NCBI GenBank assembly: GCA_002813285.1
Contig: PHTZ01000001.1
Coordinates: 3,347,501-3,411,500, forward strand
DNA length: 64,000 nucleotides
From: Flavobacteriaceae bacterium MAR_2009_75
Lineage (GTDB): Bacteria > Bacteroidota > Bacteroidia > Flavobacteriales > Flavobacteriaceae
Reading direction: 5' to 3'
Every line of letters starts with the position of its first letter. The stretch's first letter is position 1. Shown here piece after piece: positions 1 to 64,000 of this stretch. The position numbers and the translations under genes were made by a program. A model generated the notes under the pieces. It made no database searches and had not been told where the DNA came from. It saw nothing but the letters and a program-made list of their open reading frames with translations.

Positions 1-332
1 ATAAGCTTAAGCATTTCGATAAAGGAACCCGGCCAACCGTGAGTTATGATTAATGGAATGTTTTTTTCCCCTTTTCCTTTAACGTGTATAAAGTGGATGT
101 CATAACCATCAATGGTTGCAATGAAATTCGGGAAAGAATTTATTTCAGCCTCTACTTTTCTCCAGTTAAATTCGTACAGCCAATAATTGGATAATTCTTT
201 CATAAAAGAAAGGTTGGTTCCGTAAATCCAATTTGAGTTGGATATTTCATCTGGCCAACATGTATTTTTAATTCTATTCTTTAAGTCGTCAAGAATTTCT
301 TCGGAAATATTTGCTGAAAATGGTTTTATCAT
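1..332 (-). CDS. Epoxide hydrolase, N-terminal part (cut by window edge)
   Basis: The reading frame starts with ATG at 332 and runs off the left edge, giving about 110 residues. It begins MIKPFSANISEEILDDLKNR and reaches an HGWPGS motif near residue 102. HGWPGS is the oxyanion-hole loop of alpha/beta-hydrolase epoxide hydrolases, and the preceding part resembles the EHN lid/N-terminal domain. The nucleophile and the catalytic His lie outside the window. The family opens epoxides to vicinal diols; the substrate here is unknown. The gene is the leftmost member of the minus-strand cassette-like array and lies just downstream (in its own sense) of a palindromic boundary at 365-519. Confidence 0.8.
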   Translation of the reverse strand, partial: MIKPFSANISEEILDDLKNRIKNTCWPDEISNSNWIYGTNLSFMKELSNYWLYEFNWRKVEAEINSFPNFIATIDGYDIHFIHVKGKGEKNIPLIITHGWPGSFIEMLKL

Positions 333-364
333 TTTAATTATTGGTTCAATTTTTTTGTTCTAAC

Positions 365-519
365 TCAAATGGCAGTTAACGATTTTGTATATGAGCTGTG
401 GCGTATCTGGGCACGAAACTCTTCAAATAAAAACTGGCTTCGGAAAATCAGAAGGTTTTTTCAAGTGGGGATTGACCGAGCCACGATTCACATACTCTGT
501 TGGCAATTGCCTTTATTCT
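365..519 (-). repeat. attC-like imperfect palindrome between cassette genes
   Basis: The ends of this gene-free stretch are imperfect inverted repeats: GTATATGAGCTGTGGC at the left pairs with GCCACGATTCACATAC at the right, and both outer ends carry GGCARTT/AATTGCC. Read on the minus strand it follows the DUF4287 stop and ends in CGTTAACTGCCATTTGAG before the epoxide hydrolase. The HAD gene has a similar junction (CGTTGTAGCACATTTGAA). The layout matches an integron attC site, but the core does not fit GTTRRRY exactly. A 61-codon ORF crossing it is not credible. Confidence 0.5.
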
Positions 520-527
520 GTTCTGGC

Positions 528-749
528 TTAATCAGGTTTTTTTCCTTTCAATAGAGCATAAATTGCCATTGAATGTCCGTGTCCTAATTCAAATTCTTGT
601 TTTAACCAATCTGTAATTTGGGTCGCTTTTACTCCATCTTTAATTTTTCCATTTTGGGTAAATCCCTTTTTTTTGGCAAGTTCCTTAAAGTCCGATGGTG
701 TTTTTCCTGTTTTTACTTGAATATTATCGAGATAAGCTTGAAATGACAT
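528..749 (-). CDS. DUF4287 domain protein
   Basis: A 73-residue protein starting MSFQAYLDNIQVKTGKTPSDF, the typical opening of DUF4287 proteins; it is full length for this small domain. The family is common as a short stand-alone protein or fused to DUF5655, and its biochemical role is not established. It is soluble with no signal peptide. It lies 10 bp after the NTF2-like gene on the same strand, so the two are probably co-transcribed and travel as one cassette. Confidence 0.8.
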   Translation of the reverse strand: MSFQAYLDNIQVKTGKTPSDFKELAKKKGFTQNGKIKDGVKATQITDWLKQEFELGHGHSMAIYALLKGKKPD

Positions 750-759
750 TTTAAATGAT

Positions 760-1143
760 TTAATTTTTTATTTTAATTGCATATGATGTTATTGATTTTA
801 CTTTCGCACCTTTCGCTCCACTAAATTCGTAAAAGTCCGAAAACGCATATTCTTTTCCGTTCTGCATTTTCATAATTCCGCTTACAGCACCTTCTTTTCC
901 GTGAGTTAAAATTCGGTCGAGTGTTAATTCCGATGCTTTTTTCGTTTTCATCTTTTCCAATTCCAATATAAACTTTTCTTTTCCCTCAATTTTTTTGTCG
1001 CCAATGATTTGCCAAATAATTTTGTCCGTTACGCTCTCTGTCAGAAAATCCAAATTTCCTTTCGCAAAGGCGATATTAATCTCTTTTAGAAACTCTTTTT
1101 TAGGTGCATTTCCGCAATCAGCACTTACGGTTATTTTTGTCAT
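760..1143 (-). CDS. NTF2-like (SnoaL-type) fold protein
   Basis: A 127-residue soluble protein whose pattern (an alpha-helical start, FAKGNLDFLTESVTDKIIWQIIG, then strands ending in the YEFSGAKGAKVKSITSY region) fits the NTF2/SnoaL-like cone-shaped fold. These proteins serve as small ligand-binding or isomerase-type enzymes, and the function cannot be assigned from the fold. It is the first gene of a two-gene cassette with DUF4287, 10 bp apart. Upstream (towards 1180) lies structured repeat copy A. Confidence 0.7.
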   Translation of the reverse strand: MTKITVSADCGNAPKKEFLKEINIAFAKGNLDFLTESVTDKIIWQIIGDKKIEGKEKFILELEKMKTKKASELTLDRILTHGKEGAVSGIMKMQNGKEYAFSDFYEFSGAKGAKVKSITSYAIKIKN

Positions 1144-1528
1144 TTTTCCGAATCTTTAATTTCGGTTTCGAGTTTTTTTCAGCTTGTAGGTTGTCGTACC
1201 GAAAGGTACGTAAAAAGCAAAAAAACAAGTGAGCACACCAGATTGCATATAGCTGCTGATATGTACAGTTGTCCTCGATGACACCTGAAGGTGATAAAAA
1301 TAGGATGGTCCCTTATCCTACGGCCCTTGCAATCTGACATAGCGCGGTGATGATGTCGACTTGCTTTGGGCTGCATTGTCTGCGAAGCGGCGCAGTTAAA
1401 AGTACGCCGCAGGCGTATTCGACATCATCGTTTATGTATATGGAAAGTTGCGGGTTTGCACTTATTAGCTATGTTTTATACCCAATGTTACCTACTGCCA
1501 TTTTTTAGATGTTTCTTTTTGTTTTTTG
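1144..1528. repeat. Cassette boundary region with palindromic arms around element A
   Basis: This 385-bp gene-free stretch separates the SDR and NTF2-like genes. Its right side (minus-strand sense, just after the SDR stop) has GGCAGTAGGTAACATTGGG, a cassette-type outer arm. An inner inverted repeat, GATGATGTCGA (1349-1359) with TCGACATCATC (1419-1429), encloses a GC-rich loop. The structured element copy A (1193-1340) fills the left half. An ORF of 65 codons running across the repeat at 1179-1376 has no protein-like features. Confidence 0.5.
1193..1340. ncRNA. Structured repeat element, copy A (candidate ncRNA)
   Basis: This is the most divergent of three copies (others at 5338-5484 and 9164-9310). 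Shared stems are a CGTACC/GGTACG hairpin (loop GAAA here, GACAA elsewhere), the long-range pair CAGATTGCA/TGCAATCTG, an inner GCATAT/ATATGT hairpin and a CACCT/AGGTG hairpin. Changes relative to the other copies fall in loops or keep the pairing; for example GCATAT pairs with ATATGT here through a G-T wobble and with ATATGC elsewhere. This copy lacks the 14-bp outer stem found around B and C. The transcribed strand is unknown and no known RNA family was recognised. Confidence 0.45.
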
Positions 1529-2446
1529 TTATTCTGTAAATGTGGTTTTTGTAAGTTCAAGGCTGCCACTCCACAGGTCTCTTTGAAAAACCTTGCTATA
1601 AGAATCAACAGATGTTTTAACAACTTTTCCATCCGAGAAATAAATTCCTTTTAAGTCTTTGTACTTCTCAGAATACGCAAGGTTTGCTAAATTTCTTCCC
1701 GCTTGAGCTGGTGTATGTATGTTGCTTTTTATTAGGGTCAAAACAGGGAATACGTTTTTCCATAAAAATCGCATTACAGGTGTGTAAGTTCTTGCAAGAC
1801 CTGTACCTGGTGTCATTCCTGGGTCATAAGCATTTACTCGGATATTTGTGTGCTTTAATCGCTCTTGTAATTCATATGTGGTCATTATGTTACACAATTT
1901 TGAAGTAGAATACCTTCTTTGTCCAACTATGTTAGGTTTTTCGGAAGTTTCTTTTGGGAAAGCAAGCTCTTGAACACTGGTATAAATAGGTGGTTCTATT
2001 GGTGTTCTAAGTGCTGGGTCGTGTGTTTCGCTAGATGTGAATGTTATGTGCCCTTCATTTTTGATTAAGGGTAGCAATTGCATAGTCAAGGCAAACGAAC
2101 CGAGATGATTTACACCAAATGTTTGCTCAAATCCATCTGCCGTATATTGTGTTTCGCCAATATTCTGTACTCCTGCATTATTTATCAAGATAGAAATGGA
2201 GTTGTTTTTTTCTTTGGCAAATGATTCAGAGAACTTTCTTATAGATTCTAAAGAAGCCAAATCCAATTCCAGGCATTTTAGGTTTTTATGACCTGTCTTG
2301 TCTTTTATTTTTTCTATGATGTCTTTTCCTGCTCCAATATTTCTGGCAGGAATGATAATTTGTTCGTTTTTGGCAATTTGAGCCATTTGTAAAGCACACT
2401 CAAAACCAATTCCACTGGTTGCTCCTGTAATAATTATTGAATCCAT
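1529..2446 (-). CDS. Short-chain dehydrogenase/reductase
   Basis: A classical-type SDR of about 305 residues. It has the Rossmann motif TGATSGIG close to the N-terminus, the NNAG motif mid-protein and the catalytic Tyr-Lys pair in RRYSTSKLCN. It most resembles the retinol dehydrogenase/WW-domain oxidoreductase-like group; NAD(P)H use is expected, and the substrate is unknown. An ATG 11 codons upstream (2479) lies inside the inferred promoter, so MDSIIITGA at 2446 is preferred. It follows a Crp-type regulator gene on the same strand, and the two share a palindromic operator-like motif. Confidence 0.85.
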   Translation of the reverse strand: MDSIIITGATSGIGFECALQMAQIAKNEQIIIPARNIGAGKDIIEKIKDKTGHKNLKCLELDLASLESIRKFSESFAKEKNNSISILINNAGVQNIGETQYTADGFEQTFGVNHLGSFALTMQLLPLIKNEGHITFTSSETHDPALRTPIEPPIYTSVQELAFPKETSEKPNIVGQRRYSTSKLCNIMTTYELQERLKHTNIRVNAYDPGMTPGTGLARTYTPVMRFLWKNVFPVLTLIKSNIHTPAQAGRNLANLAYSEKYKDLKGIYFSDGKVVKTSVDSYSKVFQRDLWSGSLELTKTTFTE

Positions 2447-2505
2447 TTTTTTTTGTTTTCTATTAAAATGATGAAGCAAAGCTCAGCACTTCAAAAGCAA
2501 AAACT

Positions 2506-2521
2506 TTTGCCATTTGGCAAA
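2506..2521 (-). promoter_or_regulatory. Operator-like palindrome before the SDR gene
   Basis: A perfect 16-bp palindrome, TTTGCCA-TT-TGGCAAA, lies between the regulator stop codon and the SDR start. Exactly 24 bp further along the minus strand is a CTTTG that could be the 3' part of a flavobacterial -7 box. The same half-sites with the same 24-bp spacing occur before the regulator gene at 3131-3146. This fits binding by the adjacent Crp-family protein; that pairing is inferred. Confidence 0.55.
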
Positions 2522-2529
2522 TAATGAAT

Positions 2530-3096
2530 TCAGATGCTTTTTCGAATCCTGCTTAACGATGATTGCGTGATTCCTAAATAAGAAGCGAGATAGGAAAGCG
2601 GAATTCTGTTGGCTAAATTCGGAAACTTCTCTAAAAAACTAAGATACCTTGTTTTGGCATCTTCGGCTAGCATGGGGCTTAGTTTATTTACCTTTTCAAC
2701 CAATGCTTTTTCTGTTATTTTATAGATAATGCTGTCCCACTGAATGATAGTAGCTGACAAATCGTTGAGTGATTCTGTAGAAAATACAAGTAGTGAACAA
2801 TCTGTTACAGCCTGTACATATTCTGAAGAGGGAATTTTTTGATTGAAACTGTTTATATCCACTGCAAAATTGTTTTCATCAACAAAGTATTTGGTGATTT
2901 CATCCCCTTCGCTGTTATAGTAACATACCCGTAAAATACCTTCTTCAATAAAAGCTACTTGTTTTGGTATTTTTCCTGCTTCGGAAAAGTAATCCCCTTT
3001 TTTCAACACCAATACCTGTAATTTTCTTTGTATCAAGTCAATTTGCTGTTGATTTAGCTGCCCAAATTCCAATAGATAGTTTATTAATTTGTCCAT
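2530..3096 (-). CDS. Crp/Fnr-family transcriptional regulator
   Basis: About 188 residues with an N-terminal cyclic-nucleotide-binding-type beta-barrel (roughly residues 15-115, including LKKGDYFSEAGKIPKQVAFIEEGILR) and a C-terminal helix-turn-helix at IPLSYLASYLGITQSSLSRI. It has no Fnr-type cysteine cluster. In this flavobacterial subgroup the cNMP contact residues are often missing, so the ligand is uncertain. The start MDKLINYL (3096) is preferred over an ATG at 3114 because the inferred -7 box lies between them. It probably regulates itself and the downstream SDR gene through matching palindromes. Confidence 0.85.
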   Translation of the reverse strand: MDKLINYLLEFGQLNQQQIDLIQRKLQVLVLKKGDYFSEAGKIPKQVAFIEEGILRVCYYNSEGDEITKYFVDENNFAVDINSFNQKIPSSEYVQAVTDCSLLVFSTESLNDLSATIIQWDSIIYKITEKALVEKVNKLSPMLAEDAKTRYLSFLEKFPNLANRIPLSYLASYLGITQSSLSRIRKSI

Positions 3097-3130
3097 AGTC
3101 ACAAAGGTGGTCATTGCATTTTATTCGGAA

Positions 3131-3146
3131 TTTGTCAAATGGCAAA
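3131..3146 (-). promoter_or_regulatory. Operator-like palindrome before the Crp-type regulator
   Basis: TTTGTCA-AA-TGGCAAA is a near-palindrome with one mismatch between arms, sharing half-sites with 2506-2521. On the minus strand CTTTG follows after exactly 24 bp, as at the SDR promoter. It would overlap the -33 TTG, which suggests repression or autoregulation by the encoded regulator. Confidence 0.55.
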
Positions 3147-3518
3147 AAGCTTGATTGATTTTGGTATTATGCTATTTGTACGGTTTTTCTGATTGCGGGT
3201 AACACAGGGCTATGTGAAGTCCGGCGGATTTTATGGAAATATAGCAAAATCACCATAAATATGCCATGGTAATCTGGCTTCCGCTTAATGCCATGGCATG
3301 TTTCGTAACTAGTCCGCGCGAGCGGACGTGCCATTAATGATTTTTCGGTATTGGTAAAAAGTACCGCTCGATTCCTGTTCGGCCCATCTGTAAAGCTTCA
3401 AAAATTGACTTTTCAATACTGGCCCTGAAAGAAAAAAGCCCCTTAAAGAGGCTTATAACAATCCGTTTTGTTGCCGGTCAGGGGGTTGTGCAACGGTTAC
3501 TTGTGTTGTACTTAGTTT
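3147..3518. repeat. Hairpin-rich cassette boundary region
   Basis: About 370 bp without a gene. It contains GGGCTATGTG followed by AGTCCG near 3208, which resembles the outer arm of structured elements B and C. It also has an ATGCCATGG/CCATGGCAT inverted repeat (about 3270-3298), a GTCCGC-GCGA-GCGGAC hairpin with a GNRA-type loop (3312-3327) and an end rich in GTTGTGCAACGGTTAC. It separates the lipoprotein gene from the regulator/SDR pair and looks like another cassette boundary. Confidence 0.45.
3431..3454 (-). terminator. Intrinsic terminator of the lipoprotein gene
   Basis: On the minus strand, AAGCCTCTTTAAGGGGCTT folds into a hairpin followed directly by a run of T residues, 65 bp after the lipoprotein stop codon. 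Confidence 0.7.
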
Positions 3519-3953
3519 TTACATTTTGATTGTTTCGATTCTAGAAACTATGGGATTACCAACATCGTCGAACTCAGTTATTTCATTTTCAATTTCACAA
3601 TCTTGAAAAATAAAATTCGAATCAACAGACTTTAGAGGAGTTAGACAATGAATCAATAGTGAATCAACGCCTTTTTCACTTTCTTTTATTAGCCACAGAT
3701 ATCGTTCCGAACTTTTTAATTCAATATTTGTACTGTATTCCACCATTCCGCTTTTTAATGATTCAATTTCGAATATTGTGTCCTTGTATATTGAGGCATA
3801 AGATTCCATCTTACTTTCATATCCAACCGTTAGCGGAAGATTGGTAAGTACGCATGCTAATATTTCCTCTGCCGGTTTAATTTCGTTAAGAGCAGGCTTG
3901 GTTGTTTTACAACTTAATATTAAGAAGAGAATACATGAAAAATAATACCTCAT
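3519..3953 (-). CDS. Small hypothetical lipoprotein
   Basis: 144 residues beginning MRYYFSCILFLILSCKTT. The hydrophobic stretch ending in LILSC is a lipobox with Cys at about residue 15, so export and lipidation are expected. The mature part has no recognised domain; two further cysteines lie at LACVL and near the C-terminus (QDCEIE). It is a single-gene cassette with its own terminator, and IS481 copy 1 begins 28 bp upstream of its start codon. Confidence 0.65.
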   Translation of the reverse strand: MRYYFSCILFLILSCKTTKPALNEIKPAEEILACVLTNLPLTVGYESKMESYASIYKDTIFEIESLKSGMVEYSTNIELKSSERYLWLIKESEKGVDSLLIHCLTPLKSVDSNFIFQDCEIENEITEFDDVGNPIVSRIETIKM

Positions 3954-3981
3954 AAATACAGCTTTAAATGTTCGTTAATAT

Positions 3982-5269
3982 ACATTGTTTACAAAAGTTA
4001 TAGATTAGCGTTTACACTAAGTTAGTTTCTAACCTTACTGATTGTTCTTTCTTTCTAAACACATGTTCATCAAAGTATCCTAAAAATACGTTTCTATAAA
4101 ACACCCTCCAAACACCATTGCCAATGTCCAGTGCTCCGATATGTTTACCTTGGAGCGAAGCGGAAAGGTAAACCCAATTGTAGGCCTTCCATCTGATGGC
4201 TCCATTCTGTGTAACTTTTAAGACTTTCATTTTGGAATCGTAATCAAAGTTGGGGATTCTTTCGGGGAAAGGTCTTGCTGAAAATTCGTGTACATAGGCG
4301 GGTGTTTTCATGTTCAATGCTTCATGCGGTCTTAGGTTGTTATATTCTTTTACAAAGCTGTTCAAGCGTCTTTGTTGGGCTTTTAGGTCATAAGCTGAAG
4401 GATTGGCACAAGCGGCCTTTAAATCCCTGTGCATACGTTCATGTCTTCCGTTCTGTTGTGGCTGTGCCGGGTCGGAAAACACGGGCATGATTCCGAGTTC
4501 GATGAACCAATAGGATAACCTGGTAAATCGTTGAATCGCGGCCACGGAACCAAAAGGACTTCCATTGTCGGTATGGATTTGTCCGGGGATGCCGAATTTC
4601 CTGAAAACCCTTTTGAACTCTGCTTTGGCCGATGCAAGGTTTTCTTTGTAATGCCCTTTTGCGGTAAATACGAAGCGGCTCTTCGAGTCTGCGATCGTAA
4701 GGGGATGACAATAGATTTTATTGCCCATAAGAAACTTGCCTTTGTAGTCGGCACTCCATACTTGGTTACAATGTTTTGGGTCAAAGATGGGGTGTATGGG
4801 CTTGACTCTTCTAAGCCTTTTTTGAGGCGACACCAATCCATGTTTTTTGAGGATGTTATGAACGGTCAAGACCGATGGGATTATTTCATCGGGGAAATCT
4901 TTATACAACAGTTTGTGGATTTTTTTAGCGCCCCAAAGCTTGTGTTTTTCTTTGAGGGCAAGAATGCCGTTCACCACATTTCCATGGGTCGAGTTCGGGT
5001 GGGTTCCACGCGGTTTTCGTGAGAGTTCTTTCAGTCCTTCGTAGCCTTCGTTTTCAAACCGGGCGATGATTTTGTAAGCGGTCGGGCGTGAAATTCCAAA
5101 GCTTCGACAGAGTTCCGTGATGGTATAATTTCCGGTTCTCCATTCACAGATAAATTCAATTTTTTGTTCCATAATCGTTGATTCTTTCCAAGGCATGGCA
5201 ATCTGAAGTTTGGTTCAAATTGCAAGCTAAAAAGTGTAAACGATGTTTATATAACTCTGTAAAGGATGT
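3982..5269 (-). mobile_element. IS481-family insertion sequence, copy 1
   Basis: About 1.29 kb holding one transposase gene. Imperfect terminal inverted repeats are visible: the left end, read inward, is ACATTGTTTACAAAAG and the right end is CTGTAAAGGATGT, each preceded internally by a GTGTAAACG-type block. No clear target duplication was found. The left flank (AAATGTTCGTTAATAT) is shared with copy 2 and resembles a cassette boundary, so both copies may have entered equivalent sites. Confidence 0.8.
4012..5196 (-). CDS. IS481-family transposase, copy 1
   Basis: A 394-residue DDE transposase. An N-terminal helix-turn-helix (TITELCRSFGISRPTAYKI) is followed by the rve-type catalytic core with Asp in WSADYKGKF, Asp in IHTDNGSPF and Glu in QQNGRHERMHRDLK. 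The start MPWKE is typical of IS481 proteins. The frame is intact, so the element may be active. Residues from about 100 onward are identical to copy 2 (7840-9024), while the first 100 differ at many positions; this sharp change at about 4908 suggests recombination between copies. Confidence 0.9.
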   Translation of the reverse strand: MPWKESTIMEQKIEFICEWRTGNYTITELCRSFGISRPTAYKIIARFENEGYEGLKELSRKPRGTHPNSTHGNVVNGILALKEKHKLWGAKKIHKLLYKDFPDEIIPSVLTVHNILKKHGLVSPQKRLRRVKPIHPIFDPKHCNQVWSADYKGKFLMGNKIYCHPLTIADSKSRFVFTAKGHYKENLASAKAEFKRVFRKFGIPGQIHTDNGSPFGSVAAIQRFTRLSYWFIELGIMPVFSDPAQPQQNGRHERMHRDLKAACANPSAYDLKAQQRRLNSFVKEYNNLRPHEALNMKTPAYVHEFSARPFPERIPNFDYDSKMKVLKVTQNGAIRWKAYNWVYLSASLQGKHIGALDIGNGVWRVFYRNVFLGYFDEHVFRKKEQSVRLETNLV

Positions 5270-5297
5270 TTGTATATCGTACCGATATGTTGGCTAA

Positions 5298-5494
5298 CGG
5301 GAGGGCTATGTGTAGTCGTGCGTTTGGATTTTTGTTCGTCGTACCGACAAGGTACGTAAAAAAGAAAAATACAAGGGAGCACACCAGATTGCATATAGCG
5401 GTTGATATGCACAGTTTTCCTCGATGGCACCTAAAGGTGAAAAAGTCGATGGTCCCTCATCCTACGGCCATTGCAATCTGACATGGCCCTCCCG
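5298..5494. ncRNA. Structured repeat element, copy B (candidate ncRNA)
   Basis: A 14-bp outer stem, CGGGAGGGCTATGT (5298-5311) with ACATGGCCCTCCCG (5481-5494), encloses the same inner stems as copy A: CGTACC/GGTACG, CAGATTGCA/TGCAATCTG, GCATAT/ATATGC and CACCT/AGGTG. It starts 29 bp beyond the end of IS481 copy 1, as copy C does next to IS481 copy 2. A further inverted pair outside it, built on CGATGATGCACGAT with ATTGTGCATCATCG, is interrupted by about 50 bp absent from copy C. No ORF explains its conservation. Confidence 0.5.
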
Positions 5495-5640
5495 ATGATG
5501 CACGATCCCAAAGGGCGGGAATTGGAGCCTGGCGACAATGTAGCGATTTGGGTTCACCTTTAGGTGACCGAGCTTAGCGACCGATGAATACCTTTGAAAA
5601 ACAATAAAAATATTATGAATAATTGTGCATCATCGGTCTC

Positions 5641-5750
5641 GTATAACCGTCAGTTACGGGTTAATATGCGTTAATTTTCGGTTTGGCACTGGCTTCAGCA
5701 ATTCCGAGTGGATTCGGACGTAGTCGAATCCGCCGTAATTGCGGTTATAC
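5641..5750. repeat. attC-like palindrome next to the IS110 element
   Basis: Outer arms GTATAACCGTCAGTTACGG (5641-5659) and CCGTAATTGCGGTTATAC (5733-5750) are complementary apart from two extra bases. An inner hairpin GGATTCG/CGAATCC with an 8-base loop lies at 5710-5731. Unpaired bases in a near-perfect palindrome plus an inner stem are the architecture of an integron attC site. Confidence 0.5.
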
Positions 5751-5752
5751 AT

Positions 5753-5964
5753 CTTAAGTTTGATTCTCGGTAAATTGTTGTTGTAACCAGAAAGAACAAA
5801 AGAGAGAATTAAGGTTATGTTATACAGTGAAGCTTTAGACTTCGACAACATTGATAATCCTCTCTCTTTTACTACTTAAACCACGTTCAGTTCTGTGAGA
5901 CCTTAGATCTCGTTTTCAAGTTGTTGCGGTCATAAGTAGCCGGTTCTTTCATAAAACATTTCTT
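5753..5964 (+). ncRNA. IS110 left-end non-coding region (candidate bridge RNA)
   Basis: About 210 bp without an ORF precede the IS110-family transposase. Members of the IS110 group encode a bridge RNA in this long 5' non-coding end. The sequence CAGTTCTGTG (5888-5897) nearly matches CAGTTCTTTG at the far right junction (7040-7049), as expected if a guide loop reads the element end or target. The boundaries and the fold are not resolved by eye. Confidence 0.4.
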
Positions 5965-6933
5965 ATGAATAAATATAAAGAAACTTTTGGAGTCGACATC
6001 AGTAAAGATGTCTTTGATGTACATGGAAGTAGGAAGGGTCACGAGCAGTATAAGAACGATGAAACTGGATTCAAGAAATACCTTAAGGAATTACCCAAAG
6101 GTTCATTGGTCGTTATGGAAGCTACCGGATATTATCATTATAGGCTTGCACAGTTTCTTTACAAGAACGACGTAATCGTTTCGGTAGTAAATCCATTGTC
6201 GATCAAACGTTTCATTCAAATGAGACTTGCCAAGGTGAAAACGGACAAGAGCGATGCGAAGGCTATATGTGAATATGCCCTGGTCAACGAGGTGTCTATT
6301 TATAATGCCTTGACAGATGTTCAGAGTGAATGTTTACAGTTGTTCCGGTTATTGGATAACTATTTAAAACAACGAACGGCGACCAAGAACAAGATACATG
6401 GGGAGGTAGTTTTAGGTATACCCTCAAAGTTTGTTTATCGTTCCTTGATACGGAACAGGAAGCAGCTGAATAAAGAGGTAGCTGCAATCGAATCAAAGAT
6501 TTTATCATTGGTAAAAGAGGACCAACAGGAGCAATTGACATTATTGATGTCAATACCTGGTATAGGTCAAAAGACAGCATTGTTCCTAATAGTGGTCACC
6601 GATGGTTTCAACAAGTTCGAAACGGCCTCGCAGCTTTGTAGTTATGTAGGTATAACCCCAACGATACGAGAGTCTGGGAGCAGTGTAAGAGGTCGAGCGA
6701 GAATAAGTAAGGTCGGTAATAGAAAGCTTCGTAACCTATTGTTTCTATGTTCTTTCAATGCTTGTAAACACAACAAGGCATGCAGAGAGGTATATGAGCG
6801 AATCGTGAACAAGGGCAAGAGCAAGAAACTGGCATTGATAGCCGTTGCCAACAAACTATTGAAACAGTCCTTTGCCATCGCAAAATCTGGCAAACCATAT
6901 GATGAAACTTACGTATCTGTATTGCTGAGATAA
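5965..6933 (+). CDS. IS110-family DEDD transposase (recombinase)
   Basis: 322 residues. The N-terminal RuvC-like DEDD domain shows GVDISKDVFDVH, VVMEATGYYHY and KTDKSDAKAICEYA. The C-terminal Transposase_20 domain shows LLMSIPGIGQKTALFLI, CSYVGITPTIRESGSS and KVGNRKLRNLLF, where the Ser-containing part acts like a serine recombinase. Such enzymes work with a bridge RNA made from the element's non-coding end. The frame is intact. It is the only plus-strand gene in the accessory array. Confidence 0.9.
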   Translation: MNKYKETFGVDISKDVFDVHGSRKGHEQYKNDETGFKKYLKELPKGSLVVMEATGYYHYRLAQFLYKNDVIVSVVNPLSIKRFIQMRLAKVKTDKSDAKAICEYALVNEVSIYNALTDVQSECLQLFRLLDNYLKQRTATKNKIHGEVVLGIPSKFVYRSLIRNRKQLNKEVAAIESKILSLVKEDQQEQLTLLMSIPGIGQKTALFLIVVTDGFNKFETASQLCSYVGITPTIRESGSSVRGRARISKVGNRKLRNLLFLCSFNACKHNKACREVYERIVNKGKSKKLALIAVANKLLKQSFAIAKSGKPYDETYVSVLLR

Positions 6934-7049
6934 AAGCAGATAAATCAAATAAAAAAAGCTCAAAGAACCTGATTTTAGAATCTATGAGCCTAGAATAATA
7001 TTGTCTCAGATTAAAGAAAAATTTGTTTGTTTTTTACCTCAGTTCTTTG

Positions 7050-7781
7050 TTAGCTACCGTTTTTTATTTTTTTTCTCAGTTCATCAATACTTAAAGTATC
7101 TAATTCGCGATGAAGCATTCTATGGCAATTTGCACAGACTAAAGCCAAGTCATTTATTGTCGTAATTGACTCACCTTCTATTTCAGATAGTGGTATTTTG
7201 TGATGACATTCCATAAACCCTTTTCCCAATTCACCATAAACCTCATAAAAGTCAAATCCGCAAACTTCACAATCTAATTTTCCGTATTTCTTTAAATAGT
7301 TTTCTTTTTTCTTATTATTCAGTTTTGGGTTCCGTTCTCTGTGTTTGTGTAATTTATAAATTACTTTTCCTTCTTTAACTTTTAGTTTTTCATCTTCATC
7401 GTCATCTCCAATTCGATACAGGTTATTGGTCAGTTCGACATCTGAAACAGTTTTTTTAATTTGTTCTGCAATTCTTTTAAGTCCGTTAATGTCATCTTGA
7501 AATTCGAAGAATACTTTTTCATCTAATTTGCTGTATCTGTCCATTCCCTTACCATCATAGTTTGGGTCAATCGCTTTGAAGTTATTCAACTTCATAGATA
7601 CTCCATTTGGATTTCTAAACTTTACATTATCGACTCTTTCTTTATGAATTGGAAGTTTATTTAGAATTTCAGACACCTCAATGACTTTCGGATTTCTGCT
7701 GTCCATTTCCCGCGCCTCAATCGAGTGATAGAGGTCAAGAGCAAGTATTACTTCATCTCTATGCCATTTTGGTGGTTTCAT
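7050..7781 (-). CDS. HNH endonuclease
   Basis: 243 residues. The C-terminal HNH nuclease is clear: CEVCGFDF, then ECHHKIPLSEIEGE, INDLALVCANCHRMLH, with two CxxC pairs as a zinc knuckle. The N-terminal 150 residues (KPPKWHRDEVILALDLYH and following) resemble domains attached to McrA-like or restriction-type HNH proteins, so a DNA-restricting role is plausible but not shown. The stop codon (TAA in GGTAGCTAAC) abuts the IS110 element, and the gene is bracketed by the two IS481 copies. No methyltransferase partner is present. Confidence 0.8.
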   Translation of the reverse strand: MKPPKWHRDEVILALDLYHSIEAREMDSRNPKVIEVSEILNKLPIHKERVDNVKFRNPNGVSMKLNNFKAIDPNYDGKGMDRYSKLDEKVFFEFQDDINGLKRIAEQIKKTVSDVELTNNLYRIGDDDEDEKLKVKEGKVIYKLHKHRERNPKLNNKKKENYLKKYGKLDCEVCGFDFYEVYGELGKGFMECHHKIPLSEIEGESITTINDLALVCANCHRMLHRELDTLSIDELRKKIKNGS

Positions 7782-7809
7782 AGTTGGTTTTTCAAATGTT
7801 CGTTAATAT

Positions 7810-9096
7810 ACATTGTTTACAAAAGTTATAGATTAGCGTTTACACTAAGTTAGTTTCTAACCTTACTGATTGTTCTTTCTTTCTAAACACATGTTCATCA
7901 AAGTATCCTAAAAATACGTTTCTATAAAACACCCTCCAAACACCATTGCCAATGTCCAGTGCTCCGATATGTTTACCTTGGAGCGAAGCGGAAAGGTAAA
8001 CCCAATTGTAGGCCTTCCATCTGATGGCTCCATTCTGTGTAACTTTTAAGACTTTCATTTTGGAATCGTAATCAAAGTTGGGGATTCTTTCGGGGAAAGG
8101 TCTTGCTGAAAATTCGTGTACATAGGCGGGTGTTTTCATGTTCAATGCTTCATGCGGTCTTAGGTTGTTATATTCTTTTACAAAGCTGTTCAAGCGTCTT
8201 TGTTGGGCTTTTAGGTCATAAGCTGAAGGATTGGCACAAGCGGCCTTTAAATCCCTGTGCATACGTTCATGTCTTCCGTTCTGTTGTGGCTGTGCCGGGT
8301 CGGAAAACACGGGCATGATTCCGAGTTCGATGAACCAATAGGATAACCTGGTAAATCGTTGAATCGCGGCCACGGAACCAAAAGGACTTCCATTGTCGGT
8401 ATGGATTTGTCCGGGGATGCCGAATTTCCTGAAAACCCTTTTGAACTCTGCTTTGGCCGATGCAAGGTTTTCTTTGTAATGCCCTTTTGCGGTAAATACG
8501 AAGCGGCTCTTCGAGTCTGCGATCGTAAGGGGATGACAATAGATTTTATTGCCCATAAGAAACTTGCCTTTGTAGTCGGCACTCCATACTTGGTTACAAT
8601 GTTTTGGGTCAAAGATGGGGTGTATGGGCTTGACTCTTCTAAGCCTTTTTTGAGGCGACACCAATCCATGTTTTTTGAGGATGTTATGAACGGTCAAGAC
8701 CGATGGGATTATTTCATCGGGGAAATCTTTATACAACAAGGTGTGCAATTTTTTAGCTCCCCATGCCTTGTGCTTTTCCTTCAATTCAAGAATGCGGCTC
8801 ACCACCTTTTCATTGGTGGCATTGGGATGTGGGCCACGTGGTTTTCTGGATAGTTCCCTTAGCCCTTCATAGCCTTCGTTTTCAAACCGGGCAATGATTT
8901 TGTAAGCCGTCGGTCTTGAGATTTTAAAGGCTCTACAAAGCTCTGTGATGGTGTATTTTCCAGTTCGCCATTCACAGATAAATTCGATTTTTTGCTCCAT
9001 AATCGTCTGTTCTTTCCAAGGCATAGCATCTGAATGTTGGTTCCAAATGCAACTTAAAAAGTGTAAACGATGTTTCTATAACTTTGTAAAGGATGT
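7810..9096 (-). mobile_element. IS481-family insertion sequence, copy 2
   Basis: Direct-orientation partner of the element at 3982-5269, with the same imperfect ends (ACATTGTTTACAAAAG on the left, CTTTGTAAAGGATGT on the right). The two copies bracket the IS110 element and the HNH gene in a composite-transposon-like layout of about 5.1 kb. Sequence identity with copy 1 is complete up to about 8736, then drops until the right end. Confidence 0.8.
7840..9024 (-). CDS. IS481-family transposase, copy 2
   Basis: 394 residues with the same catalytic core as copy 1 (WSADYKGKF, IHTDNGSPF, QQNGRHERMHRDLK). The N-terminal 100 residues differ at scattered sites, for example TELCRAFKISRP against TELCRSFGISRP and PHPNATNEKVVSRILELKEKHKAW in the linker. 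Both copies keep an open frame, which suggests selection or recent conversion of the C-terminal three quarters. Confidence 0.9.
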   Translation of the reverse strand: MPWKEQTIMEQKIEFICEWRTGKYTITELCRAFKISRPTAYKIIARFENEGYEGLRELSRKPRGPHPNATNEKVVSRILELKEKHKAWGAKKLHTLLYKDFPDEIIPSVLTVHNILKKHGLVSPQKRLRRVKPIHPIFDPKHCNQVWSADYKGKFLMGNKIYCHPLTIADSKSRFVFTAKGHYKENLASAKAEFKRVFRKFGIPGQIHTDNGSPFGSVAAIQRFTRLSYWFIELGIMPVFSDPAQPQQNGRHERMHRDLKAACANPSAYDLKAQQRRLNSFVKEYNNLRPHEALNMKTPAYVHEFSARPFPERIPNFDYDSKMKVLKVTQNGAIRWKAYNWVYLSASLQGKHIGALDIGNGVWRVFYRNVFLGYFDEHVFRKKEQSVRLETNLV

Positions 9097-9123
9097 TTGT
9101 ATATCGTACCAAATGGTAGCTAA

Positions 9124-9320
9124 CGGGAGGGCTATGTGTAGTCGTGCGTTTGGATTTTTGTTCGTCGTACCGACAAGGTACGTAAAAAAGAAAAATACAA
9201 AGGAGCACACCAGATTGCATATAGCGGTTGATATGCACAGTTTTCCTCGATGGCACCTAAAGGTGATAAAATCGATGGTCCCTCATCCTACGGCCATTGC
9301 AATCTGACATGGCCCTCCCG
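9124..9320. ncRNA. Structured repeat element, copy C (candidate ncRNA)
   Basis: Almost identical to copy B, with the 14-bp outer stem CGGGAGGGCTATGT (9124-9137) and ACATGGCCCTCCCG (9307-9320). It is followed by a second inverted pair, CGATGATGCACGAT (9319-9332) with ATTGTGCATCATCG (9394-9407), whose loop holds a CCCAAA/TTTGGG stem. In copy A the same outer pair reads GATGATGTCGA/TCGACATCATC, so both arms have changed together. It begins 27 bp after IS481 copy 2. Confidence 0.5.
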
Positions 9321-9407
9321 ATGATGCACGATCCCAAAGGGCGGGAATTGGAGCCTGGCGACAATGTAGCGATTTGGGTTCACCTTTAGGTGAATTGTGC
9401 ATCATCG

Positions 9408-9541
9408 TGTTTGTATATGGTTTGTTGCGTGGTTTAAGCACATAATTTAGCAAATAAAAACCGAATAGAAAATCCGCGAGGATTTTCGTAAGTAGGCTAG
9501 GACTAGCAATAAATTATATACGGTGTTGTAGCACGTTTTTT
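9408..9541 (-). repeat. attC-like end after the HAD gene
   Basis: On the minus strand the HAD stop is followed by CGTGCTACAACACCGTATATA, the complement of the GTTGTAGCAC core found before the HAD start. The middle has a GAAAATCC/GGATTTTC hairpin, and the far end is CCATATACAAACAC. No gene was seen. Confidence 0.45.
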
Positions 9542-10186
9542 TTAATTCAGAATTTCAGTTAAACTTTTGAAATTGTCAATTATATAGTTTGGTTTTTGTT
9601 TTTCTAATTTTTCCCTCGTGTTGTTTCCATAAGTAACTCCACACGTATCTACATTCGCCCTTTGTCCCATTTCAATGTCAAAAATTGTATCGCCAACTAC
9701 TAAACATTCAGATGGATGATAATTATATTTATTCATTATGAGATTTACAATGTCAGGTGAAGGTTTTTTATTTTTAGCATCTTCTTCACCTCCAACAAAT
9801 GTAAAAATGTCGTAAATGTTTTCCTTTTTGAGAATCTTAATTAATGCTTCTTTTCCTTTGCTTGAAGCAATAGTCAAGTTGATTCCTTTGTGATGAAAAT
9901 CTAACAATGTATCTTTTACTCCATCAAAAAGAGAAATTGTATCGATTACAATTTCATTATAATGTTTGCGGTAGACCAAAGTCGCTTCTTTAATTAATTT
10001 TTCATCAATTGAAAAGGCTTTTTCAAAGCTGGTTTTTAGAGATAATCCTATTAAACTCTCGATTATTTTTTCATCAAAGTTTTCAATATCAAAGCTATTT
10101 GCAACAAACTTCATAGTCTGTAAAATACTTTCTTTGGTATCGGCTAATGTGCCATCAAAATCTAAAATAAGATTCTTATATTTCAT
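9542..10186 (-). CDS. HAD-family hydrolase (phosphoglycolate phosphatase-like)
   Basis: 214 residues from MKYKNLILDFDGT. An upstream ATG at 10273 would add 29 residues running through the cassette boundary, so it is rejected. HAD motifs are visible: I, DFDGTLADT; II, ASSKGK; III, KKPSPD; and IV, VGDTIFDIEMG. The helical cap between motifs I and II (subtype I) is typical of phosphoglycolate phosphatase/PgmB relatives. The likely reaction is Mg-dependent phosphate monoester hydrolysis; the substrate is unknown. It is a single-gene cassette. Confidence 0.85.
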   Translation of the reverse strand: MKYKNLILDFDGTLADTKESILQTMKFVANSFDIENFDEKIIESLIGLSLKTSFEKAFSIDEKLIKEATLVYRKHYNEIVIDTISLFDGVKDTLLDFHHKGINLTIASSKGKEALIKILKKENIYDIFTFVGGEEDAKNKKPSPDIVNLIMNKYNYHPSECLVVGDTIFDIEMGQRANVDTCGVTYGNNTREKLEKQKPNYIIDNFKSLTEILN

Positions 10187-10204
10187 TTGGATTTGCGGTT
10201 TTTT

Positions 10205-10354
10205 CAAATGTGCTACAACGGTTAGTATATGAAAAGTAGGCGATTTCGAAGTACTAAACTTTCGGTTAAGCACAAAGTTTGATACAAGCTAAAAGCCTTG
10301 AATTTACTAGTGTTTCGCCTATTTTTTATATACATTGTTGTGTGCTGCCTTTTT
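10205..10354 (-). repeat. attC-like palindrome between CDF and HAD genes
   Basis: After the CDF stop the minus strand reads GCACACAACAATGTATATA, and before the HAD gene TATACTAACCGTTGTAGCAC. These outer arms are imperfect complements, with inner arms AATAGGCGA and TCGCCTACTT. It is the clearest attC-like site of the array. An ORF at 10279-10461 is not credible. Confidence 0.55.
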
Positions 10355-11224
10355 TTATTCATTCGGTTCAATATGAATCAGTACGTGTCCTAAATTTGGT
10401 ATTTCTTTCCGTAAATAATCCTTTAATTTATGTGCAATATCGTGACCTGATTTTACTGTAATTTCACTATCGACAATTGCGTGTAAATCAACGTGAAATT
10501 TCATTCCAGATTTTCGGATAAAACATTTTTCTGTGTCTAAAACACCTTTAACCTCTAATGATCTTTCTCTAATTTCAAGTATCAGGTCGTCATAAAGTTG
10601 TTCGTCCATAACTTCACCTAATGCTGGTCGTAATATTAAATAACTATTATATAAGATAAATGCGGAAGCAAATAAGGCTGCCCAATCATCTGCTGTTTCA
10701 TAACCTTGTCCAAATATGATTGCTATTGAAATTCCGATAAAAGCCATTACAGAAGTTATTGCATCACTTCTATGATGCCAAGCATCTGCTTTAAGAGATG
10801 AACTGTTGGTTTGTTTACTTTTCTTAATTACTATTTGAAATGAAATTTCTTTCCAAATTATTATTAGACCCAAAACAATTAAAGTCCAAGATTTCGGAAT
10901 TTTATGAGGTGTCTGAATATTTTGAATGCTTTCATAAGCAATTATTGTAGCAGAAACAACAAGAAAGGCAACTACTCCAAATGTAATTAATGGTTCAATT
11001 TTTCCGTGTCCATAAGGGTGGTTTTCGTCTGCTGGTCGTTTTGCATATTTAAAACCTAATAGAACTAAAAATGAAGCGAAAATATCAGTTGTTGATTCAA
11101 TCGCATCTGCAATTAAAGCATATGAATTGCCAAAGAATCCTGCAAGCCCTTTAATCAAAGCTAAAGCAGTATTTCCAATTATGCTGAAATAGGTTGTTTG
11201 TATTGCAGTTTGTTCGTTATTCAT
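10355..11224 (-). CDS. Cation diffusion facilitator (CDF) metal transporter
   Basis: 289 residues with about six transmembrane segments and a cytoplasmic C-terminal domain. CDF metal-site motifs are DAIESTTD in the second segment and HHRSDAITS in the fifth. The ENHPYGHGKIEP loop is the family signature. The C-terminal part (KCFIRKSGMKFHVDLHAIVD, VLIHIEPNE) is the ferredoxin-like dimerisation domain. It should export Zn2+, Mn2+ or Fe2+ in exchange for protons; the metal is not decidable here. It is the rightmost cassette gene. Confidence 0.9.
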   Translation of the reverse strand: MNNEQTAIQTTYFSIIGNTALALIKGLAGFFGNSYALIADAIESTTDIFASFLVLLGFKYAKRPADENHPYGHGKIEPLITFGVVAFLVVSATIIAYESIQNIQTPHKIPKSWTLIVLGLIIIWKEISFQIVIKKSKQTNSSSLKADAWHHRSDAITSVMAFIGISIAIIFGQGYETADDWAALFASAFILYNSYLILRPALGEVMDEQLYDDLILEIRERSLEVKGVLDTEKCFIRKSGMKFHVDLHAIVDSEITVKSGHDIAHKLKDYLRKEIPNLGHVLIHIEPNE

Positions 11225-11500
11225 TCGTTTTTTTTAGGTTGCACACAACACATAAATATATACAACTCCGTATTATTTAAGTGTCTTATTTTTAATAGGT
11301 TATATTTTTATATAATTAGGTAATCTGTATATCAACTTCCCCCTGATATATAAATTACCTAAGTGTTGTTTTTACCCGATTTCACTTCCCTCATTTTAAA
11401 TAAGAGGGCAAAACAGTGGTTTCTAATATTTAAATATACCGAAAAAATGTGCCCATGGCGTTCGGTCATTTTTTGTAACATCGGTAGCTACAAAAAAATA
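11225..11500. repeat. Right end of the cassette-like array
   Basis: Carries the outer motif GTTGCACACAACAC with ATATATACAAC (11239-11266), then a long hairpin with arms TTAGGTAAT (11316-11324) and ATTACCTAA (11354-11362) plus inner TATATC/GATATA. No gene was seen. After this point the gene content becomes ordinary chromosomal. Confidence 0.4.
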
Positions 11501-11530
11501 GCTGCCGAAGGGCAGCCAGTTTTTTTTTAT
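11495..11530. terminator. Bidirectional terminator
   Basis: GCTGCC-GAAG-GGCAGC hairpin (11501-11516) with a run of nine T residues on one side and seven A residues on the other, so it can end transcription from both strands. It serves the small membrane protein gene on the minus strand. Confidence 0.7.
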
Positions 11531-11584
11531 CGATAAAAAAATATAAACGTGAAGAATATGGCCTTAGCATAAATTCTTAAACGC

Positions 11585-11809
11585 TTAAAAAATTAGGGCA
11601 TTTGTCCATTTGAGGAGAAATAATACCAAGAAAGTAAGCCCGGTACTAATACCGATAACACCCTCCCAATAGAAAGTCTGCTGCCCCCAAATTTTTCTTC
11701 TTTTCTCGCCAAACTCTCTTTTATAACGACCATGAGAAAGTTTCCATACCAAAAATGTAATGGCTGCAAAAAGGGCTATAGCCAGTAGTACCATCGAAGT
11801 TTTCTCCAT
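11585..11809 (-). CDS. Small two-span membrane protein, unknown function
   Basis: 74 residues with two hydrophobic helices (about residues 5-24 and 50-70) separated by a strongly basic loop, KLSHGRYKREFGEKRRKIWG. No family was recognised. It has its own terminator downstream. Confidence 0.55.
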   Translation of the reverse strand: MEKTSMVLLAIALFAAITFLVWKLSHGRYKREFGEKRRKIWGQQTFYWEGVIGISTGLTFLVLFLLKWTNALIF

Positions 11810-11922
11810 TCTTACCTGTTTTGTTCGCCTATTCTTATCAAATTAGAGCACGGTCATACGATTTTTCTACATCGAACACCCTCTAGTAAATATAAGAAAT
11901 TCAGTGCTATCTAAACGCAAGC

Positions 11923-12636
11923 TTATTGCAACCTAAAATTGATGGGTATGCTAAATGGCACTCGAACGGCAGAGTTACGTTGTTTGCCCGGTGTCATTCG
12001 TGGTAGTTTTTCAATAATCCGTTTTGCTTCTGCTTCCAGCGATTGGTCTGGGCCTCGCAATTGAACATTACCGATGCTACCGTCTTTCTGTATAACGAAC
12101 ATCACGCTCACCCTACCTTCGATTCCCATTTCTTGGGCCACCTCAGGGTATCTGAAATTTTTGTTGATGTGTTTGGTCATCATTTTTTGAAAACATGCGC
12201 GTTTATCTTCTTCGGTCTTTTCACCTTCACAACCGGGGAAAACCGGCACCTTTTCAATCAAGATGAAAGGTATTTCTTCAGGTTCGTCCAATTCTTCGGT
12301 CGCTATATCGTTAACTTCTAGAACTTCTTGCTCTTGGTCTGTTTCCGTAGAGATGATTTCACTTTCGATACGCTCATCTTCATCTTCCATAATTTCGATT
12401 ACCGGTGGCGCTTGCACAGGTGGTGGGGGCGGGGGCGTTTTCAAATGCATCGTTATCGGTACCTCTTCAATGAGCTCATCTTCCACGTTCATAGAAATTA
12501 CATAACCATGGTCGTCGTCGTAGGTTTTCCATTCGAAGGCGATGAGAGTGAGTGCCATCACAAATAGCAATCCTAATAAAAAATAAATACCTCGATTTCT
12601 ATTGAGGTCTAGTTTTGGGTTCTTTTTTGGTTTCAT
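11923..12636 (-). CDS. TonB-like energy transducer
   Basis: 237 residues from MKPKKNPKLDLNRNRG; the longer frame to 12774 has no TonB-like sequence and is rejected. There is one N-terminal membrane helix (IYFLLGLLFVMALTLIAF), a proline stretch (KTPPPPPPVQAPPVIE), an acidic periplasmic linker, and a C-terminal TonB domain with YPEVAQEMGIEGRVSVMFVI and a closing INFRLQ. It would pass proton-motive energy from ExbBD to outer-membrane TonB-dependent receptors. No exbB or exbD lies beside it. Confidence 0.88.
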   Translation of the reverse strand: MKPKKNPKLDLNRNRGIYFLLGLLFVMALTLIAFEWKTYDDDHGYVISMNVEDELIEEVPITMHLKTPPPPPPVQAPPVIEIMEDEDERIESEIISTETDQEQEVLEVNDIATEELDEPEEIPFILIEKVPVFPGCEGEKTEEDKRACFQKMMTKHINKNFRYPEVAQEMGIEGRVSVMFVIQKDGSIGNVQLRGPDQSLEAEAKRIIEKLPRMTPGKQRNSAVRVPFSIPINFRLQ

Positions 12637-12930
12637 ATCTAAAAATTTAAGGGTTATCGAATGCATTAAATCTACGGTTACGAACGCGCTATAAAAATGA
12701 AGAATGAGTAAACCCGTCTTTTCGATGAGGGAAACGGCATTCGATGCTTTCGGGCAGAGTGATAGAGGCCTCATTTAGTGGAAAAAGCTTAAAATAAAAG
12801 CGAAAAGGGTAGGCCGATAGCTATCTTTATCGGTGTAACCATTGCGCGTTATACAGCACCTTCGTATGCCTAAAATTGCGATATTTGCGAGGTTAAAATG
12901 TTTAAGCACTAAGACACGTTTTTTAAATCT

Positions 12931-13935
12931 ATGGGTTGGTTCGGCAAGAAAGATAAATTACAGATTATAGCTTTTCAAGGTTATGGTACCGATGGTCATT
13001 TCTATGCTAGGGGCCGCGCCCTTGAAGATGAAGAGATCGACCTGGCGCAGAAAGGGGTTTTCAATTTGATATGGAATACCTATAAAAGATTCGAAACCGA
13101 TGAAGTGCGAAACACCCCCGTTTCGATTACCTTTTCAGACGGTAGAACGATCCAAGGTGAAACCGATAGCTCGGGCTACTATAAAATAAAGGCGGATCTC
13201 GATGACCTTTGTCGACTGACCAACAGTGAGGGGTGGCTAAAATTTGAAATATCTTTTAACGATACCAATCTCAAGCGGGGCATTCTTCATGATAATAGGT
13301 TTCCGGGAGAAATGCTGATACCATCTTCTAAAGTAAAATTTGGGGTCATTAGTGATATCGATGATACCATCTTACATACGGGCGTGGTCTCTTCGTTAAA
13401 ATGGAAAGTGATTTTCAATACCGTTTTTAAAACGGTAGACAGGCGAACTCCCTTGGCCGGGGCGGCCGAATTTTATAAGCTGCTTCACCAAGGCAAATCG
13501 CTCGATGAGGCAAACCCCATATTTTATGTGAGTCACAGCCCGTGGAATATGTACCGGTATCTTGAAATGTTCTTGCAGAAGAACAACTTTCCGAAAGGGC
13601 CTATTCTGTTGCGGAGCTTTCCTTTTTTTGGCAAGAAAAAGACACCTGACGAAAAACCGCAAAAGCAGAAAGAGATATTCAATATTTTAAAAACTTACCC
13701 CAAACTGAAATTCATATTGATCGGTGATAGTGGCGAGCACGATGCCGATATCTATAAAGAGATCGCAGAACTTTACCCCGACAATATTTTGGCCATCTAT
13801 TTGAGAAGCGTAGCACACAAAAAAAGAATGGAGCGTGTGAAGGGGGTCTATAAAGATTATAGCACAACCCCCGTTCTTTTGGTCGAAAGTAGTGAACAGG
13901 CTATAGAGCATGCCAAAGAAAATGGCTTTATTTGA
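12931..13935 (+). CDS. App1-like phosphatase (DUF2183) protein
   Basis: 334 residues. The C-terminal half has HAD-like catalytic motifs of the App1/DUF2183 family: SDIDDTILHT, YVSHSPWNMY and LIGDSGEHDADIY. The N-terminal half (about residues 1-130) is a beta-rich domain found in bacterial homologues. Yeast App1 is a phosphatidate phosphatase; the bacterial substrate is unproven. It is convergent with the downstream kinase gene (33-bp gap). Confidence 0.85.
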   Translation: MGWFGKKDKLQIIAFQGYGTDGHFYARGRALEDEEIDLAQKGVFNLIWNTYKRFETDEVRNTPVSITFSDGRTIQGETDSSGYYKIKADLDDLCRLTNSEGWLKFEISFNDTNLKRGILHDNRFPGEMLIPSSKVKFGVISDIDDTILHTGVVSSLKWKVIFNTVFKTVDRRTPLAGAAEFYKLLHQGKSLDEANPIFYVSHSPWNMYRYLEMFLQKNNFPKGPILLRSFPFFGKKKTPDEKPQKQKEIFNILKTYPKLKFILIGDSGEHDADIYKEIAELYPDNILAIYLRSVAHKKRMERVKGVYKDYSTTPVLLVESSEQAIEHAKENGFI

Positions 13936-13968
13936 TTCGCTTTCATAAAAATAAATCTGAAAAAAGTC

Positions 13969-14583
13969 TTAGAACAGTCCGTTGATCTGGGCGTCTATTC
14001 TATTGATGATCGAGCCTAAATCTTCAGGTTTATCTACAAAATCAAGGTCGTCGACATTAATTACGAGCAGATTGCCCTTCTTGTAACCATGGATCCAAGC
14101 TTCGTAGCGTTCATTGAGCCGGCTTAAATAATCTATTGAAATACTGTTCTCATAATCACGGCCGCGTTTATGTATTTGATTGACCAGATTAGGTATCGAA
14201 CTGCGTAGATAAATTAAGAGGTCGGGCGGTTGTACCAAACTCTCCATCAGCTCAAAAAGACTTTCATAATTGCTGAAATCCCTATTGGTCATAAGCCCCA
14301 TGGCATGAAGGTTAGGGGCGAAGATATAGGCATCTTCGTAGATGGTTCTATCTTGGATCGTATTCTTGCCGCTTTCTCTAATTTGAAGTATTTGACGGTA
14401 GCGGTGGTTTAAAAAGTAGATTTGAAGGTTAAAGCTCCAACGCTCCATTTGATTGTAAAAATCATCTAGATAAGGGTTGTCTACTACATCTTCAAAATTG
14501 GCTTCCCATTTGTAATGTTTTGCCAATAACCTAGTTAACGTAGTTTTTCCGGCACCGATGTTCCCGGCAACTGCAATGTGCAT
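13969..14583 (-). CDS. Deoxynucleoside kinase
   Basis: 204 residues. The P-loop GNIGAGKTT lies at residues 7-15; QDRTIYEDAYIF holds the DR(S/T) motif, and RGRDYENSISIDYLSRLNERYE is the lid region with arginines. This is the dNK/dGK/dAK family of salvage enzymes that phosphorylate deoxynucleosides with ATP. The nucleoside specificity is not clear. It is transcribed divergently from metK. Confidence 0.9.
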   Translation of the reverse strand: MHIAVAGNIGAGKTTLTRLLAKHYKWEANFEDVVDNPYLDDFYNQMERWSFNLQIYFLNHRYRQILQIRESGKNTIQDRTIYEDAYIFAPNLHAMGLMTNRDFSNYESLFELMESLVQPPDLLIYLRSSIPNLVNQIHKRGRDYENSISIDYLSRLNERYEAWIHGYKKGNLLVINVDDLDFVDKPEDLGSIINRIDAQINGLF

Positions 14584-14741
14584 AGGGTGTATAAAATTTA
14601 ATGGTTGTGATTTCTGTGTACTAGATACGAAAGTACAAGATACAAAGGATTCCGCTCGTGTAAAAAATATTAAACATAAATACTTATGATAATTTTAATA
14701 CTTCCTTTTGTTCGAAAATTTTTATTTCTACCTTAAATCTT

Positions 14742-14749
14742 TACTTTTG
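14742..14749 (+). promoter_or_regulatory. Flavobacterial -7 box of the metK promoter
   Basis: TACTTTTG fits the TAnnTTTG consensus and lies 13 bp before the start of the structured metK leader. No well-spaced -33 TTG was found. Confidence 0.5.
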
Positions 14750-14762
14750 TGCCTTAATAATT

Positions 14763-14848
14763 AAGAGGAAGGATTTGACTGATTGCAACCTCTAGTGCTG
14801 TCAACTTAATAGGTGACATAAACACTGAAAAAATGCTAAAGCAGTTGA
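14763..14848 (+). promoter_or_regulatory. Candidate SAM-II-like riboswitch before metK
   Basis: The leader contains GATTTGACTGATTGCAACC, then GTGACATAAACAC and AATGCTAAAGC. The order ATTGCA, GTGA and GCTAAA resembles the conserved core of the SAM-II pseudoknot riboswitch, with longer loops such as those described in Bacteroidota. The position before S-adenosylmethionine synthetase fits feedback by SAM. It is clearly different from the SAM-I elements at 16251 and 30605. Confidence 0.55.
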
Positions 14849-14915
14849 TGTTGGATTTCTTCCACGTTATACTTCTTTAGGGCTATTTTTCAAATCCTCA
14901 TAAATAAAGAAGTAC

Positions 14916-16172
14916 ATGTCATACCTTTTTACATCAGAATCAGTTAGCGAGGGGCACCCCGATAAAGTAGCGGACCAAATTAGCGATGCCCTGCTAGATC
15001 ATTTTCTGGCTTTCGACCCAGAGAGTAAAGTAGCTTGTGAAACCCTAGTGACCACGGGTCAGGTAGTACTTGCCGGTGAGGTAAAGAGCGATACCTATCT
15101 CGATGTTCAGCATATTGCCAGAGAGGTAATCAACAAAATTGGGTACACCAAGGGCGAATACCAATTTAGTGGAGATTCTTGCGGGGTCATTTCTTTGATT
15201 CATGAACAATCGCAAGAAATCAACCAAGGTGTAGACCGGGGCAAGAAAGAAGAGCAAGGTGCTGGTGATCAAGGCATGATGTTCGGTTATGCCACCAATG
15301 AGACTGAAAACTACATGCCCCTGGCATTGGATATTTCACATAAAATACTACAGACTTTGGCCGATATTCGTAGGCAAGCTTCTGAGATAACTTATCTAAG
15401 ACCAGATGCCAAAGCTCAGGTAACCATTGAATATTCTGATGATAACGTACCCGTTCGTATAGATACCATCGTGGTTTCAACACAGCACGATGCCTTTGAT
15501 GCCGATGATGCCCGAATGTTGGCCAAGATCAAAAAAGATATTATTGAAATCTTGATACCTCAAGTGAAGGCGCAATTGCCCGAGAAGATCCAGGCATTGT
15601 TCGATGATGATATAAAGTACCACATTAACCCTACCGGAAAATTCGTAATAGGTGGGCCTCACGGTGATACCGGCTTGACCGGAAGAAAAATTATAGTGGA
15701 TACCTACGGAGGAAAAGGAGCCCATGGTGGCGGTGCCTTTAGTGGTAAAGATCCAAGTAAGGTTGATCGCAGCGCCGCATATGCCGCCCGACACATCGCC
15801 AAGAATTTGGTTGCCGCCGGTGTGGCCGATGAGGTTTTGGTGCAGGTGAGCTACGCCATTGGGGTGGTCGAACCCACCTCGATATTCATCGATTCTTATG
15901 GTACGGCAAAGGTAGATTTGACCGATGGTGAAATAGCAAAATTAGTATCGCAATTGTTCGACATGCGACCGTTTGCTATTGAAGATAGATTGAAACTTCG
16001 TAACCCGATTTATTTAGAATCAGCGGCTTATGGGCATATGGGTAAAACCCCGCAAGTGGTGAAGAAAATATACGAATCTCCCTATAACGGAAGAATTGAA
16101 AAGGAAGTAGAACTTTTCACATGGGAGAAATTAGATCGTGTAGAAGAGGTGAAAAAAGCGTTCAAACTATAA
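14916..16172 (+). CDS. metK: S-adenosylmethionine synthetase
   Basis: 418 residues. MetK signatures are all present: the N-terminal [31 protein letters not shown] with the flexible-loop region, and [19 protein letters not shown] near the C-terminus. It makes SAM from methionine and ATP in the cytoplasm. It has its own promoter and a SAM-II-like leader, and is followed by the SAM-I-controlled metY unit. The length is normal for the bacterial enzyme. Confidence 0.98.
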
Positions 16173-16211
16173 ATTTTTATAAAATTTAGGGGAATTTAAT
16201 TTTTCCGTATA

Positions 16212-16219
16212 TATATTTG
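16212..16219 (+). promoter_or_regulatory. -7 box before the first SAM-I riboswitch
   Basis: TATATTTG matches TAnnTTTG and lies about 30 bp before the riboswitch P1 stem. No well-spaced -33 box is evident. Confidence 0.45.
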
Positions 16220-16250
16220 TTTTTCCAAAAGTTCAAACACATATTGAATT

Positions 16251-16370
16251 GTTATCAAGAAAGGTGGAGGGAATAGACCCTTTGAAGCCTTGGCAACCCT
16301 TTACCCATTCCATTTTATTATGGTAGAGAAGGTGCTACGTTCTATCCCGATGATTATTGGGGCAGATAAC
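16251..16370 (+). promoter_or_regulatory. SAM-I riboswitch (S box) controlling metY
   Basis: P1 is formed by GTTATC and GATAAC. The conserved core AAGAAAGGTGGAGGGA, TTTGAAGCCTTGGCAACC and AAGGTGCTA is present. It precedes metY by about 125 bp. A short ATTAC/GTAAT hairpin followed by T-rich sequence just after P1 could be the expression platform. Confidence 0.92.
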
Positions 16371-16494
16371 GCAACAGATTACTTCCCGTAATTTTCGCTT
16401 TCTTATAACTTTTTGATTGAATCATACTGCTTAGTCAACAGTCTGGCGTTTGTATTTTTTAATGTATTTATAAACACTTAAAAAATCAGTTACC

Positions 16495-17769
16495 ATGAGT
16501 GATCACAAATTTTCAACCAACGCATTACATGCCGGCCATGAAACTTCTGAAACAGGGGGCACAAGGGCCGTACCTATTTATCAAACTTCATCGTACGTAT
16601 TTAACGATACCGACCACGCTGCCAATCTCTTTTCTTTGGCCGAGCTTGGCTTTATCTATACGCGATTGAACAACCCGACCAACGAAATTCTTCAAAAGAG
16701 ATTAGCGGCATTAGAGGGGGGTATTGGTGCTGTGGTTTTCTCTTCGGGCGCTGCTGCTATCTCAACAGGTTTAATGACCTTGTTGAAAGCAGGTGATCAT
16801 ATTGTGGCTTCTAGCAGTCTTTACGGTGGTACTTTCAACTTATTGAATGTGACTCTTCCGCGTTTGGGCATTACCACTACGTTTGTAGATGCTACCGATC
16901 CGGAAAATTTCAGTAAGGCAGTTCAAGATAATACCAGGGCATTTTTTGTTGAATCTTTGGGCAATCCGAAATTAGATGTACTCGACCTTAAAGCGATAGG
17001 AGAGCAAGCGAAAACGGCTGAAGTTCCATTTATAGTTGATAATACCGTGGCGACTCCTGCTTTGTTGAATCCTATCGAATATGGGGCTAACATTGTCATT
17101 CATTCCCTGACCAAATATATCGGCGGGCAAGGTACCTCTCTTGGTGGGGCGATAATCGATGCCGGAACTTTTAACTGGGCCAATGGCAAATTTCCTGAAT
17201 TTACCGAACCTTCTGCGGGTTATCATGGCTTGGTGTATCATGAAGCATTAGGTGCGGCTTCGTATACTTTTAAATTGATTTTAGAAGGATTGCGCGACTT
17301 CGGTGGGGCTTTGAGTCCGTTCAATGCTTTCCAGATTATTCAAGGTCTTGAAACACTGAATGTGCGTATTCAGCAACACAGTGCCAATGCCTTGGAGTTG
17401 GCTACTTGGTTAGAAGGTAGAGACGAGGTGGCTTGGGTTAACTATCCAGGGTTAAAGAGTAGCAAGTACCATGATTTAGCCAAACAATATTTACCTAAGG
17501 GGCAAAGCGGACTTGTAACTTTTGGAGTGAATGGTGGGTTCGAAGCCGCGAAAAAGCTAACCGATGCGACCGAAGTATTCTCATTGTTGGCGAATATCGG
17601 TGATACCAAATCATTGATCATTCACCCGGCGAGTACCACTCACCAACAGTTGAATGAAGAGCAACAGGCAGGCGCAGGCGTAAGCCAAGATTTAATACGT
17701 CTTTCGGTAGGGCTAGAAGATATCGCAGACCTAAAGGCCGACTTAGAACAAGCCTTTGCTTCATTATAA
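16495..17769 (+). CDS. metY: O-acetylhomoserine sulfhydrylase (MetY)
   Basis: 424 residues of the Cys/Met-metabolism PLP family. [10 protein letters not shown] and SLYGGTFNL bind the cofactor region; the Schiff-base Lys is in [24 protein letters not shown] is the C-terminal signature. The length and the insertions after residue 220 are those of MetY rather than MetB or MetZ. It adds sulfide directly to O-acetylhomoserine to give homocysteine. The acetyl donor product comes from the MetX domain encoded next, and sulfide comes from the cys genes downstream. It is controlled by the SAM-I riboswitch. Confidence 0.95.
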
Positions 17770-17793
17770 TAAGTAGAACAGAGTAAGTGCAAA

Positions 17794-17827
17794 TAAGGTC
17801 CGGTCGATAAAATAAGGCCGGACCTAA
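17794..17827 (+). other. Intercistronic hairpin
   Basis: AGGTCCGG (17796-17803) pairs with CCGGACCT (17818-17825) between metY and the fusion gene. There is no T run, so it is more likely an RNA-stability or processing element than a terminator. Confidence 0.4.
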
Positions 17828-17838
17828 TTATAAAACAT

Positions 17839-20800
17839 ATGCTTCATCACCTTAAGTTAAAGAATTATACCACCCTGAGCAATGTATCTCAAGATATCGA
17901 GCTTTCGTATCAATTGTTTGGGCAAGAATTGCATACGGCACCCATTGTCTTGGTTAACCATGCCCTCACGGGCAATTCGAACGTTACGGGCGAGGGCGGT
18001 TGGTGGTCTGCAATTATTGGCGAGGGTAAATGTATCGATACGAAGAAGTATACCATTTTATCTTTCAATATTCCTGGTAACGGTCATGACAAATTTGTTA
18101 TCGAGAACTATAAAGATTTTGTAGCGGGCGATATGGCCCGAATTTTTCTTTGGGGATTGGAACAGCTGCAAGTTCAAAAATTGTTTGCCATTATCGGAGG
18201 TTCTTTAGGTGGTGGAATCGCTTGGGAAATGACAGCCCTAGACCCTAATATTACCGAACATCTTATTCCTGTAGCTTCGGATTGGAAGTCGACCGATTGG
18301 TTAATTGCCAACTGTCAGATTCAAGAACAGTTCTTGGTCAATTCGAAACAGCCTGTTCATGATGCGCGTATGCATGCGATGTTGTGTTACCGAACGCCTG
18401 AATCATTCAAAGAACGTTTTAAACGAAGCACCAATGAAGAGTTGCAGGTGTTCAACGTTGAAAGCTGGTTGATGCACCATGGGGAAAAATTACAGGAGCG
18501 GTTTCAGTTATCGGCCTATAAACTGATGAACCAACTCTTGAAGACCATTGATATCATGCGTGATGGTGATCAGAATTTTATTGATCTTCAGAACAGCAAT
18601 ACCAATATACATATAGTTGGGGTCGATTCCGATTTGTTCTTTACGGCCAAAGAAAATAAAGACACGTTCAAGCAACTGGCGCAAGCGCAGAGTAATGTAA
18701 CTTATGGCGAAGTGCATTCGTTGCATGGTCACGATGCCTTTTTGATCGAGTTTGATCAAATGGAACAATTACTGCGCCCTATTTTTAGTGAAAACGGAAA
18801 ATCTAAACGTCTTAAGGTTCTCAAGTTTGGCGGTAAATCTCTGGCCAATGGTGAAGGTTTGGGCAGGGTGCTTGATATTATCACCGATAAGGTTAACACC
18901 GGTGAAAACATTGCCGTCGTTCTTTCCGCAAGGGGTAAGGCTACAGATCAATTGGAAGAATTACTGGATAAGGCCGCATCGGGTAAAAATTATTATAAAG
19001 ATTTTGAAGCCTTTGAGAAATCTCAAAGACATACCTTTAAAAACGTCAACCTTTCCGCAGAATTCAAAGAACTGGCTAAATTGTTGGAGGGGGTTTCCTT
19101 ATTGGGTGATTACAGTCCGAAAATTAAAGATCAGGCATTATCTTTTGGCGAACTTATTTCGGCCAAATTGGTAAGCAAACTTCTGATAGGCAGGGGTATT
19201 TCCGCAGAGTTCTTAGATTCTAGAACTTTGCTCAAGACCGATTCGAACTTTGGTGACGCTTCGGTAGATGAAGCACAATCCAAAGAAAATATTATTAAGT
19301 GTTTTGCGCCCTTAGATATGGGCACGGTGCCAGTGATTACAGGGTTTATTGCTTCTGATGAGAATGGTGAAACCACTACATTAGGTAGAAATGGCAGCAA
19401 TTATTCGGCCGCATTGTTCGCGAATTTCCTGAACGCCGATGAGCTTCAAAACTATACGCATGTAGACGGTATTTATACGGCCAATCCTGATTTGGTTCCC
19501 GATGCAAAACGTATTGAGAGCCTCTCTTATGGTGAAGCGAACGAGTTGGCGAATTTTGGCGCTACCATTTTACATGCAAAGACGATAATACCCTTAATCG
19601 AAAAGAATATTCCTTTACGTATTTTGAATACATTCAATCACGATAACGAAGGAACTTTAATTAGTGCCAAAACGGCCAAAGGCGGTATCAAGTCGCTTTC
19701 GGTCATAGAAAACGTTTCGTTGATTAATCTAGAGGGTAGGGGTTTATTAGGTAAAGTGGGTATAGATGCCAGAATTTTTAGAACCTTAGAGCAGAATAAT
19801 ATTAGTGTAAGCATCATTTCCCAAGGTTCTTCTGAACGGGGTATTGGCTTAGTGGTAGACTCTGAAAAAGCGTTCAAAGCCAAAAAGGCGCTGGATGCTG
19901 AATTTGCCGGTGATTATGAGTCAAGAGATATCAATATGATTACCGTTCAAGATGAGGTTTCTGTTATATCGGTTGTGGGCCAAGACCTAAGTACCTTTCA
20001 CCGACCTTTTAATGCGCTAATAAAGAACCAGATAGTTCCTTTATTGTTCAATAATACGGTTTCGGGTAAGAATGTGAGTTTGGTCGTGAGAAAAACGGAC
20101 TTGCATAAGGCGTTGAATGTAATGCACGGGCAGATTTTCGGAATCAGTAAAAAAGTCAATTTGGCCATTTTCGGCCATGGTAATGTGGGGGGTACATTGA
20201 TCGGTCAAATACTACGTTCTAAAAAGACGATTGAAAAACGTAAGGGTATCGACTTGAACGTGTTCGCCGTAGCCAATTCAAGAAAGCTTCTTTTAGAAAA
20301 GAAAGGCGTGCCAAAGAATTGGAAAACGGCCATTGAAGATCGTGGAGTGGCCTATACCTACAATGATATAGTGACCTATGCAAAAGAGCATCACTTAGAA
20401 AATCTTATTGCCATCGATAACACGGCGAACGAAGATTTTGTGGCCAAATATTTTGATTTTGTTGAGAATGGCTTCGACTTGGTATCGTCAAACAAAATTG
20501 CCAATACGTTGGGGTTCGATTTTTATCAACTGCTTCGTGAAGAATTGGCCAAACATCAAAAACAATATTTGTACGAAACCAATGTAGGGGCAGGCTTGCC
20601 CTTAATCGATACCATAAAGTTGTTGCATTTATCAGGGGAAAACATTACCCAAATAAAGGGAGTTTTTTCTGGTTCTCTGAGTTATATTTTCAATACTTTT
20701 TCAGAGGTAGATAAACCGTTTTCTGCCATTTTGAAAGATGCAATGAAGAAAGGTTTTACAGAACCGGACGCCCGCGAAGATCTTTCGGGCAATGATGTGG

Positions 20801-21225
20801 GTAGAAAACTATTGATTTTGGCGAGAGAGCTCGATTTGAGCAATGAGTTTTCAGACATTAGTATAGACAACTTAATACCTGAGGAGTTAAGAGTAGGTAC
20901 GGTCGATGATTTCTTGGGAAGCCTTGATATTTTAGATGCCAAGTTCAGCGAAGTCAAAAAGAATCAGAAGCCAAACCATGTGCTACGTTATGTGGGTGAT
21001 TTGTATGGCGATTTACAAAAAGAGAAAGGTATTCTAGAGGTGAAATTAGTATCGGTGCCCAAAGAAAGTGCTTTGGGTCAAGTAAAAGGTTCTGATTCGA
21101 TTATTGAAATTTATACGGAATCTTATGGTAAAAATCCGTTAGTGATTCAGGGTGCCGGGGCTGGTGCCGCGGTAACCGCTCGAGGGGTGTTCGGTGATAT
21201 TTTAAGGATAGCCGAAAAAGGATAA
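17839..21225 (+). CDS. MetX-aspartokinase-homoserine dehydrogenase fusion
   Basis: 1128 residues in three parts. Residues 1-320 are an alpha/beta-hydrolase of the homoserine O-acetyltransferase type, with Ser122 in GGSLGGG, the Asp pair in VGVDSD (263-265) and His298 in GHDAFL. Residues from about 325 are an aspartokinase (KFGGKSLANG, TTLGRNGSNYSA) with ACT domains from about 625 (NLEGRGLLGKVG). Residues from about 772 are homoserine dehydrogenase (FGHGNVGGT, SSNKIANT, GAGLPLIDTI, KGVFSGSLSYI). One chain thus takes aspartate to its phosphate and aspartate semialdehyde to O-acetylhomoserine; semialdehyde dehydrogenase is not encoded here. The usual Thr of KFGGTS is Lys here. Confidence 0.93.
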   Translation: MLHHLKLKNYTTLSNVSQDIELSYQLFGQELHTAPIVLVNHALTGNSNVTGEGGWWSAIIGEGKCIDTKKYTILSFNIPGNGHDKFVIENYKDFVAGDMARIFLWGLEQLQVQKLFAIIGGSLGGGIAWEMTALDPNITEHLIPVASDWKSTDWLIANCQIQEQFLVNSKQPVHDARMHAMLCYRTPESFKERFKRSTNEELQVFNVESWLMHHGEKLQERFQLSAYKLMNQLLKTIDIMRDGDQNFIDLQNSNTNIHIVGVDSDLFFTAKENKDTFKQLAQAQSNVTYGEVHSLHGHDAFLIEFDQMEQLLRPIFSENGKSKRLKVLKFGGKSLANGEGLGRVLDIITDKVNTGENIAVVLSARGKATDQLEELLDKAASGKNYYKDFEAFEKSQRHTFKNVNLSAEFKELAKLLEGVSLLGDYSPKIKDQALSFGELISAKLVSKLLIGRGISAEFLDSRTLLKTDSNFGDASVDEAQSKENIIKCFAPLDMGTVPVITGFIASDENGETTTLGRNGSNYSAALFANFLNADELQNYTHVDGIYTANPDLVPDAKRIESLSYGEANELANFGATILHAKTIIPLIEKNIPLRILNTFNHDNEGTLISAKTAKGGIKSLSVIENVSLINLEGRGLLGKVGIDARIFRTLEQNNISVSIISQGSSERGIGLVVDSEKAFKAKKALDAEFAGDYESRDINMITVQDEVSVISVVGQDLSTFHRPFNALIKNQIVPLLFNNTVSGKNVSLVVRKTDLHKALNVMHGQIFGISKKVNLAIFGHGNVGGTLIGQILRSKKTIEKRKGIDLNVFAVANSRKLLLEKKGVPKNWKTAIEDRGVAYTYNDIVTYAKEHHLENLIAIDNTANEDFVAKYFDFVENGFDLVSSNKIANTLGFDFYQLLREELAKHQKQYLYETNVGAGLPLIDTIKLLHLSGENITQIKGVFSGSLSYIFNTFSEVDKPFSAILKDAMKKGFTEPDAREDLSGNDVGRKLLILARELDLSNEFSDISIDNLIPEELRVGTVDDFLGSLDILDAKFSEVKKNQKPNHVLRYVGDLYGDLQKEKGILEVKLVSVPKESALGQVKGSDSIIEIYTESYGKNPLVIQGAGAGAAVTARGVFGDILRIAEKG

Positions 21226-21315
21226 TTGGAATAGAGTGAAGAAACATAGGTCTGCAGATCGTAGACTAATTTGAAAAGGAGATGGCCGTTGCGGTCATAA
21301 AAATGCTAGGAAATA

Positions 21316-22479
21316 ATGAGTAAGAAATTTGAAACGAACGCCATTAGAACACAATTGAACCGGTCTGAAAACTTAGAGCATTCCGTACCCATGTACGTAA
21401 CCTCAAGTTTTGTTTTTGAAGATGCCGAAGACATGCGCGCGTCGTTCGCCGAAGAGAAAGAGCGTAATGTATACTCACGCTATTCTAACCCAAATTCTTC
21501 TGAGTTTATTGAAAAGGTTTGTCAGATGGAGGGTGCCGAGAACGGTTTTGCTTTTGCATCGGGTATGGCCGCCGTATTTTCGACGCTGGCCGCTTTGTTA
21601 GATAGCGGTGACCATATTATCTCGTCGAGAAGTATTTTCGGTTCCACACATTCGTTGTTCAATAATTTCTTTCCAAAATGGAATATCGACCACTCTTACT
21701 TTAAGAGTAATGAGTTGGAAAGTATAGAGGAATTGATAACACCTAAAACTAAAATTCTATATGCGGAAACGCCGACTAATCCGGGTGTCGATGTGTTGGA
21801 TTTGGGGTATTTGGGCGAAATCGCGAAAAAGCACAATTTGATTTTGGTCATCGATAATTGTTTCGCTTCCCCCTATTTACAACAACCGATGAAATTCGGA
21901 GCTGATTTGGTCATTCATTCGGGTACCAAGTTAATGGATGGTCAAGGTCGGGTGTTGGCCGGTATTACCGTCGGCAAGAAAGAACTTATCGATAAGGTGT
22001 ATCGCTTTTCACGTATTACGGGTCCGGCACTTTCACCTTTCAATGCCTGGGTGCTCTCAAAAAGTTTGGAAACTTTAGCTGTTCGCGTTGACCGGCATTG
22101 TGATAACGCGCTCAAATTGGCAGAGTTTCTAGAGGCACACGATAAGGTAAATTGGGTCAGATATCCTTTTCTGAAGTCGCATCCGAAATATGAGGTAGCC
22201 AAGAAACAAATGAAAGCGGGCGGCTGTGTGGTAGCATTTGAAGTAAAGGGCGGATTGGAAGCTGGTCAAAAATTCTTTGACTCCATCAAATTACTGTCGT
22301 TATCCGCTAATTTAGGCGATTCGAGAAGTATTGTTACCCATCCTGCATCTACTACCCACAGTAAGTTGTCGACCGAAGAACGTGCCGATACCGGCATTAC
22401 TGATGGCACTGTAAGAGTTTCTGTAGGCTTGGAGCATATTGATGATATTATTGCCGATATCAAACAAGCGTTGGGGTAG
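21316..22479 (+). CDS. O-succinyl/acetylhomoserine sulfhydrylase (MetZ-like)
   Basis: 387 residues of the same PLP family as MetY but of MetZ/cystathionine-synthase length. The active-site Lys is in IHSGTKLMDGQGR; FASGMAAVFSTL and THPASTTHSKL are family signatures. It probably forms homocysteine or cystathionine from activated homoserine; MetB activity cannot be excluded. It lies 90 bp after the fusion gene on the same strand, so it is likely the last gene of the SAM-I-controlled unit. Confidence 0.85.
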   Translation: MSKKFETNAIRTQLNRSENLEHSVPMYVTSSFVFEDAEDMRASFAEEKERNVYSRYSNPNSSEFIEKVCQMEGAENGFAFASGMAAVFSTLAALLDSGDHIISSRSIFGSTHSLFNNFFPKWNIDHSYFKSNELESIEELITPKTKILYAETPTNPGVDVLDLGYLGEIAKKHNLILVIDNCFASPYLQQPMKFGADLVIHSGTKLMDGQGRVLAGITVGKKELIDKVYRFSRITGPALSPFNAWVLSKSLETLAVRVDRHCDNALKLAEFLEAHDKVNWVRYPFLKSHPKYEVAKKQMKAGGCVVAFEVKGGLEAGQKFFDSIKLLSLSANLGDSRSIVTHPASTTHSKLSTEERADTGITDGTVRVSVGLEHIDDIIADIKQALG

Positions 22480-22577
22480 GAATTTTAAAAAAGCACTTGA
22501 GAGGAAGTGATCATAAATCTAAGTTTTTGATCTCGTAATCAAAATCTGTCTTTTTTAAATTTACGTATCTTCGCTTT

Positions 22578-22988
22578 ATGCTGTCTAAAAAGACCAAATA
22601 TGGCCTTAAGGCCCTCACCTATTTAGCTTCCCAAAAGGAGAAGTCACCTGTTCAAATTTCTGAGATTGCGAAATGCGAGAACATTTCGCAGAAGTTTTTA
22701 GAGAGCATATTATTATCGCTTCGAAAGAGCGGCTTTTTAGGCTCTAAAAAAGGAAAGGGTGGGGGGTACTATTTAATAAAAGAGCCTCAAGAAATTCTGA
22801 TGACCGATGTCATGCGCATTTTAGAAGGTCCTATTGCTATGGTGCCCTGTGTGAGTTTGAATTTCTACGAAAAATGTGCTGATTGCCCTGATGAAGCTAC
22901 CTGCTCGGTAAATAAATTAATGCTCAAAGTAAGAGATGCTAATTTAGAGGTATATCGCAATAATACTTTGGCAGACCTGATTATTTAG
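22578..22988 (+). CDS. Rrf2-family transcriptional regulator
   Basis: 136 residues. The winged helix starts at MLSKKTKYGLKALTYLA, with ISEIAKCENISQKFLESILLSLRKSG as recognition part and GSKKGKGGGYYL as wing. The three-cysteine cluster CVSLNFYEKCADCPDEATC is the Rrf2 position that binds an Fe-S cluster in IscR-like members. The place between methionine and sulfate-assimilation genes suggests a CymR/CysR-like sensor of sulfur or cysteine status. Its likely sites are the repeats at 23073-23095 and 23153-23175. Confidence 0.9.
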   Translation: MLSKKTKYGLKALTYLASQKEKSPVQISEIAKCENISQKFLESILLSLRKSGFLGSKKGKGGGYYLIKEPQEILMTDVMRILEGPIAMVPCVSLNFYEKCADCPDEATCSVNKLMLKVRDANLEVYRNNTLADLII

Positions 22989-23072
22989 TTGCTTCATTTT
23001 CTTTGGATAGGCCTTCCTATAACTTCTACTGTGTTGAAATATCACCAAAAAAACCTAAGTTTTATTAATAAT

Positions 23073-23095
23073 CTACTAAATCTATGGGGTAATCG
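23073..23095 (+). promoter_or_regulatory. Operator-like repeat 1 upstream of the cys operon
   Basis: CTACTAAATCTATGGGGTAA plus three bases matches the repeat at 23153-23175 at 19 of 23 positions. It sits about 45 bp before the -7 box of the sulfate-assimilation operon and close to the rrf2 gene. Confidence 0.5.
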
Positions 23096-23138
23096 TAAAT
23101 TCTTTTGATTTATACCGTCTAAGGCAATAAAAATAACC

Positions 23139-23146
23139 TACATTTG
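23139..23146 (+). promoter_or_regulatory. -7 box of the sulfate-assimilation operon
   Basis: TACATTTG is a perfect TAnnTTTG. It lies between the two operator-like repeats, so a bound regulator would flank or cover the promoter. Confidence 0.55.
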
Positions 23147-23149
23147 TTT

Positions 23150-23175
23150 ACTCTATTAAATCAATAGGGTAATAG
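23150..23175 (+). promoter_or_regulatory. Operator-like repeat 2, a dyad just after the -7 box
   Basis: The dyad TTACTCTATT-AAATC-AATAGGGTAA (arms matching at 9 of 10 positions) begins 4 bp after the -7 box, where a bound repressor would block transcription. Rrf2 proteins bind dyads of about this length. Confidence 0.55.
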
Positions 23176-23189
23176 ATTTTAGAAAAACC

Positions 23190-23453
23190 ATGATAGTTGA
23201 TCAATTGATATTAGATAAGAATGCTTCCAAAAAGAAATTTTCGGAAGACAAAAAATCGGAAAAACCTATTCGCAGCGTCGCAAAAGCGGTTAGCTGGAGG
23301 GTAATCGGCACTTTAGATACGCTGTTAATTTCATATTTGCTAACGGGCGAAGTAGCTATTGCGGCATCTATTGCCTCTATAGATTTTGTAACCAAAATGT
23401 TTCTATACTTCGTTCACGAACGAGTATGGAACAAGATAACTTGGGGTAAGTAA
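23190..23453 (+). CDS. DUF2061 membrane protein
   Basis: 87 residues. RSVAKAVSWRVIGTLDTLLISYLLTGE is the DUF2061 signature, followed by a second membrane helix and FVHERVWNKITWGK. Such proteins often sit at the head of sulfate-assimilation operons in Bacteroidota; the role is unknown. It is the first gene of the cys operon, 12 bp before cysH. Confidence 0.88.
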   Translation: MIVDQLILDKNASKKKFSEDKKSEKPIRSVAKAVSWRVIGTLDTLLISYLLTGEVAIAASIASIDFVTKMFLYFVHERVWNKITWGK

Positions 23454-23465
23454 AAGAATTTGAAT

Positions 23466-24089
23466 ATGGGTTTTTCAGAAGAATTAGTACAAGAATTGAA
23501 TAGAAAATTTGAAGGAGCTCAACCTTCGGAAATCATTTCATGGGCAGTAGAGAATGCCGAAAATGCGGTAGTTACTACCAATTTTAGACCTTATGAAGTA
23601 GCTATTCTACATGCCGTGACCGAAGTAAAAAATGATATTCCCGTAGTTTGGTGCGATACCGGTTATAATACACCGAATACATATAAGCATGCCGAAGAGC
23701 TCATCGAACGATTAAATCTGAATGTAGATTTATATGTGCCGCTGCAAACAAGTTCACATAGAGACGCAATTATGGGTATTCCTCAAATTGATGATCCCAA
23801 GCATGCCGAGTTTACCGAACAGGTAAAATTAGAACCATTTAGAAGAGCTATGGCTACGCACAAACCTGATGTGTGGTTTACCAACCTTAGAAAAGGGCAA
23901 ACCGCATTGCGTGATTCGCTTGATGTTTTGAGTTTGAGCAAAGACGGAGTCTTAAAGGTGAGTCCGTTCTATAATTACACTGACGCTGAATTGGATGCTT
24001 ATTTAAATGAGCACGATTTACCCAACGAACATAAATATTTTGATCCGACCAAGGTGCTTGATAACCGTGAATGCGGATTGCACACCTAA
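23466..24089 (+). CDS. cysH: Phosphoadenylyl-sulfate (or APS) reductase
   Basis: 207 residues from ATG at 23466 (a TTG two codons earlier is also possible). VVWCDTGYNTPNTY, DVWFTNLRKGQT and the C-terminal ECGLHT redox motif define CysH. The CC/CxxC cysteine pairs that bind the Fe-S cluster of APS reductases are absent, which suggests PAPS use. No APS kinase gene is nearby. It reduces activated sulfate to sulfite. Confidence 0.92.
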   Translation: MGFSEELVQELNRKFEGAQPSEIISWAVENAENAVVTTNFRPYEVAILHAVTEVKNDIPVVWCDTGYNTPNTYKHAEELIERLNLNVDLYVPLQTSSHRDAIMGIPQIDDPKHAEFTEQVKLEPFRRAMATHKPDVWFTNLRKGQTALRDSLDVLSLSKDGVLKVSPFYNYTDAELDAYLNEHDLPNEHKYFDPTKVLDNRECGLHT

Positions 24090-24122
24090 ATAAAGAAAAC
24101 AAAAATAGGCAGGTGCCAAAGC

Positions 24123-25043
24123 ATGCTGCAGAACTTGAATCTTATGAAAGATACGTCACATATTAACGCCTTAGAGAACGAAGCCATCTATATTTTCAGA
24201 GAGGTGGCGGCTCAATTTGAGCGTCCGGTATTATTGTTTTCCGGAGGAAAAGATTCCATAACCTTGGTGCGTTTGGCACAAAAAGCGTTTTGGCCCGCAA
24301 AAATTCCATTTCCGTTGATGCATATCGATACAGGGCACAACTTCCCTGAAACTATTGAATTTAGAGATAGATTGGTGGAAGAATTGGGGCTTGAGCTTAT
24401 TGTGAGAAACGTTCAAGATTCTATAGACCAAGGTAAAGTTAAAGAAGAGACAGGTAGGTACAGCAGTAGAAACTCTTTGCAAACTACCACATTATTAGAT
24501 GCTATCGAAGAGTTTAAGTTCGATGCTTGTATTGGTGGGGCTAGACGTGATGAAGAGAAGGCCCGTGCGAAAGAGCGTATTTTTTCGGTACGCGACGACT
24601 TCGGCCAGTGGGATGAGCGCAACCAACGCCCTGAGCTTTTCGATATGTTGAACGGCCAGATTGAGTTGGGGCAAAACGTACGTGTTTTTCCAATTTCAAA
24701 CTGGACCGAGCTTGATGTTTGGTCTTATATCAAAGAAGAGCAAATAGAAATACCTTCTATTTATTTCGCGCATAAGCGTAAAGTATTCTTGCGTGACGGA
24801 CTTATTTGGTCGCATTCAGAATATGTGTACCAAGAGGATGATGAAGAAGTATTGGAGCGAATGGTAAGGTTTAGAACCGTGGGCGATATGAGTTGTACGG
24901 CTGCGGTATTTTCCAATGCTACCGATATTGAATCAGTAGTGGAAGAAATTAGGGACTCCAGTATTTCGGAAAGAGGTGCCCGAATCGATGATAAGCGATC
25001 CGAAGCTGCCATGGAGAAGAGAAAACAACAAGGATACTTTTAA
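24123..25043 (+). CDS. cysD: Sulfate adenylyltransferase subunit 2
   Basis: 306 residues of the PP-loop family: LLFSGGKDSITLVRLA, MHIDTGHNFPETIEFRD and GGARRDEEKARAKER are CysD signatures. With CysN it makes APS from sulfate and ATP. It is between cysH and cysN, in the usual operon order. The length is normal. Confidence 0.97.
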   Translation: MLQNLNLMKDTSHINALENEAIYIFREVAAQFERPVLLFSGGKDSITLVRLAQKAFWPAKIPFPLMHIDTGHNFPETIEFRDRLVEELGLELIVRNVQDSIDQGKVKEETGRYSSRNSLQTTTLLDAIEEFKFDACIGGARRDEEKARAKERIFSVRDDFGQWDERNQRPELFDMLNGQIELGQNVRVFPISNWTELDVWSYIKEEQIEIPSIYFAHKRKVFLRDGLIWSHSEYVYQEDDEEVLERMVRFRTVGDMSCTAAVFSNATDIESVVEEIRDSSISERGARIDDKRSEAAMEKRKQQGYF

Positions 25044-25082
25044 GAACGGTCTACGTAAGACGAACAACGAATTTACAGCAAA

Positions 25083-26330
25083 ATGGAAGTACTAAAAATA
25101 GCAACGGCAGGTAGTGTAGACGACGGAAAAAGTACCTTGATCGGTAGAATTCTTTACGATACAAAATCTTTGACCAGCGATAAGTTAGAGGCAATTGAGA
25201 AGACGAGTAAGAGCAAAGGGTATGATTATCTAGATTTCTCATTGGCGACCGATGGTTTGGTGGCCGAACGAGAGCAAGGCATAACTATAGATGTGGCTCA
25301 TATTTATTTTTCGACCAATAAGAAGAGTTATATCATAGCCGATACTCCCGGTCACGTAGAATATACCCGTAACATGGTTACAGGCGCGTCTACTTCGCAA
25401 GCGGCGATTATATTGATCGATGCCAGAAAAGGAGTGATCGAACAAACCAATAGGCACTTTTTTATCAATAACCTATTGCGGATCAAAGATGTAGTCGTAG
25501 CGATCAATAAAATGGATTTGGTCGATTATTCAGAAGAGACCTATAATCGTATTAAGGCCGATTTTGAGGAGTTGATGGCCAAGCGAGATTATCAAGACCA
25601 AAAGATAACATTCATTCCCGTGAGTGCCTTAAAAGGTGATAACGTAGTGAACAAGTCAGATAAAATGCCTTGGTATACAGGTCCTGCTTTATTAGAGCAT
25701 TTTGAGGCTTTAGATCGTAAAGATATCTTTAACGTGGGTACTCCCAGATTTCCCGTTCAATATGTAATTCGCCCTAAGACCGATGAGCATCACGATTTTC
25801 GTGGTTTCGCCGGAAAAGTTTATGGTGGCGAGTTGAGTGTAGGTGATGAGGTAATTGCACTTCCTTCACAAACACGCTCAAAAATTAAGGACATTTATTT
25901 TCATGATAAGAAATACCAAACTGCGGCAAGACGTTCGTCGGTGACGATTACTTTAGAAGATGAAATTAATTTGAGTAGGGGCGATATGTTGGTCAAGGCC
26001 GGTGATTTGCCGACCATTGAAAAACAATTCACGGCTACCGTTTCTTGGATGGATTCAGATCAGTTGACCGCTGGTAAAAAGTACGTGGTTCAACATGGGG
26101 TGAACAAGGTGTTGGCGAAGGTGGATAATATTCATCATAAGATCAATCCTGATTATTCCGGTATTGATACTGAAGTCGATGGTTTGGGTATGAACGATAT
26201 TGCCCAAGTTACCTTTAAGTTGAACAAACCCATTTTTTATGATAAGTTCAAAGACCATCGTACGAACGGTTCGTTCATATTGGTCGATGCCCAAACGAAC
26301 AATACGGTGGGTGCAGGGTTTATTGGCTAA
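25083..26330 (+). CDS. cysN: Sulfate adenylyltransferase subunit 1 (GTPase)
   Basis: 415 residues. EF-Tu-like GTPase motifs are GSVDDGKST, DTPGH and NKMD, followed by two beta-barrel domains. GTP hydrolysis drives APS formation by CysD. It stops before any APS-kinase (CysC) domain, so it is not a CysNC fusion. Confidence 0.97.
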   Translation: MEVLKIATAGSVDDGKSTLIGRILYDTKSLTSDKLEAIEKTSKSKGYDYLDFSLATDGLVAEREQGITIDVAHIYFSTNKKSYIIADTPGHVEYTRNMVTGASTSQAAIILIDARKGVIEQTNRHFFINNLLRIKDVVVAINKMDLVDYSEETYNRIKADFEELMAKRDYQDQKITFIPVSALKGDNVVNKSDKMPWYTGPALLEHFEALDRKDIFNVGTPRFPVQYVIRPKTDEHHDFRGFAGKVYGGELSVGDEVIALPSQTRSKIKDIYFHDKKYQTAARRSSVTITLEDEINLSRGDMLVKAGDLPTIEKQFTATVSWMDSDQLTAGKKYVVQHGVNKVLAKVDNIHHKINPDYSGIDTEVDGLGMNDIAQVTFKLNKPIFYDKFKDHRTNGSFILVDAQTNNTVGAGFIG

Positions 26331-26471
26331 AACTGCTTTCCGTTAAGTATTGGAGCCTATTGGTAAGTAAAGAAATGTTGAAAAACTGTTCTTTGCTACC
26401 GCAAAAACCTAAAGAAAAACATTAATAATTTTTGGACGGAGTTCGTCCGGAGTTTATAAATAAGAAATAGC

Positions 26472-28562
26472 ATGCAAAGTTTTAGAACCGAAATAGAGAA
26501 TCCCGTTGTTGAGAAGGATATCCTAGAGTTGGAAAAGAAAATTAGACTTTTTCACGATGGGAAGGTAGATGAGGAGAAATTCCGTAGCCTACGTTTGGCT
26601 AGGGGGGTTTACGGTCAGCGTCAGCAAGGCGTGCAGATGATTCGTATAAAATTGCCCTATGGGAAGGTGACTTCACAGCAGTTGAGGCGAATTTGCGATG
26701 TTTCCGATGAATATTCTACCGGTCGATTACATATAACCACCCGTCAAGATATTCAAATTCACTACGTTGATTTGAATAGAACGCCAGAGCTTTGGGCGCA
26801 ACTTGAAAAAGATGATGTGACCTTGCGTGAAGCATGTGGTAATACGGTAAGAAACGTAACCGCGAGTGAAACTGCAGGTATCGATATCGACGAACCATTC
26901 GATGTATCGCCTTATGCCCATGGGTTGTTTCAATATTTTTTGAGAAACCCGATCAGTCAAGAAATGGGGCGAAAGTTTAAGGTCTCTTTCTCTGCGAGTG
27001 ATGCCGATACCGGTTTATCGTACATGCACGATCTTGGTTTCATCGCTAAATTAGAAAACGGAGTCAAAGGTTTTAAAGTGATGCTTGGTGGCGGATTGGG
27101 TTCTCAACCCCGTCATGCCGATGTTCTTTTTGAATTTTTGGAAAGCGATAAAATTATTCCTCTTATGGATGGGGTGATTCGTGTTTTCGATAGATACGGA
27201 GAACGTAAAAGTAGAGCCAAGGCCCGAATGAAGTTTTTAATAAAGGATGTTGGTCTTGAAGGGTTCAAAGATTTATTGGCCGAGGAGCAAAAAGCAGTTC
27301 CGTATCAAACTTATGAGATAGACGCGGAAGCTTATCCGAAAACGGAAGTGGCTACAGTGGAAGCACCTCATGTAGAAATTGAAGATAAGACCGCTTTTGA
27401 TGCTTGGAAATCGACAAACCTTATACCTCAAAAACAGGAAGGTTTCGTGGCGATAGGTATTAAGGTGCTTTTGGGTGATTGGTATACCGACAAAGCTAGG
27501 TTACTGGCTGATTTGGTGAGCGATTACGCGGCTAGTGAAATCCGGTTGTCTTTACGTCAAAATATATTGATTCCGCATGTCAAAGAAGAATTGGTTCCTT
27601 TCTTTTATCAAGAACTAGCCAAATTAGGTTTTGCCGAAGCGGGTTATAATAGGGCCTTAGATATCACCGCATGCCCGGGTACAGATACTTGTAATTTAGG
27701 TATCGCCAGTAGTACGGGTATTGCAGAAGAATTAGAACGTATTATTAAGGCTGAGTATCCGCAGTATATCTCCAATGAAGATGTAGTCATAAAGATTAGC
27801 GGGTGTATGAACGCCTGTGGTCAACATAATATGGCGCACATAGGTTTTCAGGGGATGAGCGTGAGAACGAAAGATAAATTGGTCGCGCCGGCCTTGCAAG
27901 TGTTGTTAGGTGGTGGAAATGATGGCAACGGCAACGGTCGTTTTGCAGATAAGGTAGTTAAAATACCAAGTAAACGCGGACCTCAGGCCCTACGCTTGAT
28001 ATTAGATGATTATGATGCCAACGGTAACGGACAGTCGTATGCGGACTATTATCAGGAAAAAGGACAGATGTATTTTTACGACTTTCTGAAGCCACTTTCA
28101 GATGTGAGTAATTTAACTGCAGAAGACTTTATCGATTGGGGTAATACAGAACGATATGAAAAGGCTATTGGCGTCGGTGAATGTGCTGGGGTAGTTATAG
28201 ATTTGATTGCCACTTTACTTTTTGAGAGTGAAGAGAAGATTCAGAATGCCCAAGAGGCCTTAGAAGCTGAAAAATGGTCGGCCAGTATCTATTATTCGTA
28301 TACCTCAATGGTGAATTCGGCGAAGGCTTTATTGACCGCTGAAAAGACCAAGGTAAACACCCATGCCGGTATCATTAAAGATTTTGATGAAAAATTCGTG
28401 GCCTCTGGACGTATCGAATTAGGGGGTGGTTTTCAAGATTTAGCCCTTCAATTGAATAAAAACGAGCCTACCGAAGCATTTGCAAAAAGCTATTTGCAAG
28501 ATTCGCAACGGTTTTTAAAAGCTGTTGAAACTTACAGAAAACAAGAATTGGCAGAAGTTTAA
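26472..28562 (+). CDS. Sulfite reductase (siroheme, [4Fe-4S])
   Basis: 696 residues with the duplicated nitrite/sulfite reductase fold: HITTRQDIQIHYV near residue 95 and a second repeat with RLSLRQNILIPHV. Cluster and siroheme cysteines are in TACPGTDTCNLG and GCMNACGQHN. The C-terminal about 120 residues are helical and resemble a HEPN-like extension. It reduces sulfite to sulfide with six electrons. No CysJ flavoprotein is encoded, so electrons probably come from ferredoxin through the reductase at 29384. Nitrite reductase activity is less likely given the operon. Confidence 0.9.
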   Translation: MQSFRTEIENPVVEKDILELEKKIRLFHDGKVDEEKFRSLRLARGVYGQRQQGVQMIRIKLPYGKVTSQQLRRICDVSDEYSTGRLHITTRQDIQIHYVDLNRTPELWAQLEKDDVTLREACGNTVRNVTASETAGIDIDEPFDVSPYAHGLFQYFLRNPISQEMGRKFKVSFSASDADTGLSYMHDLGFIAKLENGVKGFKVMLGGGLGSQPRHADVLFEFLESDKIIPLMDGVIRVFDRYGERKSRAKARMKFLIKDVGLEGFKDLLAEEQKAVPYQTYEIDAEAYPKTEVATVEAPHVEIEDKTAFDAWKSTNLIPQKQEGFVAIGIKVLLGDWYTDKARLLADLVSDYAASEIRLSLRQNILIPHVKEELVPFFYQELAKLGFAEAGYNRALDITACPGTDTCNLGIASSTGIAEELERIIKAEYPQYISNEDVVIKISGCMNACGQHNMAHIGFQGMSVRTKDKLVAPALQVLLGGGNDGNGNGRFADKVVKIPSKRGPQALRLILDDYDANGNGQSYADYYQEKGQMYFYDFLKPLSDVSNLTAEDFIDWGNTERYEKAIGVGECAGVVIDLIATLLFESEEKIQNAQEALEAEKWSASIYYSYTSMVNSAKALLTAEKTKVNTHAGIIKDFDEKFVASGRIELGGGFQDLALQLNKNEPTEAFAKSYLQDSQRFLKAVETYRKQELAEV

Positions 28563-28565
28563 TTA

Positions 28566-29387
28566 ATGGATAAGAGCAACAAGACATATAACAATTTCAG
28601 GTTCGAGGCGGCAAAATGCTCCCAGAATGGCCAGCTTACAGTTGTAGGTGCCGGTCCGGGTGACGTTGAGCTAATTACCGTAAAAGCTATTAAGGCTCTG
28701 GAGTCTGCCGATGTGGTTTTGTACGATGCCTTGGTAGCTTCTGAACTATTGGAATATGCTCCTACTGCTGAACAAATTTTCGTAGGTAAGCGTAAAGGTT
28801 GCTATTCGTACCAGCAAGAGCAGATCAATGAACTCATTGTAAATCGAGCGATGACCGGTAAGCATGTCGTACGATTAAAAGGAGGTGATCCTTTTGTGTT
28901 TGGCCGAGGTGCCGAAGAGATGGAGTTCGCTGCCGAACATGGTTTAAAGACAGCTATGGTGCCAGGTGTTTCATCGTGTCTATCGGTTCCTGCGTCGCAG
29001 AATATTCCTGTAACGAAAAGAGGTTCCGCAGAGAGCTTTTGGGTCATAACGGGCACGACCAAAGAACATAAATTATCGGGCGATGTGGCATTGGCCGCAA
29101 AAAGTAATGCTACAGTCGTTATTTTGATGGGAATGTCAAAATTAGGTCAGATAGTAGATTTGTTCAAAAAAGAAGGCAAGTCTGAAACCCCTATAGCCGT
29201 TGTTCAAAATGGTACTAGAAAAGATGAAAAGATAGGTGTGGCCACGATGGCCACCATTGAGGCCGAAGTGGCTGAAAAAAAATTGACAAACCCTGCTATT
29301 ATTATAATCGGGGAAGTAGTGCGGCATCGAGCCCGTATCAAAGAAATCGTCAAAAATCAAGAATTAGAGTTAAGTAAAGCGATATGA
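28566..29387 (+). CDS. cobA: Uroporphyrinogen-III C-methyltransferase
   Basis: 273 residues of the tetrapyrrole methylase family: VGAGPGDVELITVKA, VGKRKGCYSYQQ, VRLKGGDPFVFGRGAEE and VPGVSS. It adds two methyl groups to uroporphyrinogen III to give precorrin-2, the siroheme precursor. It follows sulfite reductase by 3 bp, which supports a dedicated siroheme supply. SAM is the methyl donor. No fused CysG oxidase/chelatase domain is present. Confidence 0.94.
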   Translation: MDKSNKTYNNFRFEAAKCSQNGQLTVVGAGPGDVELITVKAIKALESADVVLYDALVASELLEYAPTAEQIFVGKRKGCYSYQQEQINELIVNRAMTGKHVVRLKGGDPFVFGRGAEEMEFAAEHGLKTAMVPGVSSCLSVPASQNIPVTKRGSAESFWVITGTTKEHKLSGDVALAAKSNATVVILMGMSKLGQIVDLFKKEGKSETPIAVVQNGTRKDEKIGVATMATIEAEVAEKKLTNPAIIIIGEVVRHRARIKEIVKNQELELSKAI

Positions 29388-30445
29388 TAAAAACAGATGT
29401 ATTAATAATTGGTGCAGGCCCGACAGGTCTTTTTACGGTATTTGAAGCGGGATTGCTGAAACTAAAATGCCATTTAATAGATGCGTTGGCCCAGCCAGGC
29501 GGACAATGTTCTGAAATATATCCGAAGAAACCGATTTATGATATTCCGGCTTTTCCGGAAATTCTTGCCGGTACGTTGGTTGATAATCTAATGGAACAGA
29601 TCAAGCCGTTCGAGCCTGGTTTCACCATGGGTGAACGTGCCGAAAAGTTAGATAAGCAAGAAGACGGTTCATTTATCGTAACGACAAACAAAGGCACTGA
29701 GCATCATGCAGCGGTTGTTGTGATCGCAGGAGGTTTAGGCTCGTTCGAACCGAGAAAACCACCTATTTCGAATATCGTTGATTTTGAAGATAAGGGTGTA
29801 GCTTATATGATCAAAGATCCTGAGGTATATAGAGATAAAAAAGTATTGATAGCCGGTGGTGGTGATTCGGCTTTAGACTGGGCTATTTTCTTGGCCGATG
29901 TTGCTTCAGAAGTTTCTTTGGTTCACCGTAGAAAAGAGTTTCGTGGTGCTTTAGATTCGGTTGAAAAAGCCAGAGAGTTGGCTAAATTGGGCAAAATCAA
30001 ACTCTTTACCGAAGCGGAGGTGAAGACCTTATACGGAGATGATCATCTAGAAGCTGTTGTAGTCAAACATAACGATGCCGAGAAAGGAGAAACCTATGTG
30101 GAGGTTGATCAGTTTATACCTCTTTTCGGTCTTTCTCCAAAGTTAGGTCCAATCGGTGATTGGGGGCTTGAAATAGAGCGAAATGCTATTAAGGTTAATA
30201 ATGCCAAAGACTATCAAACCAACATACCGGGCGTTTTTGCCATTGGTGATGTGAATACATACGAAGGTAAATTAAAATTGATTTTATCCGGTTTTCATGA
30301 AGCTGCGGTAATGTGTCAATATGCCTACCAGATTATAAACCCTGACAAACGTTTTGTGATGAAGTATACTACTGTAGGTGGGGTGACAGGTTTCGATGGT
30401 TCTAAAAAAGAAGCGAAGAAAGAAGTTGTGCAGAGTATTTCGTAA
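29384..30445 (+). CDS. Ferredoxin-NADP+ reductase (thioredoxin-reductase-like)
   Basis: 353 residues. FAD site GAGPTGLFTVFEAG, NADPH site GGGDSALDWA and the ATP-type motif FAIGDVNTYEGK. The CxxC pair of thioredoxin reductases is missing, which is the mark of the TrxR-like ferredoxin/flavodoxin-NADP+ reductases. Its start overlaps the stop of cobA by 4 bp (ATGA). It is the last gene of the operon, and a strong terminator follows. Inferred role: electron supply for sulfite reduction. Confidence 0.88.
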   Translation: MIKTDVLIIGAGPTGLFTVFEAGLLKLKCHLIDALAQPGGQCSEIYPKKPIYDIPAFPEILAGTLVDNLMEQIKPFEPGFTMGERAEKLDKQEDGSFIVTTNKGTEHHAAVVVIAGGLGSFEPRKPPISNIVDFEDKGVAYMIKDPEVYRDKKVLIAGGGDSALDWAIFLADVASEVSLVHRRKEFRGALDSVEKARELAKLGKIKLFTEAEVKTLYGDDHLEAVVVKHNDAEKGETYVEVDQFIPLFGLSPKLGPIGDWGLEIERNAIKVNNAKDYQTNIPGVFAIGDVNTYEGKLKLILSGFHEAAVMCQYAYQIINPDKRFVMKYTTVGGVTGFDGSKKEAKKEVVQSIS

Positions 30446-30483
30446 AAGATAAGCTTTGACCAATTAAGTTTTAATATTAGTGT

Positions 30484-30522
30484 AACGACCTTCCGAAAGC
30501 TCATGCTTCGGAAGGTTCTTTA
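30484..30522 (+). terminator. Terminator of the sulfate-assimilation operon
   Basis: ACCTTCCGAA (30488-30497) pairs perfectly with TTCGGAAGGT (30507-30516), followed by TCTTT. Confidence 0.75.
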
Positions 30523-30547
30523 CATTTCAAAAAAAGTCGGGGTTTCC

Positions 30548-30578
30548 TTGTTTTTGGCTCAGCCTTGACGTTACTTTG
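30548..30578 (+). promoter_or_regulatory. Promoter of the metH unit
   Basis: TTG at 30548-30550 and TTACTTTG at 30571-30578 are separated by 20 bp, which fits the flavobacterial -33/-7 pattern. The riboswitch P1 starts about 27 bp later. Confidence 0.55.
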
Positions 30579-30604
30579 CAGCCGTTCATTTATACACTGA
30601 AATC

Positions 30605-30714
30605 GTTATCAAGAAAGGTGGAGGGACTAGACCCTTTGAAGCCTTGGCAACCCTTTTCTTATAAAGAAGGTGCTACATTCTATCCTTGTCATATATGGTA
30701 CACGGACAGATAAC
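30605..30714 (+). promoter_or_regulatory. SAM-I riboswitch (S box) controlling metH
   Basis: Same core as at 16251: GTTATCAAGAAAGGTGGAGG, TTTGAAGCCTTGGCAACC and AAGGTGCTACA, closed by GATAAC. A GACAA/TTGTC hairpin with T-rich sequence after it (about 30722-30750) may be the platform. It controls the split metH and probably metF. Confidence 0.92.
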
Positions 30715-30852
30715 AAAATGCGACAACTCTTGTCCGTTTATCTTTTCCTTGCTTGATATTGATTTAATAACTATGAATTCATCTGTTCGTAACAGTTGTT
30801 CTTAGAGATGTAATTGAGATAGTGTTTGTGAGTGAACTTGAGAATTTGAACA

Positions 30853-31857
30853 TTGATGACAAGAATACAAGACATACTAGAGGAACGAATTTTGGTTTTG
30901 GATGGTGCCATGGGTACTATGCTTCAGCGCTATAAGTTTACAGAAGAAGATTTTAGGGGCGAGCGGTTCAAAGATTGGAAACATCCATTGCAAGGCAATA
31001 ATGATTTGCTGTCGCTTACCCAACCAGAGGCCATAGCAGAGGTACATCGAAAGTATTTTGCTGCTGGGGCCGATATTGTCGAGACCAATACCTTTTCGGG
31101 TACTACTATAGCCATGGCCGATTATCATATGGAAGATTTGGTCTATGAACTCAATTATGAGTCGGCCAGAATCGCCAAAATGGTCGCGGATGAATTTACG
31201 GGGAAAGAACCGAACAAACCTAGGTTCGTTGCCGGTAGTATAGGTCCAACGAACAAAACGGCAAGTATGTCTCCCGATGTAAACGACCCTGGTTTTCGAG
31301 CGGTTTCTTTCGACGAATTGCGAATAGCTTATAAACAACAGGTGGAAGCTCTGCTTGATGGGGGGTCCGATATTTTATTGGTGGAAACGATTTTTGATAC
31401 TTTAAATGCCAAAGCTGCACTTTTTGCCATAGAAGAAGTTAAGGAAGAGCGTAAAATAGACCCACCGATTATGGTGAGCGGTACGATTACCGATGCTTCC
31501 GGTAGAACATTATCCGGGCAAACGGCAGAAGCTTTCTTGATTTCCGTATCGCATATTCCGATTTTATCGGTTGGTTTTAATTGTGCTTTAGGGGCCGATC
31601 AATTGGTACCCCACTTAGAGGTCTTGTCATCAAAAACGAATCATGCGGTATCGGCGCACCCCAATGCAGGGTTGCCCAATGCCTTTGGTGAATATGATGA
31701 AACTCCAGAACAAATGGCCGAACAGATAAAGGAATATGTAGAAAAGGGCTTGGTGAATATTGTCGGGGGCTGTTGTGGTACTACACCCGAACATATAACG
31801 GCCATTGCTAATCTGGTCAGTAAGTATGATCCCCGATCTATGATGGTCGAAAGTTGA
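30853..31857 (+). CDS. metH: Methionine synthase, homocysteine-binding subunit (split MetH)
   Basis: 334 residues equal to the first module of cobalamin-dependent Met[15 protein letters not shown] and ETNTFSGTT are N-terminal signatures; the zinc cysteines are in [10 protein letters not shown] and in GGCCGTT. It activates homocysteine thiolate for methylation. The other modules are encoded separately at 31963. The protein ends at a normal stop in an intergenic region of 105 bp, so this is a gene split, not a frameshift. Confidence 0.93.
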
Positions 31858-31962
31858 GGGTTGTTTGTTGGGTAAGATTTTCGAGAAGTATACTATGGAT
31901 GATAAGGCAAATAGAAAAATTAAAAATGTGTTAAACGATTTCGTCAATATTTATATAAAATT

Positions 31963-34653
31963 ATGAGTAACGAAAAACGTTTTCTGCGTTTAAGTGGCTT
32001 AGAGCCTTTAGTGGTCACCCCTGATACAAATTTTATCAATGTGGGGGAACGCACCAATGTGGCAGGTTCGAGAAAGTTTTTGCGCCTTATAAAAGAAGAG
32101 AAATTTGAAGAAGCCCTAGATGTAGCACGAGAACAGGTAGAAGGGGGTGCCCAGATTATCGATATTAATATGGATGATGGCCTCATCGATGGTAAAGAGG
32201 CTATGGTGAAGTTTTTGAACCTAGTGATTGCCGAACCTGATATCGCTCGGGTTCCGATAATGATCGACAGTTCAAAGTGGGATATTATCGAAGCAGGTCT
32301 ACAAGTGGTTCAGGGCAAATCGGTGGTGAACTCTATAAGTTTGAAGGAGGGTAAGGATGAGTTTTTATACCATGCCAAATTAATCAAGCGGTACGGGGCT
32401 GCCGTTATCGTAATGGCTTTCGATGAGGTAGGTCAGGCAGATACATATGACCGCCGTATTGAAATTTGCAAGCGTTCGTACGATATTTTGGTCAACGAGG
32501 TGAATTTTGCGCCCGAAGACATTATTTTCGACCTTAATATTTTCCCCGTTGCCACGGGTATGGATGAGCACAAGCTCAATGCCATAGATTTTATCGAAGC
32601 CACGCGTTGGGTACGTGAAAACCTGCCCCATGCCAATGTGAGTGGTGGGGTCAGTAACGTGTCGTTCTCATTTCGAGGTAATAATCCCGTGCGGGAAGCC
32701 ATGCACTCCGTTTTTCTCTATCACGCCATCAAAGCGGGTATGAATATGGGTATTGTAAACCCGAGCATGCTCGAGGTCTATGATGATATTCCGAAAGATT
32801 TATTGGAAATGGTCGAAGATGTCATCTTGAACAGAAGAGATGACGCCACCGAGCGCCTTCTTGATTTTGCTGACTCCGTGGTGGGTAAGGCAAAAGAGAG
32901 TAAGGTCGATTTATCATGGAGGGAAGAACCGTTACAAGACCGAATCACGCGTGCATTGGTCAAAGGTATTGACCAATATATTCTAGAAGATGTCGAGGAA
33001 GCTCGACAAGCGTCTGATAAACCCATCGAGGTAATCGAAGGTCATTTGATGATCGGCATGAACGTGGTGGGCGACCTTTTTGGTAGCGGAAAAATGTTTT
33101 TGCCCCAAGTGGTGAAATCAGCACGGGTCATGAAAAAGGCAGTGGCCTATCTTCTACCGTACATCGAAGAAGAGAAATTGAAAAATCCGCAGGTGGGCGA
33201 CGACAAGGGTAATGGTAAAATACTTATGGCGACGGTAAAGGGTGATGTACACGATATCGGCAAGAATATCGTGAGCGTAGTCTTGGCCTGTAACAACTAT
33301 GAAATCGTAGACCTCGGTGTGATGGTGCCGCCGGAGAAGATTATTGAGACTGCCATTAAGGAAAACGTAGATATCATCGGCTTGAGTGGACTCATTACTC
33401 CTTCTCTGGATGAGATGGTGCACTTGGCCAAGGAAATGGAGCGTAAGAGCTTTAAAGTGCCTTTGTTGATTGGTGGGGCGACTACTAGCAAGGCGCATAC
33501 CGCGGTTAAAATCGACCCTCAATATAGCAATGCCGTAGTTCATGTAAACGATGCCTCAAGAGCAGTGACCGTAGTTGGGGATCTCTTGCAAAAAGAAACC
33601 TCCGGAACCTATAAGAACACCATCAAGGAAGATTACAATGTATTCAGGGAAAAATTCTTGAACCGTTCACAGCATAAAGAATATAAGTCGCTTGCAACAG
33701 CAAGAAAAAACAAGTTTCAGATTGACTGGGAGCAATCAGAGATTGTGAAACCCAAGAAATTGGGCATTCAGGTTATTGAAGATATTGATATGGAAGAATT
33801 GCTTCCGTTTATCGATTGGACGCCGTTTTTCAGAAGTTGGGAACTTCACGGCCGTTATCCTGATATTCTAAAGGATAAGGTCGTTGGTGAGCAGGCTACC
33901 GAACTTTTTGCCGATGCACAGAATATGCTGAAAGAGGTGTTGGCCGATAAAAAGCTAACGGGAAAAGGTATTTACGGTCTCTTCGCGGCAAATACCTTAC
34001 CGAACGATGATGATATTGAAGTTGAGGTAGAAGGAGAACAATTCATCTTTAGAACCCTTCGGCAACAATTGCAACGAAGGGAAGGGGTGCCTGATTATGC
34101 CTTGGCAGATTTTATCGCCCCGAAAAGTTCGGGTAGAGAAGATTATATGGGTTGCTTCTGTGTTACCACAGGTTTCGGCACAGAAGAAATTTCTGAAAAA
34201 TACCGAAAAGAGCTTGATGACTATAATTCGATTATGATCAAGGCGCTTTCTGACCGATTGGCAGAAGCTTTCGCAGAGTACCTGCACGAAAAGGTGAGGA
34301 CTGAATATTGGGGTTATGCTTCGGATGAAAATTTGGATAATGAAGCTTTGATAGAAGAAAAATACAAAGGCATTCGTCCTGCTCCTGGCTATCCTGCGTG
34401 CCCTGATCATTTAGAAAAATTGACCATTTGGAATGCTTTAAAGGTGGAAGAACGAATTGGAGTGAAATTGACGGATAGTTTGGCCATGTGGCCTGCTTCT
34501 TCGGTTTCAGGCTACTATTTCGGTAATACTGAATCACGTTATTTCGGGTTGGGTAAAATAAAAGAGGATCAAGTTCGAGATTTTGCCAAACGAAAAAACA
34601 TTGATTACGAGTATGCCACCAAATGGCTTGCCCCGAATATTGCAGACAATTAA
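31963..34653 (+). CDS. metH: Methionine synthase, folate/B12/activation subunit (split MetH)
   Basis: 896 residues. It begins with the pterin-binding domain ([33 protein letters not shown]). The B12-binding domain follows with [11 protein letters not shown] at about residue 427 and [10 protein letters not shown]-type sequence. It ends with the SAM-binding activation domain ([24 protein letters not shown]). It moves methyl from 5-methyl-THF through cobalamin to homocysteine bound by the partner subunit. Confidence 0.95.
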
Positions 34654-34663
34654 TGGTCGCAAA

Positions 34664-34906
34664 ATGAAAAAATTTATAGAGGTTCATTTGGGCAGTCACA
34701 TTATAAGCCATGGGTATGATAAAAATAATGTAGCGATTGAAGAGAGTGTTCTGGTAAAGGGGTTTTCAAAGAAATTGGTTGCTACAGATAGAATAAAATC
34801 GTTGAGCGATAAATACCTGCTTACCGATTATTTAGATGGCCGATGGATTTATTGGGAGTACCACGAAGAGTATAATAAGCTGAGAAAATTGCTTTTGGAA
34901 GATTAG
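34664..34906 (+). CDS. Small hypothetical protein between metH and metF
   Basis: 80 residues from MKKFIEVHLGSHIISHGY, 10 bp after the metH stop. A longer frame starting inside metH (34583) is rejected. The N-terminal part (EVHLGSHIISHGYDKNNVAIEESVLVK) could be a small beta-sheet; no family was recognised. It may be co-transcribed with metH. Confidence 0.5.
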   Translation: MKKFIEVHLGSHIISHGYDKNNVAIEESVLVKGFSKKLVATDRIKSLSDKYLLTDYLDGRWIYWEYHEEYNKLRKLLLED

Positions 34907-35038
34907 ATAAGACTAGCGCTAGGGATAGAGGCGGTATCATTTGAGTTTAAGACTCAAAAATAAAGCCGAAAGCCCGGGCCTATGGCAACGCCCAAAATAT
35001 ATAGATAATAGAAAGAGTTTAGCAGATATTCAAATTCA
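34907..35038 (+). other. Hairpins between the small ORF and metF
   Basis: Contains the palindrome CTAGCGCTAG and a TTTGAGT/ACTCAAA hairpin (34940-34958) without a T run. No terminator was recognised, so metF may be read through from the metH promoter. Confidence 0.35.
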
Positions 35039-35992
35039 ATGAAGATAACCGACCATATTAATAATGCAAAGGGGAAGACCCTATTTTCCTTTGAAATTAT
35101 ACCGCCTGTTAAGGGTAAGAACATTCAAGAACTATATAATAACATTGATCCGTTGATGGAGTTTAGACCTCCGTTTATTGATGTGACCACTTCACGTGAA
35201 GAATATGTTTATATCGATAGGGATGGGCTGTTAGATAAGAAATTGACCCGAATGAGACCGGGTACGGTCGGTATTTGTGCATCGATCAAGCATAAATATG
35301 AAGTCGATACGGTACCACATGTGCTTTGTGGTGGTTTTACCAAAGAAGAAACAGAATACCTTTTGGTCGATTGCCATTACCTAGGTATCGATAATATTAT
35401 GGCTTTGCGTGGAGATGCCATGCGCGAGGAGCAATATTTTAAACCGACCAAAGGCGGGCACAACTATGCGGTCGATTTGGTTAAGCAAGTACACGAGCTG
35501 AACTGCGGTAACTATTTGCACGATACGGTCGAAACCGACAATTGCGCCGATTTCTGTATTGGCGTGGCCGGCTACCCTGAAAAACATTTAGAGGCGCCTT
35601 CTTTGAAATCGGATTTAAAGCGATTGAAAGAAAAGGTGGATGCGGGTGCCGATTATGTGGTAACACAAATGTTTTTCGATAATCAGAAATATTTTGAGTT
35701 CGTAGAGGCTGCCAAAGCGATGGGTATTGATGTACCGATCATACCGGGCATAAAACCTATTGCCGTAAAAAGGCATCTTCAGCTATTGCCACAAGTTTTC
35801 AAGATTGATTTGCCTCAAGACCTTATCGATGCCGTTGATGCTTGTAGTACCAACAAAGAAGTACGACAGGTAGGGGTGGAGTGGTGCATTCAACAATCAA
35901 AAGAATTGAAAGATGCCGGTGTACCTGTATTGCATTATTACTCGATGGGTAAATCTGATAACATAAAAGCTATCGCCGATAAGTTATTTTAA
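35039..35992 (+). CDS. metF: Methylenetetrahydrofolate reductase
   Basis: 317 residues. The TIM-barrel flavoprotein shows FSFEIIPPVKGKN at the N-terminus, MALRGDAMREE, GVAGYPEKHLEAPS and VTQMFFDN. It reduces 5,10-methylene-THF to 5-methyl-THF, the methyl donor for MetH encoded upstream. A perfect-palindrome terminator follows 20 bp after the stop. Confidence 0.97.
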   Translation: MKITDHINNAKGKTLFSFEIIPPVKGKNIQELYNNIDPLMEFRPPFIDVTTSREEYVYIDRDGLLDKKLTRMRPGTVGICASIKHKYEVDTVPHVLCGGFTKEETEYLLVDCHYLGIDNIMALRGDAMREEQYFKPTKGGHNYAVDLVKQVHELNCGNYLHDTVETDNCADFCIGVAGYPEKHLEAPSLKSDLKRLKEKVDAGADYVVTQMFFDNQKYFEFVEAAKAMGIDVPIIPGIKPIAVKRHLQLLPQVFKIDLPQDLIDAVDACSTNKEVRQVGVEWCIQQSKELKDAGVPVLHYYSMGKSDNIKAIADKLF

Positions 35993-36012
35993 TGAGTACG
36001 GTGAAAATTTAG

Positions 36013-36039
36013 GCGGCCCAATTGGGCCGCTTCTTTTTT
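36013..36039 (+). terminator. Terminator after metF
   Basis: GCGGCCCAATTGGGCCGC is a perfect 18-bp palindrome (36013-36030) followed by TTCTTTTTT. It overlaps the upstream part of the next open frame and so argues for the later ATG at 36088. Confidence 0.85.
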
Positions 36040-36087
36040 AAGAAAGGGTGCTTTCTATTTCGATGTAGCTACTTAACTTTGCCTCCC

Positions 36088-37182
36088 ATGAATCTTAGGG
36101 TATTTCTGCTTATATTTTTTTCGATTACTTCTATTTTTTCGCAAGAGAATGAACGGCAACATTGCTATAGCTTTGATGCGAGTCCGTTCTATGGTTCGAT
36201 TATCTTGCACAATCCTGATATTTCACATTTAATATCTGAGCACCCGACTGGGGTTATATTGGGCTACAACAGAAAAACGTTCGGTTTAGAAGAATGGCAG
36301 CAGTGGTATAACTACCCTGATTTAGGGGCGTCGTTCATTTATCAAAACTCACATAACAAGACACTCGGTGATGCCTATGGGTTGTACGCCCATTTCAACT
36401 TCTACTTCTTTAAGCGCAACCTTCAGTTTCGTATAGGTCAGGGTGTTTCGTATGCTACCGACCCCTATGACAGAGATATTAATTTTAGAAACAATGCTTA
36501 CGGTTCTCGTTTATTGAGCTCTACCTTTATGATGTTCAATTATCAGAAAGAAAATATTTACAAGAATTTGGGACTGAAATTGGGGTTGTCGGTAATTCAT
36601 TATTCCAATGCCAATATTAAGGCCCCGAATACCTCGACCAATACTTTGGCATTCAACGCTGGTTTGGTGTACACTCTAGACGGTGACGAAACAGAATACA
36701 TAAGAAGGGAAAAGGAAAGAATTACCGAGCCGGTAAAATACAATCTTGTCTTTCGAACAGGGGTAAATGAAAGTGATAATATTGGGCACGGACAATATCC
36801 GTTTTATATATTTTCCGGTTATGCGGATAAACGTGTAGGTCGAAAAAGTGCCCTACAACTGGGGGCCGATGTGTTTTTTAGTAATTTTTTAAAGGAGTTG
36901 ATTGAGTTTCAATCCATTTCATTTCCTGAAAACAATATCGACGCCAATACCGATTACAAACGAGTGGGGCTTTTTGTTGGCCATGAACTTTTTATCAATA
37001 AGCTTTCGATAGGTACCCAGTTGGGGTATTATGTGTATTACCCTTTTGATTTTGAGGGGAAGGTGTATAACCGTTTTAGTTTGAAACGTTATTTTGGAGA
37101 TAGCTTTTTCGGAGTGGTCAGTCTAAAATCACATGGTGCTGCTGCAGAAGCGGTTGAATTCGGAATAGGAGTGCGCTTATGA
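36088..37182 (+). CDS. Acyloxyacyl hydrolase / PagL-like outer-membrane protein
   Basis: 364 residues with a signal peptide (MNLRVFLLIFFSITSIFSQ). The mature protein is rich in alternating aromatic beta-strands as in an outer-membrane barrel. LSVIHYSNANIKAPN in the second half resembles the His-x-Ser region of the PagL lipid A 3-O-deacylase family (the larger flavobacterial form). It would trim lipid A acyl chains at the outer membrane; the activity is inferred. The stop overlaps an alternative start of the next gene. Confidence 0.72.
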   Translation: MNLRVFLLIFFSITSIFSQENERQHCYSFDASPFYGSIILHNPDISHLISEHPTGVILGYNRKTFGLEEWQQWYNYPDLGASFIYQNSHNKTLGDAYGLYAHFNFYFFKRNLQFRIGQGVSYATDPYDRDINFRNNAYGSRLLSSTFMMFNYQKENIYKNLGLKLGLSVIHYSNANIKAPNTSTNTLAFNAGLVYTLDGDETEYIRREKERITEPVKYNLVFRTGVNESDNIGHGQYPFYIFSGYADKRVGRKSALQLGADVFFSNFLKELIEFQSISFPENNIDANTDYKRVGLFVGHELFINKLSIGTQLGYYVYYPFDFEGKVYNRFSLKRYFGDSFFGVVSLKSHGAAAEAVEFGIGVRL

Positions 37183-37244
37183 AAAATCAATTGATAAAAC
37201 TGAACAAGAAAATAATCACATCAAGACGAAGTTTTGAAACGGTA

Positions 37245-38009
37245 ATGGTACAGAGTCTCAAAAAGGTATGCGCACTTTTTGCGCTGTTCATAATATTAGT
37301 GGGGTGCAATAGTGAATCAGCTCCCGACTGTCTTCAGAACTCCGGTGATTTGGTTCGTGAAGAAGTTCTTATGGCAGATTTCGATAAGATTACTGTTTTT
37401 GAGAACGTTTCATTGGTGGTAAAGCAGGGTGATAAGCAGAAAGTTGAAATAGAAACTAGTGAATTTTTATATGATGAGGTAAGTGCTGAAGTTAAAGACG
37501 GGCGCTTGCTTCTAAGAGATACGAATGACTGTAATTATTTTAGAGATTATGGCCTAACTACTATATATGTAACTTCCCCGAATATTACTGAAATCAGAAG
37601 CAGCACGGGTTGGGGTATTGAGAGTGATGGTGTTTTGGCATATGATAATTTGTCCTTGATTTCAGAGAGTTTTATTAATCCCGAATCGGAAACTACCGAC
37701 GGCGAATATAATTTACAACTGAATTCTCAGAGTTTGAGTGTGGTTGTTAATGGTATCGCTTATTTTCAATTGAGCGGAACGGTAGAAAATCTAAGTTTAA
37801 ATATTGCGGCGGGAGATTCTCGCATAGAGACCGATAAGTTAACGGCTCAAAATGTAACCATCAACCACCGAGGCTCAAATGATATGTTCGTAAACCCACG
37901 GGTCGCTATTCGTGGCACCATTCGCAGTACCGGAAACGTCATCAGTAAGAACAGGCCCGATATCATCGAGGTTCAAGAAATCTACAAAGGTCGATTGCGG
38001 TTCGAATAA
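37245..38009 (+). CDS. Head-GIN-domain (DUF2807-like) lipoprotein
   Basis: 254 residues from MVQSLKKVCALF, with a lipobox IILVGC at Cys21. A start at 37179 (overlapping the previous stop) would put this Cys at residue 43, too deep for a signal peptide. The mature part is a regular beta-helix-like protein with FDKITVFENVSLVVKQGDKQ and many short strands, matching putative auto-transporter adhesin head GIN proteins. The function is unknown; it is probably cell-surface or periplasmic. It may be co-transcribed with the PagL-like gene. Confidence 0.78.
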   Translation: MVQSLKKVCALFALFIILVGCNSESAPDCLQNSGDLVREEVLMADFDKITVFENVSLVVKQGDKQKVEIETSEFLYDEVSAEVKDGRLLLRDTNDCNYFRDYGLTTIYVTSPNITEIRSSTGWGIESDGVLAYDNLSLISESFINPESETTDGEYNLQLNSQSLSVVVNGIAYFQLSGTVENLSLNIAAGDSRIETDKLTAQNVTINHRGSNDMFVNPRVAIRGTIRSTGNVISKNRPDIIEVQEIYKGRLRFE

Positions 38010-38048
38010 GACCTAATACCTTTAGGGGCAGCTCTCGAATGCAGAAAT

Positions 38049-39158
38049 ATGAACCCTATTCAGAAATACCTTAGAAGTTTTTTTGCTAAAAAAAGGATAG
38101 TTGGTGATACCCCACTTCAAGGTTTGGCGGCAGCGGATGCTTTATTGTCCGATTTAGTGAACGAGAATAAGGTGCCAGGGCTTGCCTTAACCGTCATGAA
38201 AAAGGGAGAAGTTTTTTTTCAGAGAGGGTATGGTCATGCAAATTTGGAAAATCGCATACCTGCCGACCCGAAGAATACTGTTTTCAGAATAGCCAGCGTG
38301 TCTAAGCCTATCGCCGCCACCGCTTTGGCCAAGATGGTATATGATGAACTTATAGACCTTGATGCTTCCTTCTATGAGTATGTGCCATACTATCCTTCAA
38401 AGAAATGGGACTTTACCATTCGTCAATTGGCCAGCCACACCGCTGGTATTCGAGGCTATCGGGGAATAGAATATGGCTTGAACCAAGCCTATTCTATTGC
38501 AGAAAGTATTGAAATATTTAAAGATGACGATTTATTGTTCGAACCGGGAAAGGGGTATCAGTACAACAGTTTTGATTGGGTAATGATTTCGTTGGCCATG
38601 CAAGAAGCCAGTGGTATGCCTTTTGAAAAGTATGTCGAGGATTATGTTTTAGAACCATTAGCTATGAACTATACTTTTGCCCCAAACGTCAAAAATAGAA
38701 TTGATACGCAATTGGAAGAAGCCCGAAGAGAATCACCGGATTTACATCTGGCAAAATTCTATTCAAAGAATAGGTCTGGTTTTAGAGATGCCATTTCTGT
38801 AAACAATCATTACAAACTTGCAGGTGGAGGGTACCTCTCTACCACTGAAGATATCGCGAAATTGGGCCAAGCGTATCTCGATAATAAAGTTCTACCCCCC
38901 GAAATTAAAAATCAATTTTTAACGGCTCAAGAAGTAAATGGGCAATCTACATACTACGGCTTAGGGTGGCAGGTAAGCAGTGATATACATGGGCGACCTT
39001 ATTACGGGCACGTGGGTAATGGGGTAGGGGGGTATTCCAATTTTTATGTATACCCTGAGCACGAAATGGTTTTCTCTATTCTTATCAATTGCACTGACCC
39101 TAAAGTGCAAGATGACTTAGATAAAATAGTGAACGCCCTCTTCACGCCAAGTACATGA
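38049..39158 (+). CDS. Serine hydrolase of the beta-lactamase class C family
   Basis: 369 residues. Active-site motifs are SVSK (SxxK) in FRIASVSKPIAATALAK, YNS in GYQYNSFDWV (YxN) and HVGNGVGG (HxG). No clear signal peptide is seen, so it may be cytoplasmic or non-classical. Relatives include esterases, D-aminopeptidases and peptidases, so beta-lactamase activity should not be assumed. Confidence 0.88.
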   Translation: MNPIQKYLRSFFAKKRIVGDTPLQGLAAADALLSDLVNENKVPGLALTVMKKGEVFFQRGYGHANLENRIPADPKNTVFRIASVSKPIAATALAKMVYDELIDLDASFYEYVPYYPSKKWDFTIRQLASHTAGIRGYRGIEYGLNQAYSIAESIEIFKDDDLLFEPGKGYQYNSFDWVMISLAMQEASGMPFEKYVEDYVLEPLAMNYTFAPNVKNRIDTQLEEARRESPDLHLAKFYSKNRSGFRDAISVNNHYKLAGGGYLSTTEDIAKLGQAYLDNKVLPPEIKNQFLTAQEVNGQSTYYGLGWQVSSDIHGRPYYGHVGNGVGGYSNFYVYPEHEMVFSILINCTDPKVQDDLDKIVNALFTPST

Positions 39159-39266
39159 TTATCAATATTTCTAAATGTGTGTTTCTTCGGAATAAAAAGT
39201 AATCGAGAAGATAAACTCATTACTTTGTTTAAAGATTATTAATTAATTTTAAACAAAAAAATAGTT

Positions 39267-39731
39267 ATGAAAAAGAATATTCTATTTGCACTATTTGCTA
39301 TTGTCGTATTTGCTCAAACTACAATGGCCCAAGAGATAACGGCTTTTCAGGGTATGTGGGGGCCGGAATTCTACCAAGATCAAGAAAAATTGAGTTGGAA
39401 AGAGATCGATAAAATCATGACCGAAAGCCAAGTGGCCCAAACGAACTGGCAAAAATCTAAGAAAAACCTGTTGGGAGGCATGTTGGTCGGTACCCTTAAT
39501 TTCGGATCGGGAATTTGGTTTATCGTGAACGAGGCGGACAACAAACCTGTAACTGGGCCTGTAATTGCCTTTGCCGCTACGGGATTAGTGGGTTCTATTT
39601 TTTATCATGCCGCACTTAAAAATAAAAAGAAAGCCATTTTAAACTATAACGAAAGTTTAGATAATACAACTTCTTTTCGTTTGGTGCCGACCAGTAATGA
39701 AAACGGAATAGGGTTGGCATTAAAGTTCTAG
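39267..39731 (+). CDS. Exported protein with two hydrophobic segments, unknown
   Basis: 154 residues. The signal peptide is MKKNILFALFAIVVFAQTTMAQ. Two later hydrophobic stretches (LLGGMLVGTLNFGSGIWFIV and TGPVIAFAATGLVGSIFYHAAL) suggest membrane association. No family was recognised. It is convergent with gldA, with a 4-bp gap. Confidence 0.6.
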   Translation: MKKNILFALFAIVVFAQTTMAQEITAFQGMWGPEFYQDQEKLSWKEIDKIMTESQVAQTNWQKSKKNLLGGMLVGTLNFGSGIWFIVNEADNKPVTGPVIAFAATGLVGSIFYHAALKNKKKAILNYNESLDNTTSFRLVPTSNENGIGLALKF

Positions 39732-39735
39732 AAGT

Positions 39736-40647
39736 CTATAACGTCTCGGTAGGCCTTGCAGTAAGCTCTGAAAATAGGCTTTCCAGATTTTTGTTCTTTC
39801 TGCTCAATTGTAAGGTCTTTAGCTTATTGTCGTGGGCAAAGTCGAAAACCGCAGGGCGCATGTCTGTTGCCGTGCTGAAGGTGATTTCATAGACAAACCC
39901 TCCAGAGTTTTTTACATTTTTTACGTGGGGTAAACGCTGTAAAAAAGCTTCTTCTACACGGTAATCAAACTCTACTTCGATAATCTGTTCATCTTCCTCT
40001 CTAAGTTCGGCCAATTTTTTATCGGCTACCAAATTTCCTTGGTTAATAATCAGCACTCGGTCGCAAACGGCTTCCACCTCTTTCATAATATGGGTAGAGA
40101 GCAGTATGGTTTTTTCTTTCCCAATTTCCTTAATAAGCTTACGTATTTCAATTAGTTGATTTGGGTCAAGGCCCGTTGTAGGTTCATCAAGAATCAATAC
40201 TTCAGGGTCGTGCAATAATGCTGCAGCTAGCCCCACCCGTTGACGATATCCTTTAGAAAGTTGCCCAATTTTTTTATGTGCTTCAGGTGATAGCCCCGTT
40301 TGTTCTATGACTTCTGCAATTCGGTTTTTATCCGTTTTATAGACATCCGCATTAAATGCGAGATATTCTTTAACGTACATTTCTAAATAAAGCGGATTGT
40401 GTTCCGGTAAATATCCAATACTTCTTTGAACATCTTTTTTATGGGTTGAAACATCAAAAGAGTTCACTTGGGCTTCGCCTTCATCAGCTTGATGGTAAGT
40501 GGTCAAGATTTTCATCATGGTCGATTTACCTGCCCCATTCGGCCCCAGAAAACCAACTATTTCACCTTTTTCAAGTGTGAAAGAAATACGGTCAAGTGCT
40601 TTTTGTGTACCAAATGTTTTTGAAATGTTCTTGACAACGATTGACAT
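39736..40647 (-). CDS. gldA: Gliding-motility ABC transporter ATPase GldA
   Basis: 303 residues from MSIVVKNISKTFG; the frame extends to 40686 but the added residues are not family-like. Walker A GPNGAGKST, signature LSKGYRQRV and Walker B VLILDEPTTGLDP are all present. The C-terminal about 80 residues match the GldA-type extension. GldA works with GldF and GldG, which are not in this window, in flavobacterial gliding and surface transport. Another ABC-2 exporter ATPase is the alternative. Confidence 0.8.
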   Translation of the reverse strand: MSIVVKNISKTFGTQKALDRISFTLEKGEIVGFLGPNGAGKSTMMKILTTYHQADEGEAQVNSFDVSTHKKDVQRSIGYLPEHNPLYLEMYVKEYLAFNADVYKTDKNRIAEVIEQTGLSPEAHKKIGQLSKGYRQRVGLAAALLHDPEVLILDEPTTGLDPNQLIEIRKLIKEIGKEKTILLSTHIMKEVEAVCDRVLIINQGNLVADKKLAELREEDEQIIEVEFDYRVEEAFLQRLPHVKNVKNSGGFVYEITFSTATDMRPAVFDFAHDNKLKTLQLSRKNKNLESLFSELTARPTETL

Positions 40648-40792
40648 GATATGCGTGTTTAAGTAGAATGAATAATCGGGATTCAAGCAAAAAATGAGGG
40701 TTTTACCTGAAATCTCAACTCAAAAATAGATAATATCTCCTGTAATTTTAGGCTGTACAGGCTTTCTAATTAAAAAAATAAGTTCTGACAAT

Positions 40793-40821
40793 TTGATTTT
40801 TAAATATAATTGTTACTTTAG
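40793..40821 (+). promoter_or_regulatory. Promoter of the aromatic amino acid operon
   Basis: TTG (40793-40795) and TACTTTAG (40814-40821), 18 bp apart, fit the flavobacterial pattern with one mismatch. Transcription would begin just before the leader peptide ATG at 40840. Confidence 0.55.
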
Positions 40822-40839
40822 CCGAAGTTTAAGTGTACA

Positions 40840-40911
40840 ATGTCAAATCAATATTTCTTTAACGGTTTTTATTTCTACTTCTTTTTTAAAAGAGGTGTGG
40901 GACTGTTATAG
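40840..40911 (+). CDS. Phe/Tyr-rich leader peptide of the pheA operon
   Basis: A 23-codon ORF whose residues 4-16 read QYFFNGFYFYFFF, so 7 Phe and 3 Tyr occur in 23 positions. It starts about 19 bp after the -7 box and ends just before a terminator. GGGACT (40899-40904) inside the ORF can pair with AGTCCC (40939-40944), the 5' arm of the terminator. This is the layout of ribosome-mediated attenuation: stalling at Phe/Tyr codons when the charged tRNA is scarce leaves GGGACT free to block terminator formation. It is too short for standard gene calling. Confidence 0.8.
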   Translation: MSNQYFFNGFYFYFFFKRGVGLL

Positions 40912-40937
40912 AATATTGAAACCAAGATATTATGTAG

Positions 40938-40966
40938 AAGTCCCGTGAAAAACGGGACTTTTTTTA
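40938..40966 (+). terminator. Attenuator of the pheA operon
   Basis: AAGTCCCGT (40938-40946) pairs with ACGGGACTT (40952-40960) around GAAAA, followed by seven T residues. It ends 30 bp before the pheA start and competes with the antiterminator pairing to 40899-40904. Confidence 0.85.
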
Positions 40967-40996
40967 TTTAAAATTAATTGATTTTTTAACCGACAG

Positions 40997-41824
40997 ATGA
41001 ATTTAAAGATAGCCATACAGGGAATCAAAGGCTCTAACCACCATCAGGTAGCCAAAGATTATTTTCAAGATGATAACCAATTGGTAGAGTGCATGTCTTT
41101 TGATTTTTTGGTAGATAGACTATTGGATAAAACCGCTGATGTCGGGGTGATGGCCATAGAGAATTCGATTGCGGGGTCAATCATTCCGAATTATGCTCTT
41201 GTATATCACCAAAACCTACACATTATCGGAGAACATTACCTGAATATCAATCACAATTTGATGGTGCTGAAAGGGCAGGGTATCGACGACATAGAAGAGG
41301 TGCGATCGCACCCGATGGCATTGTTGCAGTGCAAAGAGTTTTTTCGAGATTACCCCAAAGTAAAGTTGGTAGAAGATGTTGATACGGCAGAGACTGCAAG
41401 ATGTATTCAAGATGAAAAATTGAAGCATGTGGCGGCAATCGCCCCTCAAGTTGCGGCCGACCTGTATGATTTGGACATCGTAGCGCCAGAGATACAAACT
41501 ATCAAGAATAATGCAACTCGTTTTATTATTGTAAAGACAAAAAATAAAGAGTTGCCAAAAGAGGAAATCAATAAGGCTTCGGTACGTTTCGTTACGGGGC
41601 ATAAGCGCGGTAGTTTGGCGGCCGTGCTTAATGTGATGAGTGACTGTCGCTTGAGTTTGACCAAGATTCAGTCATTGCCCATAATCGAGACTCCTTGGAA
41701 GTATTCCTTTTTTGTTGATGTTACTTTTGAAGATTACGAATACTTTGAGAAATCGAAATCGCTGTTGAACATCATGGCGGAAGACTTTAAAGTTTTAGGA
41801 GAATATAAAAATGCCAGAATATGA
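40997..41824 (+). CDS. pheA: Prephenate dehydratase
   Basis: 275 residues. The PDT domain begins IAIQGIKGSNHHQVAKDYF; GVMAIENSIAGSI and NATRFIIVKTK (TRF motif) are catalytic signatures. A C-terminal ACT domain follows (KRGSLAAVLNVM). The ACT ESRP motif that holds phenylalanine in feedback-sensitive enzymes reads QSLP here, so allosteric inhibition may be altered. It converts prephenate to phenylpyruvate. It is the first structural gene after the attenuator. Confidence 0.94.
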   Translation: MNLKIAIQGIKGSNHHQVAKDYFQDDNQLVECMSFDFLVDRLLDKTADVGVMAIENSIAGSIIPNYALVYHQNLHIIGEHYLNINHNLMVLKGQGIDDIEEVRSHPMALLQCKEFFRDYPKVKLVEDVDTAETARCIQDEKLKHVAAIAPQVAADLYDLDIVAPEIQTIKNNATRFIIVKTKNKELPKEEINKASVRFVTGHKRGSLAAVLNVMSDCRLSLTKIQSLPIIETPWKYSFFVDVTFEDYEYFEKSKSLLNIMAEDFKVLGEYKNARI

Positions 41825-42969
41825 TACATACGGCAAATCGCTTACATACTGTTGAAGAATATTACTTCTCTAAAAAGTTGAGAGAAGTACGTGGCCTAAT
41901 GGCTGAGGGTCGCCCGATTATCAATATGGGTATCGGTAGCCCTGATTTGGCACCCTCCAAAGAAATTATAGAAAGCATTCAGAATGCCGTACTCGAAGGC
42001 GGGGCACATCAATATCAAAGCTATCAGGGTTTGCCCGAACTTCGTGAGGCCATCGCCAATTTTTACAATAATAAGTTTGAGGTAATCGCTGATCCGGCGA
42101 CTGAGATATTGCCTTTAATGGGTTCAAAAGAGGGTATCATGCACATCAGTCTGGCCTTCTTGAACGAAGGTGATGCCGTGTTGATCCCTAATCCCGGTTA
42201 CCCGACCTATACCTCTGTGGCAAAATTGGTCGGTGCAGTTGTGAAGTATTATAATCTTAATGCTGAGGGCGGTTGGTTTCCTGATTTGGAGGCTCTTCGC
42301 GAGCGTGACCTGTCAAACGTAAAAATCATGTGGGTAAGTTATCCGCATATGCCGACAGGGGCAACGGCAACGACGGCACAGTTCGAAGAATTGGTAGCAT
42401 TTGCCAAAGAGAAAGACATTCTTTTGGTAAACGATAACCCATACAGCTTCGTGTTGAATGATTCTCCGGGCAGTATTTTATCGGTCGCTGGAGCGAAAGA
42501 AGTGGCATTGGAACTTAATTCACTTAGCAAAACCTTTAATATGGCCGGTTGGCGTGTGGGGATGGTCTTAGGTAGTGAAGACCACATCAACGCCGTACTC
42601 AAGGTGAAGAGTAATATGGATTCTGGTATGTTCTACGGAATTCAAAAAGGCGCAATTACCGCCTTAAAGAGTGACCAGAGTTGGTTCGATTCATTAAAGG
42701 AAGTGTATAGTTCACGAAGAAATCTAGTTTTTGAGCTGGCCGATAAGTTGAACTGTTCTTATGAATCACAAGCAGTTGGAATGTTCGTTTGGGCCAAGTT
42801 GCCCGCAGGAAGTAAATCTGCAGAAGAATTTATCGATGAGGTGTTGTACGATAAAAACATCTTTATAACCCCCGGAACCATTTTCGGAAGCAATGGTGAA
42901 GGGTATATACGCTTCTCACTATGTGTGACCGAAGATAAGATTAGAGAAGCCATAAGTCGATTTAATTAA
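41821..42969 (+). CDS. Class I/II aminotransferase (aromatic/aspartate type)
   Basis: 382 residues with the fold-type I PLP layout: NPGYPTYTSVAKL, NDNPYSFVLND and the Schiff-base Lys in ELNSLSKTFNMAGWRVG. It overlaps pheA by 4 bp (ATGA). In this operon it most likely transaminates phenylpyruvate and hydroxyphenylpyruvate, the last step to Phe and Tyr; this is inferred from context. Confidence 0.9.
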   Translation: MIHTANRLHTVEEYYFSKKLREVRGLMAEGRPIINMGIGSPDLAPSKEIIESIQNAVLEGGAHQYQSYQGLPELREAIANFYNNKFEVIADPATEILPLMGSKEGIMHISLAFLNEGDAVLIPNPGYPTYTSVAKLVGAVVKYYNLNAEGGWFPDLEALRERDLSNVKIMWVSYPHMPTGATATTAQFEELVAFAKEKDILLVNDNPYSFVLNDSPGSILSVAGAKEVALELNSLSKTFNMAGWRVGMVLGSEDHINAVLKVKSNMDSGMFYGIQKGAITALKSDQSWFDSLKEVYSSRRNLVFELADKLNCSYESQAVGMFVWAKLPAGSKSAEEFIDEVLYDKNIFITPGTIFGSNGEGYIRFSLCVTEDKIREAISRFN

Positions 42970-42985
42970 AGTTGAAGAAGATAAT

Positions 42986-43846
42986 ATGAACGTTTTCATT
43001 ATAGGTATTGGGTTGATAGGAGGTTCTTTTGCGAAAGACATTAAGCGCTTGCGCCCTGATACCAATATTTATGGTGTTGATACGAGCGACAAGCATTTAG
43101 ATGAGGCGCTGCAATTGGGTATTATCGATAAAAAGTCTGAGTATTCAGAGCTGGCAGTGGCCGATATGGTGATAGTTACCATTCCTGTCGATGTTATGGT
43201 CGATGAGCTTCCTAAAATTCTAGATGCCGTAAACGATGATTGTGTGGTTTTTGATGGAGGTTCAACAAAGAGTCTTATTTGTAGCGTAATAGAAAACCAT
43301 CCGAAGCGAAGAAATTTTTTGGCGGCTCACCCCATTGCGGGAACGGAGTTTTCAGGCCCATCCGCGGCTATAGAAAATTTGTATGCCGGCAAGACCAATA
43401 TTATTTGTGAGGTAGAGAAGACCGCTTTTAAATTGCAAGAGCGTGCTTTAGAGCTTTTTCAAGAAATGGGAATGCGTATTCGGTATATGAATCCGCAGGC
43501 TCATGACAAGCACATTGCCTATGTGTCGCATTTGTCACACATCAGCTCGTTTATGTTGGGAAAGACGGTTATAGAGAAAGAGAAAAATGAACGTGATATT
43601 TTTGACATGGCGGGCAGTGGTTTTGAGAGCACGGTCAGGTTGGCCAAGAGTTCACCGGCCATGTGGACGCCCATTTTCAAGCACAATAAAGAGAATGTAA
43701 TAGAGACCTTGGAGGAGTATATACAGAACCTTCAAGAATTTATGCAGCTGCTGAAAAGTGATGATTATGAGGGAATCTATAAGGAAATGAACGATACGAA
43801 TAAAATAAAGGAAATTTTAAACGGAATACCATTAAACAATAAGTAA
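42986..43846 (+). CDS. tyrA: Prephenate dehydrogenase
   Basis: 286 residues. The NAD-binding motif is IGIGLIGGSFAKDI; HPIAGTEFSGPSAA holds the catalytic His region, and HDKHIAYVSHLSHISSF is the TyrA helical signature. It converts prephenate to 4-hydroxyphenylpyruvate. It is the third gene of the operon, 16 bp after the aminotransferase, with no fused chorismate mutase or ACT domain. Confidence 0.94.
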   Translation: MNVFIIGIGLIGGSFAKDIKRLRPDTNIYGVDTSDKHLDEALQLGIIDKKSEYSELAVADMVIVTIPVDVMVDELPKILDAVNDDCVVFDGGSTKSLICSVIENHPKRRNFLAAHPIAGTEFSGPSAAIENLYAGKTNIICEVEKTAFKLQERALELFQEMGMRIRYMNPQAHDKHIAYVSHLSHISSFMLGKTVIEKEKNERDIFDMAGSGFESTVRLAKSSPAMWTPIFKHNKENVIETLEEYIQNLQEFMQLLKSDDYEGIYKEMNDTNKIKEILNGIPLNNK

Positions 43847-43940
43847 AACTAGAGAACAAGTACAAAGTCAAAAAGGAAGAGTAGAAGCCCCACGCGTTTT
43901 TTAACGACCTTGCTGTCTTTATTGCAGAAAAATCAAAACA

Positions 43941-45023
43941 ATGGAAAACAAGAAAGAAATGAGAAAATGGTTGGATGATTTAGGCTTAGACCATCCACTG
44001 GTAATAGCTGGCCCTTGTAGTGCTGAGACCGAAGAACAAGTATTGGGTATTGCCCACTCTCTCAAAGATACCGATGTAAACTATTACCGTGCAGGTATTT
44101 GGAAACCCCGTACACGCCCAGGTAATTTCGAAGGTGTAGGAGCCCTTGGTCTTAAATGGTTACAGCGAGTTAAAGAAGAAACCGGTATGAAAACAGCTAC
44201 CGAGGTAGCGAACCGTGCCCATGTTGAATTGGCTTTAGAACATGATATCGATTTATTGTGGATCGGTGCCCGTTCAACGGTTAGTCCGTTTATCGTTCAA
44301 GAAATTGCCGATGCCCTAGAAGGTACCGATAAAGTGGTTTTGATTAAAAACCCGGTAAACCCAGACCTTTCATTGTGGTTGGGTGCCGTTGAGCGTTTAT
44401 ATACTGCAGATATTAAGAATTTGGGTGTAATTCACAGAGGTTTCTCTACCTATGCTAAAACGAAGTATCGTAATATACCTGAGTGGCAAGTAGCTATCGA
44501 TTTGCAGACCAGATTTCCTGATTTGCCTATCATCAATGACCCATCGCATATCACAGGTAAGCGAGATATGATTTTTGATGTTTCCCAGACTGCCTTAGAT
44601 TTGAATTTTGATGGTTTAATGATAGAGACCCATCACGACCCTGATAATGCATGGAGTGATGCTGCACAGCAAGTAACGCCCGATAGTTTAGTTCAGATCA
44701 TGACAGATTTGAGAATAAGAAAAGAAACCGACAGCGAAGCGGAGTACAACTCTAAGCTTGATAATTTGCGTGCTCAAATCGATATTCTTGACGGTCAATT
44801 GATTGAGACTATGGGCAATCGAATGAAGATTTCAGACAGTATCGGTGAATTGAAAAAGCAAAAGAATGTTGCCGTACTTCAATCGAACCGTTGGAATCAA
44901 ATTTTAGGAGCTATGATTCTAGAAGGAGAATCTCAAGGTTTGAGTGAAGAGTTCATTTTGAAAATGTTCAAGGCCATTCATCAAGAATCTATCAATCACC
45001 AAGAAAAAATTATTAACGGATAG
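43941..45023 (+). CDS. Bifunctional DAHP synthase / chorismate mutase
   Basis: 360 residues. Residues up to about 255 are a type I-beta (KDO8PS-like) DAHP synthase: IAGPCSAETEEQV, GIWKPRTRPGNFEG and PIINDPSHITGKR. The C-terminal about 85 residues are an AroQ chorismate mutase helix bundle (LRAQIDILDGQLIETMGNRM). It thus catalyses entry to the shikimate path and the branch to prephenate, feeding PheA and TyrA upstream. Fused AroQ commonly gives prephenate or chorismate feedback. It is the last gene of the attenuated operon. Confidence 0.95.
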   Translation: MENKKEMRKWLDDLGLDHPLVIAGPCSAETEEQVLGIAHSLKDTDVNYYRAGIWKPRTRPGNFEGVGALGLKWLQRVKEETGMKTATEVANRAHVELALEHDIDLLWIGARSTVSPFIVQEIADALEGTDKVVLIKNPVNPDLSLWLGAVERLYTADIKNLGVIHRGFSTYAKTKYRNIPEWQVAIDLQTRFPDLPIINDPSHITGKRDMIFDVSQTALDLNFDGLMIETHHDPDNAWSDAAQQVTPDSLVQIMTDLRIRKETDSEAEYNSKLDNLRAQIDILDGQLIETMGNRMKISDSIGELKKQKNVAVLQSNRWNQILGAMILEGESQGLSEEFILKMFKAIHQESINHQEKIING

Positions 45024-45046
45024 ATTCAAGAATAATTAGGTATTGA

Positions 45047-45094
45047 GCAATCTGTTTCTACACCGTAAAGGTCAGAAACAGATTGCTTTTTTTT
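45047..45094 (+). terminator. Terminator of the pheA-tyrA operon
   Basis: GCAATCTGTTTCT (45047-45059) pairs with AGAAACAGATTGC (45074-45086), followed by eight T residues. The 190 bp between this and rsgA hold a CTGTGCTTA/TAAGCACAG-type inverted repeat and no gene. Confidence 0.9.
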
Positions 45095-45282
45095 GTGCCG
45101 ATATTTTCTAGAATCATAACGGTAATGAATATGGTTTTACCGCTGGCTATGGTGCTTCATGATTTAATTCTGTGCTTATCGCGAAGATGTCGGTGATGAA
45201 CAAGATAGTTTAAGCACAGACAGTAGTCTTTAAATCGCTTTATATAAAAGTATTGCTTTTCTTTGCATCGTAAATCAAATGA

Positions 45283-46236
45283 ATGATAGGAACCGTATAT
45301 AAATCTACAGGCAGCTGGTATACCGTTAAGAATGATAGCGGTACTTTTTTCGAGTGTCGTATTAAGGGTAAGTTCCGTATTCAGGGTATTAAAAGTACCA
45401 ATCCGATCGCGGTGGGCGATATCGTAGAATTTGATGTTGAAAAGTTAGGTGACGATACGGTAGGAGTCATTCACGAAATAAAAGACCGTAAGAACTATAT
45501 CATACGTAAATCGGTCAACCTCTCCAAGCAAACACATATTATTGCGGCTAACCTAGACCAGGTTTTTCTTTTGATTACGCTGAACAACCCTACAACATAC
45601 ACCATATTCATAGACCGTTTTTTAGCTACTGCCGAGGCCTATGAGGTGCCGGTTGTTCTTCTGTTCAATAAAATAGATGCCTATAATGATGAAGAACTGG
45701 GCGAAATAAAATTTCTAGCGGCACTTTATCGTGAAGTAGGTTACACTTGTATCGGCATTTCGGCAAAAACGGGGAAAAATGTAGACAAGGTAAAAGAACT
45801 GATGACCGAAACGACGAGTATGTTCGCAGGGCATTCGGGAGCCGGTAAGTCTACTTTAGTGAATGCACTAGAGCCTAATTTAAAGTTGAAGACCGCAAAA
45901 ATATCCGAACAGCATTTGCAAGGCCAGCACACTACAACTTTTGCTGAAATGTATGATATGGATTTCTCAGGAAGAATAATCGATACCCCTGGTATAAAGG
46001 GGTTCGGTATCGTTGACATGGAAAAGGAAGAAATAGGAGACTATTTTCCAGAGTTTTTTGCGCTTAAGGGAGATTGTAAGTTCAACAATTGCTTGCATAT
46101 CGATGAACCTAAATGTGCGGTAAAGGAAGCACTGGAGAATGAAGAAGTCGCGTGGAGCAGGTATAAAAGTTATGTGCAGATGGTGACGGGTGAAGATGAA
46201 AATTACAGGATAGATATTCACGATACCAAAAAGTAA
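45283..46236 (+). CDS. rsgA: Ribosome small-subunit GTPase RsgA
   Basis: 317 residues: an N-terminal OB fold, then a circularly permuted GTPase with G4 NKID, G5, G1 GHSGAGKST and G3 DTPGIKG in that order. The C-terminal zinc finger is CKFNNCLHIDEPKC. It assists late maturation of the 30S subunit and is stimulated by it. It starts a short operon with dtd (13-bp gap). Confidence 0.97.
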   Translation: MIGTVYKSTGSWYTVKNDSGTFFECRIKGKFRIQGIKSTNPIAVGDIVEFDVEKLGDDTVGVIHEIKDRKNYIIRKSVNLSKQTHIIAANLDQVFLLITLNNPTTYTIFIDRFLATAEAYEVPVVLLFNKIDAYNDEELGEIKFLAALYREVGYTCIGISAKTGKNVDKVKELMTETTSMFAGHSGAGKSTLVNALEPNLKLKTAKISEQHLQGQHTTTFAEMYDMDFSGRIIDTPGIKGFGIVDMEKEEIGDYFPEFFALKGDCKFNNCLHIDEPKCAVKEALENEEVAWSRYKSYVQMVTGEDENYRIDIHDTKK

Positions 46237-46249
46237 TTAACGATTATAT

Positions 46250-46702
46250 ATGCGTGCAGTAATACAACGAGTCGCTTGGGCCAGTGTTTCGGTCGATGGC
46301 AAAAAGATTTCTGAAATTAAGAACGGTCTTCTAATTTTACTGGGTATTGAAGATGCCGATAGCCAAGAAGATGTTGAATGGTTATCTCGTAAAATGGTGA
46401 ACCTAAGAATCTTTAATGATTCTGAAGGAGTCATGAACGAATCGTTACTTGATATTAACGGAGATGCCATTGTTGTAAGTCAATTTACATTGCATGCCGC
46501 CACTAAAAAAGGAAATCGCCCATCTTATATTAAGGCGGCCAAACCTGATGTAGCTATACCACTTTACGAATCTTTTGTTCGACAAATAGAACTTGATTTG
46601 GGCAAAAAGGTGGGTACAGGAGTTTTTGGGGCCGACATGAAAGTCGAATTATTGAATGATGGGCCAGTAACTATAACGTTTGATACGCAGAACAAAGAAT
46701 AG
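46250..46702 (+). CDS. dtd: D-aminoacyl-tRNA deacylase
   Basis: 150 residues. MRAVIQRVAWASVSVDGK, SQFTLHAATKKGNRPSY and the Gly-cisPro motif in NDGPVTITF are the DTD signatures. It hydrolyses D-amino acids mis-attached to tRNA. It lies 13 bp after rsgA and is probably co-transcribed with it. Confidence 0.97.
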   Translation: MRAVIQRVAWASVSVDGKKISEIKNGLLILLGIEDADSQEDVEWLSRKMVNLRIFNDSEGVMNESLLDINGDAIVVSQFTLHAATKKGNRPSYIKAAKPDVAIPLYESFVRQIELDLGKKVGTGVFGADMKVELLNDGPVTITFDTQNKE

Positions 46703-46783
46703 TACTATTTTGTCGAGTATTTCTTGATTTATGTAAGAAAAATAAGTGATTTGTTGGGTGATTAACTAGCAACCAACTCACTA

Positions 46784-48694
46784 ATGCGCTACTTCTTCTT
46801 ACTTCCTTTTTATTTCTTAAGTCTTCTAGGTTTTTCTCAAGACTCTGATTATCAGTTTGATTTATTGGATTCTGAACTTGTCGAAAATGCGAATGCAATA
46901 TTTAGGCAAGATGAGATGATCATAAGTATACTTTCAAAAAAAGACTTGGTATTAAGACGCAAGAAAGTCATTACTGTGTTGAACGAATTGGGTGACCAAT
47001 ACGCAATGGCATATGTGGGTTATGATAACAGTCGTAAAATTAAGAGTATTAGTGCTACGGTATACGACTCATTTGGTAACAGAATAGAAAAGATTAAAGA
47101 GAAAGATTTTCAAGATTTTAGTGCTGTTGATGGTAACACCCTTTATTCAGATTCTAGAGTAAAATATTACCGGTATACTCCCATTCAATACCCCTATACG
47201 CTTGAACTCAATTACGAGGTGTCTACCAAGAACACTGGTGAAATTCCTGCCACTTGGCTTTTTCTAAAAGATTTTATGGTGAGTACCGAGCAAAGCAATT
47301 TGATAATCAACTTTGCCAGCCCCGATTTAGAACCCGTGATAAAAGAGAAAAACTTAGAGGGTGTTGAGGTATTGAAAAATAAAACTACCCAAAGTATTCA
47401 ATACAGTGTGGGGAAGGTAAGGGCGTTCAAAGAAGAAAGCCTGTGCCCTTCTTTTGAAAAGTTGGCACCGCACATTAAGATAAGACCGGTCAACTTTCAC
47501 TATGAAGGTTATGACGCTTCAATTAATAATTGGTCCGATCTGGGAATTTGGATGTCTGAAAACCTACTCAGAGGCAGAGACGAACTTCCGGCAGCAACAA
47601 TATCTAAAGTAAAAGCCTTGACCAGTGGAGTTGGCGATAATCTGGATAAGGCAAAAATAGTATATAAATACGTACAGGAAAATACAAGATATATCAGTGT
47701 TCAAGTTGGTATTGGGGGTATACAGCCCATAAGTGCAATTGATGTTGACAGGGTAAAATATGGTGATTGCAAGGGGCTTTCCAATTATACCAAAGCCCTA
47801 TTGAAGGCCGTAGGGGTAGAGGCCTACTATGTGCATGTAGAAGCGGGTAGAGATCAGGTGAACTTTGAACAAGACTTTCCTGATTTAGCTCAGGGCAATC
47901 ATGCGATACTTGCCATACCTTACAGTAATCAATACTACTGGATAGACTGCACGTCCCAAGTACATCCTTTTGGTTTTATCGGTGATTTTACCGATAACAG
48001 AAAAGTATTTGTAATTAAGCCCGATGGAGGGGAAATAGTTACTACTTCCTCTTATCTCAATGAACAGAACTTTCAACTTACCGAAGGTTTGTATACCCTT
48101 TTCGAAGATGGCAGTATTCAAGGAGAGCTAGAAATAAGCACCAAGGGTATTCAATATGATGATAGGTTTACTTTGGCTGATCAATCCGAAGAAAAAATCG
48201 AAAAACATTACAAGAAACATTGGAATAATATCAACAACTTAAATGTAGGCTCTTACCAGTTTGAAAATAATCGAAACGAGGTGCGTTTTAAAGAGCAACT
48301 ATCTTTAAGTGCAGCCAATTACGCTTCTAAAAGTGGAGATAGATTACTCTTTGCCGCCAATGCTTTCAATAAGCAACAATATATTCCGGCGCGTTATAGA
48401 AACCGTAAGCTTCCCTTTGAAATTCAGAGAGGATTTTTAGATGAAGATAGGCTTGCAATAAGAATTCCCAATGGTTTTGGTATTGAAGCAATGCCTGAGG
48501 CGATAAACATAGATAATAAATATGGCTCATATAGCTTGTTATTTGAAGAGATAGATGGTGAAATAATTCTTAAAAGAAAGTTGTTGGTCAAATCTGGAAC
48601 CTATGCCAATACAGATTATTCCGGGTTCCGAGATTTTATGAAGAACGTTTCAAAATACGACAACTCTAAAATTGTGATAAAACCTATTCTATGA
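46784..48694 (+). CDS. DUF3857/transglutaminase-like exported protein (Cys present)
   Basis: 636 residues with a signal peptide (MRYFFLLPFYFLSLLGFSQ). A DUF3857 domain comes first, then a transglutaminase-like core with Cys in YGDCKGLSNYTKALL, His in GNHAILAI and Asp in YWIDCTSQ, and a C-terminal beta domain. The triad looks complete, so a periplasmic peptidase or transferase role is possible; no substrate is known. Its stop overlaps the start of a paralogue by 4 bp. Confidence 0.85.
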   Translation: MRYFFLLPFYFLSLLGFSQDSDYQFDLLDSELVENANAIFRQDEMIISILSKKDLVLRRKKVITVLNELGDQYAMAYVGYDNSRKIKSISATVYDSFGNRIEKIKEKDFQDFSAVDGNTLYSDSRVKYYRYTPIQYPYTLELNYEVSTKNTGEIPATWLFLKDFMVSTEQSNLIINFASPDLEPVIKEKNLEGVEVLKNKTTQSIQYSVGKVRAFKEESLCPSFEKLAPHIKIRPVNFHYEGYDASINNWSDLGIWMSENLLRGRDELPAATISKVKALTSGVGDNLDKAKIVYKYVQENTRYISVQVGIGGIQPISAIDVDRVKYGDCKGLSNYTKALLKAVGVEAYYVHVEAGRDQVNFEQDFPDLAQGNHAILAIPYSNQYYWIDCTSQVHPFGFIGDFTDNRKVFVIKPDGGEIVTTSSYLNEQNFQLTEGLYTLFEDGSIQGELEISTKGIQYDDRFTLADQSEEKIEKHYKKHWNNINNLNVGSYQFENNRNEVRFKEQLSLSAANYASKSGDRLLFAANAFNKQQYIPARYRNRKLPFEIQRGFLDEDRLAIRIPNGFGIEAMPEAINIDNKYGSYSLLFEEIDGEIILKRKLLVKSGTYANTDYSGFRDFMKNVSKYDNSKIVIKPIL

Positions 48695-50676
48695 AAACTA
48701 TGAAAGAACTGATGTGCATGGTCGGTCTATTTCTATTGACGACCGTTCAAGCCCAAGAAATTGAATTCGGTAAAATAAGCAAAGAAGAATTGCTTGAAAA
48801 AGAATATGCACTTGACCCTGAGGCTGAAGCCTTAGTACTATACCGAGGTCAAAATACCTATTTGCAATCGGCAAGCGGTATTACCAGAATGATTACCGAA
48901 GTTCATGAACGTATTAAAATTTACTCGAAGAAGGGTTTTTCACATACTACCGAAAGTATCAATTTATACAATAGAGGGTCAGATAGAGAAGAGGTAAGAA
49001 AACTGAAGGCCTTTACCTATACACTAGAAAATGATAAAATAGTTGCCTCGGAACTTGACAAGGATCAAATTTTTGAAAATGAATATAGTTATAATTATGA
49101 TCAAGTGAAGTTTACGATGCCGAATGTCAAAGAAGGCTCTGTAGTTGAATTTAAATATAGTATTAGCTCTCCGTTTATTTGGAATATAGATGAGTTCCGT
49201 TTTCAGCGAGATATACCCATAAAACACCTGAAGGCCGAATTAAGAACCCCTGAAGGTTTTAACTTCAAGCAAACGCAAAAAGGGTTCTTTCGACTAAATG
49301 CCAAAACCAGTAAAAAGCGTGACCATAGATTAGGTAGAGATGTAGTGATAACGAGCTTTGACTTAAGTAACATTCCGGCGCTTAAGGCCGAGAGCCATGT
49401 TGATAATATCGACAACTATAGAGCTGGTGCCATGTTTGAGCTGGTCTCGATCGATATACCGGGCGTACCCTATAAAAGTTATGCCCAAAGTTGGGCCGAT
49501 GTGGCTAAAACGATAGGGAGCTCAAGCGATTATAAAAATGAGCTCGACAAGACCCGCTCTTTTAAAAATGAACTGGAAAGCATGTTAGAGGGTAAAACCG
49601 ATCACCTAGAAATTACAAACTTGCTTTTTAAATATGTGAAAGACAATACCGAATGGAACGGGCTTGATGGCAGTTCGTTTCAGAACGGTCTGAAAAAAAC
49701 CCTCAAAGAGAAGAAAGGAAATGCTGCTGATATAAATCTGCTGTTGGTGGCTATGTTAAGATATGCAGGGGTCAAAGCTAACCCTGTCATACTGAGTACT
49801 AAAGAGAATGCCATTCCCATGTTTCCGACCCTTGATAGGTTGAATTATGTAATTGCCCATGCTTCAATTGATGGCAAGGATTTTTATATGGATGCTACCG
49901 AAGAATTCAGTGATATAAATCTATTACCGATCCGTGATTACAATTGGGGCGGTCTATTGGTCGATAACCACAATAAGGTTTGGAAGCATATTTCACATAT
50001 TGCGCCGAAAAAAGCGGAAAATATTTATTCAGTCAATTGCGAAATAAATGAAGATGGTTTCACTGAAGGCAGTTACAAATCAAGATTGACCAACCATAGC
50101 GCTTACCAATTTCGTGAGAAATTTAAAGGTTATGACCTTGATGAGTTCTTGAACGAACTCGAGAGTAAATATTCAGGTATTGAGATTTCGGAATATGATG
50201 CAAAAAATACGGACACTTTTGACGGGTACCTGACAGAAACATTTGTTTACGAAACTGAAAATGGGGCTGATATTATTGGTGATAAACTATATGTTAATCC
50301 CCTTTCCTTTTTAAGGATGGAAGAAAATCCGTTTAAAACTGATAAACGCGAATATCCGATAGATTATGGTTTTCCTTTTAGGGATCGATATATGATTACT
50401 ATTACAATTCCGGAAGGTTACGCAGTTGAATCACTTCCCGCGAATCTGCACATGAATCTGCCTAACGATTTAGGTACTTACAAGTACGTTATAAAAAATG
50501 TTGGTAATAAAATTCAATTATCCGTTACCTTTGAAATAAATAGTGCGGTAATATCAGCACTGAATTATTTAGAGTTAAAGGAGTATTATAATCAGATGAT
50601 AATAAAAGGTTCGGAACAAGTTGTTCTGACCAAAACTACGGATGAGTATAAAGAAAGCGCAGCAGGAAGTAGATAA
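48691..50676 (+). CDS. DUF3857/transglutaminase-like exported protein (Cys lost)
   Basis: 661 residues with a signal peptide ending in TTVQAQ. The layout is as in the upstream paralogue: DUF3857 (about 55-200), a transglutaminase-like core (about 300-415) and a C-terminal beta domain. The position of the catalytic Cys reads GNAADINLLLVAML, with Ala replacing Cys, while the His (IAHASI) and Asp (MDATEE) positions are kept. It is probably a non-catalytic partner of the upstream protein. The start overlaps by ATGA, so translation is likely coupled. Confidence 0.85.
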   Translation: MKTMKELMCMVGLFLLTTVQAQEIEFGKISKEELLEKEYALDPEAEALVLYRGQNTYLQSASGITRMITEVHERIKIYSKKGFSHTTESINLYNRGSDREEVRKLKAFTYTLENDKIVASELDKDQIFENEYSYNYDQVKFTMPNVKEGSVVEFKYSISSPFIWNIDEFRFQRDIPIKHLKAELRTPEGFNFKQTQKGFFRLNAKTSKKRDHRLGRDVVITSFDLSNIPALKAESHVDNIDNYRAGAMFELVSIDIPGVPYKSYAQSWADVAKTIGSSSDYKNELDKTRSFKNELESMLEGKTDHLEITNLLFKYVKDNTEWNGLDGSSFQNGLKKTLKEKKGNAADINLLLVAMLRYAGVKANPVILSTKENAIPMFPTLDRLNYVIAHASIDGKDFYMDATEEFSDINLLPIRDYNWGGLLVDNHNKVWKHISHIAPKKAENIYSVNCEINEDGFTEGSYKSRLTNHSAYQFREKFKGYDLDEFLNELESKYSGIEISEYDAKNTDTFDGYLTETFVYETENGADIIGDKLYVNPLSFLRMEENPFKTDKREYPIDYGFPFRDRYMITITIPEGYAVESLPANLHMNLPNDLGTYKYVIKNVGNKIQLSVTFEINSAVISALNYLELKEYYNQMIIKGSEQVVLTKTTDEYKESAAGSR

Positions 50677-50968
50677 TTGGATCAACAACCACGGGGTTCG
50701 GTATTTCAACGAACTTACCAATATGGCACAATTGACCGAAGAGGTTGGTGAAGTTGCACGTATTATTGCCCGTAGGTACGGTGAACAGAGTGAAAAGGAG
50801 TCTGATAAGCAAAAAGACTTGGGCGAAGAATTGGCAGATGTGCTTTTCGTTACCCTTTGTTTGGCCAATCAGACCGGGGTCGATTTACAAGATGCTTTTA
50901 ATAAAAAATTGGAGTTGAAGACTCGCCGCGATCATGACCGTCACCATAACAATGAAAAGCTCAAATAG
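50642..50968 (+). CDS. MazG-like nucleotide pyrophosphohydrolase
   Basis: 108 residues. NMAQLTEEVGEVARIIARRYGEQ and DLGEELADVLFVTLCLANQ supply the acidic ExxE and ExxD metal motifs of the all-alpha NTP pyrophosphohydrolase (MazG/dUTPase-like) family. It hydrolyses NTPs or dNTPs to NMP and PPi; the target nucleotide is unknown. The start lies 35 bp inside the preceding gene in another frame, which suggests translational coupling. Confidence 0.88.
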   Translation: MSIKKAQQEVDNWINNHGVRYFNELTNMAQLTEEVGEVARIIARRYGEQSEKESDKQKDLGEELADVLFVTLCLANQTGVDLQDAFNKKLELKTRRDHDRHHNNEKLK

Positions 50969-51084
50969 TAGTATATTTGCCGCTTAATTCAGGCCGTTGT
51001 TTTTAGATAGTCGAGAAGCGTTCTTATTTTTAATCGTCGCTTTTTCAGAAAATTTAAAATGAGGTTATAAACTACTGATTACTC

Positions 51085-52317
51085 TTGAAGCTACAATTAT
51101 CAGCCCCTGCCAATTTATTATTGCAATCGGAAATTCAGATTACCGGATCTAAAAGTGAAACCAATCGGTCATTGCTGCTACAGGCCCTATACCCCAATGT
51201 GAAAATAAAGAACGTCAGCAATTCAGATGATGCTGAGGTAATGCAGAAAGGCCTGAAAATTACCAACGGTCTGGTCGATATTCACCATGCCGGTACCGCC
51301 ATGCGTTTCTTAACGGGGTATTTCGCATCACAAGAGCATAAAGAGGTTGTTCTCACGGGTTCTGAGCGAATGACCGAGAGACCGGTAAAAGTGCTGGTAG
51401 AAGCTCTACGAACTTTAGGGGCAGATATCAGTTATGAAAAAAATGAGGGCTACCCGCCGATTAAGATAAATGGTAAAAAGCTTTCTGAAAGTAAAGTCAG
51501 TCTGCCGGCAAATATTAGCAGTCAGTATATTTCGTCATTATTGCTAATGGCGCCGAGCCTAGAAAACGGACTCGAATTAGAGTTGGTCGGTAAAATTACT
51601 TCAGTGCCATATATAAAAATGACATTGGCATTGTTGTCGGAGCTAGGTATCGAAAATTCTTTTACTAATAATACAATTACCGTTTCCCCAAAGAAATCGG
51701 TCGATGAGGTTACCTTGGTTGTAGAGTCTGATTGGAGTTCAGCTTCCTATTTTTATAGTATAGCCGCCTTATCTGAAATTGGGTCGACCATTAAATTATC
51801 TTCGTATAAACAAAACAGTTTACAGGGCGATAGTGTATTGGCTAAAATTTACGAAAAGTTGGGCGTAGAAACTGTTTTTGAAGAGAATTCTATCCTCTTG
51901 AAAAAAACAGGGCGGCCTGAAATGAAAAGTCTTGATGTTGACCTTGCCGATGCACCCGATATTGCCCAAACTATTTCGGTTACTTGTTTCGGATTGGGTC
52001 TAGGTTGTCATTTAACCGGTTTGCACACCCTTAAAATCAAGGAAACCGACAGACTGGAGGCCCTGAATACGGAACTTACGAAGTTGGGGGCACCCATTTC
52101 GGTAACCGATAAAGACTTGACCTTGCAACCTTCCGGCAATATAAAAAGTGGAATAGCTATAGATACTTATAACGACCACCGTATGGCCATGGCTTTTGCG
52201 CCTTTGGCCCTTAAGACAGAGCTTCTAATTAATGATGCCGAGGTTGTTTCAAAATCGTATCCTGATTTTTGGAAAGATTTAAAACATCTTCAGTTTGAAA
52301 TTAAAGAGATTCGTTAG
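51085..52317 (+). CDS. aroA: 3-phosphoshikimate 1-carboxyvinyltransferase
   Basis: 410 residues starting at TTG, as no ATG fits the conserved N-terminus (KLQLSAPANLLLQSEIQITG). The EPSP synthase motifs are present: ITGSKSETNRSLLLQAL, HAGTAMRFLTGYFA, IKETDRLEALNTEL and YNDHRMAMAFAPLAL. It joins PEP to shikimate-3-phosphate. It is slightly shorter than the E. coli enzyme. It sits apart from the pheA operon, beside queA. Confidence 0.95.
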   Translation: MKLQLSAPANLLLQSEIQITGSKSETNRSLLLQALYPNVKIKNVSNSDDAEVMQKGLKITNGLVDIHHAGTAMRFLTGYFASQEHKEVVLTGSERMTERPVKVLVEALRTLGADISYEKNEGYPPIKINGKKLSESKVSLPANISSQYISSLLLMAPSLENGLELELVGKITSVPYIKMTLALLSELGIENSFTNNTITVSPKKSVDEVTLVVESDWSSASYFYSIAALSEIGSTIKLSSYKQNSLQGDSVLAKIYEKLGVETVFEENSILLKKTGRPEMKSLDVDLADAPDIAQTISVTCFGLGLGCHLTGLHTLKIKETDRLEALNTELTKLGAPISVTDKDLTLQPSGNIKSGIAIDTYNDHRMAMAFAPLALKTELLINDAEVVSKSYPDFWKDLKHLQFEIKEIR

Positions 52318-52407
52318 TCTTTCACTTATTTCTATTATTTATTTGAGAGTAACTCAGCATATAATCGAGCTGCTAAATATCTCCAAGTAATATAATCATC
52401 GATTTAC

Positions 52408-52439
52408 TTGACAACGCCTATCTGCACATCGTATATTTG
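52408..52439 (+). promoter_or_regulatory. Strong flavobacterial promoter before queA
   Basis: TTG (52408-52410), a 21-bp spacer and TATATTTG (52432-52439), a perfect TAnnTTTG. A CTCC/GGAG hairpin with a T-rich tail lies in the untranslated leader near 52482-52505. Confidence 0.65.
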
Positions 52440-52543
52440 CAGCCGCAAAACTTTTAACTTAGGCGTATTACGTAAATCTGTCTCCTTTATTTTGGAGCTG
52501 TTTTTTGATAAACGCTTTTAGATAGAAAAACTAATAACCCAAT

Positions 52544-53593
52544 ATGAAATTATCACACTTCAATTTTGAGCTTCCTGACAATTTGTTGGCCGAGTATCCT
52601 GCAGAGAACAGAGACGAGTCAAAACTTATGGTCATTCACCGAGAAACGGGAAAAATTGAGCATAAAATGTTTAAAGACTTGATCAATTATTTTGATGAAG
52701 GCGATGTTATGGTATTGAACAATACCAAGGTTTTTCCGGCACGTTTGTATGGAAACAAGGAAAAAACAGGCGCTCGTATCGAGGTGTTTTTGTTAAGGGA
52801 ATTGAACGAAGAACAACGTCTTTGGGATGTGTTGGTCGACCCTGCACGTAAAATCAGAATCGGTAATAAATTGTATTTCGGTGATGATGAGACCTTAGTA
52901 GCCGAAGTTATCGATAACACCACTTCGCGAGGTAGAACCCTTCGTTTTTTATACGACGGTTCTTATCTGGATTTTAGAAGAAAGCTAAGAGATTTGGGTC
53001 AGACTCCGCTTCCGAAGTATATCAAAAGAGATGTAGAGCCAGAAGATGAAGAGCGATACCAAACTATTTATGCCAAGTACGAAGGTGCCGTTGCTGCGCC
53101 GACTGCAGGTCTTCACTTCTCGAAGCATTTGTTAAAACGTTTAGAGATTAAAGGTATAGATTTTGCCGAGGTCACCCTACACGTAGGTTTAGGTACTTTC
53201 AACCCGGTAGAGGTCGAAGATTTGTCTAAACATAAAATGGACAGTGAAGAGCTGGTTATCGATGAGAAGGCCATAGAGACCGTTAATCAGGCCAAGAAAG
53301 AGAAACGAAGGGTTTGTGCTGTTGGTACTACAGTGATGAGAGGTCTTGAGAGTGCCGTCTCGTCTGAGCATACACTCAATACTTTTGATGGTTGGACGAA
53401 CAAGTTCATTTTTCCTCCATACGATTTCAGTATTGCAAATTGTATGATTACTAATTTCCATTTGCCGAAATCTACTTTGTTGATGATGGTTTCTGCTTTT
53501 ATGGGGCATGATTTAATGAAGAAATCGTACAAAGAAGCAATTTTAGAGCAGTATAAGTTCTATTCGTACGGTGATGCGATGTTGATCATCTAA
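52544..53593 (+). CDS. queA: tRNA preQ1(34) S-adenosylmethionine ribosyltransferase-isomerase
   Basis: 349 residues. [57 protein letters not shown] and [15 protein letters not shown] are QueA signatures. It transfers the ribosyl part of SAM to preQ1 in tRNA to make epoxyqueuosine. It has its own promoter upstream and a strong terminator downstream. Confidence 0.97.
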
Positions 53594-53642
53594 TATATTA
53601 TTCCGCTATTTCGAAAAAATCGGAATTGAAGCGGTAACTACT

Positions 53643-53690
53643 AAAAATCCCTTCTTTATCATCAATTGAAAATAGAGAAGGGATTTTTTT
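53643..53690 (+). terminator. Terminator between queA and rlmN
   Basis: AAAAATCCCTTCT (53643-53655) pairs with AGAAGGGATTTTT (53676-53688), ending in a T run. It covers the TTG at 53666, so that codon is unlikely to be the rlmN start. Confidence 0.88.
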
Positions 53691-53704
53691 ATACTTTTCA
53701 AACT

Positions 53705-54745
53705 GTGGAGGCAAAAAAGAAAGATATACGGGCACTGACCAAAGAGCAGCTGAGAGATTTCTTCGTTTCTCAGGGCGATAAAGCCTTTCGAGGCAATCAA
53801 GTCTACGAGTGGCTTTGGCAGAAATCGGCACATTCGTTCGAGGGCATGACCAACCTTTCAAAAGCTACGCGAGATATGTTGGAGGCCAATTTCGTGATCA
53901 ACCACATTAAGGTCGATCAGATGCAACGAAGTAACGATGGTACGATAAAGAATGCCGTCCGTTTGCATGACAATTTGGTGGTAGAGTCGGTTTTGATACC
54001 CACAAGTTCGAGAACCACGGCCTGTGTTTCAAGTCAAGTGGGCTGCAGTCTAGATTGCCGTTTTTGTGCTACAGCGCGGTTAAAACGTATGCGCAACTTG
54101 AATCCTGATGAGATATATGATCAGGTTGTGGCCATAGATAACGAAAGTAGATTGTACTTTGACCGACCACTTAGTAATATAGTTTTTATGGGGATGGGCG
54201 AACCCTTAATGAACTATAACAATGTGCTCAAGGCTATCGATAAGATTACATCTACAGAAGGTCTGGCTATGTCTCCTAAGCGTATTACCGTGTCTACTTC
54301 GGGTGTGCCCAAGATGATCAAGAAAATGGCAGACGATGGGGTGAGGTTTAAATTGGCCGTATCGCTTCATTCGGCCATAGATGAAATACGTACCCGAATA
54401 ATGCCTTTCAATGCGACCTTTACTTTAGCCGATTTACGGGAAGCTTTGGTGTATTGGTACACTAAGACCAAAAGTAGAATCACCTATGAATACGTAGTTT
54501 GGAACGGTATTAACGACACCCAAAAAGATGTAGATGCCTTGGTCGATTTTTGCAGGTTCGCACCTTCAAAAGTAAATCTCATCGAGTATAACCCGATTGA
54601 TGATGGCGAGTTTCAACAGGCCTCCAATTCGGCTATCGATATGTACGTGAATACTTTGGAAAGAAATGGTATTACGGTAACCGTTAGACGTTCACGGGGT
54701 AAAGATATTGATGCAGCTTGCGGGCAATTGGCTAACAAGCAGTAA
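53705..54745 (+). CDS. rlmN: 23S rRNA/tRNA adenine-C2 methyltransferase RlmN
   Basis: 346 residues starting at GTG (VEAKKKDIRALTKEQL); the in-frame TTG at 53666 lies inside the upstream terminator. The radical-SAM motif is GCSLDCRFCATA; the SAM-binding GMGEPLMNYNNV and the C-terminal Cys in DIDAACGQLA, which forms the methyl-transfer intermediate, are present. It methylates A2503 of 23S rRNA and A37 of some tRNAs. Confidence 0.96.
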   Translation: MEAKKKDIRALTKEQLRDFFVSQGDKAFRGNQVYEWLWQKSAHSFEGMTNLSKATRDMLEANFVINHIKVDQMQRSNDGTIKNAVRLHDNLVVESVLIPTSSRTTACVSSQVGCSLDCRFCATARLKRMRNLNPDEIYDQVVAIDNESRLYFDRPLSNIVFMGMGEPLMNYNNVLKAIDKITSTEGLAMSPKRITVSTSGVPKMIKKMADDGVRFKLAVSLHSAIDEIRTRIMPFNATFTLADLREALVYWYTKTKSRITYEYVVWNGINDTQKDVDALVDFCRFAPSKVNLIEYNPIDDGEFQQASNSAIDMYVNTLERNGITVTVRRSRGKDIDAACGQLANKQ

Positions 54746-54883
54746 TTTAAGCATACTTGTATTATTGATATCGGTTTGTACAATCGATTTGACTTTCCCA
54801 TTTGTCGGATAGAGAGGCATACTGCTAGTATTTTTCCTAAATTTACCCTTTCACTGTTAAACCGTGAGAATAAACCGAACTAC

Positions 54884-55861
54884 TTGAAAATTGTAGCGCA
54901 AATAAAAGAACCGGTAAGTCAAGAAATGGAACTTTTTGAAACAAAGTTCCGAGACGCCATGTCTTCAAAAGTGGCGCTATTAAATCGAATCACCTATTAC
55001 ATCGTAAATCGTAAGGGCAAGCAAATGAGGCCCATGTTCGTTTTTTTAACGGCGAAATTGCTCAGCAACGGTAATGTTAACGATAGAACGTATAGAGGTG
55101 CGGCAGTAATCGAATTGATCCATACAGCTACCTTGGTACACGATGATGTGGTTGATGAAAGTGGCAAACGTAGGGGATTCTTTTCTATCAATGCACTTTG
55201 GAAAAATAAAATTGCGGTCCTAGTTGGCGATTATCTTTTATCTAAAGGCCTGTTGTTATCAATCGACAATGAAGATTTTGACCTTCTTAAAATTATTTCC
55301 GTCGCAGTGCGAGAAATGAGTGAAGGGGAGCTTTTACAAATCGAAAAGGCCAGACGCCTTGATATTACCGAAGAGGTGTACTATGATATTATTCGCCAAA
55401 AAACGGCGACGCTTATTGCAGCTTGCTGTAGTCTAGGTGCTTGTTCGGTAAAACCGGAATCTTCTGATGTAGAGACTTTTCGCGAATTTGGTGAACTCTG
55501 CGGTATGGCTTTCCAGATTAAAGATGATCTTTTCGATTATGGGGAAGCGAAAATTGGCAAACCTACAGGTATAGATATTAAAGAACAAAAGATGACCCTG
55601 CCGCTCATTTATACTTTGAACAATTGCTCTAAAGCTGAAAAGCGATGGCTTATCAATTCCGTCAAGAATCATAATAAAGATAAAAAGCGTGTCAAAGAGG
55701 TGATTGCTTTTGTAAAAGATCGTGGCGGCCTTGAGTATGCAGTAGAAAAAATGCTAGAATTTAAAGAGAGGGCACTTGCTCTTTTAATGGCTTACCCTGA
55801 GTCTGAATATCGAAATTCTCTTGAGCTAATGGTCAATTATGTAGTCGACCGAAAAAAGTAA
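54884..55861 (+). CDS. Polyprenyl (octaprenyl-type) diphosphate synthase
   Basis: 325 residues from TTG at 54884 (KIVAQIKEPVSQEMELFE); the open frame extends upstream to 54776 without family-like sequence. The first Asp-rich motif is HTATLVHDDVVDESG and the second is FQIKDDLFDY. These bind Mg and the allylic substrate. The motif spacing fits long-chain trans-prenyl transferases used for menaquinone side chains, though the chain length is not certain. Confidence 0.92.
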   Translation: MKIVAQIKEPVSQEMELFETKFRDAMSSKVALLNRITYYIVNRKGKQMRPMFVFLTAKLLSNGNVNDRTYRGAAVIELIHTATLVHDDVVDESGKRRGFFSINALWKNKIAVLVGDYLLSKGLLLSIDNEDFDLLKIISVAVREMSEGELLQIEKARRLDITEEVYYDIIRQKTATLIAACCSLGACSVKPESSDVETFREFGELCGMAFQIKDDLFDYGEAKIGKPTGIDIKEQKMTLPLIYTLNNCSKAEKRWLINSVKNHNKDKKRVKEVIAFVKDRGGLEYAVEKMLEFKERALALLMAYPESEYRNSLELMVNYVVDRKK

Positions 55862-55949
55862 AATTGGCTTTTTATATATTTTTTTCTTGCATAGGCAACC
55901 TTTTTCAATTGAGCTGCGTCTATCTTTATAGAGACCATCAACTGAGCAA

Positions 55950-56510
55950 TTGAAAATTATTTCAATATACAATAGCGAGAAACAGCTGATACGCAAATCG
56001 ATTTCTGGTAAGCGTGAGGCTCAACAACGGCTTTATGATAAATATTCGCCCTTGATGTTAAGTGTGTGCAGACGCTATGTAAAAGATGTGCATTTTGCCG
56101 AAGATGTTATGGTCTCCGGTTTTGTCAAGGTATTTAAAAGCTTGAACAGTTTTAGGGGTGAAGGTAGTTTTGAGGGATGGATTCGTAAGATTATGGTAAG
56201 GGAATGTATTTCACATCTACGCAAAAATCAATTTGTGGTTTTTGACGATAGTGTTTTTGAAGAATCATGTTTGAAGATTCAGGATGAAAACCCAATGGAT
56301 GTCGAATATATTCAGCATTTGATAGATTCGTTACCTGACGGTTACCGTGCAGTGTTCGTGCTCTATGCGGTAGAAGGCTACAAACACCAAGAAATTGCCC
56401 AAGAACTGGGTATATCACAAAGTACCTCTAAATCACAACTGTTCAAGGCCCGTAAATGGCTTCAAGAAAAATTAAAAGAACAAAATAGTATAGGTCATGC
56501 AACCAGATGA
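55950..56510 (+). CDS. ECF-type RNA polymerase sigma factor
   Basis: 186 residues from TTG. Region 2 is QRLYDKYSPLMLSVCRRYVKD to FRGEGSFEGWIRKIMVREC; region 4 is LPDGYRAVFVLYAVEGYKHQEIAQELGISQSTSKSQL. It is short, like ECF sigmas. Its stop overlaps the following anti-sigma-like gene by 14 bp, so the two are translationally coupled. Confidence 0.92.
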   Translation: MKIISIYNSEKQLIRKSISGKREAQQRLYDKYSPLMLSVCRRYVKDVHFAEDVMVSGFVKVFKSLNSFRGEGSFEGWIRKIMVRECISHLRKNQFVVFDDSVFEESCLKIQDENPMDVEYIQHLIDSLPDGYRAVFVLYAVEGYKHQEIAQELGISQSTSKSQLFKARKWLQEKLKEQNSIGHATR

Positions 56511-57246
56511 ATTTGATGAGTATATAAAGAATAGGCTAGAGCAGCGACAGCTGCAACCGTCTACCAATGCTTGGGAACGAATTCAAAAACAACTTGAAAT
56601 CAGTCCGAAGCCTGTTCGAAAGCCCTATTTTAAATATACCGTGGCAGCTAGTTTAATTGGTTTTCTACTGGTTTCAATCTTCTACTTTAAAGGCTCTCAA
56701 GAGTCGAACGAGCCGACAGAGGTGGTCGATACGAAAAAAATGGAAACTCAACTTGATAATTCAGTAACGACCCAAGAAAGTGAAATCGTGGTCGAAAATC
56801 TTGAAATAGATGAGGTGGCGAAGAGCCGTAACCATGAACAAGAGCAAATTGTGAGTGTGAACTCTGAATATACTTCTCCACCAAATGCTGAGCATGTGAT
56901 GGTCGAAGACCATGTGAAAGACGAGTCAAAAGAGATTTTACTCGCCCTAGACACCTCCGAAGTGCTCATTGATACTAAAATCGATGAGGTCATAGCCCAG
57001 GTTGAACTTCTAGAAAAAGGGAACGCTACTGTGTCAGATGCTGAGATAGATTCTTTGTTGCAAGAAGCGCAACGTGAAATTGTTCTACAAACCACAATTC
57101 ACCGTAGTGATGGTAAAGTAGATGCAATGGCTCTGTTGGCAGGTGTCGAAGATGAATTGGATCAATCGTTTAGAGATCAGATTTTCGAGACCCTTAAAGA
57201 CCGCTTTCTTAGGGTGAAAACAGCAGTGGCCACTAGAAATCAATGA
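56497..57246 (+). CDS. Single-span membrane protein, probable anti-sigma factor
   Basis: 249 residues. The cytoplasmic N-terminus (MQPDEFDEYIKNRLEQRQLQ) is followed by one membrane helix at about residues 48-66 (YTVAASLIGFLLVSIFYFKG) and a long acidic periplasmic tail. The topology and the overlap with the sigma gene suggest a membrane anti-sigma factor. No ZAS-type His-Cys motif is visible. A structural role cannot be excluded. Confidence 0.65.
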   Translation: MQPDEFDEYIKNRLEQRQLQPSTNAWERIQKQLEISPKPVRKPYFKYTVAASLIGFLLVSIFYFKGSQESNEPTEVVDTKKMETQLDNSVTTQESEIVVENLEIDEVAKSRNHEQEQIVSVNSEYTSPPNAEHVMVEDHVKDESKEILLALDTSEVLIDTKIDEVIAQVELLEKGNATVSDAEIDSLLQEAQREIVLQTTIHRSDGKVDAMALLAGVEDELDQSFRDQIFETLKDRFLRVKTAVATRNQ

Positions 57247-57328
57247 ATATTTATCATAGAATATTCGACCTCGTTCACAATGGGGCAGGGCGGAGTTTGT
57301 TCATCAATCACTAATCAAATCAAAAATC

Positions 57329-58402
57329 ATGAAAACTATTTTTACTTACTTACAGTTACTTATGCTCACTTTTTTGTGCCAACAGATAGTAGCCCAAGAA
57401 GACGAGATCCTAGCTTTTAAGATCGAACAACTTGAAGGTAAGAAAGAGGTGATAACCCTGAATGAGCGAGAAGCCCTTAAAAATGAAGTGGAGTCAATCA
57501 ATAATCGATTAAAGAATGAGGAGCTAAGTCTTGAGGAAGCGGATTCTCTGAAAAAGAAGGCCGCAGAGAAGAGAGCAAAAAACATTGAAAATAAGTTGGC
57601 CATAATTGATAATTCGATAGATCTGCTAAAAAGAAACGGAAGTACAGATTTGAATTTAGAGGTAAGTAATGTCGAAATAGCAATTGGTGGTAAAGATGAA
57701 AGTGGTGATGTGCTATTCGGGGTCAAATATAACTCGGGAAATCAGAAAAAAATAGTTTATGATAAGCGAACCTATAGCAACCCTATAGTTTCCATTGGTT
57801 TAAATAATGCTATAATTAAAGGGCAGTCGTTAGACGATTCGCCATACAAAGTAGGGGGCAGTCGTTTTTTTGAACTGGGGTGGATTTGGAAAACTAGAGT
57901 GTTCAAAAACTCAAATGCCCTCCGTTTTCATTATGGGGCATCAATTCAATTTAACGGATTGAAACCCATCGATAATCAATATTTTGTTGTTGAAGATGGT
58001 CAAGCTCAATTACAGGTGTTCGACGAAGATTTAAAAAAGTCGAAATTAAGAATGGATAATCTTGTTTTACCTATAAATTTTGAATTTGGCCCTTCTAAAT
58101 TATCGATTTCAGATGAGAAGATTCGTTATGATATTCACAATCAATTTCGAATCGGTCTAGGGGGCTATGCCGGGGTTAATTTAGGTACCCGTCAGAAAAT
58201 AAAGTATGATGTAGATGGTGAGACCGTAAAAGAAAAATTAAAGCGCAGCTATAACACCAGCAATTTTATCTACGGACTCAGCGCTTATATCGGTTTTGAT
58301 TCGGTTCAGTTGTATGCTAAGTACGATTTAAATCCGATTTTTAAAGATGCTGCCGTTGACCAAAGGAATGTTTCGTTAGGTCTACGATTCGATTTGGATT
58401 AA
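57329..58402 (+). CDS. Outer-membrane beta-barrel protein with coiled-coil N-terminus
   Basis: 357 residues with a signal peptide ending in QQIVAQ. Residues about 25-100 are a charged coiled coil (LKNEELSLEEADSLKKKAAE). The rest alternates hydrophobic strands and ends in VSLGLRFDLD, a typical barrel C-terminus. It follows the sigma/anti-sigma pair and may be its target or signal protein. The function is unknown. Confidence 0.72.
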   Translation: MKTIFTYLQLLMLTFLCQQIVAQEDEILAFKIEQLEGKKEVITLNEREALKNEVESINNRLKNEELSLEEADSLKKKAAEKRAKNIENKLAIIDNSIDLLKRNGSTDLNLEVSNVEIAIGGKDESGDVLFGVKYNSGNQKKIVYDKRTYSNPIVSIGLNNAIIKGQSLDDSPYKVGGSRFFELGWIWKTRVFKNSNALRFHYGASIQFNGLKPIDNQYFVVEDGQAQLQVFDEDLKKSKLRMDNLVLPINFEFGPSKLSISDEKIRYDIHNQFRIGLGGYAGVNLGTRQKIKYDVDGETVKEKLKRSYNTSNFIYGLSAYIGFDSVQLYAKYDLNPIFKDAAVDQRNVSLGLRFDLD

Positions 58403-58633
58403 ACCTTTCTCCATTTCCTCGGTAAACTCATTTTCAAAATAAACCCTTTTGCAATGAGAACATTCGGCTATTTTTTTAGATGATATCTTAAAAATGCGAA
58501 TCCAAAATAAATGAAACCAATTACTGGTTCGTGAAATAGTCAGCGTGCCTGTCTGCTCACAATAGGGGCATGAAACATGGGGTAGCCTTTTAATCTCAGT
58601 TTTGCCCGGTCTGGTTCCAAAAAAAAGAATCAT
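58382..58633 (-). CDS. Zinc-ribbon domain protein
   Basis: 83 residues with two CxxC pairs (VSCPYCEQTG and AECSHCKRVYF) separated by a hydrophobic stretch, the pattern of a small zinc ribbon. Its end overlaps the barrel-protein gene by 21 bp on the opposite strand. The role is unknown. Confidence 0.75.
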   Translation of the reverse strand: MILFFGTRPGKTEIKRLPHVSCPYCEQTGTLTISRTSNWFHLFWIRIFKISSKKIAECSHCKRVYFENEFTEEMEKGLIQIES

Positions 58634-58652
58634 AGAATCTATATTGATAATT

Positions 58653-58720
58653 CAACCTAAAATAAGAAACCTTCAGTAACTCTCGACATTCATCTGAAGA
58701 AGTTGCTGAAGGTTACTTTT
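58653..58720 (-). terminator. Terminator of the SIMPL gene
   Basis: A long stem, AACCTTCAG with CTGAAGGTT plus flanking AACT/AGTT, lies just after the SIMPL stop in minus-strand sense, with a T-rich tail. Confidence 0.65.
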
Positions 58721-58730
58721 ACGTGCAATA

Positions 58731-59339
58731 TTAAAGAAGTTCAAAAGTTACGGAAATGTAATAATCTCTATTGGTTTTAATATTACCATAGTATAGCGAC
58801 TCTTGAATTTTAGAATGATTGGTATCACTGATCATCATGGCTTTACCCACTTTTCTGCCCACCTTGGTTGCAATGGCATTTGCTTTTTTCTTTGCATTTT
58901 CAAAGGCCTTTTCGGCATAAGTGGCAGCTTGTTCCTGATCGAGTTCAAACTCCAAGCTCGATTCTGACCTCGATACCCCAATGCTTTTGACACTTAAAAA
59001 CTTTTTCATTTCTTCCATAGATTTTGTCCTGAATTCAACAATGATTCCTTCTTTTTCGTAACCCAAAAGATTATAGGCGAATACGTCTTCTTTCAAAGTA
59101 CTCGAAGAAATTCCGGCCTTTTCCAACTTATCGTAGTACCCGCTTTTTACTTCCGATAAACTAATGGTTTGCGCGTCATAATACACATTATTAAGACTTA
59201 CCACCATTTTACTAATATATTCGGGACCCATGTTGTACTCGAAGGTACCATTTACAGTAATGCTGTGGGTATCTGTTTGTGCCTGTATAGTGCCCAATGA
59301 AATGATTGTTAATGCAATTGATAGAAAAAGCTTTTTCAT
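58731..59339 (-). CDS. SIMPL (DUF541) domain exported protein
   Basis: 202 residues with a signal peptide (MKKLFLSIALTIISLGTIQAQ). The family pattern is ITVNGTFEYNMGPEYISKMVV near the start and AEKAFENAKKKANAIATKVG in the last third. SIMPL proteins are periplasmic or membrane-associated and of unclear function; some are tied to oxidative stress. It is a single gene with its own terminator. Confidence 0.85.
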   Translation of the reverse strand: MKKLFLSIALTIISLGTIQAQTDTHSITVNGTFEYNMGPEYISKMVVSLNNVYYDAQTISLSEVKSGYYDKLEKAGISSSTLKEDVFAYNLLGYEKEGIIVEFRTKSMEEMKKFLSVKSIGVSRSESSLEFELDQEQAATYAEKAFENAKKKANAIATKVGRKVGKAMMISDTNHSKIQESLYYGNIKTNRDYYISVTFELL

Positions 59340-59417
59340 AAATGTAGTTTTTGAAAGACCCTTCGGCCTATATTAATTTACTAATAGGTTAACGGTAGCG
59401 GGATGTATAATCTTATA

Positions 59418-59837
59418 TTAAAGAAATAGAAAGGATGCAGTAATCATCCAAATGCCAATAAAGATGCCCACTAGACCTAATTTACCTTGTTTTGGGGCAA
59501 TTTTTTCACGTAGTTCGGCAGCCTTGGCTTGGGCGTGTGCGTTATTGGATAATATCATTTTGTTGATCAAACTTGAACCCAATAAAAAGCCAAGGCTGAC
59601 TGAAACTAGGTTGCCTGTTAACAAGGTTGCCCACCAAATCGGCGCTGAGCTTAACCAATTAAGGTTCAAAATGGCGGTAATAATTCCCCAAAGCCCCCAG
59701 AAACAAAAAACGATACCTATCCATCCTTGATAAGGTTCTATTTTTTCAAGAAGCTCATGGGCATTTGGTTTTTTTGATAGTAATAAAGAAGGTACTGCGA
59801 TAATACTTAAAAGTATAAGTGAAATTCCCCAAATCAT
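59418..59837 (-). CDS. Four-span membrane protein with internal repeat
   Basis: 139 residues. Four hydrophobic helices are evident. The motif [20 protein letters not shown] in the first half recurs as [20 protein letters not shown] in the second, so the protein is an internal duplication of a two-helix unit. No named function was recognised. Confidence 0.65.
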
Positions 59838-60031
59838 AATTTTAAAATTTGTGACCCTAAAGGTCGGTTGTGGTTAATATTATTTTGTTTTCTTACGTAC
59901 AAAGATGGTGTGATAAGGTCTGCTACATTACCCTAATACCAGTGAAAATAACATCCCTGAAAACAGGGTAGATAACATCAAGCCGTCTTGTTAAATTAAT
60001 CTTAAACGGCTGTCTTCACTTGAGGTGTATG

Positions 60032-60061
60032 GGTTTAAACCTTACCTTGTTTTAAAACAAG
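60032..60061 (+). promoter_or_regulatory. Twin palindromes before the sorbosone dehydrogenase-like gene
   Basis: GGTTTAAACC (60032-60041) and CTTGTTTTAAAACAAG (60046-60061) are perfect palindromes separated by 4 bp, the second ending 5 bp before the ATG. TACCTTG between them could be a -7 box. They could bind a regulator or fold in the RNA over the start. Confidence 0.4.
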
Positions 60062-60065
60062 TACA

Positions 60066-61337
60066 ATGAAAAAAATAGGGTTATTTATATTAAGCTTTAC
60101 GGTCTTTATGGCCTGTAAAGAAGAAAAAAAGGTCTCGGAAGAGACAAAGGAAAATCTGGCTGAAAGTGGTCCGGTTACTGTAGAAACGGCAATTGGTCCC
60201 TTAGAGTTGGCAGCTCCGTTTTCGTCTGAGCCTGTAACCAAACAGAGTAAGGTAATTGGTTGGGAAGGTGACAAAAAACCAGTTGCTCCTCAAGGTTTTA
60301 CAGTTACTAAATTTGCCGATGAGCTCAAGCATCCTAGGTGGACGTATATTGCACCTAACGATGACATATTCGTGGCCGAGTCTGATACAAAGAACAGCGC
60401 AGACCAGATTACATTGCTGCGTGATACGAACAGCGACGGAGAGGTCGATGAACGTCACATTTTTGCTGATGGCCTTAACCAAAACTTTGGGATGTTGGTT
60501 TTAAACGGATATTTTTATGTGGCCAATACTGATGGTCTCTACCGTTATCCTTATAAGGAAGGACAAATTAAGCTCGAGGGCGAAGGAGAGAAAATTGTTG
60601 AACTTTCTGCTAGCGGATACAATAATCATTGGACACGAAATATTATCACCAATAAAGAGGGTACGAAAATTTACATTTCTGTAGGGTCTGCCAGTAATGT
60701 AGGTGACCAAGGTATGGAAAAAGAAGAGCGTAGAGCTAACATCTTAGAAGTGAATCCTGATGGTAGCGGTGAGATTGTCTATGCTGACGGATTGCGTAAT
60801 CCTGTCGGCATGGACTGGAACCCGATTACAGGAGATCTTTGGACAGCCGTGAACGAACGTGATAAAATAGGAAACGATTTGGTGCCTGATTATATAACCA
60901 GCGTGCAAAAAGGGGGCTGGTATGGTTGGCCTTATAGTTATTATGGCGACATTAAAGACCCGAGATGGAAAGATGATCCACACCAAGAGATGGTAGATAA
61001 GGCAATTGTACCTGATGTACCGGTAGGTAATCACACCGCATCTTTAGGCTTGGTGTTCTACGGTGCAGACCAGTTTCCGGCGAAATATAAGAACGGGGCG
61101 TTTGTAGGGCAACATGGTTCATGGAACCGTGCAGTTTTTTCTGGGTATAAGGTTTTGTTTGTTCCTTTTGAAAATGGAAAACCACAACCTCCACAAGATT
61201 TCTTAACCGGCTTTATCGCCGATGAAGAAGCTGGTGAAGTTTATGGCCGCCCTGTATGTGTTGCTGTAGCTACAGATGGTTCATTATTGGTAAACGATGA
61301 TGATAGCGGAGTTATATGGAAGGTTAGCGCCGAATAA
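60066..61337 (+). CDS. L-sorbosone/glucose dehydrogenase-like lipoprotein
   Basis: 423 residues. The lipobox TVFMAC gives a lipidated Cys at about residue 17. The mature part is a six-bladed propeller of the PQQ-dependent soluble sugar dehydrogenase (sorbosone dehydrogenase) family: HPRWTYIAPNDDIFVAES, GLRNPVGMDWNPITGDLW, GGWYGWPYSYYG and GQHGSWNRAVFSGYKV. It would oxidise a sugar or aldose at the cell envelope if supplied with PQQ; the substrate is unproven. Confidence 0.85.
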   Translation: MKKIGLFILSFTVFMACKEEKKVSEETKENLAESGPVTVETAIGPLELAAPFSSEPVTKQSKVIGWEGDKKPVAPQGFTVTKFADELKHPRWTYIAPNDDIFVAESDTKNSADQITLLRDTNSDGEVDERHIFADGLNQNFGMLVLNGYFYVANTDGLYRYPYKEGQIKLEGEGEKIVELSASGYNNHWTRNIITNKEGTKIYISVGSASNVGDQGMEKEERRANILEVNPDGSGEIVYADGLRNPVGMDWNPITGDLWTAVNERDKIGNDLVPDYITSVQKGGWYGWPYSYYGDIKDPRWKDDPHQEMVDKAIVPDVPVGNHTASLGLVFYGADQFPAKYKNGAFVGQHGSWNRAVFSGYKVLFVPFENGKPQPPQDFLTGFIADEEAGEVYGRPVCVAVATDGSLLVNDDDSGVIWKVSAE

Positions 61338-61360
61338 GCCAAAATCAATCTTAGAATGTA

Positions 61361-61394
61361 AATAGTGCCTATCTTTAGGCACTATTTTCTTTTT
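61361..61394 (+). terminator. Terminator before dnaG
   Basis: AATAGTGCCTA (61361-61371) pairs with TAGGCACTATT (61376-61386), then TCTTTTTT. It lies only about 12 bp before the dnaG start codon. Confidence 0.85.
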
Positions 61395-61405
61395 TACCAA
61401 TTACA

Positions 61406-63385
61406 TTGATACCAAAATCTAGCATAGACCAAGTTTTCGAAACCGCCCGTTTGGAGGAGGTAATCGGTGATTTCGTACAATTAAAAAAATCGGGTTCGAA
61501 TTTTAAAGGTCTGAGTCCCTTTACCGATGAACGCACACCAAGTTTTATGGTCTCGCCGGTCAAGCAGATTTGGAAAGATTTTAGTAGCGGAAAAGGAGGC
61601 AATGTAGTTGCGTTCTTGATGGAACATGAACATTTCACCTACCCTGAGGCCATTAAATATTTGGCTAAAAAGTACAATATCGAGATAGAGGAAACTGAAC
61701 GTACCGATGAGCAGAAACAAGAAGCTGATGAGCGCGAGAGCATGTACTTGGTTTCCGAATTCGCCCAAAAGCACTTTGCTGAAATGCTTTGGGAAACGGA
61801 ACTGGGCAAAGCGATAGGCCTTACGTATTTTAAAGAACGGGGTTTCACACCCGATACTATTAAAAAATTCGGCCTAGGGTATTGTTTGGATCAGTGGGAT
61901 GGTTTTACAAAGGCCGCTCTGAATCAGGGGTACCGACTGAACTATTTAGAAAAAACAGGCCTGACCATAGTCAAAGAAAATTCTCAAAACCCTGGTGACC
62001 CTCGAAAATTCGATAGGTTTAAAGGCCGGGTAATGTTTCCGATACACTCTATGAGTGGTAGGGTGCTTGGTTTCGGGGGTAGAATATTGACCAACGAAAA
62101 AAAGGCCGCAAAATATCAAAATTCACCTGAGAGTGATATTTACCATAAGAGCAAAGTACTTTATGGTATTTATTACGCAAAACAGGCCATTGCCAAAGAA
62201 GATAATTGCTTTCTAGTCGAAGGGTATACCGATGTCATTCAATTGCATCAAAGAGGTATTGAAAATGTAGTTTCTTCTAGTGGTACAGCATTAACTTCTG
62301 AACAGATTCGATTAATCAATCGTTTGACCAAGAACATCACCGTACTTTTCGATGGTGATGCAGCAGGATTAAGAGCTTCTCTTAGGGGTATCGATTTGAT
62401 TTTGGAGCAGGGCATGAACGTTAAAGTCTGCACCTTTCCTGAAGGAGAAGACCCAGATAGTTTCGCAAAGAGCAATGAGCTTGAAGAGGTAAATCGCTAC
62501 TTGGCAGACCATGCCAAGGACTTTATTCAGTTCAAGGCGAACCTTTTGGCCAAAGAAGCAGCGAACGACCCAATTAAAAGGGCAGAAACCGTTCGTGATA
62601 TCGTCAATAGTATTGCGAAGATCCCTGACGGTATCAAACAAGAAATTTATATTCAGGAGTGCGCGGGAATCATGAATGTTTCTGAATCGGTACTGTTCAG
62701 TACCTTGGCGCAGATCGGGAAAAAAAACCAGAACGAGGCATCGAAAAAACCAGCCCGGGAAGAAAAGGCATTCGATGTCGTTAAGAATGATGCTACAGTT
62801 GAAAAGGTCGATGTTCAATACGAGCTTGAGCGTAAAATCATAGAGATTCTCTTATTGTACGGTAACAATACCGAAAATTTTGAAGATTTGGTACTTAAAG
62901 AAAGTGAGGAAGGCGATTTGATTTTAGAGCCTGAATCGATAAAGGCCAAAGTATATGAGAAAATTTTTCTTGACTTGCAGGATGATGAAATAGAATTGGC
63001 AAACGAACATTTTAGGTCTATATATTACAAATTGATCGAGGCCTTGAACCAGACCGAAGATTTTAAGCTGAATTCATTCTTGTCCGGTCTTGATCAAACC
63101 ATGGTAGCTGAGGTTTCTTCTATTATGATGGAGGAAGAAAAATATACTTTGCACAATTGGGAGCGTAAAGATATTTACCCGAAAGGCAAAAAAATAGGTG
63201 TAGCACAACTGGCAAGTGAGACAATTTTGACCTTACGGTGTTTCTTGATTAAAAAACGAATGTTGGCTTTACAGAGTAACACAAAAGAAAGTGTCGAAGA
63301 TAATCGAGAGACTTTAGAAGAGATTATGAACTATCTTCATCTGAACAAACTATTGAATAAAAAACTGAATAGGGTATTATCTTAA
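61406..63385 (+). CDS. dnaG: DNA primase
   Basis: 659 residues from TTG (IPKSSIDQVFETARLEEVIGD). The N-terminal zinc-binding domain keeps its fold signature (FKGLSPFTDERTPSFMVSP) but all four metal ligands are replaced: Ser37, Thr40, Asp58 and Ser61 stand where C, H, C and C are expected. The TOPRIM core is intact, with VEGYTDVIQLHQ and LFDGDAAGLRAS. The C-terminal part should bind DnaB helicase. It makes RNA primers for replication. A bidirectional terminator follows. Confidence 0.95.
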   Translation: MIPKSSIDQVFETARLEEVIGDFVQLKKSGSNFKGLSPFTDERTPSFMVSPVKQIWKDFSSGKGGNVVAFLMEHEHFTYPEAIKYLAKKYNIEIEETERTDEQKQEADERESMYLVSEFAQKHFAEMLWETELGKAIGLTYFKERGFTPDTIKKFGLGYCLDQWDGFTKAALNQGYRLNYLEKTGLTIVKENSQNPGDPRKFDRFKGRVMFPIHSMSGRVLGFGGRILTNEKKAAKYQNSPESDIYHKSKVLYGIYYAKQAIAKEDNCFLVEGYTDVIQLHQRGIENVVSSSGTALTSEQIRLINRLTKNITVLFDGDAAGLRASLRGIDLILEQGMNVKVCTFPEGEDPDSFAKSNELEEVNRYLADHAKDFIQFKANLLAKEAANDPIKRAETVRDIVNSIAKIPDGIKQEIYIQECAGIMNVSESVLFSTLAQIGKKNQNEASKKPAREEKAFDVVKNDATVEKVDVQYELERKIIEILLLYGNNTENFEDLVLKESEEGDLILEPESIKAKVYEKIFLDLQDDEIELANEHFRSIYYKLIEALNQTEDFKLNSFLSGLDQTMVAEVSSIMMEEEKYTLHNWERKDIYPKGKKIGVAQLASETILTLRCFLIKKRMLALQSNTKESVEDNRETLEEIMNYLHLNKLLNKKLNRVLS

Positions 63386-63387
63386 AA

Positions 63388-63418
63388 CAAAAAACCCGAA
63401 CAAGTGTTCGGGTTTTTT
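63388..63418. terminator. Bidirectional terminator between dnaG and the response regulator
   Basis: AACCCGAAC (63393-63401) and GTTCGGGTT (63406-63414) form a hairpin flanked by A and T runs, so it serves both converging genes. Confidence 0.88.
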
Positions 63419-63436
63419 AGTATGCTAGTTTTTTGC

Positions 63437-64000
63437 TTAGTAAAGCTCTAAAGCTTTAGCTTGTTGCAAAAGGTCGACCATATTGTCAACGTTTAATTTT
63501 TTCATTAAACGTGCTTTGTAGGTGCTCACCGTTTTTTCATTAAGGTTCAAACCAATGGCAACATCTTTGTTACGCTTACCGCTTGCCAAAAGTTTCAAAA
63601 CCTCTACCTCACGGGTAGATAGTTTTCTGAAGAATCTTCTTGGTTTTTGAGTGCCTTCGTCGAAAGCCAATCTTTGGGCAAGTTCATTGGTAATGAACAT
63701 GTTTCCTTCACTTACTTTTCTTACAGCCGAAATAATGTAGTCAATGTCAGAAGCTTTTGAAAGGTAACCGAAAGCGCCAGCTCTAATGGTGCTTAAGGCA
63801 TAAACATCTTCTGATTGCCCACTGTACATGAGTACTTTTACATCTGGATTTTCTTTCTTCAACTTTCTTAGAGTGGCGATTCCATTAATTTCAGGAATAT
63901 CCATTTCTAACATAATTACATCGGGAGTAACTTTTTCAAGTTTTTCGAAAAGTTCCGAAGTTGTTGAAGCCGTGTCTACTACTTCAAACCCTGATGCCTC
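63437..64000 (-). CDS. LuxR/NarL-type response regulator (N-terminus beyond window)
   Basis: 188 residues are visible and the frame is open to the right edge, so the first part of the receiver domain is missing. The receiver shows VLMYSGQSED and GYLSKASDI (Lys switch). The expected phospho-acceptor reads MLEMDIP, placing Glu where Asp normally sits. The output is a LuxR helix-turn-helix: KLSTREVEVLKLLASGKRNKDVAIGLNLNEKTVSTYKARL. It is probably a DNA-binding regulator; the partner kinase is not in view. Confidence 0.88.
   Translation of the reverse strand, partial: EASGFEVVDTASTTSELFEKLEKVTPDVIMLEMDIPEINGIATLRKLKKENPDVKVLMYSGQSEDVYALSTIRAGAFGYLSKASDIDYIISAVRKVSEGNMFITNELAQRLAFDEGTQKPRRFFRKLSTREVEVLKLLASGKRNKDVAIGLNLNEKTVSTYKARLMKKLNVDNMVDLLQQAKALELY

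Follow-up and report, generated by a model that had tools for sequence, protein, structure and literature searches.

Among regulators of the Rrf2 family, the sensor loop binds an Fe-S cluster in IscR, NsrR and RirA, and in the case of IscR this loop carries three cysteines in the arrangement C-X5-C-X5-C. In Firmicutes, a regulator of this family is known to govern cysteine metabolism, the example being CymR (PMC3828012, PMC2940859), which is reported to control cysteine-synthesis genes in Bacillales (PMC3828012) and to take part in CymR-CysK signalling (PMC3828012, PMC2940859). In Bacteroidota, control of cysteine synthesis appears to be little described, and none of the matches listed in our literature search, as judged by title or the start of the abstract, describes a regulon of this kind. 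The main text of the F. psychrophilum transcriptome paper likewise contains no match for Rrf2 or sulfate.

The window analysed here is a stretch of 64,000 nucleotides within the single 4.76-Mb contig that makes up the genome of Flavobacteriaceae bacterium MAR_2009_75, and a quick tree of Rrf2, CysH and CysD places Zobellia barbeyronii as its closest named relative. The window encodes an Rrf2-family regulator of 136 amino acids (22578..22988, + strand) that passes the superfamily cut-offs (PF02082, 127 bits against 30; TIGR00738, 111.8 against 73.3); no other protein of this genome matches PF02082. Downstream on the same strand lies a sulfate-assimilation cluster, headed by the operon's first gene, which encodes a DUF2061 membrane protein (23190..23453; PF09834, 9.6e-24); among the listed papers on DUF2061, none concerns sulfate assimilation by title or abstract start. 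It is followed by cysH of the phosphoadenylyl-sulfate reductase type (23466..24089; PF01507, 7.8e-21; PRK02090, 122 bits, under the cut-off of 154), and by cysD and cysN for the small and large subunits of sulfate adenylyltransferase (24123..25043; TIGR02039, 417 bits, cut-off 397; and 25083..26330; TIGR02034, 507 bits, cut-off 336). The remaining genes encode a sulfite/nitrite reductase family protein (26472..28562; PF01077, 3.3e-43; PF03460, 1.1e-36), a uroporphyrinogen-III C-methyltransferase of the siroheme branch (cobA, 28566..29387; TIGR01469, 271 bits, cut-off 185) and an FAD-dependent reductase (29384..30445; PF07992, 5.6e-31), which, judging by spacing and strand, is probably the last gene of the cluster. 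The sulfite/nitrite reductase protein also has a C-terminal HEPN-like stretch (residues 582-646, 7.3e-05).

Between rrf2 and this cluster sit two repeats, reported in the preliminary description as 23-bp copies. Such copies are indeed present, at 23073-23095 and 23153-23175 with 19 of 23 positions identical; it is the unit length that needs correction, since the unit conserved in relatives is 25 bp. In these terms the window holds a predicted distal operator, a 25-bp inverted repeat at 23068..23092 (+ strand; 21.1 bits with profile R1), and a predicted proximal operator at 23148..23172 (+ strand; 22.9 bits). The proximal operator corresponds to the dyad noted previously just after the promoter box, TTACTCTATT / AAATC / AATAGGGTAA, a 10+5+10 inverted repeat in which 9 of 10 positions are paired. 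The promoter -7 box itself, TACATTTG at 23139..23146 on the + strand, was correctly identified as a perfect match to TAnnTTTG lying between the repeats; one inverted repeat is directly 3' of the box and the other 80 bp upstream. According to a flavobacterial transcriptome paper (PMC9723704), the TAnnTTTG box occupies -12 to -5, and on this placement the start site is predicted at 23151, with a predicted leader of about 39 nt. The proximal operator would then span -3 to +22, and the centre of the distal operator would lie at about -71.

We read this arrangement, with a probability of roughly 0.8, as a circuit in which the Rrf2 protein acts on paired operators to repress both the sulfate-assimilation cluster and a peroxiredoxin gene, repression being lifted by a cluster/metal or cysteine signal. 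Most likely, the neighbouring four-cysteine Rrf2 protein binds the conserved switch and turns the pathway off. The protein would bind both of the adjacent 25-bp inverted repeats, and a dimer on the proximal site would overlap the predicted start after TAnnTTTG, thereby blocking the DUF2061-cysH-cysD-cysN-sulfite reductase-siroheme cluster; it is this site geometry that leads us to infer repression. A second dimer, bound some 80 bp further upstream with the distance conserved, may strengthen or tune control in Zobellia, Maribacter, Allomuricauda and their kin, adding cooperative, looping or activating control wherever the distal site is present. A gene for a 1-Cys peroxiredoxin would be under the same Rrf2 protein. 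The four-cysteine loop would most likely hold a metal or an Fe-S cluster, and repression would be lifted when this cofactor is lost or damaged, or else when cysteine supply falls. The repressor of sulfate assimilation that had been predicted from the letters of the window fits the linkage of regulator, operator and sulfur genes, the promoter overlap and the wider target list. The circuit looks real, and the regulator, operator, promoter geometry and target list are directly testable in a marine flavobacterium.

The repeats are not a product of chance. The joint pattern, at 3 mismatches or fewer, has 2 matches in the window as against none in 100 shuffles, and in the whole genome it has 3 matches as against none for a reversed-pattern control. 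A sequence-only profile built from 35 sites finds 3 matches with E below 0.01 in the same genome, namely both operators and a site before a 1-Cys peroxiredoxin gene, with the next match at E 0.18. The observation is in this respect confirmed, and stronger than first stated.

Conservation of the motif before cys operons beside rrf2 had been set beforehand as the decisive test, and relatives were represented by 80 rrf2 loci from named records, isolates as well as metagenome-assembled genomes, taken as the best 80 of 579 by Rrf2 alignment. The motif is conserved: a site scoring at least 14, and also at least 18, lies within 650 nt 3' of the rrf2 stop in 79 of these best 80 of 579 loci, with 75 loci holding a site of at least 22. 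The sole locus without a site is from Tenacibaculum, where neither cysH nor DUF2061 was found. First-order Markov simulations of the same 650-nt regions give a mean of 0.15 per 80 at a score of 14, and of 1142 control windows of 650 nt in the same loci, all more distant from the rrf2 stop than the interval -100 to +4200, 1 contains a site. Because the profile was trained on relatives, partly of the same species, the test was repeated with the window's two copies as the only query, and matches with at most 4 mismatches were found in 55 of the 80 loci, as against 3 of 800 simulated sequences and 3 of 1142 other windows. The promoter box is conserved along with the operator, as 76 of the 79 loci have a perfect TAnnTTTG no more than 22 nt ahead of the last site, and in 68 of the 79 it ends exactly 1 nt before that site. 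The three failures are a one-base deviation (L126) and two loci in which only the distal site is above threshold (L139 and L168).

Over the whole loci, 24 positions outside the 650 nt score at least 18. The sulfite reductase gene accounts for 21 of these, being preceded by an operator in 21 of the best 80 of 579 loci; two others (L113 and L145) lie at a similar offset, unlabelled, and one (L127) is unexplained. A comparable internal operator was sought before the sulfite reductase gene of the window, where the best score is -9.8, though relatives have one. Autoregulation of rrf2 through the motif was also considered and rejected, the best score before rrf2 being -8.6 for the window and no higher than 5.0 for any of 79 relatives; one weak match with 6 mismatches precedes rrf2 in genome G003 (L014). 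That the window has a site before neither gene counts against the reading we prefer.

Two sites above threshold are present in 42 of the best 80 of 579 loci, and the distance between them is nearly constant: 80 bp in 32 loci, 79 bp in 4, 81 bp in 3, 78 bp in 1 and 69 bp in 2. In two more loci the proximal partner narrowly misses the threshold, scoring 13.5-13.6. For 40 pairs, the standard deviation of the spacing from distal to proximal site is 0.5 bp, as against 21 bp for the distance from the rrf2 stop to the distal site. When 33 sequences with 80-bp spacing, the window included, are compared, pairwise identity is 0.85 in the distal and 0.75 in the proximal site. The spacer is hardly conserved, at 0.44 over its first 35 nt and 0.65 over its last 20 nt, which include the box; the outer flanks give 0.43 and 0.35. 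All 33 sequences keep the TA and the TTTG of the box, and no strongly conserved element is seen among them on the -33 side of the promoter. The two 69-bp pairs, from sister species of Cellulophaga, are 11 bp shorter, or about one helical turn, which puts the distal centre near -60. Mapped on the tree, the paired state requires 8 changes, at least 4 of them forced by well-supported branches, as against a shuffled mean of 27.1; the paired state is thus clustered but does not trace back to a single gain, a further point against the reading we prefer.

Such geometry is relevant to a competing account, in which the protein is a dual regulator that represses from the proximal site and activates from the distal one (at about -71, or about -60 in the two Cellulophaga) through contact with RNA polymerase, made from a constant side of the DNA helix. 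IscR represses some promoters and activates others, and the tight spacing of the 40 pairs, the shortening by about one turn and the -33 side without a strongly conserved element are all in favour of dual action. Cooperative or looping repression fits the same geometry, however, and the two shortened pairs, coming as they do from sister species, probably represent one event. Moreover, a pair in G003 is 115 bp apart and lies outside the pattern, and roughly half of the loci manage without a distal site, a fact that also counts against our preferred reading. On balance we consider dual regulation unlikely. Because its distance is fixed, the operator pair lends itself to distinguishing looping from dual regulation among Rrf2 proteins.

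For the Rrf2 protein itself, three cysteines had been claimed; the sensor loop in fact has four that are invariant, C91-X8-C100-X2-C103-X5-C109, with a fifth, C33, that is not conserved. All of the best 80 of 579 orthologues have the C-X8-C-X2-C-X5-C loop, and 29 of 29 other class-level loci have a four-cysteine loop; cysteines conserved in this way could accommodate a cluster. The AlphaFold model (mean pLDDT 81.9, with residues 93-100 of the sensor loop below 50) has the winged-helix Rrf2 fold, and its top Foldseek matches are CymR, RsrR and IscR, at TM 0.71-0.82 on the query, with NsrR structures also matching; the CymR, RsrR and IscR types are not told apart by Foldseek. None of the equivalog cut-offs is reached, whether for CymR (NF047409, 86.5 bits against 195), IscR (TIGR02010, 66.9 against 207.55), RirA (76.3 against 193), NsrR (59.8 against 182) or, likewise, the Xanthomonas SUF regulator. 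With CymR the protein shares the fold, at a sequence E of 1.5e-16, and a predicted role at cysteine-synthesis genes. With IscR, NsrR and RirA it shares the fold and cysteines in the same loop, and the last two loop cysteines of IscR are spaced C-X5-C as they are here. It differs from the three in its extra cysteine, from IscR in the resulting spacing of the loop, and from all of them in its targets, which are sulfur-assimilation genes as opposed to Fe-S assembly, NO or iron genes. The best sequence match in the PDB is the Thermincola potens IscR (4cic; 8.9e-19 over residues 3-135), whose printed chain, by contrast, has no cysteine in the aligned loop and may be an engineered variant. The four-cysteine loop favours a metal or Fe-S cofactor, and we infer an Fe-S signal from how well these residues are conserved and from what is usual among Rrf2 proteins; the four cysteines could also bind zinc.

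At the same odds as dual regulation, and ahead of the remaining alternatives, stands a signal of another kind, whereby the protein may respond, as CymR does, to cysteine or O-acetylserine through a partner such as CysK, the cysteines of the loop having a structural or thiol-redox role only. In support of a CymR-like, cysteine-linked signal, Foldseek puts CymR (2y75) first, CymR-CysK signalling is described (PMC3828012, PMC2940859), and the targets are in the cysteine pathway. The protein nonetheless falls well below the CymR cut-off, and it has four invariant loop cysteines whereas CymR is reported to bind no cluster (PMC9338935). The targets also differ from those of CymR, consisting here of a sulfate-reduction cluster and a peroxiredoxin.

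Within the family, a scan of 60 genomes yielded 50 profile matches with E no worse than 0.02, spread over 32 of the genomes; 36 of the matches are before DUF2061 or cysH, 4 before peroxiredoxin, 2 before sulfite reductase and 8 with no recognised sulfur gene nearby. These last 8, which include the only match of G031, count against the preferred reading. In the genome of the window, the third strong site lies 28 bp before the start codon of the 1-Cys peroxiredoxin gene, and this target is common to other genera: of 30 peroxiredoxin loci in 28 genomes, 15 have a site scoring at least 10 at a distance of 17-49 nt from the start codon, on its 5' side, and in 11 the score is at least 14, as against 0.22 and 0.02 per 30 expected from simulations at these two scores. 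One DNA site would in this manner join cysteine supply to peroxide defence.

The motif tends to occur together with the regulator. An rrf2 orthologue (E below 1e-30) is present in 40 of the 59 family genomes covered by both searches, and 30 of the 40 have a profile match (in one of them, G031, away from cys genes), as against 2 of the 19 genomes without an orthologue (G017 and G036, in neither of which cysD was found). In ten of these 19 a cysD is present, with no score higher than 8.0 at any of its ten loci, a contrast that is confounded by a divergent cysD type (59-77% identity), by the reading of about 1.5 kb of flank and by one locus at a contig end. In G008, rrf2 is present, a divergent cysD lies elsewhere, and there is no site near that cysD. 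In this genome (L030:2004-3098), rrf2 is followed by a weaker site (18.6) and then by a RimK-like ATP-grasp gene, possibly reflecting a change of target.

At the level of the class, an rrf2 orthologue at E 1e-30 or better is found in 27 of 119 genomes, the window's own included, and a site scoring at least 12 lies within about 210 nt 3' of rrf2 in 15 of the 29 other loci taken, where simulations give 0.0 expected; the 14 of 29 with no site close behind rrf2 count against the preferred reading. The genes after rrf2 vary. For instance, DUF2061-cysH-cysD is found in L236, DUF2490 with a TauE-family transporter in L238, DUF2490 with a CitMHS/sodium:sulfate-type transporter in L249, a serine-acetyltransferase-like gene with a PALP enzyme in L256, and sulfite reductase in L245 as well as in L247 and L251, these two without a site. 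In other cases the neighbour is a non-sulfur gene: L242 has an alginate-export-type protein, L261 a TonB receptor, and L243, where no site is clear, a PAS protein. In two family genomes (L261 and L262), a second four-cysteine Rrf2 paralogue is followed by a site and then by a gene of TonB-receptor type in L261 and one with a similar start in L262. A peroxiredoxin homologue lies 726 nt beyond rrf2 on the opposite strand in L246 and 589 nt beyond it on the same strand in L248, fitting the peroxiredoxin-Rrf2 link.

It is possible, and we suggest it tentatively, that across the class a four-cysteine Rrf2 protein is the main switch of sulfate assimilation, linking the state of a cluster or the redox state both to the making of cysteine and to a thiol peroxidase, and that in part of the Flavobacteriaceae a pair of operators held in constant helical phase (about +10 together with -71 or -60) serves to repress at the start site and to act from upstream by looping or activation.

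Binding by Rrf2 is a prediction, and the protein apparently does not regulate itself through the motif, both of which would suit a scenario in which the operators are real, another regulator binds them and Rrf2 is merely a neighbour. We judge this improbable, as the motif co-occurs with rrf2 even where the two are far apart, the paired sites being kept at a cys operon about 180 kb (G051) or about 7 kb (G012) from rrf2. In addition, sites lie behind rrf2 in the 15 of 29 class-level loci with different downstream genes, and the length of the palindrome is usual for the Rrf2 family, 23 bp being reported for NsrR (PMC9338935).

Least credible of all is that the repeats act in RNA as a leader element. 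In favour of this, SAM and SAM-II riboswitches occur elsewhere in the window; against it, no Rfam match is found at the repeats, the distal copy is upstream of the promoter box, and the leader is predicted to be only about 39 nt long. The riboswitches in question, one SAM-II and two SAM, are at 14759-14849, 16249-16372 and 30603-30716, and the two SAM riboswitches precede a homocysteine-synthase-type gene and the metH region. Their position before methionine genes suggests a division in which the methionine genes are under RNA control and the cysteine genes under Rrf2 operators. The window also encodes a protein of 1128 amino acids (17839-21225) in which a homoserine O-acetyltransferase-like part (residues ~16-319) is joined to an aspartate kinase-homoserine dehydrogenase (~326-1126), placing three steps of the methionine/threonine pathway in one chain.
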